From NCBI RefSeq assembly GCF_029265375.1, contig NZ_JAJUJJ010000009.1, positions 29,023 through 93,022 of the forward strand: a stretch of DNA of 64,000 nt, read 5' to 3'. Within the stretch, counting starts at the first letter, position 1; each line of letters starts with the position of its first letter. Shown piece by piece: positions 1-64,000 of the stretch. The notes beneath the pieces are model-generated. The model searched no databases, had not been told where the DNA came from, and saw nothing but the letters and a program-made list of their open reading frames with translations. Position numbers and translations under genes: made by a program. The DNA comes from Nesterenkonia sp. (GTDB lineage: Bacteria > Actinomycetota > Actinomycetes > Actinomycetales > Micrococcaceae).

Positions 1-72
1 GGCAGCCAGCGCCTGGGCGCGCTGCAGACGCGCTTCGTGCATATGACCCCCGATCCATCGCTCCACCGTCAT
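1..72 (-). CDS. Possible 5' end of a CDS running off the window (MTVERWIGGHMHEARLQRAQALAA...)
   Basis: Open reverse frame starting at CAT 70-72 and continuing to the window edge; too short to assign. Confidence 0.25.
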   Translation of the reverse strand, partial: MTVERWIGGHMHEARLQRAQALAA

Positions 73-161
73 AGGTGAGTGTAATGCGCTGCGGGCGCAC
101 AGAGCCCGTCCGGGACCAGGAGTCCTACTGGCTTTGGGCCCCAGACTGAGCCGCCAGCATC

Positions 162-1715
162 ATGCTCTTCACTGGTGCACCACATAGTGTTGACCTCGTG
201 AGAAAAGTAGTCCGCCGGTCAAGACGCAGGCATCTGTACCCGGCTCAGAGGCCCTCGCTTGCGGATGCGTGGTCACAGCTGAAGAGCGAGCGCGGCGCAG
301 GAAATCTGGAGTATCTGGGTATCGCGGTGACTGCCGCCGTCGTCGTCCTAGCGCTGGCGCTGGTGCCCTGGCTGCCGCAGGTCACAGCCACATTCCACAA
401 CGTTATCTGCAGCATCGCCGCCAATGTGCCGGGCACGGGGGGGTCCTGCGAGGGTGGGGGCCTGATGACCGAGGAGGACTTCCAGCCGGACCAGTGCATG
501 CTCAGCCGCGGAGCTCAGAGCGCAAGCTTGGATGGCTCCGTTCTCTTCCTTGAGGGCAGCGACGGCGCCTCCATGGTGGTTGAAGAGCTCAGCGATGGCA
601 CGTACGCAGTCACCTACATGGACGACAGCGCAGTCGGAGCCAGCCTGGATCTGCTCAAACTCAATGCCGGTCCGCTTCTCGACGTCGGACTCGGTGCCGG
701 GTTCATGGACCATATGAACCTGGGCGAGACGCGTGTCTTCGACTCAGAGGCCGAGGCGATGGCCTTTGCTGAAGAAGTGCAGAACTACGTCGACGCCAAC
801 GGCAGCTACTGGAAAATGGGCGGCATGTTTCACTCGCCCCCAGGCGAGGACATCCCGCCGCAGATCACTCGAGAAGTCATGAGAACTGAAGGTTTCGCCA
901 ACGCCAACGCCCAGGTGGGGCCCTCCGTGGGCGGTAAGAAGAAGAATAGGAACAACAATGATCAGGGCGATTCCGAGGGCGACTCGGGCAGCTCCGGCGG
1001 CGACTCCAGCGGCGGAGCCACTGGGCAGGACGGCTCCGATGATTCGCTGGGCTTCAACGCCGACTGGCTCCCACAGCTCTCCGCCGGCGGCTCCATCTCC
1101 GATGAAGCCATCATCGAGGTCGACCACGGCGAGGACCTCGACGACCCCTCCGATGACACCACCTCGATCATCTTCGGCACCCAGCAGTCCGGTGACGCAT
1201 CAGGCAACTTCTTCAGCTGGAACGACCAGACCCAACGAGGCAGCTCAGAGTCGATGACCATTGACGTCGACGCCGACGGGGAAATCACCGGGATCACCCT
1301 GCGTGAAGGCAGCGTCACCTCCGACACCGACTACCAGGACGCCGACTACGAGAGCACAACGTGGACCACGGAGATCTCTGTCGACTCGGAACATGAGCGC
1401 GAGATCGTGGAGGCCTGGTTGGAGGGCGGCGAAGACATCCCCAGCGCCGAGGGCGTCCGGGAGGCTCCGACTCAGGACGGCAGCCCGCAGAGTGACTTCG
1501 AGCAGCTGCTTTATACTTCCGGGGTGACCTCGCACGAGACCCATGCGGGAACCTCTGAAGAGGGGGGCTGGGGCATCGGCGCCAAGTTGGCCTCAATCGG
1601 CGGCGGCTTCGGGAAGTCCACGTCCTCCAGCTCTGAGCAGCTGGTGGACGCCGGATACCTGGCACCTCCCGACACCCCGGGCGGCACCCGATCCATCGAA
1701 GAGACTCCGTGCTGA
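162..1715 (+). CDS. Hypothetical membrane-anchored extracellular protein with Flp/TadE-like N-terminal helix
   Basis: 517 aa; ERGAGNLEYLGIAVTAAVVVLALALVPWLPQV resembles a class III (pilin-like) signal helix; long Gly/Ser/Asp-rich ectodomain. Confidence 0.75.
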   Translation: MLFTGAPHSVDLVRKVVRRSRRRHLYPAQRPSLADAWSQLKSERGAGNLEYLGIAVTAAVVVLALALVPWLPQVTATFHNVICSIAANVPGTGGSCEGGGLMTEEDFQPDQCMLSRGAQSASLDGSVLFLEGSDGASMVVEELSDGTYAVTYMDDSAVGASLDLLKLNAGPLLDVGLGAGFMDHMNLGETRVFDSEAEAMAFAEEVQNYVDANGSYWKMGGMFHSPPGEDIPPQITREVMRTEGFANANAQVGPSVGGKKKNRNNNDQGDSEGDSGSSGGDSSGGATGQDGSDDSLGFNADWLPQLSAGGSISDEAIIEVDHGEDLDDPSDDTTSIIFGTQQSGDASGNFFSWNDQTQRGSSESMTIDVDADGEITGITLREGSVTSDTDYQDADYESTTWTTEISVDSEHEREIVEAWLEGGEDIPSAEGVREAPTQDGSPQSDFEQLLYTSGVTSHETHAGTSEEGGWGIGAKLASIGGGFGKSTSSSSEQLVDAGYLAPPDTPGGTRSIEETPC

Positions 1716-1738
1716 GTGACAAGAACGAAGGACACCCT

Positions 1739-2368
1739 ATGAAAAGACTGCTTCCCTGGACCACCCTGCTGGTAACTGCTGGACTGCTCACCGCTTGCGG
1801 AGAGGACGAGCCCAGTGCCACCGCCGACGAGCCCCCCGCCCAGCAGGACAATCAGGACAATTCAGAGCAGGACGAGGCAGGACAGACGGCGGGTTCCGAG
1901 CAGGGGCTAGCGCAGGAGGGGCCTCTGAGCTTTGAAGTTCCCGAAGGGTGGCAACAGGAGCCAGTGGAGGGCGAGTTGCCCGAGCATGCCTGGACCGTCG
2001 GCTACGCAGACAGTCTCGAAGACGCCACGAGTTATCTGCGGGCGATGCCGGACGTCGATTCCGTACCTGATGCCTCCACAGCAGTCAACACGTTGATCTC
2101 TGTATGCCGGTTCACCGATGTCTACGCTGATGACTGCCGAGGCACTGGGCAGGAGGCGGCCGAGATCCCCGGTGCCGAGGCGGCGGTGCAAGCCGACTTC
2201 ACCTACACCAGCGCAAACGACGAGCCGGTCATCGGCCGGATCTGGGTGGCCGTGGACAGCTCGAACGACGTGGTCTCGGCTGTGGAATACGCAGGAGTCG
2301 GCGTGGATGAGGCCGAACTGGAGGCCTTCGGCGAGAGCATCGAATTCCATCCGGACCAGGCGGGCTGA
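1739..2368 (+). CDS. Putative lipoprotein
   Basis: Internal ATG at 1739 gives MKRLLPWTTLLVTAGLLTACGEDE with a lipobox (LTAC). Confidence 0.75.
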   Translation: MKRLLPWTTLLVTAGLLTACGEDEPSATADEPPAQQDNQDNSEQDEAGQTAGSEQGLAQEGPLSFEVPEGWQQEPVEGELPEHAWTVGYADSLEDATSYLRAMPDVDSVPDASTAVNTLISVCRFTDVYADDCRGTGQEAAEIPGAEAAVQADFTYTSANDEPVIGRIWVAVDSSNDVVSAVEYAGVGVDEAELEAFGESIEFHPDQAG

Positions 2369-2371
2369 GCC

Positions 2372-2749
2372 GTGGACCTGCTGCGCGCATGGATCATCTC
2401 AGCCGCTGTCTACCTGGCAATCAACTTCGCGCTGAGCATCACCGTGGGGTACTCGATGCACCTGCTGTATGCCCTGTGCCCGATGCTCGCCGGCACCGCC
2501 GCCTCGCTCTATCACGCTGAGCGCGGGATCGGCGGATGGGTTCGGCACTTCGTGGCCGTGCTGCCAGTCCCCATGCTGCTCAACGCTTACTGGGCGGTGC
2601 TTCAGCAGATCCCCTCCACGGCGGAGCAGTGGGGCGTACTGGGTCTGGCGATCGTGCAGGCGGGCGCGCTGGCCGCCGTCGGACTGGGGCTCGTCATGCT
2701 CACACGGTGGCTGCTGAGCTACAAAGTCGATTCCCACGCCACTTACTGA
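2372..2749 (+). CDS. Small multi-pass membrane protein, hypothetical
   Basis: GTG start at 2372, 3 bp after the previous stop; several hydrophobic helices. Confidence 0.65.
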   Translation: MDLLRAWIISAAVYLAINFALSITVGYSMHLLYALCPMLAGTAASLYHAERGIGGWVRHFVAVLPVPMLLNAYWAVLQQIPSTAEQWGVLGLAIVQAGALAAVGLGLVMLTRWLLSYKVDSHATY

Positions 2750-2751
2750 GC

Positions 2752-3996
2752 CTAGACCCGCGCGACCGCCCCGCTGCGGTAGCCGTCCAAGAACTCGGCG
2801 ATGGAGTCGATTGCGGTCTCCAGGTCCTCCACGCTGGGCAGAGTGACCAGGCGGAAGTGCTGGGAGTCGATCCAGTTGAACGCCCGGCCGTGGGAGACCA
2901 GGATCTTCTGCTGGCGCAGCAGCTCGATGACGAACTGCTGGTCGTCGTCGATGGGGTAGATCTCCGGGTCCAGCCGCGGGAAGAGGTAGAGCGCGCCGTC
3001 GGCCTTCTCCACTGTGACGCCCTCGATCTGCGCAAGCCGCTCATGGGCGGTGTTGCGCTGCTCGTAGAGCCGTCCCTGCGGAAGAATCAGATCCTCGATG
3101 GACTGGTGGCCGCCCAGTGCCGCCTGGATGGCGTGCTGGGCCGGGACATTGGCGCACATGCGCATATTCATCAGCAGCGCCAGGCCCTCCAGGTAGTTCT
3201 TCGCCCGGTGGGTCGGTCCGGAGATGTAGATCCAGCCCGAACGGAAGCCGGCGACCCGCCAGGTCTTCGACAGCCCGGAGAAGGTCACAGTGAGCACGTC
3301 ATCGCTCAGCGTGCAGGCATTGACCATCTCCACCTGGTCGAAGGTGATGTTCTCGTAGATCTCATCGGCCAGCAGCATCAGGTCATGCCGCCGGCAGATA
3401 TCTACCAGCGCCTCCAGGACCTCCCGGGGGTAGACCGCCCCGGTGGGGTTGTTCGGGTTGATCAGCACCAGCGCCCTGGTCCGGTCGGTGACTTTGGACT
3501 CGATCTCCTCCGGATCCGGCCACCACCGGTTGGCCTCATCGCAGATGTAGTGCACCGGGGTGCCCCCGGCCAGTTTGGTGGCGCCGGTCCACAGCGGATA
3601 GTCCGGCGCGGGTATCAGCACCTCATCACCGGGCCCCAGCAGAGCAGTCAGCACCATGGAGATCAGCTCGGAGACTCCGTTGCCCAGCCAGACGTCCTCC
3701 GGTGAGGCGTCCTGCATGCCGCGGGTCTGGTAGTACTGGGCGATCGCCACCCGGGCGGAGTGGATGCCCTGGGAGTCCGAATATCCCTGCGCGGTGGGCA
3801 GCTCGCGGATCATAGTCTGCAGGATCGAATCCGGGGCCTCGAAGCCGAACGGCGCCGGATTGCCGATGTTCAGCCGGGTGATCCGGTGTCCTTCGCGCTC
3901 CAGACGGGCGGCCTCCTGGGCTATGGGTCCGCGCACGTCATAGCGGACAGAGGCGAGCTTGGGCGACTGGACGAACTCTTCAGCGAATGGGCGCAT
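2752..3996 (-). CDS. PLP-dependent aminotransferase (AlaA-like, class I/II)
   Basis: NPNNPTGAVYP, SGLSKTWRVAGFRSGW (PLP lysine region) and the rest of the fold; 414 aa. Confidence 0.93.
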   Translation of the reverse strand: MRPFAEEFVQSPKLASVRYDVRGPIAQEAARLEREGHRITRLNIGNPAPFGFEAPDSILQTMIRELPTAQGYSDSQGIHSARVAIAQYYQTRGMQDASPEDVWLGNGVSELISMVLTALLGPGDEVLIPAPDYPLWTGATKLAGGTPVHYICDEANRWWPDPEEIESKVTDRTRALVLINPNNPTGAVYPREVLEALVDICRRHDLMLLADEIYENITFDQVEMVNACTLSDDVLTVTFSGLSKTWRVAGFRSGWIYISGPTHRAKNYLEGLALLMNMRMCANVPAQHAIQAALGGHQSIEDLILPQGRLYEQRNTAHERLAQIEGVTVEKADGALYLFPRLDPEIYPIDDDQQFVIELLRQQKILVSHGRAFNWIDSQHFRLVTLPSVEDLETAIDSIAEFLDGYRSGAVARV

Positions 3997-4022
3997 CCCC
4001 CCATTATGGAGGCAGCGGACCG

Positions 4023-5300
4023 CTATGCGGTGACTGACACAGAGTCCGTTCGGGCGAAAGCGTCCCGATAGGCCGCCAGGAACTCGGCGATCCCGTTGAT
4101 GGCTTCCTCCAGCTCCTCGACCGGCGGCAGGGTGACCAGCCGGAAATGCTGGTCGTCGATCCAGTTGAACGCCCGGCCGTGGGAGACCAGGATCTTCTGC
4201 TGGCGCAGCAGCTCGATGACGAACTTCTCGTCATTGTCGATGGGATAGATCTCCGGATCCAGCCGCGGGAAGAGGTACATCGCCCCGTCCATCTGCTGAA
4301 CCTGCACCCCTTCGATGTCCTTCAGCATGGTGTAGGCCAGATTGCGCTGCTCATAGAGCCTGCCGCCGGGCTGGATGAACTCATCGATGGACTGGTAGCC
4401 GCCCAGCGCGGTCTGCACTGCGTGCTGGCCGGGCACATTCGGGCACATGCGCAGGTTGCTCATCAGCTGCAGGCCCTCCAGGTAGTTCTTCGCCCGCTGC
4501 TTCGGCCCGGAGATGAACATCCATCCCGAGCGGTACCCGGCCACCCGCCAGGTCTTCGACAACCCGGAATAGGTGATGGTGAAGACGTCGTCGCTCAGGG
4601 TGCAGGCGTTGATGGTCTCGGCGTCGTCGTAGACGATCTTCTCGTAGATCTCATCAGCCAGCAGCATCAGATTATGACGCCGGCAGATGTCGACGATCGC
4701 CTCCAGGACCTCCCGGGGGTAGACCGCCCCGGTGGGATTGTTCGGGTTGATGATCACCAGCGCCTTGGTCCGGTCGGTGACCTTAGACTCAATCTCCTCC
4801 GGATCCGGCCACCACCGGTTGGCCTCATCACAGATGTAGTGCACCGGGATGCCCTGGTAGAGCGCGGTCAGACCGGTCCACAGCGGATAGTCCGGAGCGG
4901 GGATCAGGATCTCGTCTCCGGGGTTGATCAGCGCCTGCAGTGTGATGGTGATCAGCTCGGAGACCCCGTTGCCCAGGTAGACGTCATCGATATCGGCATC
5001 CTTGATGCCTTTGGTCTGGTAGTACTGGGCCACCGCCGTGCGTGCCGAGTAGATGCCGGCGGAATCCGAGTAACCCTGGGCGGTGGGCAGGTGGCGGATC
5101 ATGTCCATCATGATCGAGTCCGGCGCCTCGAACCCGAAGGGGGCCATGTTTCCGATGTTCAGCTTGGTGATCCGGTGGCCTGCGCGCTCCAGGCGGGCGG
5201 CCTCCTCGGCGATGGGGCCACGGACGTCATAGCGGACATTGCGCAGCTTATGCGCCTGCGTGAAGTCCTCGAATTCCTCCATGACCAGATTCTGCCTCAT
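4023..5300 (-). CDS. PLP-dependent aminotransferase (AlaA-like), tandem paralog; start may be ATG at 5282
   Basis: Same motifs as 2752..3996; very high similarity to the neighbour. Confidence 0.93.
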   Translation of the reverse strand: MRQNLVMEEFEDFTQAHKLRNVRYDVRGPIAEEAARLERAGHRITKLNIGNMAPFGFEAPDSIMMDMIRHLPTAQGYSDSAGIYSARTAVAQYYQTKGIKDADIDDVYLGNGVSELITITLQALINPGDEILIPAPDYPLWTGLTALYQGIPVHYICDEANRWWPDPEEIESKVTDRTKALVIINPNNPTGAVYPREVLEAIVDICRRHNLMLLADEIYEKIVYDDAETINACTLSDDVFTITYSGLSKTWRVAGYRSGWMFISGPKQRAKNYLEGLQLMSNLRMCPNVPGQHAVQTALGGYQSIDEFIQPGGRLYEQRNLAYTMLKDIEGVQVQQMDGAMYLFPRLDPEIYPIDNDEKFVIELLRQQKILVSHGRAFNWIDDQHFRLVTLPPVEELEEAINGIAEFLAAYRDAFARTDSVSVTA

Positions 5301-5345
5301 ATTGTCAACAATCTGCCAATAGAGGCACGTGTGTTCTGCGCGCTG

Positions 5346-6410
5346 CTATCCCCAGGAGTCAGGAGCCGCGATGAAACCGTGTTCAACCAGCCAGTACTCG
5401 GCGGCCTCCTCCGGGCTGAGCCCCTCGGGACCGTGGGTGAGCCGGCGCAGAGATTCCAGCGCCTCCTCGTTCAGGGCGCGGGAGACGTCGTCGACGACGT
5501 CGGGCACCTGATCGGAGATCCGCACGGAGACGACCGGGACGTACTGGTCCTCCGCGAAGGCGCGCTCCTCGTCCGGCAGGTCGACCAGGGCGTTCTCGGC
5601 AGCCCCGGGATGGGTGCGGCTGAGCAGGGCGGCGTCGATCTCAGCGGTGATGAGCAGATCGATGAGCTCGTCCTCCTCCGCGGTGACCAGCTCCTCGGGT
5701 TCGCAGTCGTAGACCTCCTCCAGCTGCTGGGCGAGGACGGACTGCTCAGCCGCTTCGGACTGTTGGGCGGGCTCCGCCTGCTGGGCAGCGGTGCCGACGG
5801 TCAGTTCGTCGCAGATCTCCGCCAGCGCCTGGAGGGAGGCCTCCTCCTCGGCCTCCACCTCCAGCTGCTCAGCGGTGATGGTGGTGACCAGGACGTCGGT
5901 GCCCATCACCACCGCTGCCGGCTCCAGCAGCTCTGCCTCTGTCAGCTGATCCTGGACCAGGCCGGTGAGGTCGCCCGGAGCGGCGGCTGGGGCGATGTCC
6001 CCGTCCATCAGGGCCGCATAGCCTTCGGCGTCCAGCTGCTCAGCCAGCGGCATCGTGCGGGCCAGCACCATCTCATAGCGTTCATCGGCTGCCGGGGACT
6101 CCTCCGCGTCCTCCTCCGGGGCGGCCGGCTCAGGTTCTTCGGCCAGCGCCGCGGCCAGCGAGGCCGCATCCTGCTCACCCTCGACGACCACGGCGGGAGT
6201 CTCATGGGCGTTGAGCACCTGGGCATAGAGCTGGGCGATGGTCTGGTCCAGGGGGTCCTCCCCCACTGCGATACGCCAGGCACGCTCCAGCTGCGCCCCG
6301 GTGGGCTCCGGAGCCGGCGGCGGAGGGCTGGAGCAGCTGCTGAGCAGAACTGCGGCCCCCGCGGCGGCGGCAGTGAGGCGGCAGCGGAGGCGCGGGGAGT
6401 CTGGCATCAC
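5346..6410 (-). CDS. Lipoprotein, OpuAC-like (glycine betaine-type) substrate-binding protein
   Basis: Lipobox LLSSCSS; C-terminal ...RRLTHGPEGLSPEEAAEYWLVEHGFI resembles OpuAC C-termini. Confidence 0.65.
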   Translation of the reverse strand: MMPDSPRLRCRLTAAAAGAAVLLSSCSSPPPPAPEPTGAQLERAWRIAVGEDPLDQTIAQLYAQVLNAHETPAVVVEGEQDAASLAAALAEEPEPAAPEEDAEESPAADERYEMVLARTMPLAEQLDAEGYAALMDGDIAPAAAPGDLTGLVQDQLTEAELLEPAAVVMGTDVLVTTITAEQLEVEAEEEASLQALAEICDELTVGTAAQQAEPAQQSEAAEQSVLAQQLEEVYDCEPEELVTAEEDELIDLLITAEIDAALLSRTHPGAAENALVDLPDEERAFAEDQYVPVVSVRISDQVPDVVDDVSRALNEEALESLRRLTHGPEGLSPEEAAEYWLVEHGFIAAPDSWG

Positions 6411-6464
6411 CGCTCAATTCTACGGGCGTGAACTCTTTCAGGCTGGGCCGCTACTCTAGAAAGG

Positions 6465-8252
6465 ATGAAGGGCGAATCTGCTGACCTGCATGTGGAGATC
6501 CCCGGCTCGGCTCCGCTGAGTGCGCGTCTGCAGGCCCTGCTGCACGCGCCCAGCGCCGAGCAGGCGGAGGCTCAGACCGCGCGCGGCTGGGTGGATCTGG
6601 CCTATGAGGCCGCCTACGGCGAACGCTATGCCGCCGCCGCTGCCGCTGCCGAACGGGGGCTGCGCGCTCCCGGCGGCCAGGACCCGGAGAACCGGCTGAT
6701 GCTGCTGCGCATCCTCTCCGGGGTCCATGAGATGCGCGGCGAGTCCGGACTCTCCGCCCCCTACCTGCAGCAGCGCATCGACCTGCTGCGTGAACTGGGC
6801 CGGTCCGAGCAGGCGGAGGTGGAGGCCAAACTGGGGCCGATGCTGCTGCGCGAGCCTGACCGGGTGGAAGCCGAAATCCTGGCCCGGATGGCCGAGGAGC
6901 TCGACGACGGCACCCCGCGCCTGGAACGCGCTGATGTGCTCTCCTCACTGGCGGTGCGTCAGCTGCACGACGAGGGCCCGGAGGCTGCACTGCCGGTGAT
7001 CAGCGAGGCCTGCCGGATTCTGGAGGAGCTTCAGCGGCCGCAGGCGCTGACCGGAGCCCGAATGTTCCTGGCCCATGCCCAGCTGCTGGCTTCGGAGACA
7101 GAGCAGGCACTGGACACCGCGGAGCTGGTGCTCTCCGGGCCCGCCAACCGGGCGGTCCGCGGCGCGATGGCGATGCTGCGCGCCACGGTCCACCACCAGT
7201 CTGAGCGGCCCCTGACAGCGATGAAGGACGCCATCCAGTCTGCCGAGCTCTACGCGGCCTGCGGTGTGCGCAAGGGCGCAGCCTCGGCCGCCGCGCTGCT
7301 GGCCGGTGTCGCCTCAGGCCTGAACTACGCCGAGGTCTCTGTGCTGGCCTGGAGGGTGGCCGTGCAGCAGGCCGAGCTGGGAGAGTTCAGCGAATCCCGC
7401 ATGCTCACCCTGGCGCTGGGACAGCAGCTGCTGGAGATGGAGCATCACGCCGAAGCGGAGAAGGTGCTCGACGCGCTCTCTGTCCGGCTGGCCTCCGCTG
7501 AGGATGAGCATTCCACCCGAGGCCGGGCGCTGATGGGTCTGGGCCACGCCGTCACCCAGCAGAAGCGTCCCTTGGAGGCTATGGCCCACTGGGAGGAGGC
7601 CGCGGAGCAGTTCCTGGCCGCCGACGAGGTGGATGAGGCTGCCCGCGCGCATCTGGCCGCCGGAGCGCTGGCGGCCTCCCTGGACCGGGTCGAGGCAGCC
7701 CGGCACCACTATGAGCAGGGCCTGCGCCTGGCCGATCAGGGCGATGACACCGACCCGCTGATGCTGCTGCAGGCGCTGCACTCGCTGGGCCACCTGCTGT
7801 GCCGGCATGAGAACCCGGACGGGCTGAACTATTTGGACCGGGCGATGCGCATCGTCGCCGAGCACGGCACCCAGTGGCAGCAGGCGGATCTGATCGATAC
7901 CCGGGCACGGTCGCTGACCGCCCTGGGCCGCGGCTCCGAGGCGGTGGCCTCCGCCTTGGAGGCTGCCGACCAGTTCGCAGAGGCGGCCGATGAGGAGGCC
8001 GCCGCCGACGCGGAGATCTTCGCCGCCACAGTGCTGCTGCAGATGCGTCAGGCCCAGGAGGCTGAGGCGATGTTCCGGATGGCCGCTGAGGACCGGGATC
8101 TGTCCGAGGCGCTGCTGGCCACCGCCCTGGAGGGTCGGATCGAGGCGCTGCGCAGCCTGGGCCGCACCGAGGAGGCGGATGCGGCCGAGGACCAGCTCAG
8201 CCAGCTCAAAGCGAGGCTGGCCAGCGAGGAAGGTCCCCCGCCGCAGGGATGA
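6465..8252 (+). CDS. TPR-repeat protein, hypothetical
   Basis: 595 aa, helical A/E/L-rich repeats; convergent 47-bp overlap with the next gene. Confidence 0.7.
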   Translation: MKGESADLHVEIPGSAPLSARLQALLHAPSAEQAEAQTARGWVDLAYEAAYGERYAAAAAAAERGLRAPGGQDPENRLMLLRILSGVHEMRGESGLSAPYLQQRIDLLRELGRSEQAEVEAKLGPMLLREPDRVEAEILARMAEELDDGTPRLERADVLSSLAVRQLHDEGPEAALPVISEACRILEELQRPQALTGARMFLAHAQLLASETEQALDTAELVLSGPANRAVRGAMAMLRATVHHQSERPLTAMKDAIQSAELYAACGVRKGAASAAALLAGVASGLNYAEVSVLAWRVAVQQAELGEFSESRMLTLALGQQLLEMEHHAEAEKVLDALSVRLASAEDEHSTRGRALMGLGHAVTQQKRPLEAMAHWEEAAEQFLAADEVDEAARAHLAAGALAASLDRVEAARHHYEQGLRLADQGDDTDPLMLLQALHSLGHLLCRHENPDGLNYLDRAMRIVAEHGTQWQQADLIDTRARSLTALGRGSEAVASALEAADQFAEAADEEAAADAEIFAATVLLQMRQAQEAEAMFRMAAEDRDLSEALLATALEGRIEALRSLGRTEEADAAEDQLSQLKARLASEEGPPPQG

Positions 8253-9510
8253 GGTCCAGCAGGATCTCTGCGCAGCGGAGCCGGTGCTCCGCCTGAGCCG
8301 ACCAGCCGCGGCGCCGGGTGTCGCGCGCGCCAGCCACCAGGGACAGAGCCACTGAGGCCGAGCGGATCCGCAGCGATTCGGGATCAACCTCCTCGGCGAA
8401 AGCCCGGGCGAAGCGGTCGAAGGCCGCCGGTGCGTGAATATATCGCTCATCCACTGCGGGCAGCACTGCCAGATGCCCCAGGAAGCAGGCCAGATCATCC
8501 ACCCGGTGGCCCGGGCCCAGCGAGTCGACGTCGAGCAGGCAGGAGATCTGCGCATCGCGCATGAGCACATTGGCCTCGTAGAAGTCCCCGTGGGTGGGCA
8601 CCACCGGCCCCCGGTCGGCGGCGGGAAGCCGCTGCATGATGGTCTCCGCCAGCTGCGCGATCCGGTCGGCATGACTCGGAAGCGCGGAGGCGGCCGCCGA
8701 GGCGTAGGACGGCAGGCGGTCGGTCCAGGCCTCCCGGGCAGGCAGCGTCATCACCTCCTCCGGCATCTGCTCCAGCAGCGCCACGAAGTCCTTCGGGCGC
8801 ACCGTCGCTGCGCCGTCGGCCAGAAAGTATTCCGCCAGGGACACTCCATCGCCGCGCTGCAGGGCCACCACATCGCTGACCGGGTCGCTGACCGGCACCG
8901 GTGCCGGCACCCCGGCCTCCAGCAGCATCCGGTGGCGGGCGTCCAGGTCCACCGCCCGGCCGCTGCGCAGCACTTTGAGGTAGAGCCGGGATCCGTCGGA
9001 GAAGTCTGCGGCGATCACTGCCCGGCGCAGCGGACGGTAGCTGACGGTCTCCAACCCGGTGAGTACCCGGCCTGCTCCCCAGATGCTGGCCACAGAGTCC
9101 GGGTCGGTGGCCAGCCGCAGGCCGGGCAGCGCCGGGTCCAGAGGGTGCTGCCAGATGGCCAGCCGTCCGTAGGGACAGTGCGAGAAGACCACGCCCTCGG
9201 CGTCGTCGTCGACCCGTTCGGTGGTCATTCCCACATACAGCTCGTCCACGTGGTCGCTGGTCTCGGTGTAGACGCCGTTGGAGCTGCTGTTGGCCAGCAC
9301 CGGCCGGGCGGTGGCCACGCGGTAGATCCCGGTCACCCCGGCGCCGGGCCGGTGCTGGACCGACTCCAGGTGCACACTGGTGGCGTAGACCCCTGACTGC
9401 TGCAGCGCAGCTGAGATGGGCGAGTGGGCGTCATAGGACTGCAGGAATCCCAGCTGCCGGGATTCCGCCTCGGCCCGCCCGGCCGAGGGCGCGGGATGGA
9501 CGGGGTTCAA
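8206..9510 (-). CDS. Phosphotransferase (APH/choline kinase-like)
   Basis: PTHGDFYEANVLM and CLLDVDSLGPGHRVDDLA match APH catalytic and DxD-type motifs. Confidence 0.8.
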   Translation of the reverse strand: MNPVHPAPSAGRAEAESRQLGFLQSYDAHSPISAALQQSGVYATSVHLESVQHRPGAGVTGIYRVATARPVLANSSSNGVYTETSDHVDELYVGMTTERVDDDAEGVVFSHCPYGRLAIWQHPLDPALPGLRLATDPDSVASIWGAGRVLTGLETVSYRPLRRAVIAADFSDGSRLYLKVLRSGRAVDLDARHRMLLEAGVPAPVPVSDPVSDVVALQRGDGVSLAEYFLADGAATVRPKDFVALLEQMPEEVMTLPAREAWTDRLPSYASAAASALPSHADRIAQLAETIMQRLPAADRGPVVPTHGDFYEANVLMRDAQISCLLDVDSLGPGHRVDDLACFLGHLAVLPAVDERYIHAPAAFDRFARAFAEEVDPESLRIRSASVALSLVAGARDTRRRGWSAQAEHRLRCAEILLDLIPAAGDLPRWPASL

Positions 9511-10497
9511 TCAGGCTCGCCTGCGCTTGAGGACCTCGTCCAGGTCCATGGAGGGCTCCGGCTCCGGCTTCGGCGCTGCGGCGGCGCTGGGCTGCTTGAG
9601 CTTGGTGTCCGCGCTGGGCGTGGGGGCAGGCTCTTCGGCCACCGGTTCGGGCTCTGGGCGTTCGACCTTCTCGGCCACAAGATACTTCGGCTGCGGGACC
9701 TCGCGGGGCTGCCAGTCCTCTGCCGGGGCGGACTGATCGAACAGTGCCTCGGCGGCCTCGGGATCCTTTGCAGCCTGTTTGCCGAAGAGCCGCTCCGGAT
9801 TCTCCGGCAGGCCATCCTCATCCAGGGTGACCAGCGAGTCTGGGCCGCCCAATCCCTCGGCGTCGGAGCTCAGCGCATCGAAGGGACGCACCCGCTGCGG
9901 GGCCTCCGCCTGGGCGGCGACGCGCTGCTGCCGGCTGATCTGCTCGGCCGTCTCCTCCGGCACGGTCATCGCCTCCTGCATGGCTCGCTCGACCCTGGCG
10001 CGGCGGGCCCGGCGACGCCGGACGGCGGCGGCCGCCTGCAGCCCGGCGAGGCTGAGCAGGAACGCTCCTGCGCAGACAGCCGGAACAGTCCAGGCCAGCC
10101 CGGTCAGCCAGGCGGCGACGGCGGTGCCTGCTGCTCCCAGCAGCGCGAGGCATCCGGTGAGCGCCAGCAGGGTGCGGCCCCAGTGGATGCGGAAGGAGGC
10201 GTTCTCATGGCTGCGTCTGGTCTCTTCCCTGGCATCAGTAGTCACATCAGCACCTGGTTCACTCGTCTGTGGTCGTTCGGCCAGCACGCGGCGGCGTGCC
10301 GCACGGGCCTGACGCGTGGTCAGCCCCGCTCTGCGCTGCGACTGCGCGGGCAGCCGCTGGGCCCTGAGCATCAGCGCCGCCAGGAAGAGCCCGGCGATCA
10401 CCACGATGAGCAGTGAGGAGTGGATGGGCAGGCTGGGGATCCAGTCGATGACTCCGGCCGACTCCGGCCGGGGACCCAGCGTCATGCGTGTCTCCAC
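9511..10497 (-). CDS. Hypothetical membrane protein
   Basis: 328 aa with N-terminal and central TM segments and a disordered C-terminus; abuts 8206..9510. Confidence 0.65.
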   Translation of the reverse strand: METRMTLGPRPESAGVIDWIPSLPIHSSLLIVVIAGLFLAALMLRAQRLPAQSQRRAGLTTRQARAARRRVLAERPQTSEPGADVTTDAREETRRSHENASFRIHWGRTLLALTGCLALLGAAGTAVAAWLTGLAWTVPAVCAGAFLLSLAGLQAAAAVRRRRARRARVERAMQEAMTVPEETAEQISRQQRVAAQAEAPQRVRPFDALSSDAEGLGGPDSLVTLDEDGLPENPERLFGKQAAKDPEAAEALFDQSAPAEDWQPREVPQPKYLVAEKVERPEPEPVAEEPAPTPSADTKLKQPSAAAAPKPEPEPSMDLDEVLKRRRA

Positions 10498-10622
10498 CTG
10501 CCCTTGTGCTCACGTGTGGGATGCGACGGGGGTGCCGCTGATCTGTCCAGGGTAGCCGATGCCCGCCGCTGTTCTGCGACATACACACGGCGCTGTGACA
10601 ACCTCTGAGCTTCTGGGCAAGA

Positions 10623-12077
10623 ATGGGGCACGTGACTACTCATGCCAAGCGCTTCGCCCCTGACCGGATTGCCATACTCGGCGGCGGCCCCGGCGGCTAC
10701 GAGGCCGCCATGGTGGCCGCAGACGCCGGCGCGGAGGTCACCGTGGTGGAGGAGAAGGGGCTGGGCGGCTCGGCGGTCCTGACCGATGTGGTGCCCTCGA
10801 AGACGCTGGTGGCCACTGCCGATGCGATGCGGCGGGTCAATGCCTCCACCTCTTTCGGCGTTCGGTTCGGCAGCCACGAGGACGACCACTATGAGACCGA
10901 AGCGTGGGCGGACTTCTCCAAGGTCAACGAGCGGCTCCTGAAGCTGGCGCAGACCCAGTCCCGGGATATTCACGCCTCGCTGACCGCGGCCGGGGTGCGG
11001 ATCGTCTCCGGGCGCGGGCGCCTGCTGCCCCCGACCAGCCTGGAGGTCACCGACGCCGGCGGCGACACCTTTGTGGTGGAGGCCGATGCGGTGATCATCG
11101 CCACCGGAGCCCACCCCCGGGAGCTGGAGACCGCCAAGCCGGACGGCGAGCGCATCCTGAACTGGACCCAGGCCTATAACCTCACCGATGTGCCCGAGCA
11201 CATGATCGTGGTGGGCTCCGGGGTCACCGGCGCCGAGTTCGCCTCCGCCTACCGGCGGCTCGGCGCAGACGTCACGCTGGTCTCCTCCCGGGAGCAGGTG
11301 CTGCCCGGCGAGGATTCCGACGCCGCCTCCGTGCTGGAGAACGCCTTCGCCCGGGTGGGGGTGAAAGTCGCCGCGAAGTCCCGCGCGCAGTCGGTGGAGC
11401 GCACCGACGACGGCGTCAGTGTGAGGCTGACCGACGGACGGGTGCTCACCGGATCGCACTGCCTCATGGCAGTCGGCGGGATCCCCAACACCGCCGGCAT
11501 CGGCCTGGAGGAGGCCGGCGTGGAGACCACCGAGTCCGGGCACATCCGGGTGGACACCGTCTCCCGCACCACCGCCACCAACATCTACGCCGCCGGCGAC
11601 TGCACCGGCATGCTGCCGCTGGCCTCAGTGGCGGCGATGCAGGGCCGGATTGCGGTGGCCCATATGCAGGGCGGGGCGGTCAAGCCGCTGCAGCTGCACC
11701 GAGTCTCCTCCAATGTGTTCACCTCCCCGGAGATCGCCACCGTGGGAGTCACCCAGGCCCAGGTGGACTCCGGAAAGTACCAGGCCGACGTCGCGAAGCT
11801 GGATCTGACCACCAATCCGCGGGCGAAGATGATGAACATCCGCGAAGGCTTTGTGAAGATCTTCTCCCGCAGGGGCTCCGGCACAGTCATCGGCGCCGTC
11901 GTCGTCGCCCCCCGCGCCTCAGAGCTGATCTTCCCGCTGGCTCTGGCGGTGACGCATAAGCTGCACGTGGACGATGTGGCCTCCACCTTCACCGTCTACC
12001 CCTCGCTGAGCGGGTCGCTCTCTGAGGCGGCGCGCAGGCTGCATCTGCACACGGTGGACCCCCGCGACGACGACTGA
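10623..12077 (+). CDS. lpdA: NAD(P)H-quinone dehydrogenase / LpdA-like flavoprotein disulfide reductase
   Basis: GGGPGGYEAAMVAADAGAEVTVVE, GSGVTGAEFASAY, YAAGDCTG and dimerisation domain; lacks the canonical CxxxxC (GLGGSAVLTDVVPSK). Confidence 0.88.
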   Translation: MGHVTTHAKRFAPDRIAILGGGPGGYEAAMVAADAGAEVTVVEEKGLGGSAVLTDVVPSKTLVATADAMRRVNASTSFGVRFGSHEDDHYETEAWADFSKVNERLLKLAQTQSRDIHASLTAAGVRIVSGRGRLLPPTSLEVTDAGGDTFVVEADAVIIATGAHPRELETAKPDGERILNWTQAYNLTDVPEHMIVVGSGVTGAEFASAYRRLGADVTLVSSREQVLPGEDSDAASVLENAFARVGVKVAAKSRAQSVERTDDGVSVRLTDGRVLTGSHCLMAVGGIPNTAGIGLEEAGVETTESGHIRVDTVSRTTATNIYAAGDCTGMLPLASVAAMQGRIAVAHMQGGAVKPLQLHRVSSNVFTSPEIATVGVTQAQVDSGKYQADVAKLDLTTNPRAKMMNIREGFVKIFSRRGSGTVIGAVVVAPRASELIFPLALAVTHKLHVDDVASTFTVYPSLSGSLSEAARRLHLHTVDPRDDD

Positions 12078-12097
12078 GCCGCGATAGGCTCAGGCGC

Positions 12098-13753
12098 ATG
12101 AGCACTCGCACCCCCACCGCCGTCGACGAATTCGCTGAGCAGCACTTCGAGCAGCTACTGCAGCTGGCACCGGAGGAAGCCACTATGCTGGGCCGGCCCG
12201 GCGTGGAGACCCTCTACCGGGACTACTCCCCCGCCGGCCGGGAGGCGTTCGCGCAGCTGAAGCGCCAGGCCCTGACGCAGCTGGAGTCGCTGCAGCCGGC
12301 CGATGCGGTGGACGAGGTGACCGTCCATGCCATGCGTGAGCGGATCGAACTGGACCTGGCGTTGCATGAGACCGGCCGGACCTAGCTGAACAATATCTCC
12401 TCCGACGCCCACAGCATCCGCATGGTGCTGGAGCTGATGCCCCAGTCCACCGATGAGGACTTCGTCCATATCGCCGGGCGGCTGCAGAACATACCGGAGG
12501 CGCTGGACGGCTACTGGGCCTCCCTGCAGCAGTCCCAGGCCGCCGGGCATGTGGCCCCCGCCCGGCAGGTTCGTGCCGCTGCCGAACAGGCCGCCTCCTG
12601 GGCCGAGCCTGTGGGGGCGCTGGCATCACTGATCACTGCGGCGCAGGCCGCTGGGGTCTCCGAGACTGTGCTGGAGCGTCTGCGCACCGGCGTGCAGACC
12701 GCCGCAGAGGCCTACCAGGTCTTCGCCGGCAGGCTCACCGAGACGCTGCTGCCGCAGGCACCGGAGCGCGATGCCGTCGGGATCGAGCTCTACCAGCTGT
12801 TCTCCCAGTCCTTCACCGGCGCGAAGCTGGACCTTCAGGAGACCTACCAGTGGGGGCTTGAGGAGCTGGCCAGGATCGTGGCCGCCCAGCAGGAGGTGGC
12901 CGAGCAGATCCGGCCCGGCACCTCGGTGAGCGAGGCCAAAGAGCTCCTCAACACTGATCCGGGGCGGATCATCCGCGGCACCGAGGCGCTGCGCGAATGG
13001 ATGCAGCAACTCTCCGATGCTGCGGTGGCAGAGCTGAAGGACGTCCACTTTGAGATCCCGGAGCCGATGGACCGCCTGGAGTGCCGGATCGCGCCCACCC
13101 AGGACGGCGGGGTCTACTACACCCCGCCCAGCGACGACTTCTCCCGGCCGGGGCGCATGTGGTGGTCAGTGCCTCCGGAGGACACCGAGTTCACCACCTG
13201 GGCCGAGACCACCACGGTCTACCACGAGGGCGTGCCGGGGCATCACCTGCAGATCGGCACCGCCGTGCTGGTGAAGGACCGGCTGAACTCCTGGCGGCGG
13301 TACCTGGCCAACACGTCCGGCTTCGCCGAAGGATGGGCGCTCTACGCCGAGCAGCTGATGACCGAGCTGGGATACCTGGACGACCCGGGCGACCGGATGG
13401 GGATGCTGGACATGCAGCGGATGCGGGCGGCCCGGGTGGTCTTCGACATCGGCGTGCACTGCGGGTTCCGCGCCCCGGCCGACTGGGGCGGTGAGATCTG
13501 GACCCCGGAGACCGGCCTGGAGTTCCTGCGCGCCCACCTGCCCATCTCAGAGGCTCAGCTGCAGTTCGAGTTCACCCGGTATCTGGGGTGGCCGGGCCAG
13601 GCGCCCAGCTACAAGGTCGGTCAGCGGATCATCGAGCAGATCCGGGCCGAGCGCGAGCAGCAGCCGGGCTTCGACCTGAAGTCCTTCCACACCGAGCTGC
13701 TGCAGCTGGGCGGACTCGGACTGGACACGCTGCGCTTCGCCATGAGCAGGTAG
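12098..13753 (+). pseudogene. DUF885-family protein interrupted by an in-frame TAG at 12383-12385
   Basis: ORFs 12098..12385 and 12422..13753 are in the same frame; ...HETGRT*LNNISSDAHSIRMVLELMP... ; YHEGVPGHHLQ metal-binding motif downstream. Confidence 0.85.
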
Positions 13754-13763
13754 ATTTGAGCCT

Positions 13764-14699
13764 ATGAGCACACCCCGGGAGACCGAGCAGCCCGACGACG
13801 ACCAGACGACTGAAGGCTTCGGCCATGTCACCACCGACGCCGCCGGGGGCCAGGACCCGGTGGCCGCCGCCCCCACCAATGATCCGACCTGCCCGGTGAA
13901 CCAGCAGGCCTCCCGTGCCGCCGACGCGCTGCTGACTGCGGCCGGGGTGGAAAGGGTCGACCTGGCCTGCACGCTGGGCTCGGGCTGGTCAGGTGCGGCC
14001 GGGCAGCTGGGCGAGCTGGTCGCGGAGCTCGACGCCGAGCAGGTGCCGGGGTTCCACACCTCCCCGGTGCCTGGACACTCCGGGTCGCTGAAAGTCATCC
14101 GCACCTCGGCGGGGCAGCACGTGCTGGTGATCGGGGCGCGCACCCACTACTACGAAGGCCGCGGAGTGGATGCGGTGGCCCACGGAGTGCGCACAGCCGC
14201 CGCCGCAGGGGCGCGCACTATGGTGCTCACCAACGGCTGCGGCGGGCTGAGTCCGCTGAATCCTCCGGGCACACCGGTGCTGATCAGCGACCACATCAAC
14301 CTCACCGGCGCCTCACCGCTGCGCGGGGCCCACTTTGTGGATATGACCGACCTCTACTCCCCGCGGATGCGCCGGATCGCCCGCGAGGTGGACCCGCAGC
14401 TGCGAGAGGGCGTCTATGCCCAGCTGCCCGGCCCGCACTATGAGACTCCGGCGGAGATCCGGTACCTGGCCGCCGTCGGGGCGGACCTAGTAGGAATGTC
14501 CACAGCGCTGGAGGCCATCTCCGCCCGGGCCGCCGGAATGGAGGTCTTCGGCATCTCGCTGGTGACCAACCTGGCCGCCGGGATCTCCGAGGAGCCGCTG
14601 AGCCATGAAGAGGTCATCGAGGCCGGCCAGGCCGCAGCACCGCGGATCGCCGGGCTGCTGGCCGAGGTGGTGCGCCGCAGCCTGGCGCCGGCCTCCTGA
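13764..14699 (+). CDS. punA: Purine-nucleoside phosphorylase
   Basis: LGSGWSG, GARTHYYEGRG, TNGCGGL, LPGPHYETPAEIR, GMSTALEAISARAAGMEVFGISLVTNLAAG. Confidence 0.93.
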   Translation: MSTPRETEQPDDDQTTEGFGHVTTDAAGGQDPVAAAPTNDPTCPVNQQASRAADALLTAAGVERVDLACTLGSGWSGAAGQLGELVAELDAEQVPGFHTSPVPGHSGSLKVIRTSAGQHVLVIGARTHYYEGRGVDAVAHGVRTAAAAGARTMVLTNGCGGLSPLNPPGTPVLISDHINLTGASPLRGAHFVDMTDLYSPRMRRIAREVDPQLREGVYAQLPGPHYETPAEIRYLAAVGADLVGMSTALEAISARAAGMEVFGISLVTNLAAGISEEPLSHEEVIEAGQAAAPRIAGLLAEVVRRSLAPAS

Positions 14700-14735
14700 G
14701 AAGCATCTGCCTGAGATGAGAAGGAGCACTGACCT

Positions 14736-16577
14736 GTGAGTGAGCTGCTGAGCACCGTGGCACGGTGGATCCAGCTGGATCCCGACCCCACCACCCGCAC
14801 TGAGCTGGAGGAGCTGCTCGACGACGCTGAGCAGAACCAGACCGCCTATGACACCCTGGAGCGGCTGTTCGCTGGACGGCTGGCCTTCGGAACCGCGGGT
14901 CTGCGCGCTGAGCTGGGGGCCGGGCCCATGCGCATGAACCGACTGGTGGTCAGGCAGACCGCCACGGGTCTGCTGCGCTATGCCGAAGCACAGCTGCGCC
15001 AGGCTCACCAGCAGATCGACAACCCGCATGATGCAGAGGGTTCGCGGGCCCGCAGGATCGCGATCGGCTTCGACGCCCGGCACCAGTCGGACCAGTTCGC
15101 CTATGAGACGGCCGAGATCTTCCGCGACGCCGGCTGGGAGGTTCACCTCTTCGACCGGCCGGGCCCCACGCCGCTGCTGGCGCGCCAGGTGATGGTGCTC
15201 GACGCCGAGATCGGTGTGATGGTCACCGCCAGCCACAATCCGCCGCAGGACAACGGGTACAAGGTCTACCTCGGCGGAGAGCTCTCCCGCTATCTGGAGC
15301 CGGACGGTCAGGGTGTGGGCGCGCAGATCGTCTCACCGGTGGATCAGCAGATCGCAGCCACGATCGCCGAGGCGGTCGAGGCCGACTTCGCCGCGGACTC
15401 CCCCACACCTGCGGCAGCCCCCAGCCCGGAGGTCCCCCTGCCCTCAGGGGTGGAGACGATCGGCGAGCAGGCCAGGATCGACTTCCAGCGTGAGGCGCTG
15501 CAGCTGCTGGATCAGCAGAACTACCCCCACCGGGACCTGCGGGTGGTCTACACCGCGATGCACGGAGTGGGCGGCCAGGCGGTGACCGATCTGCTCCATG
15601 CTGCCGGCTTCGCCGAGGTGTTCCCGGTGGCCGAGCAGTTCGAACCCGATCCGGAGTTCCCCACCGCCGAGTTCCCCAATCCCGAGGAGGCCGGCGCCCT
15701 GGACCTGGCGCTGCAGGCTGCCGCGGATCACGACGCCGACCTGGTGCTGGCCAATGATCCCGACGCCGACAGGCTCTCTGCGGCTGTCTATGACGACTCG
15801 GCAGGATCCTGGCGGCAGCTCAGCGGAGATGAGATGGGAGCCCTGCTGGGACGCCACATCATCGACCGGGGGCCGCTGCGAACCGGATGGCAGACCGCTG
15901 CGGGCCAAGACCGTCCGGTGATCGCCAACTCGGTGGTCTCCTCCCGGCTGCTGGGCAAGCTGTGCGAATCCCGCGGGATCGGGCACGAAGAGACGCTGAC
16001 CGGTTTCAAATGGTTGGCGCGGGTCCCCAATATCGTCTTCGGGTATGAGGAGGCCATCGGATTCGATGTGGACCCCGTCCACGTGCGCGACAAGGATGGT
16101 GTCTCTGCCGCGCTGATCTTCTGCGAGCTCATCGCCGATCTGAAGGCCAAGGGCAAGACCGCGCTGGACGCGCTGGATGAGATCGCCGCCGAGGCGGGAG
16201 TGCATGTCACTGGGCAGGTCACGGTGCGTGTTGAGGATCTCAGCCAGCTCGGAGAGGTCACTGCGGCCCTGCGCGCCGCTCCCCCTGAGCGGATCGCAGG
16301 CTCGGCGGTGGTGGAGACCCTTGACCTGTCGCACCAGCCGCTGCCGGGCCGGGAGTTCACTGAGGCGAAGTCCACCGACGCGCTGATCTACCTCACCGAG
16401 GCCGGCGACCGGGTGATCGTCCGGCCCTCGGGCACCGAACCGAAGGTCAAATGCTATCTGGAGGCGGTGGCCGAGCCCGGATCGGCCGATCCGCAGGAGG
16501 TATCCTCGGCCCGGCGCAGCGCCGCGCAGCGGCTGGAGGAGCTGCGCTCCGCTATGGAATCCGTCCTGACCGCCTGA
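14736..16577 (+). CDS. Phospho-sugar mutase (PMM/PGM family)
   Basis: GTAGLRAELGAGPMRMN, VTASHNPPQDNGYKVY (phosphoserine loop), NDPDADR, RPSGTEPKVKCY. Confidence 0.95.
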   Translation: MSELLSTVARWIQLDPDPTTRTELEELLDDAEQNQTAYDTLERLFAGRLAFGTAGLRAELGAGPMRMNRLVVRQTATGLLRYAEAQLRQAHQQIDNPHDAEGSRARRIAIGFDARHQSDQFAYETAEIFRDAGWEVHLFDRPGPTPLLARQVMVLDAEIGVMVTASHNPPQDNGYKVYLGGELSRYLEPDGQGVGAQIVSPVDQQIAATIAEAVEADFAADSPTPAAAPSPEVPLPSGVETIGEQARIDFQREALQLLDQQNYPHRDLRVVYTAMHGVGGQAVTDLLHAAGFAEVFPVAEQFEPDPEFPTAEFPNPEEAGALDLALQAAADHDADLVLANDPDADRLSAAVYDDSAGSWRQLSGDEMGALLGRHIIDRGPLRTGWQTAAGQDRPVIANSVVSSRLLGKLCESRGIGHEETLTGFKWLARVPNIVFGYEEAIGFDVDPVHVRDKDGVSAALIFCELIADLKAKGKTALDALDEIAAEAGVHVTGQVTVRVEDLSQLGEVTAALRAAPPERIAGSAVVETLDLSHQPLPGREFTEAKSTDALIYLTEAGDRVIVRPSGTEPKVKCYLEAVAEPGSADPQEVSSARRSAAQRLEELRSAMESVLTA

Positions 16578-16617
16578 GACGCCCGCACCCTAAGACTGGC
16601 ACGCCTGAGAGGAAAAG

Positions 16618-17313
16618 ATGAACAGCCCCACTGCGGCCCAACTGGCCGGAATGATCGACCACACGGCCCTGAAGCCGGACACTGACGAGGCCACCGTCCG
16701 CCGCGTGTGCTCCGAAGCGGCGGAGCATGCCTTCGCCGCCGTGTGCATCAACCCCCGGTGGGTGCCGTTGACCGTGCAGCTGCTGGCCGGCACCGGCGTG
16801 AAGACCTGCACAGTGGTGGGCTTCCCGCTGGGGGCCAGCACCACCGCAGCGAAGGTGGTCGAAGCTCGGGAGGCCGCCGCGGCAGGGGCGGAGGAGATCG
16901 ACATGGTCGTGGACATCGCAGACGCCAATGCCGGTGATGCTGAGGCCGTGCGCGCCCAGATCGCCGCGGTGGCCGAGGCTGCCCACGCCGGCGGAGCGCT
17001 GCTGAAGGTGATTCTGGAGACTGCGCTGCTCAGCCAGGAGGCCAAGGCCCTGGTGTGCCGGGCGGCCGAGGCGGCCGGAGCCGACTTTGTGAAGACCTCC
17101 ACCGGCTTCGCCGGCGGCGGAGCCACAGTGGAAGACATTGAGCTGATGCAATCTCTGGTCGGCGGACGCCTGGGGATCAAGGCCTCCGGCGGGGTGCGCA
17201 CCTACCAGGATGCGGCCGCCATGGTCGCAGCCGGTGCCACACGCATCGGCGCCAGCGCCTCGCTTGATATTGTGGGGGCAGGAAACGGCACCTCAGGCGC
17301 GGCCGGCTACTGA
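16618..17313 (+). CDS. deoC: Deoxyribose-phosphate aldolase
   Basis: IDHTALKPD, VVGFPLGA, EIDMVVDI, LLKVILET, DFVKTSTGF, IKASGGVRT. Confidence 0.97.
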   Translation: MNSPTAAQLAGMIDHTALKPDTDEATVRRVCSEAAEHAFAAVCINPRWVPLTVQLLAGTGVKTCTVVGFPLGASTTAAKVVEAREAAAAGAEEIDMVVDIADANAGDAEAVRAQIAAVAEAAHAGGALLKVILETALLSQEAKALVCRAAEAAGADFVKTSTGFAGGGATVEDIELMQSLVGGRLGIKASGGVRTYQDAAAMVAAGATRIGASASLDIVGAGNGTSGAAGY

Positions 17314-17352
17314 GCCGCCGCCCACCACAACGTTGAAAGACAGGCGCACCGC

Positions 17353-17685
17353 ATGATTGATGCAAAGGGTCAGGTCAAGGCTTACTCAGGCCAGGGCCAC
17401 TTCCTCGGCAACCTCGTCGCATTCCTCTTCGTCTTCGGGCTGCTGCTCGGCGCGGTCATCGCTCTGAACTTCTGGGATCTGGATCAGGTGTGGCTGCCCG
17501 GCGCGCTGTTCCTGGGTCTCTACACCGCCGCCTTCCTGGTGGCCAAGGAGGTCGTGGGCCGCTCTGACACCCTGGAGGAGCAGCAGCTCCACGGTGAGCA
17601 CGGAGAGCCGCTGGACGCTATGGCCTCCCGGGAGGCTGAGTCGAGTGCTCCCCGCAGAGAGCGCAAGGCCTCGGCCCAGCACTGA
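17353..17685 (+). CDS. Small membrane protein, hypothetical
   Basis: Two TM segments; ORF in operon orientation. Confidence 0.6.
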   Translation: MIDAKGQVKAYSGQGHFLGNLVAFLFVFGLLLGAVIALNFWDLDQVWLPGALFLGLYTAAFLVAKEVVGRSDTLEEQQLHGEHGEPLDAMASREAESSAPRRERKASAQH

Positions 17686-17783
17686 GGGGCGTCGCCCTGA
17701 GACCTGCTGCCCGGAATCTGGGCATCGATCTGCTGCGGGTCATCTCCGTAGCGGCCGTCGTCGTCGGCCATGCCTGGCCGTTC

Positions 17784-18704
17784 ATGCCGGGCGAGGAGTA
17801 CCTGCAGATCTGGCGGATGCCGCTGTTCTTCTTCCTCTCGGGCTACTTCCTCTCAGTCACCCGCACTTTCGGCGGCGAGCTGAGCACCCGGTGGCGCACC
17901 TTGGGCATCCCCTATCTGGTGTGGCTGGTGGTGCTCAGCGCCCTGGTGATCGGGCACCATTTCACGCCCTGGCCCTTTGAGGACACCTGGGCCACAGTCA
18001 CCGGGGCGCTCATCGGCGGCGGGCGGACCGATATGCCGTTCTTGGCGTTCTGGTTCATCTCGGTGCTGTTCGTCGCCGCGCTGCTGGTCCGGCTGCTGGT
18101 GCAGCTTCCCTGGTGGGTTCAGGCGGCTGCCGCGGTGGCGGGCCTCTGGCTGGCCGAGACGCCCGATTCAGCGATGTCCTACACCGTGCTGGGAGTGGGC
18201 CTGGCTCCTGCGTGCGCGGCCTATATGCTGGCCGGCTTCTGGTTCCGACGGTTCTCCGAAACGGCCGCGGGCTCCCGTGCGGTGCGGTCAGTGTGGGGCG
18301 GGCCGGCCGGGGTGGCCCTGATCGCCGTCGGCATCGGCTCAGTGGCGCTGGGCGCGGAGAGCATGAACATGAAATGGTCCGGCTTCGGCACGTTCCTGCT
18401 CTCCCCTGCCCTGGCGGTGCTGATCTGTGTGGGGCTGACCATCCTGTTCGGCACCTGGGCCGAGGCAGGTGTGCGTGCGGTTCCGGCCGCCGGGTCGGTG
18501 ATCTCGCAGCTGGTGCGCACCGGGACCTTGGTGGTCTTCCTCCACCCCTACATCCTGTTCGTGATCTGGGGCGCGGTGCAGGCCCCGCCGGTGCGGGTGC
18601 TGATCGCGCTGGTGGTGTGCTGGTCCCTGGGAGTGGTGGTCAACCGCACCCGGCTCAGCCCCTATCTGACCGGGCTGCCCCGCCCGGCTGGCGCTAGGGC
18701 TTGA
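17784..18704 (+). CDS. Acyltransferase 3 family membrane protein; true start probably upstream at a non-ATG codon
   Basis: Upstream in-frame sequence gives ...ARNLGIDLLRVISVAAVVVGHAWPFM..., the typical acyltransferase-3 N-terminus; multi-TM. Confidence 0.75.
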   Translation: MPGEEYLQIWRMPLFFFLSGYFLSVTRTFGGELSTRWRTLGIPYLVWLVVLSALVIGHHFTPWPFEDTWATVTGALIGGGRTDMPFLAFWFISVLFVAALLVRLLVQLPWWVQAAAAVAGLWLAETPDSAMSYTVLGVGLAPACAAYMLAGFWFRRFSETAAGSRAVRSVWGGPAGVALIAVGIGSVALGAESMNMKWSGFGTFLLSPALAVLICVGLTILFGTWAEAGVRAVPAAGSVISQLVRTGTLVVFLHPYILFVIWGAVQAPPVRVLIALVVCWSLGVVVNRTRLSPYLTGLPRPAGARA

Positions 18705-21700
18705 ACAGCGCCTCGTAGACGCCTGTGAGCCACGCCAGCAGAGCCTGGTCGGCCAGCTCCTCACCGCCGATGCGGGCGGTGGTCGGCTTGGGCAGCAGCA
18801 CCTGCTTCAGCGAGCGCCGGTGCTGGCCGGAGTACATCCGCTCCATCCGCAGCTGCCGGGATTCGGGAAGCTCCTCAACCGGTGCGAAGCGGATGAACTT
18901 GCCCTGGACCCCCACATCGGTGATGCCCACCTCGCGCACGCGGTTGCGGAACCGGGAGACCTCCGCCAGGTTCTGCGCCGGCTCAGGCAGCTCTCCGTAG
19001 CGGTCAGTCCATTCGGCGACGACGTCGTCGACCTTCTCATCGGTGTCGGCCGCGGCGAGTTTTCGGTATCCCTCCAGCCGCAGCGGTTCGCTGGGCACGT
19101 AGTCGGAGGGCAGATGAGCGTTGATCGGCAGCTCGATCTTGACCTCCTGGGTGTGGCGGTCCTCCTCGCCCCGGTAGTCGGCCACAGCTTCGCCGACCAT
19201 CCGCAGGTACAGGTCGAAGCCCACACCTTCGATGTGGCCGGACTGTTCGCCGCCGAGCAGATTGCCGGCCCCGCGCAGCTGCAGGTCCTTCTTGGCCAGT
19301 TGGAACCCGGCCCCCAGCTCATTGTGGGCGGCCACGGCCTTCAGCCGTTCCAGCGCGTCCTCCCCCAGCGGCTTCTCCGCCGGGTACAGGAAGTAGGCGT
19401 AGGCGCGCTCCCGGGATCGGCCGACGCGTCCGCGCAGCTGGTGCAGCTGGGAGAGGCCGAAGGCTGAGGCGCGGTCGACGATCAGCGTATTGGCGTTCGA
19501 GATGTCCAGGCCGGTCTCGATGATGGTGGTGGAGACCAGCACATCGAAGCGCCGCTCCCAGAAGTCCTGAACGATCCGCTCCAGCTGGGTCTCGCTCATC
19601 TGTCCGTGGGCGACCTCTACGCGGGCTTCGGGCACCAGTTCGCGCACCCGCGCGGCAACCCGGTCGATGTCGGCCACCCGGTTGTGGACGTAGAAGACCT
19701 GCCCTTCACGCATCAGCTCGCGGCGGATCGCGGCCGAGACCTGCTTATCGGTATAGGGTCCCACATAGGTGAGCACCGGGTGACGCTCCTCCGGCGGGGT
19801 GTTCAGCTCAGAGGTCTCGCGGATTCCGGCCAGCGACATCTCAAGGGTGCGCGGGATGGGAGTGGCGGTCATGGCCAGCACATCCACATTCGTGCGCATC
19901 TTCTTCAGCTGCTCCTTGTGCTCCACACCGAAGCGCTGCTCCTCATCGATGATCACCAGGCCCAGGTCCTTGAACTGAACCTCTCTGCCCAGCAGCCGGT
20001 GGGTCCCGATGACGACGTCGATGGTTCCTTCGCGCAGCCCCTGCAGCACCTCCTTGGACTCCTTGGCGGTCTGGAACCGGGACAGCGCCCGGACCCGCAC
20101 GGGGAAGCCTGCATAGCGTTCGGTGAAGGTCTCGTAGTGCTGGGAGACCAGCAGCGTGGTGGGCACCAGCACCGCCACCTGCTTGCCGTCCTGCACTGCT
20201 TTGAACGCGGCTCGGATGGCGATCTCGGTCTTGCCGAAGCCCACATCCCCGGAGATCAGCCGGTCCATGGGCACCTCGGCCTCCATATCCCGCTTGACCT
20301 CCTCCATGGCGGTCAGCTGGTCCGGGGTCTCCACATAGGGGAAGGCGTCCTCAAGCTCGGCCTGCCAGGGGGTGTCCGGGGCGAAGGCGTGTCCGCGGGA
20401 GGCCATGCGGGCGGCGTAGAGGCGGATCAGCTCTGCGGCGATCTCCTTGACGGCTCTGCGGGCCTTGCGCTTGGTGGCCGCCCAGTCGGAGCCGCCCATC
20501 TTGGAGAGCTTCGGTTCGTCTCCGCCTACGTACTGGGAGACCTGGTCCAGCTGGTCGGTGGGCACCATCAGCCGGTCCTTCGGCGCCCCGCGCTTGGAGG
20601 AGGCGTATTCCAGCACCATGTATTCACGCATACCGGCGGTGCCGGCGCGGATGGCCTGCGGGGATCCGACCGGCCGCTGGATGAGTTCCACGAACTGGCC
20701 GATGCCGTGCTGCTCGTGGACCACATAGTCGCCCTTGGTCAGGGAGAGCGGATCCACAGGGTTCTTCTTCCGGCGGGTGGCGCGCTTGGCGCCGGCACGT
20801 GAGTCCTGCCGGATGGAGCGGCCCAGCATCTCGGATTCGGTCAGCAGCGCCAGCTGCAGCGAATCCAGCGCGAAGCCTTGGGACGCATTGGCGGTGGTCA
20901 CGGTGACAGTACCGGGCGTCGGGGCGTCGGTGAGGCTCTCCACCTGCTCATGCGGCACCTCGTGCTCGCCCAGCAGCTCGGCCACGCGGGCGGCCGAACC
21001 GGCACCGCCGGTAGTCACCACCACTGACCATTTGTCGGCGGCCCGGCCGGCCAGGAACTCCATCACCTGCTCCACCGAGCCGCGGTAGCCGATCGGCTCG
21101 CGGGAATCCACGGAGATCACATCGGCGTCCTGCTCCAGCTCCTCGTCCACGCCCAGGGAGGTGAGCGACCACCACCCGGCGCCGTGCTCCAAGGAAGCGT
21201 CCCGGGTTTCGGCCAGGGAGGCGAAGGCTCCGGTCCGCAGACTGGTCAGCTCCTGGTCGGTGACATCGATGGGTGCCGCCGCCCCGTCGGAGGTGGCCTG
21301 CCAGGCCGCGGCCAGGAACTCCTCATTGGTGGCAGCCAGGTCGTGGGCGCGGGCCCGGACCTTCTCCGGCTCCACCACCACGGTCAGGGAGCCGGCGGGA
21401 AGCTCGGAGACCAGCGGCACCATCTGCTCGGCCAGCACCGGGGTCAGCGACTCCATGCCCTCCACCGCCTGGTGCTGACTGATCTTCTCCAGCATGTCCA
21501 CTGCATGGGGCATGCTGGGCATCAGGGACTTGGCACGCTCGGCGATCTGGTCGGTGATCAGCAGTTCTCGGCAGGGTACGGCCTGCACTGTGGTGGGTGG
21601 CTCCTCGGCATCCACCGAGAGCTGGTCGGCCACCGAGAAGTGCCGCATCTGCTCCACTTCGTCGCCGAAGAACTCGACGCGGACCGGGTGGGTCTCATTC

Positions 21701-22311
21701 GGGGGGAAGACATCCAGAATGCCGCCGCGGACGGCGAACTCGCCGCGCCGGGTGACCATGTCCACCCGGTGGTAGGCGGCAGCGGACAGCCGGGAGACCA
21801 CATCGTCGAACTCGTAGAACTCACCGGTGGTCAGCGTGACCGGCTCCAGGTCGCCCAGGCCTGCCACGATGGGCTGGATAACCGCGCGGATGGGGGCGAC
21901 GACCACGTCGAGCCGGCCGGCCTGCTCCGGATGGGCGAGCCGGCGCAGCACGCCCAGCCGACGGCCGACCGTGTCTGAGCGCGGGGAGAGCCGCTCATGC
22001 GGGAGCGTCTCCCATGACGGGAAGTGGGCCACCTCGGCTTCGGGGGCGAAGGCGGACAGGGAGGTCTGCAGCTCTTCTGCCTCCCGGTCGGTGGCGGTGA
22101 CCGCCAGCACTGTACCGCCCGGGGCCTGACCTGCACCCCGGATGGCCTCGGCGATCTCCGCGATCAGGGCCGGCCGCAGCCCGGAGGTGGCCCCGATCTG
22201 CAGCTCGTCAGTGCGTTCGCCGGCGGGACGGCTCGCCGCTGAGACTACGCGGGAGTACGACGACGCCGCAGACAGCGCAGTGCGCAGACCCTTCAGAGAC
22301 ACACCAAACAC
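18694..22311 (-). CDS. mfd: Transcription-repair coupling factor
   Basis: 1205 aa; GDVGFGKTEIAIRAAFKA, DEEQRFGV, MTATPIPRTLEMSL, CarD-like DYVVHEQHGIGQF. Confidence 0.97.
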   Translation of the reverse strand: MFGVSLKGLRTALSAASSYSRVVSAASRPAGERTDELQIGATSGLRPALIAEIAEAIRGAGQAPGGTVLAVTATDREAEELQTSLSAFAPEAEVAHFPSWETLPHERLSPRSDTVGRRLGVLRRLAHPEQAGRLDVVVAPIRAVIQPIVAGLGDLEPVTLTTGEFYEFDDVVSRLSAAAYHRVDMVTRRGEFAVRGGILDVFPPNETHPVRVEFFGDEVEQMRHFSVADQLSVDAEEPPTTVQAVPCRELLITDQIAERAKSLMPSMPHAVDMLEKISQHQAVEGMESLTPVLAEQMVPLVSELPAGSLTVVVEPEKVRARAHDLAATNEEFLAAAWQATSDGAAAPIDVTDQELTSLRTGAFASLAETRDASLEHGAGWWSLTSLGVDEELEQDADVISVDSREPIGYRGSVEQVMEFLAGRAADKWSVVVTTGGAGSAARVAELLGEHEVPHEQVESLTDAPTPGTVTVTTANASQGFALDSLQLALLTESEMLGRSIRQDSRAGAKRATRRKKNPVDPLSLTKGDYVVHEQHGIGQFVELIQRPVGSPQAIRAGTAGMREYMVLEYASSKRGAPKDRLMVPTDQLDQVSQYVGGDEPKLSKMGGSDWAATKRKARRAVKEIAAELIRLYAARMASRGHAFAPDTPWQAELEDAFPYVETPDQLTAMEEVKRDMEAEVPMDRLISGDVGFGKTEIAIRAAFKAVQDGKQVAVLVPTTLLVSQHYETFTERYAGFPVRVRALSRFQTAKESKEVLQGLREGTIDVVIGTHRLLGREVQFKDLGLVIIDEEQRFGVEHKEQLKKMRTNVDVLAMTATPIPRTLEMSLAGIRETSELNTPPEERHPVLTYVGPYTDKQVSAAIRRELMREGQVFYVHNRVADIDRVAARVRELVPEARVEVAHGQMSETQLERIVQDFWERRFDVLVSTTIIETGLDISNANTLIVDRASAFGLSQLHQLRGRVGRSRERAYAYFLYPAEKPLGEDALERLKAVAAHNELGAGFQLAKKDLQLRGAGNLLGGEQSGHIEGVGFDLYLRMVGEAVADYRGEEDRHTQEVKIELPINAHLPSDYVPSEPLRLEGYRKLAAADTDEKVDDVVAEWTDRYGELPEPAQNLAEVSRFRNRVREVGITDVGVQGKFIRFAPVEELPESRQLRMERMYSGQHRRSLKQVLLPKPTTARIGGEELADQALLAWLTGVYEALFKP

Positions 22312-22352
22312 CTCGCCACACAGGGACCGGGGAGAAAAAGACCTCCCCTAGG

Positions 22353-22979
22353 TTACCGTGCTGGCAATGGCCTCCCGACAACTCCCGCAGAGCGCCCGCC
22401 GCAGCTGAGGCGCTGCTCTCTGACCCTGCGCCGAACCGGCACGGTGAGTCCCGCCAGCAGCGCAGCAGCCACACCGGCCGCCGCGGCCCATGTCGGCAGG
22501 GTATGCAGCAGCGTTCCTCCCCCAAGCACCCAGAGCGCGGCCCAGATCAGGGAGCCGGCGGCGGCCAGCAGCAGGAAGCGCGGGCTGCTGATCCCGGCGG
22601 CTCGGGCGGCGAGCGCCGCCGGGGTTCGGGCCCCGGGGAGGAGGCGCAGTCCGGCCACCGCCGCATCGCGTCCGTACCTCTGGCGCTGCAACCGCTGGGA
22701 CCACTTGTGGAGCCGCCCGGCAGCATGCGGCTTCTGCCGCATCCTCCGCAGCAGCGGGCCGGCGGCTCGGTGGGTCAGTGCGTCACCCAGCGTCATTCCT
22801 GCCGCGATGGCCACCACCGTGGTCAGCGGCGGGAGCGCCGCGGTGCTGACCAGGGCTGCTGCCGCCAGCGCGGTGGGCTCAGCCGGCCCCATCGGGATCG
22901 CCATCACCACCAGCAGGCTCAGCAGCAGTGCCCAGTGCGGCAGGGCCGGGCTGGAGGTCAGCTCAGACAGCCAGTCCAT
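22353..22979 (-). CDS. DedA/SNARE-associated family membrane protein
   Basis: Internal Met at 22979 gives MDWLSELTSS...; AALPPLTTVVAIAAGMTLGDALTH, GLRLLPGARTPAALAARAAGIS. Confidence 0.7.
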   Translation of the reverse strand: MDWLSELTSSPALPHWALLLSLLVVMAIPMGPAEPTALAAAALVSTAALPPLTTVVAIAAGMTLGDALTHRAAGPLLRRMRQKPHAAGRLHKWSQRLQRQRYGRDAAVAGLRLLPGARTPAALAARAAGISSPRFLLLAAAGSLIWAALWVLGGGTLLHTLPTWAAAAGVAAALLAGLTVPVRRRVREQRLSCGGRSAGVVGRPLPAR

Positions 22980-24189
22980 GCAGGCCCTTCCTGCGGTAGA
23001 CCGGGTCCGCCTCCGCCGCGCTGGTCTGCTGGGCCCCGGTGATGGCATCCCTGTAGTGCTCCAGGAGCAGGTCATTCACCGCTGTCCAGGAGGACGAGCC
23101 CAGCCCCTGGTGCGCCGCCTGGCCCAGTGACCGGCGCAGCGGGGCGTCCTGGGCCAGTCGGGCCACTGCGGCACGCAGCTCATCGAGCTTGCCGGGAGCG
23201 TAGTGCAGGCCGTTGATCCCGTGTGTGATCCGGTCCTTCAGTCCTCCGGCGCTGGGTCCTACGGCCGGCACCGCCGAGGCCAGTGCTTCCTGAACGGCCT
23301 GGCAGAAGGTCTCCTCGGCCCCGGTGTGCACAAAGATGTCCAGGCTCGCCAGGGTTTGGGCGAGCTGCTCGCCGTGCTGCTCCCCCAGGAAGAGCGCCCC
23401 GGGCAGCAGCTCCTTCAGGGCGCTGCGCTCCGGCCCCTCTCCCACCAGGACCAGTCGGATCCCTGGGATGCCGCTGATCGCCTGCAGGTGGTGGAGGTCC
23501 TTCTCCCTGGCCAGGCGACCCACATACCCCACCAGGACGTCCCCGGCGCAGCCGCCAGAGGGCTGTGCCAGCAGACGTGCCCGGAGGGACTCCGAACGGT
23601 TCTGCGGGGAGAACCGTGCCGTGTCGACACCTCGGGGCCAGAACCTTAGGCGCGGGATGCCCAGCTCCTGGAGCTGCTGGATGCTGGCGGCGGAGGGGGC
23701 CAGGGTCAGATCAGACTGGATGTGAATGCGCCGCAGCCGGTGGCGGATCAGCGCCTCGGTCGCACGCATCCGGTAGCGGCGGGCGAAGCCGACCACATCG
23801 GTCTGATAGATGCTGACCACGGGGATCTGCATGCTGTTGGCAGCCCGGACCGCTGCGTAGCCCAGCACGAACGGGGAGGCCACATGAACCACGTCTGGGC
23901 GGAATTCGGCCATCAGGCCCCGAAGCCTGCGGCGGGTGGCCATGCCGACGGTGAAACCGTCATAGCCGGGAAGGTCCAGGCCCCCAACTCGGTGCACCGG
24001 GGCGCCCGCGTACTGCGCAGGTCCGGTCGGGGCGATCACCGCAGCTGTGTGTCCGCGCTGGGCCAGATGCTCCAGGACTCGGCAGACGGAATTCGTGACC
24101 CCGTTGGTCTGCGGCAGAAAAGATTCGGTGACCACCAGCACGCGCAGGGACCGGCAGGCCAGCAGTTCTGAAGGAGGAGTTTCTCGCAT
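22963..24189 (-). CDS. Glycosyltransferase family 4 (MgtA-like mannosyltransferase)
   Basis: VVTESFLPQTNGVTNSV, FWPRGVDTARFSP, YVGRLAREKDLHHL, ETFCQAVQEALASAVPAVGPSAGG. Confidence 0.9.
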   Translation of the reverse strand: MRETPPSELLACRSLRVLVVTESFLPQTNGVTNSVCRVLEHLAQRGHTAAVIAPTGPAQYAGAPVHRVGGLDLPGYDGFTVGMATRRRLRGLMAEFRPDVVHVASPFVLGYAAVRAANSMQIPVVSIYQTDVVGFARRYRMRATEALIRHRLRRIHIQSDLTLAPSAASIQQLQELGIPRLRFWPRGVDTARFSPQNRSESLRARLLAQPSGGCAGDVLVGYVGRLAREKDLHHLQAISGIPGIRLVLVGEGPERSALKELLPGALFLGEQHGEQLAQTLASLDIFVHTGAEETFCQAVQEALASAVPAVGPSAGGLKDRITHGINGLHYAPGKLDELRAAVARLAQDAPLRRSLGQAAHQGLGSSSWTAVNDLLLEHYRDAITGAQQTSAAEADPVYRRKGLHGLAV

Positions 24190-24266
24190 ACCTTCACGCT
24201 ATGGAGGCCCGGAACTGCGCGGAATCCAGCTGCCTGCCGGTATCCAAGAGGATCCCTGCAGTCCTT

Positions 24267-24286
24267 CGGTGGAGGAAACTGCACCC
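24267..24286. promoter_or_regulatory. 20-bp dyad 77 nt upstream of glycosyltransferase start
   Basis: CGGTGGAGGAAACTGCACCC; near-identical to 27175..27194. Confidence 0.65.
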
Positions 24287-24300
24287 TGGCTTTCCGCGGT

Positions 24301-25131
24301 TCAGTCGGAGTAGGCGACCGTGATGTTCCCGCTGGTGGTCCGCAGGTCGATGATGGATCCGGCGTCGGGGTCTGTGGCGACCTCGATGCTGACCACGCTG
24401 CTGGAGGTGTCGGACAGAACGCGATAGTTCTGGCCCCGCGGAATCAGCACCTCTATATCCCCTGCGGTGGTCGAGACGCGGACCTGCGCCGGTGCTTCGG
24501 CGAATTCCAGCGAGATGCTGCCGGAGGTCTCCTGCGCTGTCACGTTGTCCGAGGTGAGGCCGATTCCGCGGATGCTGCCGCTGGTGGCTTCCGCTGTCAG
24601 GTCGCCGGAGACATCGTAGGCGGTGATGCTGCCGGAGGTGGTCTGCAGATCCGCTGCCCCGCCGATGTTCTCCACGGACACCGCCCCTGAGGTCAGGCTG
24701 ACCTCCACGGACGAGTCCGCGGGAACCGTCCCGTCATAGGTGATCCCGCAGCCCGGGGCGAACCACAGGGGGACGCCCTGGTGCCGGCATCCCAAATCCA
24801 CCGACCAGGTCTGGTCCTCCCAGGTCTCCTCGATTGCCGGCCGCTCGCTGGCATACCAGCTGGTGGCAAGCTCCGCGGTGGCCTCATCGGTCTGCGTCCC
24901 GATCAGCTCCACGTCTGCTCCGGCCCCGTCGATGGCCACCGTCTCAGGTGTCTGACCGCTGGACAGTGACGCTTGTCCGGTCTGTTCGCTCATCCCGCCG
25001 CCGGCCAGCAGCGACCAGGTCAGGAAGGCACCAACGGCCAGGAGTGCTGCTGTGAGCAGCCCTCCGAAGATCAGCCAGGCTCTGCGAACTGCCGGGGAGG
25101 CGTGCCCCGGTGTGCTGTGCGGCGTCGTCAT
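24301..25131 (-). CDS. DUF4097-type beta-strand repeat protein, membrane anchored
   Basis: N-terminal TM, then repeated TSGSI/TTAGDI motifs. Confidence 0.8.
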   Translation of the reverse strand: MTTPHSTPGHASPAVRRAWLIFGGLLTAALLAVGAFLTWSLLAGGGMSEQTGQASLSSGQTPETVAIDGAGADVELIGTQTDEATAELATSWYASERPAIEETWEDQTWSVDLGCRHQGVPLWFAPGCGITYDGTVPADSSVEVSLTSGAVSVENIGGAADLQTTSGSITAYDVSGDLTAEATSGSIRGIGLTSDNVTAQETSGSISLEFAEAPAQVRVSTTAGDIEVLIPRGQNYRVLSDTSSSVVSIEVATDPDAGSIIDLRTTSGNITVAYSD

Positions 25132-25805
25132 GGCTGTCTGCCTCCGCGGTCCGGGGTGCTGTTGGCGGCCAGGTACTGCAGCACTGCCAGTACGCGGCGG
25201 TTGGCGCTTCCGGTGGGCGGTATGCCCAGCTTGGTGAAGATGGCGTTGATGTGCTTGGTCACAGCAGATTCACTGAGGTAGAGCTCCTCGCATATTCCGG
25301 CGTTGGAGCGCCCCTGGGCCATCAGAGCGAGCACTTGGCGCTCACGGTCGGTCAGCTCCTCCACCGGATTGTCCCTACGCTGCCGGGTGAGCAGCTGGGA
25401 GACGACCTCCGGGTCCAGCACCGAGCCGCCGTCGCCGACCCGGCGGACCACGGAGAGGAACTCGTCCACATCTGCCACGCGGTCTTTGAGCAGATAGGCC
25501 ACCCCGGAGGTCTCCCCGGTCAGCAGCTCCACGGCATACCGCTCCTCCACATACTGGGAGAGCACGATGACGGCCAGTTCCGGATCGCGCTGACGCAGCT
25601 CCAAGGCTGCGCGGATGCCTTCGTCGGTGAAGCTCGGCGGCATCCGCACATCGACGATCACCAGGTCCGGTGCATGCTCCTCCACAGCGGGGAGCAGCTC
25701 GACGGCGGTGCCTACGGCGGCGGCCACCTCTATCTGCGCGAAGTCCAGCAGCCTGGCCAGGCCCTCGCGCAGCAGGACGGAATCTTCGGCAATGACTACG
25801 CGCAT
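25128..25805 (-). CDS. LuxR/NarL-family response regulator
   Basis: MRVVIAEDSVLLREGLARLL receiver, LVIVDVRMPP, C-terminal LTDRERQVLALMAQGRSNAGICEELYLSESAVTKHINAIFTKLGI. Confidence 0.95.
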   Translation of the reverse strand: MRVVIAEDSVLLREGLARLLDFAQIEVAAAVGTAVELLPAVEEHAPDLVIVDVRMPPSFTDEGIRAALELRQRDPELAVIVLSQYVEERYAVELLTGETSGVAYLLKDRVADVDEFLSVVRRVGDGGSVLDPEVVSQLLTRQRRDNPVEELTDRERQVLALMAQGRSNAGICEELYLSESAVTKHINAIFTKLGIPPTGSANRRVLAVLQYLAANSTPDRGGRQP

Positions 25806-27118
25806 GGCAGCTCCACTCTGATCTGGGTTCCCTCTCCGGGAAGGCTGGTCATATTCAGGGTTCCGTCCACGGATTCGACGCGCTGACGCAGTCCGGTCAG
25901 GCCGGTGCCGCGAGACTCCTCGGCGCCGCCGACCCCGTCATCGGACACCGTAATGCTCAGCGTCCGGCCGATGCGTCTGACAGTGACCTCGGCGTGCTTC
26001 GCCTGGGCGTGGGCAATGATGTTGTTGACCGCCTCAGAGACCACAAAATAGGCCACTGCCTCCACATCCAGGGAGGGCCGCTGGGGCACATCCACGGTGA
26101 CTGCCACCGGGAACGGGGCTCGGGAGGCGATGCCGGAGACCGCGGCGTCGAGCCCTCGGTCTTCCAGAACGGCCGGGTGCAGGCCCCGAACCAGGTGCCG
26201 GATCTCCTGCAGCGCGGACTGCACCTCGGCCTGGGCATGCTGGAAGGCGTCCTGAGTGTCCTGCGGGTCCACCGGCGTGCCCGAGGCTGCCGCCTTGACG
26301 TGCCGGCTGCGTTCGATACCCAGGTGTACGGCCAGGGCAGTGAGGCGCTGCTGAGCCCCGTCGTGCAGATTGCGCTCGATGCGGCGCCGCTCCGCGTCCG
26401 CTGCGGCCACCACGCCGGAGCGGGCTTGTGTGACCTGCTCGACCCGCTGGGCCAGTGCCGCTTTCTCATCCACTCCGTTGACCCACTTGACCAGCGCCAG
26501 ATCTGCTAGGGCGACGGCACGCAGGATCCATGGGGAGCCCAGCAGCAGAACGGCTCCGCAGATGATGAAGAGGACGTCGATCAGAGTCAGGATGCCGGCC
26601 GCGGGCTGGCCGGAGTTCAGGCGCAGACCCAGCAGCAGCGATGCCGGTCCGCCGACCAGGCAGGCCAGCACGACGCTGACCATGATCGGGCCCCACAGCA
26701 GACCCAGCAGGTGGTAGACCAGCAGCCGCAGGCCATAGGGACTCACACCCAGCATGGCCACTCTCCGCCAGCTCCACCGGCCTCGCTGGGGCTTGGGCAC
26801 GGAGGCGCTCATGAGTGCGGCGGCCCGTGAGCGGTGCAGCCGCCCGAAGAAGCAGCACAGGATGACAGTGGCCAGTCCGATCAGGCAGGCCAGCACGATC
26901 AGCGCGGCGCGGGCCGGCACGAAGATGTCCTCTTCTAAGAGTCCGGCGACCGGGTGGTTGAGCATCACCGTGGAAAGGATGGTGCTGACCAGGGCGAATA
27001 CACCGATCGCTGGGGAGCTTAAGATGAGGCCGCCGGTGGTCAGGTAGACGGCATGGTGCGCCATCCTGCGCAGTGCGCCGCGGCTGCGACCGGTGCGGAC
27101 GGCAGGGTCTGTGTTCAC
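25796..27118 (-). CDS. Sensor histidine kinase (HisKA_3 type); GTG start at 27118 preferred
   Basis: ERRRIERNLHDGAQQRLTALAVHLG, VVSEAVNNIIAHAQAKHAEV, DDGVGGA; overlaps the response regulator. Confidence 0.92.
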   Translation of the reverse strand: MNTDPAVRTGRSRGALRRMAHHAVYLTTGGLILSSPAIGVFALVSTILSTVMLNHPVAGLLEEDIFVPARAALIVLACLIGLATVILCCFFGRLHRSRAAALMSASVPKPQRGRWSWRRVAMLGVSPYGLRLLVYHLLGLLWGPIMVSVVLACLVGGPASLLLGLRLNSGQPAAGILTLIDVLFIICGAVLLLGSPWILRAVALADLALVKWVNGVDEKAALAQRVEQVTQARSGVVAAADAERRRIERNLHDGAQQRLTALAVHLGIERSRHVKAAASGTPVDPQDTQDAFQHAQAEVQSALQEIRHLVRGLHPAVLEDRGLDAAVSGIASRAPFPVAVTVDVPQRPSLDVEAVAYFVVSEAVNNIIAHAQAKHAEVTVRRIGRTLSITVSDDGVGGAEESRGTGLTGLRQRVESVDGTLNMTSLPGEGTQIRVELPCA

Positions 27119-27174
27119 TCTACGACCATATTCCAGCGGGCGGGGCTGCGGGATTGCAGCTGGCTCTGCGATCA

Positions 27175-27194
27175 CGGTGCAGAAAACTGCACCG
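27175..27194. promoter_or_regulatory. 20-bp perfect dyad 77 nt upstream of dedA start
   Basis: CGGTGCAG-AAAA-CTGCACCG. Confidence 0.7.
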
Positions 27195-27271
27195 CAGGCC
27201 GGGGCGAAGCTGCGCGCCGCTGTGGAGTCAGCTGGATTCTGCCCGCCCGGGAGGGTTCATAGCGTGAGGCT

Positions 27272-27937
27272 ATGCACGAGATTCTCAGCAGCATTGAGTC
27301 TGCCGTCGTCGCTCTTGGCCCCTCTCCCTGGCTGGTGGTGGCGGTTCTTGTCCTGTCCTGCGTCGACGGATTCTTTCCGCCGGTGCCGAGCGAGTCGGTG
27401 GTGATTGCCGCCGCCGTGCTGGCTGTGGCCGGCGATATGCCGGCCAGCTACCTGCTGCTGCTGGTGCTGGCTGCCGCTGTGGGCGCGTTCTTCGGCGACC
27501 TCATCGCCTATTGCATCGGTTCGCGGGTCCCGGTGGACCAGCTGCGGATGCTCCGCGGGCCCCGGGGCCGGGCAGCCCTCAGCGGGGCGAGAAGTGCGCT
27601 GGCGGCACACGGCGGCAGCATCATTCTGACCGGCCGGTTCGTCCCGGTGGGACGGGTGGCGGTGAATATGACCCTGGGGGCAGTGTGCTTCGGCTTCACC
27701 CGGTTCATGCCTCTGGCCTGCCTGGCCTCGGTGCTCTGGGCTGTCAGCTCCGCGGCAATGGGAGTCGGCGCAGGCCACCTGTTCAGGGACAGCCCGCTGC
27801 TGGCCATGGCCCTGGGGATCGTTGCCGGGGCGCTGATCGGGCTGATTCTGGATCGTCTGATCCGCACTGGCGAGAAGAGATTCTCCTTCCAGCGCCGGCG
27901 ATGGCCGCAGCGACGGGCGGTATGCTCGAATACGTGA
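27272..27937 (+). CDS. DedA family membrane protein
   Basis: DGFFPPVPSESVVIAAAVLA, FFGDLIAYCIGSR, ILTGRFVPVGRVAVNMTLG. Confidence 0.9.
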   Translation: MHEILSSIESAVVALGPSPWLVVAVLVLSCVDGFFPPVPSESVVIAAAVLAVAGDMPASYLLLLVLAAAVGAFFGDLIAYCIGSRVPVDQLRMLRGPRGRAALSGARSALAAHGGSIILTGRFVPVGRVAVNMTLGAVCFGFTRFMPLACLASVLWAVSSAAMGVGAGHLFRDSPLLAMALGIVAGALIGLILDRLIRTGEKRFSFQRRRWPQRRAVCSNT

Positions 27938-28644
27938 TCTCCCCCACAGGAAGACCATGGTTGGATGAGCTGGCAGCCTCCACCGGACGGTTCCGGGACG
28001 TGCTGGCCGCAGCGGAAGAGGACGACGGCGCCCTGGACTCACCGGTTGCCGCATGCCCGGAATGGGACCTGCGCGCACTCGGCGTCCACCTGGGGCAGAC
28101 CCACCTGTGGGCAGCGGGGATCGTGCAGGGCGCTGATCCGCGCCAACGCCCTCGGGATGAGCCCGCCGGGCAGAGCCTGAGCCGGTGGTACGCCTCCGCC
28201 GCGGAGGCGCTGCGCAAGGCCTTGGCCGAGGCCGGACCGGAGGCTCCCTGTTGGACATTGGTCCGGCACCAGGGCACGGCCCTGTTCTGGCAGCGCCGGC
28301 AGGTGCACGAAACCATGGTCCACCTCTGGGATGCCCACCACGCTGTGGGTCAGACCGCCGCTCTGGACCCGGCGCTGGCCTTCGACGGTGTGGCGGAGGT
28401 GGCCGAGGTGATGTATCCGCGCATGCTGCGCGCCAAGCGTGTGGAGCCGCTGCCGAAGCGTCTGGTCCTCACCGCCACGGATGTCGATGCCGATCCGGTG
28501 ACCATCGGTGAGGCGGAGCAGGCCGTGGCGGTGACCGCCCCGGCCGAGCAGCTGCTGCTGGTGGTGTGGCAGCGGATCCCCTGGAGGCAGCAGATGGGCC
28601 CAGCAGAGGCCGAGTCCCTGCTCAGCCGCGCTCTGGTCCCCTGA
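27922..28644 (+). CDS. Maleylpyruvate isomerase / DinB-like (TIGR03083-type) protein
   Basis: WLDELAASTGRF... VAACPEWDLRALGVHLGQTHLWA...; C-terminal MDMPI-like domain. Confidence 0.82.
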   Translation: MLEYVISPTGRPWLDELAASTGRFRDVLAAAEEDDGALDSPVAACPEWDLRALGVHLGQTHLWAAGIVQGADPRQRPRDEPAGQSLSRWYASAAEALRKALAEAGPEAPCWTLVRHQGTALFWQRRQVHETMVHLWDAHHAVGQTAALDPALAFDGVAEVAEVMYPRMLRAKRVEPLPKRLVLTATDVDADPVTIGEAEQAVAVTAPAEQLLLVVWQRIPWRQQMGPAEAESLLSRALVP

Positions 28645-28647
28645 CGG

Positions 28648-28815
28648 TTACATCCACTTCACGCCGCCATCGACGTGCTCAGCGATGCGATAGCGGATCA
28701 TGCGGGTCAGCAGGTCCGCGGGCAGCTGGCTGAGCGTGTAGGGAAGCTTGACGCTGCCCTTGCCGGTCTCAAAGTCGGTCAGCTCGTCGTCGAAGGCCTC
28801 CCAGAGTCGATCGTC
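28648..28815 (-). pseudogene. C-terminal remnant of a DUF1801-like protein
   Basis: Reverse frame DDRLWEAFDDELTDFETGKGSVKLPYTLSQLPADLLTRMIRYRIAEHVDGGVKWM* resembles DUF1801 C-termini; no start upstream, next gene is head-on. Confidence 0.6.
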
Positions 28816-28842
28816 GGTGCGGCCTCGTATGATGGGAGCTGC

Positions 28843-29769
28843 ATGACGATCTACATCGATCCGCCGGTCTGGCCGGCCCATGGGACGGTCTTCTCCCATG
28901 TGATCTCCTCCGCCTCGCTGGAGGAGCTGCACGCCTTCGCCCGCAGTGCGGGTCTGAGCGAGCGGGCCTTCGACCGCGACCACTATGACGCCCCGGCCCA
29001 CCGCTATCAGGAGCTGGTGGACGCAGGGGCGGTCCCCGTCGCCGGCAGCCAGCTGGTCAGGGTCCTGGCCGACTCGGGCCTGCGCATCCGGTCCCGCGAA
29101 CGCCCCGAGAAGCTGCAGCGGGGACTCCAGCGGCGCTGGGCCCGGCTGGGGCCCGAAAAGGGGCCGGCTGCCCAGCGGTGGGAGGAGATCGGCCGCCGGC
29201 TTCTGCAGTGCTGGTCCGAGCCGCACCGCAGCTATCACGCGCTCCCCCACCTGGGCTCGGTGCTGCGCGTCTGCGCAAACCTGGAACGTGACGGGGAGCT
29301 GCCTGCGCCCCTGCGCCGGCCGGTGCTTCTGGCCGGCTGGTTCCACGACGCCGTCTACCGCGGTGAGGCCGGTGCGGATGAAGAGGTCTCCGCCCGCCTG
29401 GCAGAAGATCTGCTGGATGGGCTGCTGGGGAGCGCGGAGGTGGCCGAGACGGCCCGGCTGGTGCGGCTGACCGCGCACCACAGTACTGAGGAGGACGACG
29501 CCGCCGGGTCCGTGCTGGTCGACGCCGACCTGGAGGTCCTCGGCCGGGACTGGCCGGACTACCGGCGTTACACCGAGCAGGTGCGGCAGGACTACGCGCA
29601 TGTGCCGGATGACCAGTTCGCCGCGGGCCGTGCGGCTGTGCTGCGCCGCCTTCTGGGAACCTCGCAGCTCTACCGCACCCGCACCGCCCGGCAGCTGTGG
29701 CAGGCGAAGGCCTGCCGCAATATGGAGCGCGAGTTGGCGCAGCTGCAGGATCAGGCCGGCCCCGCCTGA
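28843..29769 (+). CDS. DUF4031 domain fused to HD-domain-like hydrolase
   Basis: MTIYIDPPVWPAHGTVFSHVISSASLEELHAFA (DUF4031) followed by YHALPHLGSVL...LAGWFHDAVY (HD-like). Confidence 0.82.
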   Translation: MTIYIDPPVWPAHGTVFSHVISSASLEELHAFARSAGLSERAFDRDHYDAPAHRYQELVDAGAVPVAGSQLVRVLADSGLRIRSRERPEKLQRGLQRRWARLGPEKGPAAQRWEEIGRRLLQCWSEPHRSYHALPHLGSVLRVCANLERDGELPAPLRRPVLLAGWFHDAVYRGEAGADEEVSARLAEDLLDGLLGSAEVAETARLVRLTAHHSTEEDDAAGSVLVDADLEVLGRDWPDYRRYTEQVRQDYAHVPDDQFAAGRAAVLRRLLGTSQLYRTRTARQLWQAKACRNMERELAQLQDQAGPA

Positions 29770-29824
29770 ATGCCGTGTCCGATTTTCGCTGGACATCCCG
29801 GTGCTGCAGCAGTGGGATAGAGGT

Positions 29825-31456
29825 GTGGACCGGGAAAGAGAGTTTCAGCAGCGCTACCGCGCCGTGGCAGCCCGCGATGCTCGGTTCGACGGCCAGTTCT
29901 GCTTCGCTGTCACCACGACCGGCATCTACTGCCGCCCCTCCTGCCCGGCCAGGACCCCCAAGCCGGAGAACATCACGTTCTTCAGCACCTCGGCGGGCGC
30001 CCATGAGGCGGGGTTCCGGGCATGCCGCAGATGCCTGCCCGAGGCTGCTCCGGGCACTCCCGAGTGGAACCTCAGGCAGGACCTGGCGGCCCGTGCCATG
30101 CGGCTGATCCGCGAGGGCATCATGAACGGCGGCGGCGTGGCGGAGCTGAGCAGCGCGCTGGGCTACAGCTCGCGTCAGGTGCATCGGGCCCTGACCGCCG
30201 AGCTCGGGGCTGGGCCGCTGACCCTGGCGCGCGCCCACCGCGCCCAGACGGCCAGGACGCTGCTGGTCAGCACCGATCTGCCGCTCTCCGATGTGGCCTT
30301 CGCCTCCGGCTTCTCCTCCGTCCGCCAGTTCCACCACACCTGCCGCCAGATCTTCGACTCCACCCCGGCAGAGATCCGCGCCCGACGACGTCGTCGTCTC
30401 CCAGGGTCTTCCCGCACCCAGGCTGCTGCAGAAGCGGCCCCGCTCACTGTGGAGATCGAGCTGCCGGTGCGGGCGCCCTTCGACGCAGCCGGAGTCTTCG
30501 GGTTCCTGGCCGAGCGCGCACTGCCCGGAGTGGAGGCTGCTGAGATCAGCCCGAAGCGTCTGCGCTACGCTCGCACACTGCGGCTCCCCGGTGGCCCCGG
30601 CGCCCTCGAGCTCACCTCTGCGGCCGGCGGTGTGCAGGTCCGCTGCGAGGTCAGCACCCTCTCCGATGTGCCTGCCGCAGTCGCCGCCGCGCGCCGGCTG
30701 CTGGATCTCGACGCCGATCCTGCCGCAGTCGATTCCGCACTCAGTGAGGATCCCGCGCTTCGGCCGCTGGTGGAGCGCACCCCGGGCATCCGGCTGCCCG
30801 GCACAGCCGACGCCCATGAGTACCTCATCCGCGCGATCGTGGGGCAGCAGATCTCGGTGGCCGCGGCCCGCACCCAGCTGTCCCGGCTGGTGGCACGCAC
30901 CGGCACCGGATACGTCTCCGGCTTCGCCGGACTGGATACGCTCTTCCCCAGCAGCGAGCAGATCCTGGCTGCGGTGGAGGATCCGGGTGAAGGACCGCTG
31001 GATCCCCACCGCCCGCTGCGGCTGCCGGCCCGCAGCCTCCGCACTGTGCGCGCGGCCGCGCAGGCGCTGCTCAGCGGAGAGATGCAGCTGCATTCCGGGG
31101 CCGAGCCTGCGCAGATGCGCCGCCAGCTCACTGCTGTTGCGGGGATCGGCGAATGGACTGCCAGCTATCTTCAGCTGCGCGTGCTGGGCCACCCGGACAC
31201 GTGGATGAGAGGGGACGTGGCGCTGATCGCCGGGGCGCAGCACCTGGGTCTGCTCGGCCCTGCAGCTGCTCGGACTGCCGCGCAAAGTGGGGGTGGCCCG
31301 CAGCGGGCCGCCCACCACTGCAGCGCCCAGCACCGGAATGCACAGCACCGCCAGCTGGCCGAGCATGCTCAGCGCTGGGCACCGTGGCGCTCCTATGCGG
31401 CGATGCACCTGTGGGCCGCCGCCTCCCCATCGAAAGGACACACCGATGAGCACTGA
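29825..31456 (+). CDS. AlkA-type DNA-3-methyladenine glycosylase fused to Ada methyl-acceptor and AraC HTH domains
   Basis: GTG start at 29825; FDGQFCFAVTTTGIYCRPSCPARTP, AraC HTH, then HhH glycosylase (YLIRAIVGQQISVAAARTQLSRL). Confidence 0.9.
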   Translation: MDREREFQQRYRAVAARDARFDGQFCFAVTTTGIYCRPSCPARTPKPENITFFSTSAGAHEAGFRACRRCLPEAAPGTPEWNLRQDLAARAMRLIREGIMNGGGVAELSSALGYSSRQVHRALTAELGAGPLTLARAHRAQTARTLLVSTDLPLSDVAFASGFSSVRQFHHTCRQIFDSTPAEIRARRRRRLPGSSRTQAAAEAAPLTVEIELPVRAPFDAAGVFGFLAERALPGVEAAEISPKRLRYARTLRLPGGPGALELTSAAGGVQVRCEVSTLSDVPAAVAAARRLLDLDADPAAVDSALSEDPALRPLVERTPGIRLPGTADAHEYLIRAIVGQQISVAAARTQLSRLVARTGTGYVSGFAGLDTLFPSSEQILAAVEDPGEGPLDPHRPLRLPARSLRTVRAAAQALLSGEMQLHSGAEPAQMRRQLTAVAGIGEWTASYLQLRVLGHPDTWMRGDVALIAGAQHLGLLGPAAARTAAQSGGGPQRAAHHCSAQHRNAQHRQLAEHAQRWAPWRSYAAMHLWAAASPSKGHTDEH

Positions 31457-31973
31457 GCTGACCGTGGGCCGCATCTCCACCCCTGACGGCGTATTCACCG
31501 TTCTCACCGATGAGAGCTCCGTGCTGGCCTCCGGCTGGACCGAGGACCCCCTGGCTCTGCATGCGCTGATCCACCCGAGCCTGCGCCGACCGGTGGCCCC
31601 GGCCGGCTCTGCAGCGGAACCGCCTGCCGGGATCGCGCAGCAGGCGCTGCAGGCAGTGGCCGCCTACTACGACGGCGACCTCAGCGGGATCCTGGACGTC
31701 CCGGTCCGGCAGCGCTCGGGCCCCTACCGGCAGCGCGCCTGGGAGGTGCTGCGTCAGGTAGGGCCCGGCTCGCCGCTGAGCTACGCCGCCTATGCTGCCC
31801 GCACCGGCAGCCCCGGGGCGGTCCGCGCAGCGGCCGGAGCCTGCGCGGCGAACGCGGCAGCGCTGTTCGTGCCCTGCCACCGGGTGATCCGCAGCGACGG
31901 CAGCCTCGGTGGCTTCCGCTACGGTCTGCCGGTCAAACACAGCCTGCTGCAGCGGGAGGCCCGCAGTGCCTGA
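31446..31973 (+). CDS. ogt: Methylated-DNA--protein-cysteine methyltransferase
   Basis: PCHRVIRSDGSLGGFRYGLPVKHSLLQRE active-site region; overlaps the upstream gene. Confidence 0.93.
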   Translation: MSTELTVGRISTPDGVFTVLTDESSVLASGWTEDPLALHALIHPSLRRPVAPAGSAAEPPAGIAQQALQAVAAYYDGDLSGILDVPVRQRSGPYRQRAWEVLRQVGPGSPLSYAAYAARTGSPGAVRAAAGACAANAAALFVPCHRVIRSDGSLGGFRYGLPVKHSLLQREARSA

Positions 31974-32703
31974 GACCCGGCACACGGAGGTTGAGACAGT
32001 CAGCGCCGGGGTGCCGCAGGAGCCGGTGGCAGTCCCCGAGCCGATCCGGCAGCTGGCCGGGGCTGCGCAGGTGCGGCCGATATGGCGCAATGAGCTGGGC
32101 GGAACCACCTTCGCACTGGGCTCCGACCGATACGCCAAATGGCAGCCGCACACTGACCGGCATCCCGAGCACGTGGACCTGCAGGCAGAGGCGCAGCGCA
32201 CCACGTGGGCCGGCCGATTCACCGCGGTGCCGCAGGTGCTGCAGACCGGGACCAACGACGACGGCGCCTGGCTGCTCACCGCCGCAGTGTCCGGCACCTC
32301 TGCCTACCACCCGCGGTGGCGCAGCGAGCCGGAGACTGCGGTGCGGGCCATTGCGGTGGGGCTGCGCCGTCTGCACGACGCGCTTCCCACCGACTGTCCG
32401 TTCACCTGCCGATGGGCGGCCCCTGGACTCGACTCCGGCGCCGAGGACGTGGTGGTCTGCCACGGCGACCCCTGCGTGCCCAACACGCTGCTGGACCGCG
32501 ACGGCCGCTTCGCCGCACACGTGGACCTGGGCCAGCTGGGGCTGGGCGAGCGATGGGCTGATCTGGCGATCGCCAGCTGGAGCATCAGGTGGCCGGTGAA
32601 CTTCGGCCGCAGCTACGACGACCTGTTCTTCGCCAGCTACGGCGTGACGCCGGATCCGGACCGCATCGCCTACTACCGGGACCTGTGGGAGGCCGGATCA
32701 TGA
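31966..32703 (+). CDS. Aminoglycoside phosphotransferase-like (APH(3')-type) kinase
   Basis: VVVCHGDPCVPNTLLDRDGRFAAHVDLGQLGLGERWADLAIA; GTG start overlapping ogt. Confidence 0.82.
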   Translation: MPETRHTEVETVSAGVPQEPVAVPEPIRQLAGAAQVRPIWRNELGGTTFALGSDRYAKWQPHTDRHPEHVDLQAEAQRTTWAGRFTAVPQVLQTGTNDDGAWLLTAAVSGTSAYHPRWRSEPETAVRAIAVGLRRLHDALPTDCPFTCRWAAPGLDSGAEDVVVCHGDPCVPNTLLDRDGRFAAHVDLGQLGLGERWADLAIASWSIRWPVNFGRSYDDLFFASYGVTPDPDRIAYYRDLWEAGS

Positions 32704-33737
32704 GCCGACTGCGACCGGGCCTGCTGTCCGAGCTGGGTGCACAGCTGCCGGTGATCGCCGCCCCTATGGCCGGAGGGCCCACCACTGCGGAGCTGGTCGT
32801 CGCATCAAGCACCGTCGGGACGCTGGGCTTCATCGCCGGCGGATACAAGACACCTGATCGGCTGGCCGATGAGATCCACCAGGTCCGCGCCCGCACCGAG
32901 CTGTTCGGCGTCAATCTCTTCGCGCCCAATCCCGTCCCGGTGGACGCCGAAGCGTTCGGCGCCTACCGGACGGCGCTTCAGCCCTGGGCCGACCGATACG
33001 GGGCTGAGCTGCCGCAGCAGCCGCAGGAGGACGACGACGCCTGGGACGCCAAGCTGCAGCTGCTGCTGAAGGACCCGGTGCCGGTGGTCAGCTTCACGTT
33101 CGGGCTGCCGCCGCAGCAGACCATCCGCGCCTTCCAGCGCGCCGGGACTCGGGTGGTGCAGACGGTGACCAGCCGGGCGGAGGCCCAGCAGGCCGCCGCA
33201 GCCGGCGTCGACGCCGTGGTGGCCCAGTCCCCGTGCGCCGGCGGCCACTGGGGAACCTGGAGCCCGGGAGGGTCGGTGCCGTCCATCACCGCGGCCCAGC
33301 TGGTGGCTGAGATCTCACCGGTGGTGCCGTGCCCGGTCTGGGCCGCAGGAGGCCTTGCCACCTCTCACTCCGTCCGGGAGGTGCTGGCATCCGGTGCGGA
33401 GGCTGCCTGCGTGGGGACCGCGCTGCTGCGCTGCCCGGAAGCCGGCACGCAGCCGGCCCACCGGCGCGCTCTGGCCAGCGCGGCCTATGCGGAGACCGTG
33501 GTCACCAGCGCGTTCTCCGGGCGCCCCGCCCGGGCTCTGCGCACCGAGTTCACCGACGCCATGACCCCGGCCGCTCCCCTGGGGTTCCCTGCTCTGCACC
33601 ATCTCACCACCCCGCTGCGCCGGGCCGCCGCTGCCGCCGGTGACCCCACGGCGCTGAACCTGTGGGCCGGAACCGGGTGGCGGCACGCCGCCGAGGAGCC
33701 CGCCGCAGACGCCCTGCGCAGGCTCGCCGGCGCCTGA
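32700..33737 (+). CDS. Nitronate monooxygenase
   Basis: PVIAAPMAGGPTTAELV, GTLGFIAGGY, AQSPCAGGHWGTW; ATGA overlap with upstream gene. Confidence 0.88.
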   Translation: MSRLRPGLLSELGAQLPVIAAPMAGGPTTAELVVASSTVGTLGFIAGGYKTPDRLADEIHQVRARTELFGVNLFAPNPVPVDAEAFGAYRTALQPWADRYGAELPQQPQEDDDAWDAKLQLLLKDPVPVVSFTFGLPPQQTIRAFQRAGTRVVQTVTSRAEAQQAAAAGVDAVVAQSPCAGGHWGTWSPGGSVPSITAAQLVAEISPVVPCPVWAAGGLATSHSVREVLASGAEAACVGTALLRCPEAGTQPAHRRALASAAYAETVVTSAFSGRPARALRTEFTDAMTPAAPLGFPALHHLTTPLRRAAAAAGDPTALNLWAGTGWRHAAEEPAADALRRLAGA

Positions 33738-33767
33738 GCCGGCACGGGCGGACGGAATCAAGCGGGG

Positions 33768-34718
33768 GTGAAGGAAGTTGAGCTGACAGTGACCACCACC
33801 GAATCTCGCGAGCCTGCCCTCCGGCACCTGCTGCCGCTGGCCGCCATCGTGCTCACTGCGCTGATGTGGGCCTCCACCTTCGTGCTGATGCGCTGGGCCG
33901 CACCGGACATCTCCCCCGGCCCCCTGGCGCTGATCCGGCTGACAGCCGGTTCGGCGACCCTGACAGTGCTGCTGCTGTGGGCCCGCCGAGGACGGATCCG
34001 CCTGCCCAGCGGCCGGGCCCTGTGGCTGACCGTCGCCTTCGGTGTCAGCTGGTTCGCCGTCTACACGCTGGCCTTCAACTGGGCCGGGCATTTTCTGGAT
34101 GCCGGCACTGTGGCCATGGTGGTCAACATCGCCCCGCTGCTGGTGGGGGTGGGCGCAGTGGTGCTGTTCAAGGAGACTTTCTCCCGCGGCCTCTTCCTGG
34201 GAATGCTGGTCTCCCTGGGCGGGATCGGGCTGATCACCGCGGCCGGCAGCGTGGGTCAGCTGGCCCTGACCGGATTGGCCGTGGCCTTCGCCGCCGCGCT
34301 GCTCTATGCCGCAGGAATGCTGCTGCAGAAGCTGGTGCTGCGCGATGTGGACCCGCTGACCGCCACCTGGCTGGGATGTATTGCCGGGGCCGCTGCGCTG
34401 ATGCCGTTCGCCCCGCAGACCGTGGCTGAATGGGAGGGTCTCAGCACCGCAACGCTGGCGGCGGCGGTATATATGGGGATCGGGCCCTCCGCTCTGGGTT
34501 TCTGGTTCTGGGGCTATGCCATGAACCATTTCCCCACCGGCCGGGTTGCCTCGGCCACTCTGGCCGTCCCGGCGGTGGTGGTGGGGCTCTCTGCGGTCAC
34601 GCTGGGCGAGATTCCCCCGCCGCTGGCGGTGGCAGGCGGCGCGATCTGCCTGGCCGGAGTCGCGATCTCCCAGCTGAGCCGCGGGCGGCGTCGGGCTGTT
34701 CCCCCTGTCCGGGTCTGA
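33768..34718 (+). CDS. EamA/DMT-family transporter
   Basis: Ten hydrophobic segments in two EamA-like halves. Confidence 0.88.
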   Translation: MKEVELTVTTTESREPALRHLLPLAAIVLTALMWASTFVLMRWAAPDISPGPLALIRLTAGSATLTVLLLWARRGRIRLPSGRALWLTVAFGVSWFAVYTLAFNWAGHFLDAGTVAMVVNIAPLLVGVGAVVLFKETFSRGLFLGMLVSLGGIGLITAAGSVGQLALTGLAVAFAAALLYAAGMLLQKLVLRDVDPLTATWLGCIAGAAALMPFAPQTVAEWEGLSTATLAAAVYMGIGPSALGFWFWGYAMNHFPTGRVASATLAVPAVVVGLSAVTLGEIPPPLAVAGGAICLAGVAISQLSRGRRRAVPPVRV

Positions 34719-34761
34719 CCGTACGATGGGCTCACACCGTCGCTGAGGGAAGGAGCAGAAG

Positions 34762-35898
34762 ATGACTACTCAGCACGGCGGGTCCCAGCCGCGAGCCGGA
34801 CGCTATGTGGTGGTGTTCGACACTGCCGACGCCCAGATCCTCCAACACGATGCGCCTGCGCTGCTGCGCGCCGAGGGCTTCTCCACTGACTGGTACTTCC
34901 CCCGCCTGGGAATCGGCGTGGTGGACGGTGAGTCTGAGCACCTGGCTGCATTCAGCGGGCGCTGCGCAGAACGGCGCCAGCCTATGCGCTACGCCCCGGA
35001 GCTGACCTACTACGCGATCTCCCCGCAGACCGCGGAGTATGCAGACACCGAGGAGTTCACCTGGGGTCTGCAGGCGGTCGGAGCCGCACAGTCCGGCGCC
35101 ACCGGAGCAGGCATCCGGGTAGCGGTGCTGGATACCGGATTCAGCCCGGACCATCCGGACTTTGCCCGACGGGCGGTGACGGTGGAGTCCTTCATTCAGA
35201 GCGAGAGCCCCGAAGACGCCCACGGGCACGGCACCCACTGCATCGGCACAGCCTGCGGACCGCGGCAGGGCAGGCCGGGCTACGGAGTGGCTCCGGAGAC
35301 GGAGATCTACTCGGGGAAGGTGCTCGGTGACGACGGCTCCGGATCTGACACCTCGATCCTGGCCGGCATCGATTGGGCCCTTCAGAACGACTGCGCGGTG
35401 ATCTCGATGTCACTGGGTGCTGATGTGCGCGAGGTCCATCCGCCCTATGTGGCTGCCGGACGGCGCGCCCTGGAGCAGGGTTCGGTGATCATCGCGGCTG
35501 CCGGGAACAATGCCAGCCGCAGCGCCGGTGATCCCGGCTTCGTCGGGGCGCCGGCCAACAGCCCGGCAGTGATGGCAGTAGCCGCAGTGGATTCGTCCCT
35601 GCGGATCGCGGACTTCTCCTCCCGGTCGGTGCCGGAGGAAGGCGGAGAGGTCAACCTGGCCGGCCCGGGAGTGGAGGTCTACTCCTCCTGGACCGGCGGC
35701 GGGCACCGCAGCATCAGCGGCACCTCTATGGCCTGTCCGCACGTCTCCGGGGTGGCGGCGCTGATCGCCGAGACCACCGGCGCCCGTGGCCAGGAGCTCT
35801 GGGACGCGCTGGTCGACTCGGCCGTGGAGCTGGATGAGCCTGCCGAGGACGTCGGCGCCGGGCTGGTGCGCGCACCAGACTCCGAATCGCAGGACTGA
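34762..35898 (+). CDS. S8 family serine peptidase (subtilisin-like)
   Basis: VAVLDTGFSPDHPDF, HGHGTHCIGTACG, SGTSMACPHVSGVAAL catalytic triad; no obvious signal peptide. Confidence 0.93.
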   Translation: MTTQHGGSQPRAGRYVVVFDTADAQILQHDAPALLRAEGFSTDWYFPRLGIGVVDGESEHLAAFSGRCAERRQPMRYAPELTYYAISPQTAEYADTEEFTWGLQAVGAAQSGATGAGIRVAVLDTGFSPDHPDFARRAVTVESFIQSESPEDAHGHGTHCIGTACGPRQGRPGYGVAPETEIYSGKVLGDDGSGSDTSILAGIDWALQNDCAVISMSLGADVREVHPPYVAAGRRALEQGSVIIAAAGNNASRSAGDPGFVGAPANSPAVMAVAAVDSSLRIADFSSRSVPEEGGEVNLAGPGVEVYSSWTGGGHRSISGTSMACPHVSGVAALIAETTGARGQELWDALVDSAVELDEPAEDVGAGLVRAPDSESQD

Positions 35899-35904
35899 TC
35901 CGCA

Positions 35905-36141
35905 ATGGGCCAGGAGTGGATCATCACCCTCGCGGATGAGCACCTCGACCGGATGGACGAGGTGGTGGCGCAGCTGCGCGAATGCGGAATGGAGATCGGG
36001 CAGGTGCTGCGTTCACTGGGGCAGGTCACCGCATCCGGCGATGAGGCCTGCGCCCGTCGGGCTGCTGACGTCTCCGGGGTGTCCTCAGTGGACGCTTCGC
36101 GTCAGATCCGCCTCTCCCCGCCGGATTCAGAGGTGCAGTAG
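35905..36141 (+). CDS. Small protein adjacent to the S8 peptidase; possible inhibitor I9/propeptide-like fold
   Basis: 78 aa, starts 6 bp after the peptidase stop; beta-alpha-beta pattern IITLADEHLDRMDEVVAQLRECGMEIGQVLRSLGQVTA...VSGVSSVDASRQIRL. Confidence 0.6.
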   Translation: MGQEWIITLADEHLDRMDEVVAQLRECGMEIGQVLRSLGQVTASGDEACARRAADVSGVSSVDASRQIRLSPPDSEVQ

Positions 36142-36146
36142 CCGGC

Positions 36147-36446
36147 TCAGAGCTGCTCTTCGACCCGACGGACCTTCTCGGTCAGCTGATTGGTGTGCCC
36201 GGGGCGGATATCGGCTTTGACCACCAGACTGACCCTCGGACTGGTGGCGACCACTGCGTCGGTGGCTCGCCGGATGACGTCAAAGACCTCGTCCCACTCG
36301 CCTTCCACCAGGGTGAACATGGCGTTGTACTCATAGGGCAGCCCAGAGTCTTTGACCACTGCAATGGCCTCGGCCACGGCCCGAGCGACGGAGCCGTCGT
36401 CCTCGGGGTCGGCGGTGGTCGGTGCTACGGAGAATGCGACTAACAT
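36147..36446 (-). CDS. Thiamine-binding protein (MTH1187/YkoF-like, DUF77)
   Basis: MLVAFSVAPT...AVVKDSGLPYEYNAMFTLVEGEWDEVFDVIRRA...VSLVVKADIRPG. Confidence 0.85.
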   Translation of the reverse strand: MLVAFSVAPTTADPEDDGSVARAVAEAIAVVKDSGLPYEYNAMFTLVEGEWDEVFDVIRRATDAVVATSPRVSLVVKADIRPGHTNQLTEKVRRVEEQL

Positions 36447-36576
36447 GTCTGAGACCTCCTACGGTATGGGTGCGGCCAGCCTACGCCGGGACCCCGGGCT
36501 CTTTGAACCCCTGCCGCAGGGGCCCAGCGACGCTGTGCCGGCCGGCCGGTCTCCTCAGGGCCGTGCAGAACGTTCT

Positions 36577-37788
36577 CTAGCGGCTGGGCTTCTGCTCAAT
36601 GATCGGGGTGGGGCGGGTCGGCGGGGAGCTGAGGTACTCCAGCGGCTCCTCATCCTGGTGCCGCGGTCGCCCGCGGCGCAGGCCCAGTTCGTAGCCTGCC
36701 AGGGCGGTGACCCACAGCGCGGTGATCGGCAGCACGAACCAGAGCATGGCGGCGCTGAAGGGCTCCAGCACATCGTGGGCCGAGGCGGAGAGCACCAGGT
36801 AGACCACATATGCCACATACATGCAGGCAAGCAGGCCGCCCTCCATCTGGCCGATGGCCTGCCCGGTGAACGCCATCGGCAGCAGCACCAGTGCCACGGC
36901 CAGCATGACGGGCAGGTCGAAGTTCACCGCGGCCGGCTCCACTGAGATTCCGATGGGAGAGATGATGCTGGTCAGGCCCAGTACTGCGCCGAGGTTGAAG
37001 ATATTCGAGCCCACCAGGTTGCCCACGGCCATATCGCGCTGTCCCCGGATCGCAGCGATCACTGAGGTCGCCAGCTCCGGCAGCGAGGTGCCGATGGCCA
37101 CCACGGTCAGGCCGATGATCAGGTCACTGACTCCCAGGGAGGCAGCGATGCTCGTCGCCCCACTGACCAGGAAGCGGGCGCCCAGCACCAGCAGGCCCAC
37201 GCCTGCCAGCACGAGTATGAGGTCCACTGTGGTGGAACCCAGTGTGGTGGCACGCAGCCTGGAGGTCAGCCGCCCGCCCGGGCTGGCGGCCAGCACCTCT
37301 TCTACGGCCAGCTCTGCCTCTGTTCCGCGGGCGCGTTGGCGCCGTGCGTACCACAGAGTGCCGACCAGGTAGGCCAGCAGCATCGCGAACAGCAGCACAC
37401 CGTCCCCGGTGGAGAAGTCGCCGTCGAAGGCCAGCACCAGGGTCAGCACGGACAGGCCGATCATCACCGGGATATCAGCTTTGATGAGCTGGACCTTGAC
37501 CATCAGTCCGCCGAAAAGTGCGGTGAGGCCCAGCACGAAGAGAATATTGGCAATATTGGAGCCCACTACATTGCCGACCGCTAGGCCCGGAGTTCCGCTC
37601 AAAGCGGCGCCGACGCTCACCGCCAGCTCCGGCGCCGAGGTGGCGAAGGAGACCACGGTCAGGCCGATGACCAGCGATGAGAGCCCTACGGTCTTCCCCA
37701 GGGACGCCGCTCCGCGCACCAGCGCTTCGCCTCCCAGCACGAGGAGCACAAAACCGCTGATCAGCAGGAGGAGACTCATAAGTGTCAC
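36577..37788 (-). CDS. Calcium/sodium antiporter (YrbG family)
   Basis: Duplicated GxxVGSNIxNIL/GxLVGSNIFNLG and SAPELAVS/SLPELATS alpha repeats. Confidence 0.93.
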   Translation of the reverse strand: MTLMSLLLLISGFVLLVLGGEALVRGAASLGKTVGLSSLVIGLTVVSFATSAPELAVSVGAALSGTPGLAVGNVVGSNIANILFVLGLTALFGGLMVKVQLIKADIPVMIGLSVLTLVLAFDGDFSTGDGVLLFAMLLAYLVGTLWYARRQRARGTEAELAVEEVLAASPGGRLTSRLRATTLGSTTVDLILVLAGVGLLVLGARFLVSGATSIAASLGVSDLIIGLTVVAIGTSLPELATSVIAAIRGQRDMAVGNLVGSNIFNLGAVLGLTSIISPIGISVEPAAVNFDLPVMLAVALVLLPMAFTGQAIGQMEGGLLACMYVAYVVYLVLSASAHDVLEPFSAAMLWFVLPITALWVTALAGYELGLRRGRPRHQDEEPLEYLSSPPTRPTPIIEQKPSR

Positions 37789-37917
37789 TCTCCCAGCTTA
37801 CCCCGAGCTGAGCACAAGTATTAGACGAAAGTAGACATCGTCTCAGGTGGGAGCATGTGCTGTGCCCGGGGCTACGATGGACTGTGGCACCCGCCGTCCC
37901 CAACAGAAGGAGCACTC

Positions 37918-38418
37918 GTGGCCATTGAGTCGGAGAAGGTCATCCCGCACAGCGCGGACGCGATTGTGGAGGCCTATGCCTCCCGTGAGTTTCACCAGCA
38001 CCTGGCCGGCAAGGTCGGCTCGCAGCTGAAGAGCTTTGAGTCCAGCACCACGGCCGAAGGCGGCCGCAGGATTGTCAGTATGCAGGCGATGAGCGTGGAC
38101 CGGCTTCCCGATATTGCGCGCAAGGTCCTGAAGGGGACGGTGACTGTGACCATCACCGACACCTGGAGTGCGCCGGACAGTTCAGGCTCGCGCCGCTCAG
38201 AGACGGTGGTCGACGTCGCCGGAGCCCCGGTGAAGGGCACCGCCTCGCAGACCCTGCATGCCCGCGGTGAGACCGAGACCCGCGCCACTGTGCGTGGTGA
38301 GGTCGAGGTGAAGATTCCCATTGTGGGCAAGAAGGTGGCATCGGCCGCCGAGCCCTATATCGCCAAGTTCGTGGAGCTGCAGGCCAAAGAGGTCTCGGCC
38401 TTCCTCAGCTCGCGGTGA
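37918..38418 (+). CDS. DUF2505 domain protein
   Basis: GTG start; IPHSADAIVEAYASREFHQHLAG...; SRPBCC-like pattern. Confidence 0.8.
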   Translation: MAIESEKVIPHSADAIVEAYASREFHQHLAGKVGSQLKSFESSTTAEGGRRIVSMQAMSVDRLPDIARKVLKGTVTVTITDTWSAPDSSGSRRSETVVDVAGAPVKGTASQTLHARGETETRATVRGEVEVKIPIVGKKVASAAEPYIAKFVELQAKEVSAFLSSR

Positions 38419-38427
38419 GGCTGCGCC

Positions 38428-38458
38428 GGCCGCTCAGTGCACTCTGTTCTGAGCGGCC
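38428..38458. terminator. Hairpin between convergent DUF2505 gene and pth (no obvious U-tract)
   Basis: GGCCGCTCAG-N11-CTGAGCGGCC, 10-bp perfect stem. Confidence 0.4.
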
Positions 38459-39012
38459 GTCAGACCTTCGGTGAGCAGCAGCTCGACGGCGTCGGCGGCA
38501 CGCCCGACCAGCTGCGGCAGCTCATCGCGCTGTTCGGCGGAGAAGTTCTGCAGCACGTAGTCGGCGGTGTCCATCGCCCCGGGCGGACGGCCCACCCCCA
38601 CGCGGACACGCAGGTAGTCGCGCTGCCCGCCGAGGTGCTGGGTGATCGACTTCAGTCCGTTGTGCCCGCCTTCGGACCCGCCGCGCTTGAGTTTGATGCG
38701 GCCGAAGTCCAGGTCGACCTCATCGTGGACCACCACCAGCCGAGCCGGATCCACCGAGAAGTAGTCCATCAGGGCGCGCACCGGCTTGCCCGAGTGGTTC
38801 ATATACCCCTCGGAGACGGCGAAGAGCACCTTGGGCCCGGCGGCTGAGAGCCGAGCCCCCACGGCTTTTGCCCCCACTTTGGTGCGGGTATAGCTGGCGC
38901 CCATGCGTTCCAGGAGCTCATCGAGGACCATGTGCCCGATATTGTGCCGAGTATGGCGATAGCGGGCCCCGGGATTGCCGAGACCCGCTATCAGCCAGGT
39001 GTCTGAAGCCAT
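38434..39012 (-). CDS. pth: Peptidyl-tRNA hydrolase
   Basis: GLGNPGARYRHTRHNIGHMVLDEL, KVLFAVSEGYMNHSG, GGHNGLKSI. Confidence 0.97.
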   Translation of the reverse strand: MASDTWLIAGLGNPGARYRHTRHNIGHMVLDELLERMGASYTRTKVGAKAVGARLSAAGPKVLFAVSEGYMNHSGKPVRALMDYFSVDPARLVVVHDEVDLDFGRIKLKRGGSEGGHNGLKSITQHLGGQRDYLRVRVGVGRPPGAMDTADYVLQNFSAEQRDELPQLVGRAADAVELLLTEGLTAAQNRVH

Positions 39013-39039
39013 AGCGTCCAGACTAGTCGAGGGTGAGGA

Positions 39040-39684
39040 TCACTCGCTGTCCTCGCCGGACTCCTCACCGGACTCTTCGCCTTCGGCCTCCTCGGCGGCC
39101 TCTTCGCCCTCGGCCTCAGCCTCGGCGTCCTCGTCCTCCAGCGGCTGCTCCTGCGGCTCGTAGATGGAGACGATCGGGGACTCCAGGTCGGTCAGGGCCA
39201 GCTCGGCGCCCTCGGGGAGGATCAGAGCGTCCGGAAGCGCGTTCTCGTCGCGGTCGGTGATGTCGATGCTGATGGACTCCGGCAGGTTGAGCGCATCGGC
39301 CTCCACCGGGACGGTGGGCTGGTCCAGCATGTACTCGAATCCTGTGGCCGGCTCGCCGACGACCTCGACGGGTACGTCGACCACGATCTTCTCGCCCTTG
39401 CGGACTGCCAGGAGGTCCAGGTGCACGATGAACGGCTTGATCGGGTCGCGCTGGATGTCCTTGGGCACCACCAGCTGCTCCTCACCCTCGATGTCCAGGG
39501 TGATCAGGGCGTTGGGGTTGCGCACGGCCAGGGAGGTCTCGTGGCCGGGCAGCAGCACGTGGCGGGGGTCATCGCCGTGGCCGTAGATGACGGCGGGAAT
39601 CTTGTCGGCCCGGCGCGCGCGGCGGGCCGAACCCTTGCCGAACTCAGTGCGAGTCTCAGCGGAAATCTGAATCTTGTCTGCCAT
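39040..39684 (-). CDS. rplY: 50S ribosomal protein L25/general stress protein Ctc
   Basis: FGKGSARRARRADKIPAVIYGHGDDPRHV, long acidic C-terminus. Confidence 0.95.
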   Translation of the reverse strand: MADKIQISAETRTEFGKGSARRARRADKIPAVIYGHGDDPRHVLLPGHETSLAVRNPNALITLDIEGEEQLVVPKDIQRDPIKPFIVHLDLLAVRKGEKIVVDVPVEVVGEPATGFEYMLDQPTVPVEADALNLPESISIDITDRDENALPDALILPEGAELALTDLESPIVSIYEPQEQPLEDEDAEAEAEGEEAAEEAEGEESGEESGEDSE

Positions 39685-39869
39685 GAGAGGTGTCCTTCGT
39701 CAGTGATGCGGTCTCATCGCCAGGCTGACGGAAGGAGTGAGTCGACGGCGCAGATCGCGCCGGAATGATCCCACCCTGTCGATCACGGGGCTGCGTCACC
39801 AACGCGGCCCCCTCGCCTGGGCACAGCGCACGAGTCTAGCACGGGCGCCCAACCGCGGGCGATCGGTGC

Positions 39870-40850
39870 TCAGGAGCGACCTTCGAACAGGGTGGTGACC
39901 GAGCCGTCGGTGAAGACCTCGCGGATCGCGCGGGCCAGGATCGGTGCGATCGAGAGCACAGTGAGCTGCTCGAAGCGCTTCTCCGGAGGGATGGGCAGCG
40001 TGTTGGTGACCACCACTTCCCTCGCCCCACAGTTGGAGAGCCGCTCGGTGGCCGGTGCGGTGAGGATCGGATGGGTCGCAGCGATGATGACGTCCTTCGC
40101 CCCGGCCTCCTTGAGGATGCTCACGGCCCCGGCAATCGTGCCGCCGGTGTCAATCATGTCATCGATCAGCACGCAGGTGCGGCCCTCGATCTCCCCGACG
40201 ACCTGCTTGGACTCAGCCTTATTGGGCTGGGTCAGATCCCGGGTCTTGTGCACGAATGCCAGCGGCACCCCACCCAGCCGGTCGGCCCACCGCTCAGCCA
40301 CGCGGACCCGGCCGGTGTCCGGGGAGACCACGGTGACCTCGTCGCCGGCGACCTGCTGGCGGATGTAGTCGGCCAGCAGCGGGACGCCGAAGAGATGGTC
40401 GACCGGACCGTCGAAGAAGCCCTGGATCTGGTCGGTGTGCAGATCCACGCTCATAATCCGGTCCGCCCCGGCGGCCTTGTAGAGATCGGCCACCAGTCGG
40501 GCGGAGATCGGCTCGCGGCCCCGGCCCTTCTTGTCCTGACGGGAGTAGGGGTAGAACGGGGAGACTACTGTGATGCGCTTGGCCGAGGCTCGCTTCATGG
40601 AGTCGATCATGATCAGCTGCTCCATCAGCCAGTTGTTCAGCGGAGCCGGATGCGACTGCAGCAGGAAGACGTCCTTGCCCCGGACTGATTCGGAGGAGCG
40701 CACGTAGATCTCTCCGTTGGCGAAGTCGTAGGCGCTCAGGGGCAGCAGCTCAGTGCCCAGCTCATCGGCGATCTCCTGAGCCAGCTCCGGGTGAGCCCGC
40801 CCAGTGGCGACCACCAGCGTCTTCTCCGTGCTCTGCCTGATTTCATCCAT
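39870..40850 (-). CDS. prs: Ribose-phosphate diphosphokinase
   Basis: RGKDVFLLQS, PYSRQDKKGRGREPISARLVADL, VLIDDMIDTGGTI. Confidence 0.97.
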   Translation of the reverse strand: MDEIRQSTEKTLVVATGRAHPELAQEIADELGTELLPLSAYDFANGEIYVRSSESVRGKDVFLLQSHPAPLNNWLMEQLIMIDSMKRASAKRITVVSPFYPYSRQDKKGRGREPISARLVADLYKAAGADRIMSVDLHTDQIQGFFDGPVDHLFGVPLLADYIRQQVAGDEVTVVSPDTGRVRVAERWADRLGGVPLAFVHKTRDLTQPNKAESKQVVGEIEGRTCVLIDDMIDTGGTIAGAVSILKEAGAKDVIIAATHPILTAPATERLSNCGAREVVVTNTLPIPPEKRFEQLTVLSIAPILARAIREVFTDGSVTTLFEGRS

Positions 40851-40879
40851 GCGTCTCTGCCCTCAACTGTGTGTTGTGA

Positions 40880-42355
40880 CTACTGCCGGCGGTCGCCGTC
40901 GTCGTTGTTCTGAGCCCGTTCAGCAGCCTGAGCCGAGGCTGAGCCCGGGCGTTTGCTGCTCACCCAGTTCTCCGCGTTGCGCTGCGGAGCCACCGAAAGG
41001 GCCAGGGCCCCGGGCGGCACATCCTTGCGCACCACAGCCCCGGCACCCGTGTAGGCGCCGTCGCCGACCTCAACCGGGGCGACGAACACTGTATTGGAGC
41101 TGGTCCTGACATGCGAACCGATGACCGTGCGGTGCTTGTTCTCACCGTCATAGTTTGCGGTGATGTTCCCGCAGCCGATATTGGTGTGCTCCCCAATCGT
41201 TGCGTCCCCGGCGTAGCCGAGGTGGGAGAGCTTGGAGCCGCGTCCGATCTGGACATTCTTGGTCTCGTAGAACGCGCCGATCTTGCCGTCTGCCCCCAGC
41301 ACTGTGCCCGGGCGCAGATAGGTGAAGGGTCCGACGACGCTGCCGGGGCCGATCTGGGCGCCCGCACCGTGGGTGCGCATCACCTGGGCGCCCTCTCCCA
41401 CGGTGACATCGGTCAACGTGGTGTCCGGGCCCACCACCGCGTCGCGGCCGATGTGTGTGACACCGTGCAGCTGGGTCCCCGGCAGGACGGTGGTGTCCTC
41501 CTCCAGGGTGACAGTGGCGTCTATCCAGGTGGTGGCTGGATCCACCACGGTGGTGCCGGCGCGCATCGCAGCGGTGACCGTGCGCCGGTTCAGCTCTGCG
41601 GCCAGCGCCTGCAGCTGTACACGGTCGTTGGCTCCTTCCACCTGCCAGCGGTCCTGGGTGACCAGGGCGGAGACGCGTCCACCGCGGCTGCGGGCGATGC
41701 TGAGCACATCGGTGAGATACTTCTCCCCCTGGGCGTTGTCGGTGGACACCTCGCCCAGAGCGGCGCTGAGCATCTGGGCGTCGAAGGCGTAGATGCCGGA
41801 GTTGATCTCGCCGATCCGGCGCTGCTCCTCAGTGGCGTCCTTATGCTCCACGATCCCGGTGACTTCCTCGCCCTGCCGCAGAATACGACCGTAGCCGGCG
41901 GCGTCGGCGAGCACTGTGCTCAGTACGGTCACCGCATTGCCGCGGCCCTCATGCTCGGCCACCAGCTCGCTGAGCAGCTGCGGACTCAGCAGCGGCACAT
42001 CCCCGTAGGTGACCACCACAGTTCCGGTCTGCGCCGGGGATCCCGCCTCAGCCAGAGCCTGCAGGCCGCACTCCACCGCGCGGCCGGTGCCGGGAATCTC
42101 GTCCTGGTCGGCCAGCAGCACCTCGGCGTCGTGCTCGGCGATATGGGCGGCGACCTTCTCCCGCTGATGGCGCACCACGGCCACCACGTGCTGCGGGTTC
42201 ACCGCCCGTGCGGTGCTCAGGGCGTGTCCGATCATCGACACCCCGCCGAGGGTGTGCAGGATCTTCGGAGTCCGCGATTTCATGCGGGTCCCGGCTCCGG
42301 CTGCGAGAACGATGACGGCAGTGGGGCCGGACTGCGACGCAGCGGACTCGGTCAC
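40880..42355 (-). CDS. glmU: Bifunctional UDP-N-acetylglucosamine diphosphorylase/glucosamine-1-phosphate N-acetyltransferase
   Basis: VLAAGAGTRMKSRTPKILHTLGG, left-handed beta-helix hexapeptides, GCGNITANYDGENKHRTVIG. Confidence 0.97.
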   Translation of the reverse strand: MTESAASQSGPTAVIVLAAGAGTRMKSRTPKILHTLGGVSMIGHALSTARAVNPQHVVAVVRHQREKVAAHIAEHDAEVLLADQDEIPGTGRAVECGLQALAEAGSPAQTGTVVVTYGDVPLLSPQLLSELVAEHEGRGNAVTVLSTVLADAAGYGRILRQGEEVTGIVEHKDATEEQRRIGEINSGIYAFDAQMLSAALGEVSTDNAQGEKYLTDVLSIARSRGGRVSALVTQDRWQVEGANDRVQLQALAAELNRRTVTAAMRAGTTVVDPATTWIDATVTLEEDTTVLPGTQLHGVTHIGRDAVVGPDTTLTDVTVGEGAQVMRTHGAGAQIGPGSVVGPFTYLRPGTVLGADGKIGAFYETKNVQIGRGSKLSHLGYAGDATIGEHTNIGCGNITANYDGENKHRTVIGSHVRTSSNTVFVAPVEVGDGAYTGAGAVVRKDVPPGALALSVAPQRNAENWVSSKRPGSASAQAAERAQNNDDGDRRQ

Positions 42356-42387
42356 GGGTGGCTCCTGTCGACGATCATCTGATGCGT

Positions 42388-42458
42388 TCCGCCACTAGGA
42401 CTCGAACCTAGACTATCGGTACCAAAAACCGGTGTGCTGCCGATTACACCATGGCGGA
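42388..42458 (-). tRNA. tRNA-Gln(TTG)
   Basis: Minus strand TCCGCCATGGTGTAATCGGCAGCACACCGGTTTTTGGTACCGATAGTCTAGGTTCGAGTCCTAGTGGCGGA folds as a cloverleaf; anticodon loop TTTTGGT, GGTTCGAGTCC T-arm. Confidence 0.93.
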
Positions 42459-42490
42459 TCACGCGTAGCGCGGTGTCCATGGTACCGGTC

Positions 42491-43021
42491 TCAGAAGAGG
42501 TCTTTGTGCCGTGTGTAGTGCTCCACCGCTGGGTGCGCCGGTCCGGTGCCGTAGAGCCGCAGCACCTCGGCCAGCTGGGGGTGTGTCTCGGACAGCCGCT
42601 CAGCCGCGCTGCGCAGCTCCGCTCCGGAGGCCACTGCGCGCAGCAGATTGCGGATCCCGGCCACCACGGCAGCATCGGAGGCCTGTTCGGCCATCAGCTG
42701 CGTGGTCCGGCCCAAGGACCCCCGGGAGGTGCGGATCTGCTCCAGCCGCGCTGGGATCTCCTCCGGCTCCACCTGTCCGGCGACATGCTGCTCGACCAGG
42801 TCATTGAGCTGATGCACGCGGCTGAGCACCGCAGGATTGCCGATCTTGATGCGCTGGCCGCTGTTGAGCTGCGAAAGCATGGGGGCAGAGAGTCCCAGCA
42901 CCGAGGCCAGTGCCGCCTGGTTCAGCCCGAAGGCGAGCTTGATGCGGTCGAACGTCTCATTCAGCGGTTCTCCGTAGGCGGCGCGCTGGGCCTCCCGGTT
43001 GGCCTGGGTCGTCTCACTCAT
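42491..43021 (-). CDS. Helix-turn-helix (Cro/C1-type) DNA-binding protein
   Basis: FDRIKLAFGLNQAALASVLGLSAPMLSQLNSGQRIKIGNP; AAAGGAG RBS 8 nt before ATG at 43021. Confidence 0.85.
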   Translation of the reverse strand: MSETTQANREAQRAAYGEPLNETFDRIKLAFGLNQAALASVLGLSAPMLSQLNSGQRIKIGNPAVLSRVHQLNDLVEQHVAGQVEPEEIPARLEQIRTSRGSLGRTTQLMAEQASDAAVVAGIRNLLRAVASGAELRSAAERLSETHPQLAEVLRLYGTGPAHPAVEHYTRHKDLF

Positions 43022-43033
43022 GCCCTGCACTCC

Positions 43034-43067
43034 TTTGCACCCGCGACCTGATATTTGCGTATGTGAA
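43034..43067. promoter_or_regulatory. Two imperfect operator-like sites upstream of the HTH gene
   Basis: Minus strand TAGACTTCAC-ATAC-GCAAA and GTCGC-GGGT-GCAAA; related to the TTTGCNNNNGCAAA sites below. Confidence 0.5.
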
Positions 43068-43264
43068 GTCTACGGGATGGGGTCGCCGGCTGCCACCGGC
43101 CCGCGATGCCTCCCGGCTGGACGGCATGCGGCTCGGTTCGCTGAATGGGCCGCCACGCATTACACCCGGTCAGGGCCATCTGGCTGACCAGGGACCCGGA
43201 AGGAGCCCGCACAGGCGCGCCGTCGGGCATACTAAGGCCAAGAGGGGCGAAGTGCGGGCCTCGC

Positions 43265-43305
43265 TTGACTTTGCAGATGCAACCCAATAGATTTGCACTC
43301 GCAAA
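43265..43305 (+). promoter_or_regulatory. Promoter with paired operators
   Basis: TTGACT -35 (43265-43270), 17-nt spacer, TAGATT -10 (43288-43293); TTTGC-AGAT-GCAA at 43270 and TTTGC-ACTC-GCAAA at 43292-43305. Confidence 0.75.
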
Positions 43306-43335
43306 GCCATTCATCGGCACCAGGAGCGGACAATC

Positions 43336-44694
43336 ATGGCCCAGCCCACCACTATCCAATCACCGGCACCTCACCGGGCACTGCGGCCCAGCGCGCGGCA
43401 GACCCTGGCAGCACTGGGACTCACCGCAGCACTGCTGGCCGCCCCGGCCGCGGCAGCATCAGCCTCCGCGCTGCAGGGCCAGACTGTGGAGCCCGGCAGC
43501 AACCAGGACGAGGCCCCCACTCTGCAGCCCGGCGCCAGCTATACAGGCACCTTCGGCGAAGAGACCGCCTACTACCGGGTGGCCCGCACCATGGAAGGTT
43601 CCACACTGCACATCGGCATCAGCAGCTTTGACCAATCCGGGGAGCACTACGACGACGCCACTCTGCGCCTGAGCACCCTCAGCGGGGAAAGCTGCGATGA
43701 CGACACCGTGGACTGGCACACCTCCACCGCCGCCAACCTTGTGCGCACCGCACAGGTGCGCGCTACCGCTCCGCACGATCCCGAGCACTGGCAGGCAGTG
43801 GAGGCCTGCGGCTCCGCCGAGGAGTTGCTGCTTGCCGTGGAGGCCAACGGCGAGGAGCTGATCGGCCAGGACTACGAGCTGGTGGTCGGCGAGGAGCCCG
43901 AGCCGCTCAACGTCGACGAGCTGCGCCAGGATCTCGACCCCGACCGCTGGGAGGACGGCCTGCAGTGGCAGCCGCTGGAGCGGGACCGCGACTCGGAGAA
44001 CACCATTGAGCCGGGCAGCTCCCTGCACAACGCTCCCCTGCTGGAGAAGGGCACCACCTATGACACCAGCATTGAACCGGGGCAGGTGCACATCTACCGC
44101 ATCGAGGCCGGGTGGAACGAGCAGATCCAGGCGCAGGCCTTCTTCCCTGAGCCCAGCAGCGAGCTCTCCGAGAGTCTGGGCAGCTGGACCGACGCCCACG
44201 TCGGCATCATCAGCCCCTACCGCGGTTCGGCCACCCCGGACAGCAGCGCCGCGCCCAGCGAGCAGAACCTCTCAAGCCGCATCGATGACACTCGGGCCAC
44301 CACGCTGACCGCGCAGACCTACCCGGTCACCTGGAGCGGGCGATACATGGACCGGCCCCATGCTGAGGCCCGGAACGCCTCCACCAGCGGGGAGCACTTC
44401 ATCATGGTGGCCGCCGAGCCGCTGGAGGACGATGAAGAAGGCTTCGCCATCCCCTACCGGCTCACAGCTGATACCTTTACCACTGCCGAGACCCCGGAGC
44501 CGATGTATGAGCAGGACATCCTGCAGCCGCCCTCGGGCGACTCGGGCTCCGCCGAGGCGGGCTCAGTGGATGCGGAGCAGACCGGAGGAATCTCGACGGC
44601 GGCGGGGATCGCACTGAGCCTCGGCGCTTTCGGCCTTCTGCTGATCGCCGCCGGCGGCCTGTTCCTGGTGCGGGTTATGCGCCGCACAGACTGA
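43336..44694 (+). CDS. Secreted, C-terminally membrane-anchored protein with PPC-like repeats
   Basis: Signal peptide, two EPGSnxxNAPxLxxGxxY units, C-terminal TM GIALSLGAFGLLLIAAGGLFLV. Confidence 0.8.
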   Translation: MAQPTTIQSPAPHRALRPSARQTLAALGLTAALLAAPAAAASASALQGQTVEPGSNQDEAPTLQPGASYTGTFGEETAYYRVARTMEGSTLHIGISSFDQSGEHYDDATLRLSTLSGESCDDDTVDWHTSTAANLVRTAQVRATAPHDPEHWQAVEACGSAEELLLAVEANGEELIGQDYELVVGEEPEPLNVDELRQDLDPDRWEDGLQWQPLERDRDSENTIEPGSSLHNAPLLEKGTTYDTSIEPGQVHIYRIEAGWNEQIQAQAFFPEPSSELSESLGSWTDAHVGIISPYRGSATPDSSAAPSEQNLSSRIDDTRATTLTAQTYPVTWSGRYMDRPHAEARNASTSGEHFIMVAAEPLEDDEEGFAIPYRLTADTFTTAETPEPMYEQDILQPPSGDSGSAEAGSVDAEQTGGISTAAGIALSLGAFGLLLIAAGGLFLVRVMRRTD

Positions 44695-44697
44695 CCC

Positions 44698-44738
44698 TTG
44701 ACTTTGCTTTCGCAACTTAGTAAATTTGCACCCGCAAA
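44698..44738 (+). promoter_or_regulatory. Promoter with paired operators (same architecture as 43265..43305)
   Basis: TTGACT (44698-44703), 17-nt spacer, TAAATT (44721-44726); TTTGC-TTTC-GCAA at 44703 and TTTGC-ACCC-GCAAA at 44725-44738. Confidence 0.75.
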
Positions 44739-44759
44739 TACACCTGTGAGGAGAAACTC

Positions 44760-47039
44760 ATGCAGCACCACCGCGATGACGAACCCTTGACCCGACGATC
44801 TGCCCTGCTGCCGGCCTCAGCCCGAACTCTGACCGGGCTGGGGCTCAGCGCCCTGATGGTGGGGGCCTTTGCGCCCTCTTCGCAGGCCTCGGTAGCAGTC
44901 ACCGCCCCGCACAGCGAGACGGTGCTGGCCTCGAGCTACTCGCCGGCCTCCGGCGAGGACGACCGCGACGAGGACGCCGAGGACCAGGATGAGGCCGCTG
45001 ACTCCGAGGAGGACAGCGGCGAGGACTCCGAGGCTCCCGAGATGGAGGACAGCGAGCTCGTCCTGGTCATGGACGCCTCCGGATCGATGAGCGCTCAAGA
45101 CGCCGGGGACACCACTCGCATCGAAGCAGCACGGCAGGCCCTGCACTCGGTGGTGGACTCCCTGGAGGATCACCAGCAGGTGGGCCTGCGGGTCTTCGCC
45201 GCCGAGGTCTCCGATGTCGACGCCCCCGAGGCCTGCGAGGACTCCGAGCTGGTGGTGGAAGTCGGCAGCGATAACCGCAGCGACCTGAGCGAAGCCATCG
45301 ATGCCTATGACGCCGTCGGCGGCCGAACTCCCCTGGCCTATGCCCTGGAGCAGGCGGCCGGGGACCTCAGCGAAGAAGGCAACCGCACCATCGTGCTGGT
45401 CTCCGACGGTGAGGAGAACTGCGCCCCGGACCCCTGCGAAGCTGCCGAGGCTATCGCCGAGCAGGGAATCGACGTCGCCATCCATACCGTGGGATTCCAG
45501 ATCGAAGACAGCGAGGCTGCTGAAGCCCGCGAACAGCTGCAGTGCATCGCCGAGGCCGGCGGCGGCGAATACCACGACGCCACTGATGCAGAGACCCTGA
45601 CCCATACGCTGGAGCGGCTCTCCTATCGGGCCTTCCAGCCCTTCAGCCTTCACGGGAAGGAGGTGGAGCCGGGCAGCAACCAGGACAACGCCCCGCCTCT
45701 GCAGCCCGGTGAGCAGTATGTGGGCACCTTCGAGTACGAGACCATGTACTACCGGGTGCCGCGCACCATGGAGAACTCCACCCTGCATGTGGGCCTGGCA
45801 ACCTACAACGACAGCGAAGAGCACTGGGATCAGGCCGAGATTGAGCTGCTGACCATGGGGGATAATCGCACCTGCGGCCGCAGCCGGGTGGACTGGTGGG
45901 GCTCCTCGGGAGCCAATCTGTTCCGCACCGCACAGGTGGCGGCCACCCCGTACTACGACTCCGAACACCTGGACGCAGGATGCGGCGAGGATGAGGAGCT
46001 GCTGCTGGCCATCCACTCCGGCGGCCGATACGGTGAGGGCGATGAGATCCTGGGCCAGCCTTTCGAGTTGGTGGTTGAGGAGGAGTCGGACCCGATCAAC
46101 GGGGAGGACTACTACAACGACTACGACAGCAATGGACTCCCTTGGGACGATGAGGACTTCGGCTGGATCGAGATGGAGCGTGACCGGGAGAACGACGACA
46201 CCATCTATGCCGGCTCCTCACTGAACAACGCCACACCGCTGGAGGCCGGGGAGACCTATGACACCGATATCCTCCCCGGCGAGGTGCAGGTCTACAGGCT
46301 CCCCGGGGACTGGAACGAGCAGATCCAGGTGGAGGCCTTCTTCCCCGAACCCGACAGCACACTGAGTGAGCACCTCTCCAGCAACTACACCAATGTGCAC
46401 GTCGACATTCTCAGCCCCTATCGCGGCTCCGCCACGGATAACCGATCCAGCAGCGGCTCCGAGATCGGCAGCGGGCGGGAACGGATCCACCCGCAGAATG
46501 CCACGACTCTTCACCGCTTCAGCCACCCCATCTGGTGGCCCAACCGCTACGACACCCTCAGCAGCGGTCCCTCCAGCGCCAGCATCGCCGGAGACTACTT
46601 CGTGGTGCTCAGTGCCGACCCGTCTGAGGACAATGTCAGCTTCGCCATGCCGTACCGACTGACGGTGGACTCCTTTGAGGTCCTGGATGCCGAGACTCCC
46701 GACTATCCGGACGAGGATGCCCTGGCAGCTGAGGAGCCGACCGCACCGCCGCAGGAGCAGGACAAGGAAGCCTCCGGCGACCAGGAGGACGATGAGGACG
46801 CTGCCGACCCTGCACAGAGCACGGAGCCGGATGACGGAACCGACGCCGAGGAGCAGGGCTCCGACCCGGATGAAGACGGGCAGGACGAGACCGGCGAGCC
46901 GGTCGCCGCTGAGCAGACCAGCGGTCTGGGATCCTCCACCGGCGTCCTGGTGGGACTGGGCGCCCTCGGCCTGCTGCTGCTGGCCGGCGGCGGACTGTTC
47001 CTGGGCTACCTGATGAAATCCAGCCGGCGCGATTCCTAG
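44760..47039 (+). CDS. Secreted VWA-domain protein with PPC-like repeats and C-terminal TM anchor
   Basis: ELVLVMDASGSMSAQD (MIDAS), TIVLVSDGEENC; then a region paralogous to 43336..44694; C-terminal TM. Confidence 0.88.
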   Translation: MQHHRDDEPLTRRSALLPASARTLTGLGLSALMVGAFAPSSQASVAVTAPHSETVLASSYSPASGEDDRDEDAEDQDEAADSEEDSGEDSEAPEMEDSELVLVMDASGSMSAQDAGDTTRIEAARQALHSVVDSLEDHQQVGLRVFAAEVSDVDAPEACEDSELVVEVGSDNRSDLSEAIDAYDAVGGRTPLAYALEQAAGDLSEEGNRTIVLVSDGEENCAPDPCEAAEAIAEQGIDVAIHTVGFQIEDSEAAEAREQLQCIAEAGGGEYHDATDAETLTHTLERLSYRAFQPFSLHGKEVEPGSNQDNAPPLQPGEQYVGTFEYETMYYRVPRTMENSTLHVGLATYNDSEEHWDQAEIELLTMGDNRTCGRSRVDWWGSSGANLFRTAQVAATPYYDSEHLDAGCGEDEELLLAIHSGGRYGEGDEILGQPFELVVEEESDPINGEDYYNDYDSNGLPWDDEDFGWIEMERDRENDDTIYAGSSLNNATPLEAGETYDTDILPGEVQVYRLPGDWNEQIQVEAFFPEPDSTLSEHLSSNYTNVHVDILSPYRGSATDNRSSSGSEIGSGRERIHPQNATTLHRFSHPIWWPNRYDTLSSGPSSASIAGDYFVVLSADPSEDNVSFAMPYRLTVDSFEVLDAETPDYPDEDALAAEEPTAPPQEQDKEASGDQEDDEDAADPAQSTEPDDGTDAEEQGSDPDEDGQDETGEPVAAEQTSGLGSSTGVLVGLGALGLLLLAGGGLFLGYLMKSSRRDS

Positions 47040-48349
47040 CCCAGCGCCAGGTAGAGGGTGACGGCGAGGAACACCACGCCCGTCCCTATCAGAATCATCG
47101 CGATCGCCACGCCCTGTCCCCTGCGGGACGGGGCGTGGCCGTCTGCAGCCCGCGGCGCTGAGCGGGGGTTCGCAGCCTGGCCGGGAGGCGGCTGCGCAGA
47201 AGCGTGCTGCGGTTCGGTCTGCGGGGCAGACAGGGGCGGGACCGGCTGCGCCTGGGGGCGCGGGGCAGGCGTACCCGGGTGCTGAGCGACTGCGGCGGTC
47301 GGCTCGGGTCGGTGCTGCAGCAGCTCGGTCCGGTCGGTCGCCCCTGGCCGCTCGGCGCGTTCGGATCCGGTCTGGGCGCCGGCAGCAGGCTGGTGCTGCG
47401 GCCTCGGGGTCGGCGGCCCGGAGCCCGCGGGCACCGTTGAGGCTGTGGGGCGTCCGGGAGCGTGGGCTGCGGCTGGGCCGTCGGGCCCCCACCCCTCAGG
47501 AAGTTCAGGTATGTGGTCGAAGATCTCCACCTCACCGAGCACCGCCTCCGGTCCCTGGGAGTTCAGCAGGCCGGTCGCGCGCAGCTGCTTCCGGGCCGCC
47601 TCCGCGCTGGCGCAGCGTTCGGCGATCGCCGCGTGGCCCAGGTCCGCCACAACAGCGGCCAGCTCTGGGGGCACCGGTTCGCTGGGCTGGGCGGCAGAGA
47701 GCTGCTGCCGCACATCGGCGTCGGCCTCCGGAGTGAGCCCGGTTAGCATCTCCAGGGCGCACATGCCTGCCGCATACAGATCCGCGCGTGCATCGGGCTG
47801 CCAGCCCTGGTTCAGGCACTCCGGAGCCACATATCCGGGGGTGCCCATGGAAAAGGGCCCCTGAGTCAGCCGCGGAGCGTCGTCCCCGGCGGCGATGCCG
47901 AAGTCCCCCAGCCACAGCTGCGGATAGTTGCGTCCGGTGGCATCCAGCAGCAGATTGGCCGGCTTGACGTCACGGTGCACTATGCCTTCGGCATGGATGG
48001 CCTCCAACGCGGCCAGCAGCTGATCCAGCAGCACGGCACTCAGCCGCGCCGGCAGCGGACCGAAATCGTTGACCAGTGTGGCCACTGACCCGCCGCGGAC
48101 TATCGGCATGGTGAACAGTACCTTATCGTCCTCACCGGCCCAGCCGGTGGGAGCCAGCACATGGGGGTGGTCCAGGCGGAAGGACTGCTCGCGCATGAAC
48201 CGCAGCAGTGAGGCCGCATCCACCTGGCGGAGCACTTTGGCCGCACAGTAGCGGCCATGTTTGAAGTCCCAGACGCGCCAGACCACGCCGGCGCCGCCCT
48301 CCCCCAGGGGATCCACCAGCTCGTACCGTCCCGCGAATACGTCACCCAC
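47036..48349 (-). CDS. Serine/threonine protein kinase with Pro-rich linker and C-terminal TM
   Basis: YELVDPLGEGGAGVVWRVWD, IVHRDVKPANLLL, LGDFGIA; terminal TM GVAIAMILIGTGVVFLAVTLYLALG. Confidence 0.93.
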   Translation of the reverse strand: MGDVFAGRYELVDPLGEGGAGVVWRVWDFKHGRYCAAKVLRQVDAASLLRFMREQSFRLDHPHVLAPTGWAGEDDKVLFTMPIVRGGSVATLVNDFGPLPARLSAVLLDQLLAALEAIHAEGIVHRDVKPANLLLDATGRNYPQLWLGDFGIAAGDDAPRLTQGPFSMGTPGYVAPECLNQGWQPDARADLYAAGMCALEMLTGLTPEADADVRQQLSAAQPSEPVPPELAAVVADLGHAAIAERCASAEAARKQLRATGLLNSQGPEAVLGEVEIFDHIPELPEGWGPDGPAAAHAPGRPTASTVPAGSGPPTPRPQHQPAAGAQTGSERAERPGATDRTELLQHRPEPTAAVAQHPGTPAPRPQAQPVPPLSAPQTEPQHASAQPPPGQAANPRSAPRAADGHAPSRRGQGVAIAMILIGTGVVFLAVTLYLALG

Positions 48350-48380
48350 TGGGCTTTACCCTATACGCCCGGAGGCGAAC

Positions 48381-48479
48381 TCAGGCTCCCATCGGGCCCA
48401 GCAGGCTGAAACCGACCCCGGCGAAGAGCAGGACGATCAGCAGGATGGCTACGGCACGTGTGACTGGAGAGATTCTCAC
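48381..48479 (-). CDS. Small single-TM protein (32 aa), absent from the supplied ORF track
   Basis: Reverse translation from GTG: VRISPVTRAVAILLIVLLFAGVGFSLLGPMGA*; one TM helix. Confidence 0.45.
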   Translation of the reverse strand: MRISPVTRAVAILLIVLLFAGVGFSLLGPMGA

Positions 48480-48539
48480 AGCCGCCCAGGCTACCTGCGG
48501 ATCGCAGCCTCGGCCGATTCCATGGTGAGATAGATACCT

Positions 48540-48987
48540 ATGGCGCATCTGCTCGGGGCCGAGGGGCTCTCCATCACCTACGGCACACGCACTGTCCTGG
48601 ACAATGTCACCCTCGGCGTGGACGCCGGCGATCGAATCGGCTTCGTGGGACGCAACGGTGACGGCAAGTCCACGCTGATGCGGCTGCTGGCAGGCCGAGC
48701 CGAGCCTGACTCAGGCCGGGTCACCTGGCGCGGCGGGGTCTCGGTGGGGTTCCTCGACCAGCAGGACATCCTGGACCATCAGCTGAGCCTGCGCGAGGCC
48801 GTGGTGGGCGGAGCCGCTGACCACGAATGGGCCTCCCAGCCGTGGATGCGCGACGTCGCCCAGGGCCTGCTGGGCGGCCTGGACTGGGAGCAGCCGGTCG
48901 GTGAGCTCTCCGGCGGGCAGCGGCGGCGCGTCGCCCTGGCGCGGCTGCTGATGGGCCAGCATGAGGTGATCATGCTCGATGAACCCA
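48540..48987 (+). pseudogene. 5' fragment of an ABC-F ATPase, truncated inside the LDEPTNHLD motif
   Basis: GRNGDGKSTLMRLL, LSGGQRRRVALARLLMGQHEVIMLDEP, then unrelated sequence (RNSMGCTFRTPRF...). Confidence 0.88.
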
Positions 48988-49132
48988 GGAATTCGATGGG
49001 TTGTACTTTCCGGACGCCTCGATTCTACCGTCGTGGTGGGCAGACGTCATGCTCCGGTGCTCGGCATCGGGCTCGTGTGGGGCGTGCCTGCGCACCGGGT
49101 CTCGCTACGCCGATCGGGAAGGTGGGGTGCTG

Positions 49133-50935
49133 ATGGCTACGCCTCTTCTGGGCGCCGAAGGGCTCCGGCTGGAGTATCCGACGCGGGTGGTGTTCGATTC
49201 GCTCTCGGTCGGGGTCGAGGAAGGCGACCGGATCGGGATCGTCGGCCGTAATGGCGACGGCAAGTCGAGTCTGCTCGGGATGCTCTCCGGGCGGATCGAG
49301 CCGCAGGCGGGTCGGGTGACGCGGCGCGGTGGGGTGCGCATGGGCGTACTGGACCAGAGCGACGACCTCGACCCCGAGGCCACGGTGGGGCATTCGATCG
49401 TCGGCGATGCGCCGGAGCACGAGTGGGCCGGCGACTCGCGCATCCGAGACGTGATCGGCGGACTCGTCTCGGACATCCCGTGGGATGCCGTGGTCGGTCG
49501 GCTCAGCGGTGGACAACGCCGGCGCGTGGCGCTCGCCGCGTTGCTGGTCGGTGACTACGAACTCATCGCTCTGGACGAGCCGACGAACCATCTTGATGTG
49601 GAGGGCATCGCCTGGCTTGCCGAGCACATGAAGAAGCGCTGGCCGAAAGGCTCTGGTGGGCTGCTGGTCATCACGCACGATCGCTGGTTCCTTGATGAGG
49701 TCTGCACCGAGACCTGGGAAGTGCACGACGGCACCGTCGAGCCGTTCGAGGGCGGCTATGCCGCGTATGTGTTGCAGCGGGTCGAGCGTGACCGGATCAA
49801 CGCCGCTACCGAGCAGAAGCGGCAGAATCTGATGCGCAAGGAACTGGCCTGGCTGCGGCGAGGAGCTCCGGCGCGTACGTCGAAGCCGAAGTTCCGCATC
49901 GACGCGGCCAATGCGCTGATCGCTGATGTGCCGCCGGTACGTAATCCCATCGAGCTGCAGCGGGTCGCGGTGGCACGGCAAGGCAAGCAGGTCGTGGACC
50001 TCGAAGACGTGAGCGTGAGCTTCGGGGACCGGAAGGTCCTTGATGACGTGACATGGCGGATCGCCCCCGGCGAGCGCACCGGCATTCTCGGGGCGAACGG
50101 GGCTGGGAAGTCGACGCTGCTGGGATTGATCTGCGGCACTCTCGAACCGACCGAGGGGCGGGTCAAGCGCGGCAAGACGGTGCAGGTCGGCATCCTCGAT
50201 CAGCAGTTCTCCCAACTCGCCGACATCGGCGGTGACCGGGTGCGCGAGGTACTGGCCCGCACCAAGACGACGTTCACCATCGACGGCAAAGACCTCACTC
50301 CGGCGCAGCTGCTGGAACGGCTGGGTTTCGCCCGCGAGCATCTCTCGGCGCGAGTCGATGACCTCTCCGGCGGGCAGAAGCGCCGATTGCAGCTGCTAAT
50401 GCTGTTGCTGAGCGAACCGAATCTCCTTGCCCTAGACGAGCCGACGAATGACGTTGATGCTGACATGCTTGCGGCGTTGGAGGATCTACTGGACTCCTGG
50501 CCGGGAACGTTGATCGTGGTCTCCCACGACCGCTACCTGCTGGAGCGCGTCACCGACCAGCAGTACGCCATCCTCGATGGCAAGCTGCGGCACGTCCCGG
50601 GAGGGGTGGATGAGTATCTGCAGTTGCGCAACGAGCAGGAGCATCAGGCCATCACCCCTTCTCCGATGAGCGCCCAGAACACCAACGAGAAGACCACGTT
50701 GTCCTCGGAGTTGTCCGGCGCCCAACGTCGGGCTGTGCAGAAGGAGATCGGCGCGATCGAACGCCGCATGGACAAGCTGACAGGAACCATCAAGGGCATC
50801 CATCAGCGTCTGGCAGAGCACGATCAAAGCGACTACGAGGGCCTCCAGCGTCACACCGATGAGCTCCGCGACGCAGAGGGCGAGATCACCCGGCTCGAAG
50901 AACGTTGGCTGGAACTGTCCGAATCGATCGCCTGA
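49133..50935 (+). CDS. ABC-F family ATPase
   Basis: Two Walker A (GRNGDGKSS; GANGAGKST) and two LSGGQ/LDEPTN sets; same subfamily as the truncated copy upstream. Confidence 0.93.
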   Translation: MATPLLGAEGLRLEYPTRVVFDSLSVGVEEGDRIGIVGRNGDGKSSLLGMLSGRIEPQAGRVTRRGGVRMGVLDQSDDLDPEATVGHSIVGDAPEHEWAGDSRIRDVIGGLVSDIPWDAVVGRLSGGQRRRVALAALLVGDYELIALDEPTNHLDVEGIAWLAEHMKKRWPKGSGGLLVITHDRWFLDEVCTETWEVHDGTVEPFEGGYAAYVLQRVERDRINAATEQKRQNLMRKELAWLRRGAPARTSKPKFRIDAANALIADVPPVRNPIELQRVAVARQGKQVVDLEDVSVSFGDRKVLDDVTWRIAPGERTGILGANGAGKSTLLGLICGTLEPTEGRVKRGKTVQVGILDQQFSQLADIGGDRVREVLARTKTTFTIDGKDLTPAQLLERLGFAREHLSARVDDLSGGQKRRLQLLMLLLSEPNLLALDEPTNDVDADMLAALEDLLDSWPGTLIVVSHDRYLLERVTDQQYAILDGKLRHVPGGVDEYLQLRNEQEHQAITPSPMSAQNTNEKTTLSSELSGAQRRAVQKEIGAIERRMDKLTGTIKGIHQRLAEHDQSDYEGLQRHTDELRDAEGEITRLEERWLELSESIA

Positions 50936-51018
50936 CACGGAAGGCTCCCGCTGAGACAGCAGTTCGCGCCTGCCGGTACCGAGGGCAGGCGCGAACTCAC
51001 GTAGTGCGGGGTCAGCGG

Positions 51019-51261
51019 TTAGTCAGGTTGGCGCGTTTCCTCGTTCTCGCTCGTCGTCTCGGGCACTGTCGGTTCTCGGTAGGTCTCGGGAGTCTCCTCG
51101 GCTGGTCTCCTGGCTCGTGATTCCCCCATGTCTTGCAGGGTGAGGCGGATCAGGGCCTCGGAGAGCTTGTGCAGGTCGGGAGGATCACGATGCACCGCTC
51201 TGACTGAGAGGTGCCGGTCTTCTTGCCGGCGTCGATTGGTCTTCTTCACGTACTTGCCCAT
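51019..51261 (-). CDS. Hypothetical small basic/acidic protein
   Basis: 80 aa MGKYVKKTNRRRQEDRHLSVRAVHRDPPDLHKLSEALIRLTLQ...; operon orientation with 51274..51627. Confidence 0.55.
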   Translation of the reverse strand: MGKYVKKTNRRRQEDRHLSVRAVHRDPPDLHKLSEALIRLTLQDMGESRARRPAEETPETYREPTVPETTSENEETRQPD

Positions 51262-51273
51262 CGCGCGCCCCCC

Positions 51274-51627
51274 TTACGCCGTGACTATCGACGCGTGGTG
51301 GGCGCGGCGTTCATCTCTGCGCTGGGTGTGCTCGTGGATACGGGTGCGGGCGAGCAGGAGCAGGCTGATGGGGCCGATCCAGAGCATCTTGAGCGCGGAC
51401 CAGAGCGCGACGAGTATGAAGATGTTGAGCCAGCCGGGGCCGCCGTCGCGGACGATGATGGCCAGCAAGCTGGCGATGTAGAGGTACGGGATCGCGAGCA
51501 GCATCGCCGGCACACCCCATTTGAGCCCTTTACGGGTGCGGACCTTGTCGAGCACCACGTTGGTGGGCATTGATCGGCGCATGAAGTAGCGGATGTGGAT
51601 GCTGGCGATCCAGATGAGTCGGAACAT
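51274..51627 (-). CDS. Hypothetical membrane protein
   Basis: Two TM helices; internal Met (MFRLIWIASIHIRYFM) preferred as start. Confidence 0.6.
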   Translation of the reverse strand: MFRLIWIASIHIRYFMRRSMPTNVVLDKVRTRKGLKWGVPAMLLAIPYLYIASLLAIIVRDGGPGWLNIFILVALWSALKMLWIGPISLLLLARTRIHEHTQRRDERRAHHASIVTA

Positions 51628-51843
51628 GACGGCCTCCAAGCACGCAACTGTGGTGAGGCAGTACGTGTGGAGTGTCCCGAAGGGACGGCCCAGAAGGGCC
51701 TACATGATGAGGGGCTTCTGCCTCCGTGCCTTCTATTTTACGCCGAAGCTGTGGCACACGGAGCCCCATACCCTTTCACCCCGCTGCGCCCGGCCGCGAG
51801 GCGTGCACCTTGCTGGTGACCGTCTGGGAAAGGGGCAGTGATC

Positions 51844-52854
51844 ATGGCGAGGCTTGCAGAGCAGGTGGCCGGTGAGCGGCAGGCGCGGATGGCGTTGTCG
51901 ATGATCGCCGAACCCGGCGACGCGGCGACCGGCCGGCTGCTGCATCGAGTCGGCGGGGTCGAGACGCTCCGTCTTCTCGAAGACAACCGGGCCACGGTGC
52001 CGGAGATGAACAGAGCAGATGCCATCGCCTGGCGCGACCGCCTCACCCCGCGGATCGAAGCGGACATTCCCTCCCGCATCGCGGAAGCGGAACGGCGCGG
52101 TATATCCACACTCATCCCGACCGATGAGCACTGGCCGCACGCGCTCAACGACCTCGGTGCCCGTGCTCCGTACCTGCTGTGGACGCGTGGGGCCACCTCG
52201 TTCCTTGCCGGTGACGTCACCGACCGCGTCACGATGACCGGCTCCAGAGCCGCGAGCAAATACGGACCGCAAGTCACTGGACACCTGGCCAGCGACCTGG
52301 CCCACGAGGAACGTACGATCGTCTCCGGCGGTGCCTATGGCATCGACGCCGCTGCACATCGGACCGCGCTCGCCACAGGTGGCAGTACGATCGCCGTGCT
52401 GGCCTGTGGTGTTGACCGCCCGTATCCGCGGGGAAATGCTGATCTGCTGGATCGGATCGGTGCCCTGGGGGTACTGGCCTCCGAGGTTCCCCCGGAGGCG
52501 ATGCCAACGCGGTCTCGGTTCATGGCCCGCGCCCGTCTCCTCGGCGTGCTCTCGGCAGCGACAGTGATCCCCGAGGCGAGCTTGCGGTCAGGAGCGCTGC
52601 TGGTCGCGACAGAGGCACACCGGCACAGCCGCAGTGTTGGCGCAGTCCCCGGCCCGGTGACTTCTACGGCAAGTTCGGGCCCGCACGAGCTCATCAAGGG
52701 TGGACGCGCCGAGATCATCACCGATAGCGCGGATGTGACCGCGCTGCTGGACTCCCTTCACGATTCGGGGCAGCTGTTGAACCGGGAAGCGCCGGACCAT
52801 CAGCTCAATGCTTCGGCGCAGAACGTGGCCGCGCCGGAGGCGCCAGGCCTCTAG
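51844..52854 (+). CDS. DprA-like DNA-processing protein
   Basis: TMTGSRAASKYG...TIVSGGAYGIDAAAHRTAL...TIAVLACGVDRPYPRGNADLLDRI...SGALLVATEAHRHSR Rossmann fold. Confidence 0.92.
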   Translation: MARLAEQVAGERQARMALSMIAEPGDAATGRLLHRVGGVETLRLLEDNRATVPEMNRADAIAWRDRLTPRIEADIPSRIAEAERRGISTLIPTDEHWPHALNDLGARAPYLLWTRGATSFLAGDVTDRVTMTGSRAASKYGPQVTGHLASDLAHEERTIVSGGAYGIDAAAHRTALATGGSTIAVLACGVDRPYPRGNADLLDRIGALGVLASEVPPEAMPTRSRFMARARLLGVLSAATVIPEASLRSGALLVATEAHRHSRSVGAVPGPVTSTASSGPHELIKGGRAEIITDSADVTALLDSLHDSGQLLNREAPDHQLNASAQNVAAPEAPGL

Positions 52855-52951
52855 TCCCGCCTCAGAATGCGGACGGCCTCTGGCCCTGCACGGATGAAGA
52901 CGACTCGATGGAGGCTGGTCTGCACCGTGCAGACAGGAAGGAGCCAGCCTC

Positions 52952-53302
52952 ATGAGCACCACCGATGCCGAGCGTCCCGACTGGCTGAACGAGCCGTGTC
53001 CGGCCTGGTGTCACGGCGATCATTCTGGCCAGGAGTTCCCCGAGGACCGCAAGCATTTGCGCGTGCAGATGCTGGTGCCGGTCATCTTGCAAGGCCCCGC
53101 CCCGCGGTGGTGGAACATCCCCGGTGATGTCGTCGTGGCCGAGGAATTGTTGATCGCGGTCTACCGGCGCGTCGGAGACCGGGAGACCTGGTTGGCGATC
53201 GCCAACGACTCGCAGAACCTTGAGGTCTCGTTGGAGAGCGCGGCCCGCCTCAGTGGCAAACTCGCCGAGGTCATCGAGGAGGTGACCGGGCAGCCGTCGT
53301 GA
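52952..53302 (+). CDS. DUF6907-like protein
   Basis: 116 aa; PDWLNEPCPAWCHGDHSGQEFPEDRKH Cys/His-rich start. Confidence 0.65.
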   Translation: MSTTDAERPDWLNEPCPAWCHGDHSGQEFPEDRKHLRVQMLVPVILQGPAPRWWNIPGDVVVAEELLIAVYRRVGDRETWLAIANDSQNLEVSLESAARLSGKLAEVIEEVTGQPS

Positions 53303-53452
53303 GTATCGAAGTCGCCTCCGAGGGCTCTGCGCCACCCCGTTCACGACGGTCGCACGGAGCCTTCGTCGCTACGTGTGCACCGTGCGCACTAGCGGTGCGC
53401 TGCCTGTGGCGGCATCAGTCATCAAGGCCGTCCCAGTTACTACCCTTGAGAT

Positions 53453-54694
53453 ATGAACTTCACACCGCTGCATCAAGCACTCGGGTTGTCGCCGAGCCCT
53501 CTGACGGACGAGATCCTGAGTGATGCGGTGGCCGCAGGGGTGATGGAGACCGACGATCTGGATTGGAAGTCCGAGCTCCCTGCGATCAAAGGCCTGTCCC
53601 AGACAGATGTGCCCAAGGACATCGCCGCGATGGCGAACAGCGGTGGCGGGATGATCGTCTATGGGGTCGAGGAACATGCGAAAGCGGCAACCGGCCGCAA
53701 GGATACGGGCGAGTTCACCGAGGGGCACGAGCGCGCCTATCGCAGCGTCGCGGTCACCGCGACCTCTCCGCCGGTGTTCGGTTTGGAGGTGTATCGCCTC
53801 GGTGCCGAGTGCCGGGCCGTTGCCGTGGTCATCCCGGCCAGCGTCGATGGGCCGCACCTGATCTACAGGAACGACTTTTTCGGTGCCCCTATCCGTAACG
53901 ACGCTGACACCGCGTGGATGAAGGAACGGCAGATCGAGGCCATGTACCGGGCTCGATTCGATGAGCGACGCCGCGCCACCGAGGCCGTGGACTCCCTCTT
54001 CGCTGAGGCCGCGGACGGGCGGGATACAGGCAAGCGCGCCTGGCTGGTTGCGGTGGCACATCCACGCGTTCCGGGGGTCTTGACCCGTCTGAGCCGGGAC
54101 GAGGCACGGGAGGTTTTCCAGGACGCCCGGGCGATCACGCTGTCGTACTCGAAGAACACCGGCGTCCACCCGCTGGAGAACGTCGAGCCTCTCAACCCGC
54201 GTCCGGGGCTGCGCCGGTGGGTCGCCCCGAACATCGCGACCGGTGAGCGCTCGATCTGGAAAGAGGCATGGGCCAGCGTCCATCACGACGGGTCAGTGTC
54301 TCTGGCCGCAGCCATCGGCGGGCACCGCAAGAGCTCCGATGGGTACTTCGAAGGCTGGCAGGTTGAGGGTCGGGGCATCGAATGCGCGGTGGCCGACTTC
54401 ATGGCACTCGTCCGCGCCGCAGCCCGAACCACGCATCACGATGAGTACGACGTTCGGGTCGGCGTCGAGTGGAGCGGCGAACAGGCATTGAGCATCCTGA
54501 CCGTCGATGGCTCGGGTTACACCTACGACGGGGTCTCGACCCCGCTCCGGTCGTTCACCTCGGTGCGCTCGACCGTGACCGCGGCCGTTTCGGACACCAA
54601 CTTCCATCGGCAGGTGCACGAGCTGGCCGAAGACTGCGTGAACCAAGGCGGCCTGACCTATCTCCAGGTCATCGAGCCGCTTCCAGAGGGCTAG
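53453..54694 (+). CDS. AlbA_2 (Schlafen-type) DNA-binding domain protein
   Basis: DDLDWKSELP...DVPKDIAAMANSGGGMIVYGVEE. Confidence 0.8.
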   Translation: MNFTPLHQALGLSPSPLTDEILSDAVAAGVMETDDLDWKSELPAIKGLSQTDVPKDIAAMANSGGGMIVYGVEEHAKAATGRKDTGEFTEGHERAYRSVAVTATSPPVFGLEVYRLGAECRAVAVVIPASVDGPHLIYRNDFFGAPIRNDADTAWMKERQIEAMYRARFDERRRATEAVDSLFAEAADGRDTGKRAWLVAVAHPRVPGVLTRLSRDEAREVFQDARAITLSYSKNTGVHPLENVEPLNPRPGLRRWVAPNIATGERSIWKEAWASVHHDGSVSLAAAIGGHRKSSDGYFEGWQVEGRGIECAVADFMALVRAAARTTHHDEYDVRVGVEWSGEQALSILTVDGSGYTYDGVSTPLRSFTSVRSTVTAAVSDTNFHRQVHELAEDCVNQGGLTYLQVIEPLPEG

Positions 54695-57600
54695 AGGGAA
54701 GGTCCCTGCCGGTCGATACCGACCGGAGTGCGCGCGGCAGGGTCTTGCGACTGCTCCGACGGGGCGAGGCGGCGCAACGCGGCAGCGGCACGGGCATGGT
54801 CGATCTTCTGAGACGCAGCCTCCGGCACCGGGCCGAGCGGGGAATCGTCGCTGATCTGGTAGCGGTCGCGGTAGGCGGCGATGGTGCGGGCATCCTCTCG
54901 CCAACGCGTCTGCTCACGGTGGCCGGCCGGCTGGTCGCTGAGTGACTGAACCCAGGGCTCGCCTGCGTGGCGGGCGGTGTCGAAGATCGCGTCGGCGCGG
55001 GCTTCGATCAGCTCGCGGCGTTCGGTCAGGGCCTTGCGCATGCCGGCGGTGATCCGGCCCTGCACGTGTGGGATCAGGCCGACGATCAACCGCGGGGCCT
55101 TCCTCGTACGGCCCGACCCGGCAGGGCGGGCAGTGGCGCGAGCGAGGCGGTAGTGCATGACCTTGGCGATATCCTCGGCGTCGTCGAACCCGCGGGCCGC
55201 GACCAGGCGCGGGAACAGCGCGTCGACGTCGTGATGGTTCGCTTCGGCGCGGCGCAGCTCGGCGGTCAGCGCCCCGAACGCTTCCGAACCCAACGCGGCC
55301 TCGGCCTGCTCCTCGGTGAGGCCACTGGTGCGGAGGAGGGTGGCCCAGCGGTCGTGCTGGGCGGCTGCGGCGATGGTCTCGTACTCCGCAGCGAGCTGCG
55401 CGATCGAACCCCAGTGCTCCTGCTCGGCCGTGATGGTCTCGTGCGCGGAGACCTCGGCACCAGAGTGCTGCAACACCCCGAACAACACCGACCGGCTAGT
55501 CGCTTCCTCGTTGTCCGAGGGATGCGGAGCCGAATGGACCGAGTCGGGTCGGTCCAGGACCACGTAGGCCCGGTTGGAGGTCTTGCCGCGGGTCATGGCG
55601 ACGTAGAAGTTCTCCCGCGTCGTCGTTGGCTCGACCAGCACATGCGCGGTATCGACGGTGATGCCCTGGGCACGGTGGGCGGTGACCGCGTAGCCGAGGT
55701 CGACGTGCGCGGCCACGTAGTCCGCCGGCAGCACGATCGACCCGAACCGCCGGCCGGGCTTACGGATCGTGATCGACCCGTCCTCGCGCACATCCGTCAC
55801 CTGCCAGGTCTCGCCATTGCGTACCCAATCCCGGCCCGTCCCGGTGCGCAGACGTCGGTCGTTGCGTCGGGTGATGATCGTGTCCCCGACCCCGGCTTGA
55901 GTGCCCTCGGCCAGTGTCACTTCACCTGTCGGGGTGATGCGGCCTTCGAGGATGAGGTCGGCGCGAGCCCGCGCGTTGAGGGCGGTCACGTCCTCCCTTG
56001 TTTCGGCGATCAGCACAGACGCCCTCCCGGCGCTCCGGTCGGCGCGCCACGCGGTGTACGCGGCGTCGATCATCGCTTCCGCGTCCCCGTCGGTGATGCG
56101 GTGATGGCCCAGGTAGGTGTCGATCACCTCGGTGCGCCCGTGGCGCAGGTCGAGGGAGACGGCCTTCTCCCATTGGTGGGTGAAGCGATGCACCTCCACC
56201 AGCTCTGGGGCATCTTCGTGGCGGTCGGCCACGAGCATCCCGAACGCCCCGCCGGCATCAACCGACTGGAGTTGCCCGTAGTCGCCGACCAGCAGCACCT
56301 TCGCCCCCGCATCCGCGGCCAGGGCGGTGATGCGATCCAGCGACAGAGTGCCCGCTAACGATGCTTCGTCGATGATGACCAGCTGGCCGGACTGGAAGGT
56401 CTCGCCATACATGAGGTGGTTCTGCCACCACTTCGCTGTGTTCTCCGTGGCGATCCCGAGGTCATCGCCGAGGACCTGGGTGGCCACCGCCGACGGTGCC
56501 AGCCCGACCACGGACCCGTCACCGTGTTGCTTCTCCCACGCACGGCGCAACGCGTTCATCGCCGTGGTCTTCCCCGCCCCGGCGGGCCCGACCAGCACAT
56601 CGAGCACCCTGCCAGAGACCGCGACCCGCATGAGCGCGTCGGCCTGATCCGGCCCGAGCTGGCGCCCCTGCAGGTCCGGCTTGGCGACGACTCGCTCCAC
56701 CGTTCCGACATCCACGACCGGGCCAGTACGGGTGCCGGCCGATCCTCGGCTTCCAGCAGCACGGTCGAGGAGAACACCGTCGAATGCTTCGGACGAAAAA
56801 CCGATGTCCCGTCGGTGCGGCGGAACACGGCCGGGCTCGATGCCAGCTCCGGCGGCGTCAACCGCAACGACGCTTGTTCGGCGGCGTCGGCGATCATCCC
56901 TACGGTCGCTTCCCGATCCTGGACGGTCGCGAATCGCCAGCCCATCGACTGCCTGCTCGCTTCGGCGTGGAGGTTTCACCGCCGCCAGGTCGACCGCTTC
57001 TCACCCACTACCTCCACCACGGATGCACCGAGCTCAGCGATCGTCACCAGGGGGATGTCATCGGCCCGCAACGGCCGGGCCGCCTGCCCGCCAGTGATGA
57101 TGCTGGCCCAGCCGGTCGCGTCCGCACCAAGCAGACCGGTTGCACGTTCACGCCAGCCGGCGGTGAGGTCTGCCAGTGAGCGCACCTGCTTCTCCGGCCT
57201 CGTGGCGAGCGTCGCCTGAGCACGCAGCCGCACGATCGTCTTTGCAGATGGCCGGCGGCCGTGTTCGGCGACGTAGGCGGCGATGAGCTGGTCGGTTTCG
57301 GCATCGATCTCGTGGGACCGGGAGGAGAACTCCTCGATCAACTCCTCACTGACCCCGACAATCTCCCAGGCCGGGTTCCGATCCCGGCCCCGATCCCGCG
57401 CCTCCCACTGCAGGCCGAGCATCCCGGTAAGCCGGTCGGCCAGCACCGCGTTGTAATGCTCCGACAACGCGACCACTGCCGCGTGCATGGGCCGGCCATC
57501 CAGCGACCTCCACTTCCCGTCTAACGCGGTCTGGACCTTGTTAGAGATCACGACGTGAGTGTGTAGCTGGGGGTCACCAGAGCGGCTGTCGTAGTGATCG

Positions 57601-58235
57601 AAGGCTGTCGCGATCAGCCCGGTGACATCGACCTGGGCGACCGCGCCATCGGCGGCGGTATAGCCGGTGCGGGTCGCTGCGACCTCGCGCTCCATGAACT
57701 CCAGCACCTCGGCCACTGCGTCGTGATGTGCTTGAGCGATCAGCGCCTGGGTACCGGCGTCGGCGACGCCCCACAGCACCGAGACCGACTTCGGCACCGA
57801 GAACGTGTAATCGAAGCCCGCGACCGCACGACGGCTGCCCCGCTCGGTCTCCTCGGCCTCGATGCGGGCGACCTGCTCGGCACGCTCACCCATCCCCAAC
57901 TCGGGGTCGAGGTCGGCAACCCGCTTCTCGATCCGATCCGTCACGGAGACGTACCGCGGGAACGCCCGGCCCAGCGGCTCGCCGGTGATGGGGTCGCGGC
58001 CCATCCCGATGAGCAACTGCAACTGCGCCTCGGACACCTCATCCCCAGCACCGATCCGTCCGTCACCGAGGCCGGGCAGCGCCGAGCCCATCCAAGAGCC
58101 GGGTGGTGTTCCCGCTTCCGTGTAGTACCTGGTCAACGGGGTCGAGAGCGACCTGTCACCGTCTGCGGCAGCGATCGTGCGCAGCAGGTACTTGTAACCA
58201 TCGCCCGCGCTCATCACCCGCATCGACACCGTCAT
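54691..58235 (-). pseudogene. MobF/TrwC-type relaxase-helicase, inactivated by an in-frame TGA and a frameshift
   Basis: ORF 56976..58283 (DYTFSVPKSVSVLWGV, LHTHVVISNK) and ORF 54691..56979 (VLVGPAGAGKTTAMNALRRAWE, VIIDEASLAG, GYAVTAHRAQGITVDTAHVLV); bridging frame 56556..56945 carries the missing middle. Confidence 0.88.
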
Positions 58236-58389
58236 ACCGACGAGGTGAACAACACGGCCACTCGGCACAAGAGGCCGAGGCACATGCCGCCATGATGTGA
58301 GGTCTCAGCATCCAGCGAAGTCTGGGCCTAGGGCGGGAATCCGGCCCAACAGCGACGGTCCCCCGTGGGCGCTTCCTATACTCGACGTC

Positions 58390-58958
58390 GTGAGTTCTGT
58401 CGATCCGCTGAACCGCATTCGTGAGGGGATCGCGAGGCACTGGGGCCTGTCGATTGACCGGGGCCTACCGCTGTCGGGCAGCGAGGAGTCCGACAGCTTC
58501 CGCTGCGACGGATTTATCGTCCGCATCAGCCCCGCCTGGCGTACTGACGCCGAACTCGAATGGGCCTACCGGGTCGCCGCCGGTGCCGCCACCACAGTTC
58601 CCGAGGCAGCCTCGCCGCTGCCGACGGCGACCGCCTGACCGGTGTGATCGATTGGGACGACGCCCTCGTGGGCCCACCCGTACAGGAGCTGGCCTGGGCC
58701 GCGTGGGAGTGGACCAACGGACGCAGCACTTTGGATATCGACGCCGGCCTTGCCTTCGCGCGACGCTATGCCGGAGCAGGCGGCACTGCCACCCCCCTGA
58801 CGCGCGAGGAGTATGTACAGCTCGTCCGGCACCGGACCCGGCAGGACGTCATTTACAGCAAGACCATCGGGACCTGGGGAGCGGCAACTGACCCCGACGA
58901 CATCGCCTACGAGGCTGCCCAGCTCCGCGCCTTCGAGGAACTGCGCGTAGCCCTGTGA
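58390..58958 (+). pseudogene. APH-like phosphotransferase with internal deletion/frameshift
   Basis: N-terminus ...GFIVRISPAWRTDAELEWAYRVAA joined out of frame to C-terminal ADGDRLTGVIDWDDALVGPPVQELAWAAWEW...; HGD catalytic loop missing. Confidence 0.75.
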
Positions 58959-59294
58959 CCCTGGACCGCCGGCGCTCACAGGCCGCGACGGCGGCGCGCA
59001 CAGCGGCAAGGCAGCGACGCTGGTCTTGGCCCACGACGCCGCCAGTCATCCCCACGCAACACCACAGGTGCCTATCACACCGTCGATGAACAGCGGCACC
59101 TGCTGCCGCGCCAGCGCTGTGCGGAGCCCGACGGGCTTCGACATAGGGCTCCTACAGGTCCGCTCCGCGATCTACCTCTGCACCCGTTCTTCTTGGACGT
59201 CGAGGAGCTCGTCCTGCCTCGCTCGGGCAGGGGGCTAAGTGGGGGTCTGGACTATGATTGGAACGTTTTGCCTTCATCGCGTCAGGGGGTCTTG

Positions 59295-60023
59295 ATGCCT
59301 GTCCGTCCTTCCGTCCGTCTCGCCACGTCCGCCGCGGCGCTGCTGGTGCTTCCGCTCGCGCTGACCGCCTGCAGCTCCGACGAGGAAGAGAACCCGCCAG
59401 CCGAGACGGCCGGGACAACGGAAGCGCCAGGGGAGGGCGGCGAGCCCAGCGGGGGCGGCACCGAGGAGGACGACGGGCAGGAGGGCGAAGCGGCGGGAGA
59501 GGAGCTGGTCGCCAGCTGGCGTGAAGCCGCCCGCGTCGGCGCCTATGACGAGTTCGACGCGCTATGCGCCGACCAGTTCCCCGATGACGTGATCGAGCAG
59601 ATCGCCGGGTTCACCGGTACCGGGCTCTCCCAGGCTGAGATGATCGCCCCGGAGAACCACCCGATCATGGAGTGCGAGTACCGGGCCTTCGAGGAAAGTA
59701 ACGACTCCCAGATCGTCACGGTCATCGTCCATCGGGACGACGCGGCCGGCTGTGAGAGCTTCCTCTCCCCGGACGACGAGGATTATGACGCGGAACGCGA
59801 CATGTGGGTGACGCTGCAAGACGGCTACGCCTCAGCATTCACCTGCGTCGACGGGACCATCAGCATCGACGTGACCGCCAGCGCGATGGACTCCTCCCCG
59901 ACGAACGCGATGCTCGAAGACGACACATTCATCACGGACGTCGCCACTGCGCTGCTCGACTCCTGGAACGAGTGGGAGGCGGCCGCCGAGGAGGCCCGCG
60001 TCACCACCGTCGAACAGCGCTGA
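59295..60023 (+). CDS. Putative lipoprotein, hypothetical
   Basis: MPVRPSVRLATSAAALLVLPLALTACSSDEEE lipobox. Confidence 0.78.
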   Translation: MPVRPSVRLATSAAALLVLPLALTACSSDEEENPPAETAGTTEAPGEGGEPSGGGTEEDDGQEGEAAGEELVASWREAARVGAYDEFDALCADQFPDDVIEQIAGFTGTGLSQAEMIAPENHPIMECEYRAFEESNDSQIVTVIVHRDDAAGCESFLSPDDEDYDAERDMWVTLQDGYASAFTCVDGTISIDVTASAMDSSPTNAMLEDDTFITDVATALLDSWNEWEAAAEEARVTTVEQR

Positions 60024-60138
60024 GACGCGAAGTCAGCCGCGTCGATCCGTCACGGACCTTTCCCGATGACGGTACCCTCGTATTCACCGGTTCGGTCTCA
60101 GTAACGACAAAAGAGGGCGCCAACAAGGACAAACTCCG

Positions 60139-60468
60139 GTGATCGGTTACGCCGCCATGCTGAGCCTGATCATGAAGCACGTCCCCCGCGAGGAGGCCTC
60201 CTCCAGCGTCGGGGTCAACACCCTCATGCGCTCGATGGGCAGCACGACCGCCGGCGCCGTCATGGCGATCGTCCTGACCAGCCAGACCATCACCATCCCC
60301 GGCGCAGAGGCCGCCATCCCCGCACGCGGCGCCTTCCAGACCTGTTTCACCATCGGAGCCGCCGCCGCACTCGTCGCCGTAGCCCTTACCCTCCTCATCC
60401 CCCGATACAAGAAACCAGCCGAACCGGCCACAACGCACGCCAACGAGCTCGTCACGACCGACGCCTAA
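60139..60468 (+). pseudogene. C-terminal fragment of an MFS (EmrB/QacA-like) transporter
   Basis: KHVPREEASSSVGVNTLMRSMGSTTAGAVMAIVL... last TM helices only. Confidence 0.75.
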
Positions 60469-60672
60469 TCCACACTTGGACCCGGGCGGCCCGCCGACCG
60501 AGCGCGACGACGATGCCGCCGGAAGATTCGGCATGTACCGGATGTCAGTTATCGCCAGAGCCCACAGTCGGCGGAGCGTGAGCCCGATGTTTCCGTGAGT
60601 GCGACCGGGAATTGGGGGTGAGCAGGGTCGTGTGGCCATGGTGTGCCGAGGCGTCCTCTCAAGCCTCCGATA

Positions 60673-62352
60673 TCAGCCAGCGCGGTTCACATGTGAGTGG
60701 GCATGGCCGACGGCGGCATCGAGATCATCGAAGAGATGCTTGTGGTGGCGCAGCGCGCTGAGCACCCCGATGCGCTGGAACAGCTTGAGATGGCCTTCCT
60801 GCACGCCTTTGATGAGCACGGTGATCCCTCGGCGTTCCAGGGTCCGCACCACCTCAGAGAGGATGCGTGCGCCCGTTGCGTCGACGAGCTCGAGCTGAGA
60901 CATCCTAAGGATCACCACGCTGACGCCATCGAGCCGGGTGACCTCCTCGAAGATGCGATCGGAGGAGACGAAGAACAGCGGACCATCGAATCGCACGATC
61001 GCAATTGACGGCTCCATCTGCTCCGGCTCCTTGATGGAGGGGGTTCGCTCGACTGTCACGCCGGTGGTCCGAGAAAGGCTGCGCAGTGCGAAGACGGCAG
61101 CCACCACCATTCCGATCGCCACTGCGACGATGAGGTCGAAGGAGACGGTGATGACCGCTGTGACCGCGAAGCCAACTGCATCGGCCCGGGTGGAACGCAT
61201 GATCGCCAGCACTGTGGCCAGATGGATCATCCGCAGCGCAGTGACGAAGAGTACTCCGCCCAGCGCAGCCAGTGGGACGTGGCTCACCGGACCGGCGGCG
61301 GCAAGCACGATCATCAGCAGGACAACGCTGTGCATGATCGCCGAGAGCCGGGTCCGGGCTCCGGAGCGGATGTTCACCGACGTGCGGGCGATGGCGCCGG
61401 TGGCCGGCATACCGCCGAAGAGGGATGAGCCGACTGAGGCCAGTCCCTGCCCGAGGAGCTCTCGGTCCGGGTGATAGGCGCCGGCGTCTGACATCGACGC
61501 CGCTACTCGAGCGGAGAGCAGGGACTCGATAGCGGCCAGGGCGGCGATCGTTCCAGCGGCCGGTAGCAGAGTGCCCAGCGTTTCGAAGGTGATCTCCGGC
61601 AGGGCGGGCGAGGGTAGGGAGCGCGGGATCTCCCCGATCGTCTCCAGCGGAGTGGGGATGATGGTGGTCAGTACCGTGACTACGGCGATGCCGATCAGTG
61701 ATCCTGGGATCGCTGGGTGAATCCGTGGAATGAGCACCATGCACACTGCCACGATGCCCACTGCCGCCATACTGTAGGGCACATAAGACCAATCGGCCTC
61801 GGTGATGAGTTGGCCGGCGGCGATGAACGCGTTGGTGCTGTGCTCCCCAGGGCCAGGTGAGCCCGCTGAGGTGACGAGCGGAACCTGCTGAAGGAAGATG
61901 ATCGCCGCGATCCCGAGGGTGAACCCCTCGATGACGGGCCAGGGGATGAAGGAGACTGCCCGGCCGAGCCGCAGCAGACCGGCGGCCAGGACCAGCACCC
62001 CGGCGATGAGAGTCACTGCGACCACTGCTCCGGGACCGTGGGAGGCCACGATCGGTACCAGCACCACGACCATCGCGCCGGTGGGCCCGGAGACCTGGAC
62101 GTGTGAGCCGCCGAAGACTGCGGCGAGGAATCCCGCGACGATGGCGGTGATCAGGCCTTGTTCAGCGCTCAGCCCCGAACTGACTCCGAAGCCCAGGGCC
62201 AGAGGCAGCGCGACAATCCCCGTGGTAACTCCGGCAACCAGATCCCTTGGCCAGGACCGTGGGGCTTCCCGGTAGTCAGCGGGTGAGGGCAGTAGCGAAG
62301 TGCCGTGCCGCAGCGTGGCGCGCCACCGTGAGGCTGTCCGGTTCTTGCTCAT
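60673..62352 (-). CDS. SulP-family inorganic anion transporter with STAS domain
   Basis: DLVAGVTTGIVALPLALGFGVSSGLSAEQGL, SGPTGAMVVVL, C-terminal STAS domain. Confidence 0.93.
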   Translation of the reverse strand: MSKNRTASRWRATLRHGTSLLPSPADYREAPRSWPRDLVAGVTTGIVALPLALGFGVSSGLSAEQGLITAIVAGFLAAVFGGSHVQVSGPTGAMVVVLVPIVASHGPGAVVAVTLIAGVLVLAAGLLRLGRAVSFIPWPVIEGFTLGIAAIIFLQQVPLVTSAGSPGPGEHSTNAFIAAGQLITEADWSYVPYSMAAVGIVAVCMVLIPRIHPAIPGSLIGIAVVTVLTTIIPTPLETIGEIPRSLPSPALPEITFETLGTLLPAAGTIAALAAIESLLSARVAASMSDAGAYHPDRELLGQGLASVGSSLFGGMPATGAIARTSVNIRSGARTRLSAIMHSVVLLMIVLAAAGPVSHVPLAALGGVLFVTALRMIHLATVLAIMRSTRADAVGFAVTAVITVSFDLIVAVAIGMVVAAVFALRSLSRTTGVTVERTPSIKEPEQMEPSIAIVRFDGPLFFVSSDRIFEEVTRLDGVSVVILRMSQLELVDATGARILSEVVRTLERRGITVLIKGVQEGHLKLFQRIGVLSALRHHKHLFDDLDAAVGHAHSHVNRAG

Positions 62353-62729
62353 GAAGCAGAGGCACCGGCCGTCGGCGGAAGGGCGGGGAGTTCTCTGGCG
62401 TCGGCGAGCCGGCCCTCGTCCTCCTCCAGCATTGTCAGGAGCAGGCCCCGGGCGACGGCGAGCAGTTCCGCGGTGCGTTGATCCTGCAGCCGGTAGTAGA
62501 CGTGGCTCGCCCGCCGTTGTGAGACCACCAGGCGGTGTCTGCGTAGCACGGCGAGATGCTGGGAGAGGTGGGAGGCTTCGAGCTCGGTGTCCTCTTGGAG
62601 TTCAGCCACGCTGACCTCTGGGGCGCCGGCAAGCAGTTCCAGGATTCGGATGCGGTATGGGTGCGCCAGCCCTTTGAACAGGTTCGCCTTGACCTCGTAT
62701 AGGGGGCGCTGCAAGTGAGTTAGTGGCAT
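62349..62729 (-). CDS. ArsR-family transcriptional regulator
   Basis: LFKGLAHPYRIRILELLAGAPEVSVAELQEDTELEASHLSQHLAVLRRHRLVVSQRRASHVYYRL; overlaps sulP start. Confidence 0.92.
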   Translation of the reverse strand: MPLTHLQRPLYEVKANLFKGLAHPYRIRILELLAGAPEVSVAELQEDTELEASHLSQHLAVLRRHRLVVSQRRASHVYYRLQDQRTAELLAVARGLLLTMLEEDEGRLADARELPALPPTAGASAS

Positions 62730-62748
62730 GATGAAATCATCATGCCAC
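62723..62748. promoter_or_regulatory. 26-bp palindrome over the ArsR start codon, putative operator
   Basis: GTGGCATGATGA-AA-TCATCATGCCAC; 12-bp perfect arms. Confidence 0.75.
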
Positions 62749-63053
62749 AGTCTGTTACCCGGTGCTGTTCCCGACTCCTTGGGAGGCAGCGGCGTAGGCG
62801 GTGATCGGGAACCGCATCCGCGTCACTCAGGCCGCCGTGATCAAGCAACGATTCGCCGCGCGTTTCGGACACCGCGCAGAGTTTCGGTGCGGGCAGGTAT
62901 TCGAGAGTTTCCCTGGCCCCGACATCGTGCTCTCCCTCCCGGTTGTGTCCGGACTGAGCGTGCGCAAGTTCGACACACTCAAAGGCATCGCTCAAGCGGC
63001 TCTTCCCGTATGAGGGTGTAGGTCCTGCTGGCGCGTCGGTCCCCGGGTGGGGG

Positions 63054-63106
63054 TCGAGGTCTTCCGAAGATGAAGGTTCTGACGCCTGACATCTGGAAGA
63101 CCTCGA
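63054..63106. repeat. Long inverted repeat just upstream of the ISL3 transposase start
   Basis: TCGAGGTCTTCC ... GGAAGACCTCGA, 12-bp perfect arms. Confidence 0.8.
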
Positions 63107-63107
63107 C

Positions 63108-63283
63108 GTGCCCGACGCTACCCCGCCGGCCGGCTTCGGCCGGCCTGGCCTGACCATCTTCGCCCGACTCGACGGCCTCGGCCTGTCGGTGATCGGGCAG
63201 CGCCTCGAGCCCGATCGCGCGGTTCTCTCCTGTCGGGTCGTCGAGCCCGACCGCTGGTGCCACGACTGCGGCGGAGAGGGTCT
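63108..63283 (+). pseudogene. ISL3-family transposase, N-terminal fragment
   Basis: VPDATPPAGFGRPGLTIFARLDGLGLSVIGQRLEPDRAVLSCRVVEPDRWCHDCGGEG; interrupted by IS3-like end. Confidence 0.8.
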
Positions 63284-64000
63284 GAATCGCCCTGGGTTTT
63301 GTTCCTACCTGCTTCCCTGTCCAGCGAGCGCTGGCTGGGCTGATTCGAGGCCAGCGTAGTACGCCTCCTCGACCTCGACCGGCGTGCGGTAATCGAGCTC
63401 GCCGTGGAGACGAGCGTTATTCCACCACCACACGTACTCGAGCGTCGCGAGCTCGACCTGCTCGACCGTCCGCCACGGGCCCTTCCGACGGATCAGCTCG
63501 GTCTTGTAGAGCCCGTTGACGGCCTCGGCGAGGGCGTTGTCGTAGCTGTCACCGACGCTCCCTGTCGACGGGGTCGCGCCGAGCTCGTTGATGCGATCCG
63601 TGTAGACGACCGAGAGGTAGTTCGACCCATGATCGGCGTGGTGGACGAGGTCATCGAGCGACCCGCGCGCGCCCCACGCGGCCATGTTCAACGCCTGTAA
63701 CGGCAGCACCTCCGCGCGCAGCGTCCCGGCGACGTTCCAACCGACGATCATGCGGGAGAACACGTCGATCACGAACGCGACATACGCCATCCCCGCCCAC
63801 GTTCCGACATACGTGATGTCCGCGACTCACAACCGGTTCGGCGCGGGAGCGGAGAAGTTGCGTTCGACGAGATCCATCGGCTGCGCGATGGTCGGGTCGG
63901 ACTTCGTGGTGAACACCTTCTTCGACCGCGCCACCCCGCGCACCCCGGCGAGCTTCATGAGCCGCGCGGTCTGGTCACGCCCGATGTCCCACCCCTCCCG
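63283..64000 (-). mobile_element. IS3-family insertion sequence, partial; orfB with in-frame TGA at 63827-63829
   Basis: Integrase core FVIDVFSRMIVGW...DHGSNY...VGDSYDNALAEAVNGLYKTELI...WWNNARLHGELDYRTP; terminus TGAATCGCCCTGGGTTTTG; continues off the window. Confidence 0.85.

Follow-up and report, generated by a model that had tools for sequence, protein, structure and literature searches.

A LuxR/NarL-type response regulator (RR) from Nesterenkonia probably activates three neighbouring transcripts through two short inverted repeats, or dyads, placed upstream of leaderless promoters. The locus lies in a 64,000-nucleotide stretch of the genome (hereafter, the window; Table 1), and the three transcripts are the operon of the RR itself, which also encodes its sensor histidine kinase (HK) and a LiaG-like protein, and two flanking pairs of genes, dedA1-MDMPI and GT4-dedA2. 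The DNA itself shows the dyads, how they are conserved and spaced, the promoter core and the order of the genes, and the regulatory module that these form is real and well conserved.

Table 1. Genes, operator dyads and promoter elements of the locus (window coordinates).
Feature	Coordinates	Strand	Remarks
DedA-family (VTT) protein 2, dedA2	22353..22979	-	PF09335 5.8e-10; overlaps GT4 stop
GT4 glycosyltransferase	22963..24189	-	Accessory paralogue of a copy conserved genus-wide
GT4 core promoter	24187..24231	-	AGCTGGATTC 24231-24222; TAGCGT 24201-24196; leaderless ATG 24189
Operator dyad 2	24267..24286	none	CGGTGGAG-GAAA-CTGCACCC (full CGGTGGAGGAAACTGCACCC); between DUF4097 stop and GT4 start
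DUF4097 (toastrack, LiaG-like) membrane-anchored protein	24301..25131	-	PF13349 2.3e-10; LiaG NF049997 1.1e-11, below cut-off
LuxR/NarL-type response regulator (RR)	25128..25805	-	Recognition helix SAVTKHIN
Sensor histidine kinase (HK)	25796..27118	-	Pfam HisKA_3, HATPase_c, weak PF13796 sensor
HK promoter and start	27116..27130	-	-10 TATGGT 27130-27125; 6-nt spacer; leaderless GTG 27118-27116; register also in other genera
Operator dyad 1	27175..27194	none	CGGTGCAG-AAAA-CTGCACCG (full CGGTGCAGAAAACTGCACCG); common to divergent HK and dedA1 promoters
dedA1 core promoter	27230..27274	+	AGCTGGATTC 27230-27239; TAGCGT 27260-27265; leaderless ATG 27272
DedA-family (VTT) protein 1, dedA1	27272..27937	+	PF09335 1.8e-11; accessory paralogue
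Mycothiol-dependent maleylpyruvate isomerase (MDMPI)-family protein	27922..28644	+	Overlaps dedA1 stop; same order in Nesterenkonia genome G299

The HK, RR and DUF4097 genes overlap at their ends and should therefore form one operon. A receiver-plus-GerE helix-turn-helix regulator adjoining a HisKA_3 kinase places the pair among the LuxR/NarL-type two-component systems (TCSs). Among NCBIfam models the HK resembles MctS, UhpB and LiaS, all below cut-off, and the nearest solved structures to the RR are VraR, DevR, other response regulators and NarL. Both DedA proteins belong to the DedA/VTT family, with PF09335 scores of 45.0 and 40.1 bits against a gathering score of 33.9. DedA proteins include undecaprenyl-phosphate translocases, and dedA1 weakly resembles one family member, UptA, at a level (3.9e-9; 36.8 bits against an NCBIfam equivalog cut-off of 300) that leaves it outside that group. 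Every member of the genus has a DedA copy that is more distant, and a GT4 copy at 45-50% identity occurs in nearly all; dedA1 and the GT4 of the window are thus extra paralogues. The MDMPI gene, given its overlap with dedA1, is probably on one transcript with it and is likely to be part of the regulated unit.

Both dyads reported by the first-pass annotation are present, at 27175-27194 and 24267-24286, and, as had been stated, the distance from the end of each to an ATG (27272 on the + strand, 24189 on the - strand) is exactly 77 nt. Each is a 7-4-7 inverted repeat, the second with one mismatched arm position (GGTGGAG/CTGCACC). Scanning the window with CGGTGSAGRAAACTGCACC at up to three mismatches gave three matches against 0.05 expected, the exact ones being the two dyads only, and GGTGNAGNAAACTGCACC has no exact match in the 2.72-Mb genome other than the two dyads; the dyads are therefore not chance occurrences. 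No other dyad or core combination was found as an upstream site in that genome, which has near-matches of the dyad at C50:9623 and C4:16872. Scans for additional regulon members at two mismatches returned counts comparable to those of a reversed-pattern control in most genomes, so we do not take such matches as regulon members. Across six genomes, GGTGNANNNNNNTNCACC recurred only at TCS-linked sites, with the remainder at control counts, and the other DedA and GT4 genes of the genus have no dyad at a consistent upstream place.

Inverted repeats can also act in RNA, and the second dyad sits only 14 nt past the DUF4097 stop codon, where a transcription terminator or other hairpin might be expected. 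We nevertheless regard such a role as very improbable, as neither dyad is followed by a T-run and a terminator scan was empty there, dyad 1 precedes the two divergent starts, and the conserved part consists of the GGTG...CACC letters held at a fixed distance from the -10 element.

The last 45 nt before each start had been described as conserved, and AGCTGGATTC-N19-ATAGCGTGARGSTATG is indeed found at both (27230-27274 on +, 24231-24187 on -). At dedA1 and GT4 the promoters carry, in exact register, the core of the wider promoter family, CAGCNGSATNC-N20-TAGCGT-N6-ATG. When six Nesterenkonia genomes were searched with a looser pattern, AGCNGSATNC-N(19-21)-TANNNT-N(4-8)-RTG, it recovered both promoters in G299 as well as in the window genome, with one extra match each in the window genome, where it is unrelated, and in G140. 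Alignment of the family promoters on their -10 elements reveals a common element around CAGCNGCATNC that ends 20 nt before TAGCGT; CAGCTGGATTC occupies exactly this place at dedA1 and GT4, which makes their promoters of the same core type.

A third promoter, that of the HK, was absent from the first-pass annotation and points to putative autoregulation, with the dyad at 27175 lying 57 nt upstream of GTG 27118. (This distance is counted from the 18-nt dyad core; that to dedA1 is 77 nt from the 20-nt dyad and 78 from the core.) The most likely HK start is this GTG, six bases past TATGGT, which puts dyad 1 between two divergent leaderless promoters. The HK promoter follows the rule of a wider class (GGTG-N10-CACC, 44-46 nt, TANNNT, 5-8 nt, start codon), with 45 nt, TATGGT, 6 nt and GTG, whereas dedA1 and GT4 depart from it in operator distance, 66 instead of 45 nt, with the core in register. 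Taking the start at the leaderless GTG, the dyad is centred at about -66.5 at the HK promoter. The earlier estimate that the dyad lies near -65 if transcription begins at the ATG is wrong for dedA1 and GT4, where its centre is at -87.5, or 20-21 bp further out. As this shift amounts to two turns of B-DNA, the regulator would stay on the same face of the helix. By their sequence, the dedA1 and GT4 promoters would be a two-turn-shifted variant of an RR-dependent leaderless promoter class.

Five other Nesterenkonia genomes carry a full orthologous TCS, one with 71% HK identity (G299) and four with 40-51% (G221, G140, G303 and G298). In each of them the dyad immediately precedes the HK, whatever the other neighbours, which bears out the expectation that it would track this TCS across related genomes. 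In G298 the HK (L043, 2627-4023) is split over two frames, with the open reading frame ending at 3757 and the remainder matching another frame; this represents a frameshift, a pseudogene or an assembly error, and the contig is short. Among 298 genomes of the family, exact GGTGNAGNAAACTGCACC is confined to three: the window genome, G140, where it precedes the HK, and G288, where it falls in a coding region. We rejected the last as a regulatory site, as it lies inside a reading frame in another genus with no TCS found nearby and is attributable to chance. Judged by conservation, the conserved role of the 27175 dyad is that of an HK operator.

Only G299 also keeps dedA1-MDMPI, GT4-dedA2 and the second dyad; the neighbours differ in the other four genomes. 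Between the window and G299 the dyads are identical at 18/18 and 17/18 positions and the core motifs have been preserved, with drift in the linkers (23/35 and 26/35). The proposal of an RR regulon that links the TCS to DedA and GT4 genes thus holds in part: the dyad tracks the TCS, and both dyads and the layout are preserved in G299, but the main conserved role is that of HK operator and the DedA/GT4 branch is confined to two species. One could argue that the RR governs its own operon only, and that the dyads before dedA1 and GT4 are bystanders, arising from shared divergent position or promoter-region copying, without strong regulation. The HK position alone is conserved beyond these two species, and operators at -87.5 were seen in these two only, with no class-wide enrichment among the matches listed. 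We consider this reading quite unlikely, however, because the GT4 dyad is separate from the HK, stands at the dedA1 distance and is retained in G299 with its core despite linker drift, and because the core at dedA1 and GT4 matches RR-type promoters elsewhere.

The association of dyad and HK extends well beyond the genus. In the best 80 RR-homologue loci in GTDB genomes, GGTG-N10-CACC is 15-fold enriched around the HK start, with 38 occurrences in 68 kb versus 28 in 750 kb (56 per 100 kb versus 3.7 elsewhere). Gaps of 6-9 and 11-14 between the GGTG and CACC arms showed no comparable excess in these loci, and about half of the 80 have no such motif upstream of the HK. At DUF4097-bearing loci, which come from Glycomyces, Phytoactinopolyspora, Haloactinopolyspora, Haloechinothrix, Actinomadura roseirufa, Micromonosporaceae and Thermoleophilia, TANNNT begins 44-46 nt past the dyad, with an in-frame start codon at 56-59 nt in most of them; the same register with a leaderless start is also listed for Jiangellaceae loci. 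The recurrence of this -10 register in many taxa supports the earlier suggestion that transcription is probably leaderless.

Variation among these loci is also informative. The Actinomadura loci L076-L130 carry the operator GGTGGGG-TTAG-CCCCACC, and their HK genes are leadered rather than leaderless: a CACGCT/CAGGCT hexamer lies near the -10-like offset (45 nt in L077), and the start of translation is some 30 nt further on, preceded by a GGAGG that resembles a Shine-Dalgarno sequence. That the hexamer offset is kept while the start codon has moved suggests that promoter position, not the start codon, is conserved. In Phytoactinopolyspora and Haloechinothrix, a gene for a secreted protein diverges from the HK and starts 57-58 nt from its dyad, so that the sharing of a dyad by two promoters is seen outside the window as well. 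A conserved GCTACSGACAC block occurs on the far side of the HK dyad in L061 and L072, and probably in L066 and L092; on that side L061 and L072 also have a divergent gene for a secreted protein, whose start is 57-58 nt distant. At Nocardia loci (L135, 2982-5010; also L133 and L138), a related HK-RR pair that lacks DUF4097 is immediately preceded by a DedA gene, which makes a second case of DedA next to a TCS, and the GGTG-N10-CACC dyad was not found there.

We also searched 395 genomes of the class for the dyad followed by TANNNT and a start codon, with the gap behind the dyad allowed to vary over 40-70. Among the 49 matches listed, 19 have a total length of 78, 79 or 80, with about one for each other length. 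The genes behind this peak encode HKs, ABC ATPases, carboxylesterase-like, YceI-like and secreted proteins, as judged by eye except for the HKs, which are BLAST matches. As the peak includes non-TCS genes, the motif-plus-distance rule extends past TCSs of the window type. ABC-transporter ATPase genes at L241, L243 and L244, in three genomes, are leaderless, with 44 nt and TAGCGT after GGTGGAGGAAAGTGCACC-type dyads; L241 has an HK-like match at one edge. These sequence patterns point to a leaderless promoter class that is widespread in Actinomycetota and apparently undescribed. Our literature search, mostly outside subscription journals, found no paper that deals with the GGTG-N10-CACC motif or with a comparable DedA-linked TCS.

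Many of the matches listed precede genes without a recognisable relative of the window RR within 4 kb, which means that other regulators may use the same motif. The dyad could thus be bound by a different regulator sharing the motif, or the RR could be a repressor; the presence of the motif in leaderless geometry before ABC-transporter genes, with no RR relative found nearby, fits the former, and an upstream dyad by itself leaves the sign of control unfixed. Both seem unlikely to us given that the dyad lies upstream of, and not over, the -10/-35 region, the usual place of an activator, that the promoters have no recognisable -35 (no sigma-70-like site was found in 24100-27400), and that the motif is tied to the HK starts of the window TCS family.

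Binding of the dyad by the RR is consistent with how regulator and operator vary together. In the position preceding the K-H pair, the recognition helix carries E in 25/25 RRs whose operator has G/G at position 6 (E with GGTGGG) and S, A or T in 19/19 with A/A (S/A/T with GGTGNA); five sites have a mixed pair. This covariation agrees with direct reading of the operator by the RR. We rejected it as independent proof of binding, as the tree needs one change only and shared ancestry may account for it.

From these observations we infer binding by the RR, activation and a transcription start at the ATG, with envelope stress as the presumed signal. The dyad would be the binding site of the LuxR/NarL-type RR encoded between its two copies. 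On activation of the kinase, an RR dimer would occupy the dyad and activate leaderless promoters that pair a TANNNT -10 with a weak -35 region (CAGCNGSATNC). The HK-RR-DUF4097 operon would be under positive autoregulation, driven from the dyad centred at -66.5. For dedA1-MDMPI and GT4-dedA2, the dyads, centred at -87.5, would act from a position more distant by 21 bp, or two helical turns, and on the same DNA face. The regulon would be local, comprising the three transcripts around the TCS, and the accessory DedA and glycosyltransferase copies would thereby join an envelope response. An envelope function of the TCS is plausible only by analogy, considering the translocases known in the DedA family, the LiaG-like protein beside a NarL-type TCS and the membrane-stress roles proposed for neighbourhoods of toastrack proteins and TCSs, those of Actinobacteria included (PMC11237479).

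The combination of operator, fixed distance and leaderless core offers a sequence rule with which the regulons of uncharacterised actinobacterial TCSs could be read from genomes. The window would provide a concrete case, in which DedA-type membrane proteins are controlled by a dedicated envelope-type TCS; to our knowledge, little is known about how such proteins are regulated. More tentatively, a wide actinobacterial class of RR-activated leaderless promoters (GGTGNA-N6-TNCACC, CAGCNGSATNC, TAGCGT, ATG) might serve many LuxR-type TCSs as well as ABC-transporter and secreted-protein genes, and the two-turn operator shift in Nesterenkonia might have added operons for DedA lipid-translocase-like proteins and a lipid glycosyltransferase, connecting a LiaG-type TCS directly to lipid-carrier flipping.

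Several described systems share features with this one. At CRP class I promoters, activator sites work from several upstream positions that are whole helical turns apart; CRP belongs to a protein family unrelated to the RR and is cited only as a model for -66.5 versus -87.5. BldM of Streptomyces is, like the RR, a LuxR-type regulator with a palindromic operator, but it is an orphan developmental regulator and its 16-bp operator is TCACcCgnncGgGTGA (PMC4125116). DevR/DosR of Mycobacterium and OsdR of Streptomyces are also LuxR/NarL-type and bind a short palindrome upstream of their own and neighbouring genes; in the sections of that work on which we draw, the consensus is the 16-nt AGGGCCGATCGGCCCT, as against 18-20 nt with GGTG-N10-CACC in the window, and the hypoxia/stress regulon is scattered over the genome, with no leaderless fixed-geometry class described (PMC5069765). 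The window operator, GGTGCAG-N4-CTGCACC, is not a GGGNC...GNCCC-type palindrome and falls outside the DevR/OsdR regulons. The LiaFSR and VraTSR systems of Bacillota are similar in their HisKA_3 kinase, NarL-type regulator and DUF4097/LiaG-like protein, and VraR and DevR are the nearest solved structures. The window locus differs from them in its sensor domain, its GGTG-N10-CACC operator and its apparent DedA and GT4 targets; neither LiaF nor PspA was found among the scanned proteins of the locus, and its LiaS and LiaG scores are far under their cut-offs (65 bits against 450 and 44.5 against 285). Although we do not class it as a member, the window TCS may work like LiaFSR/VraTSR.
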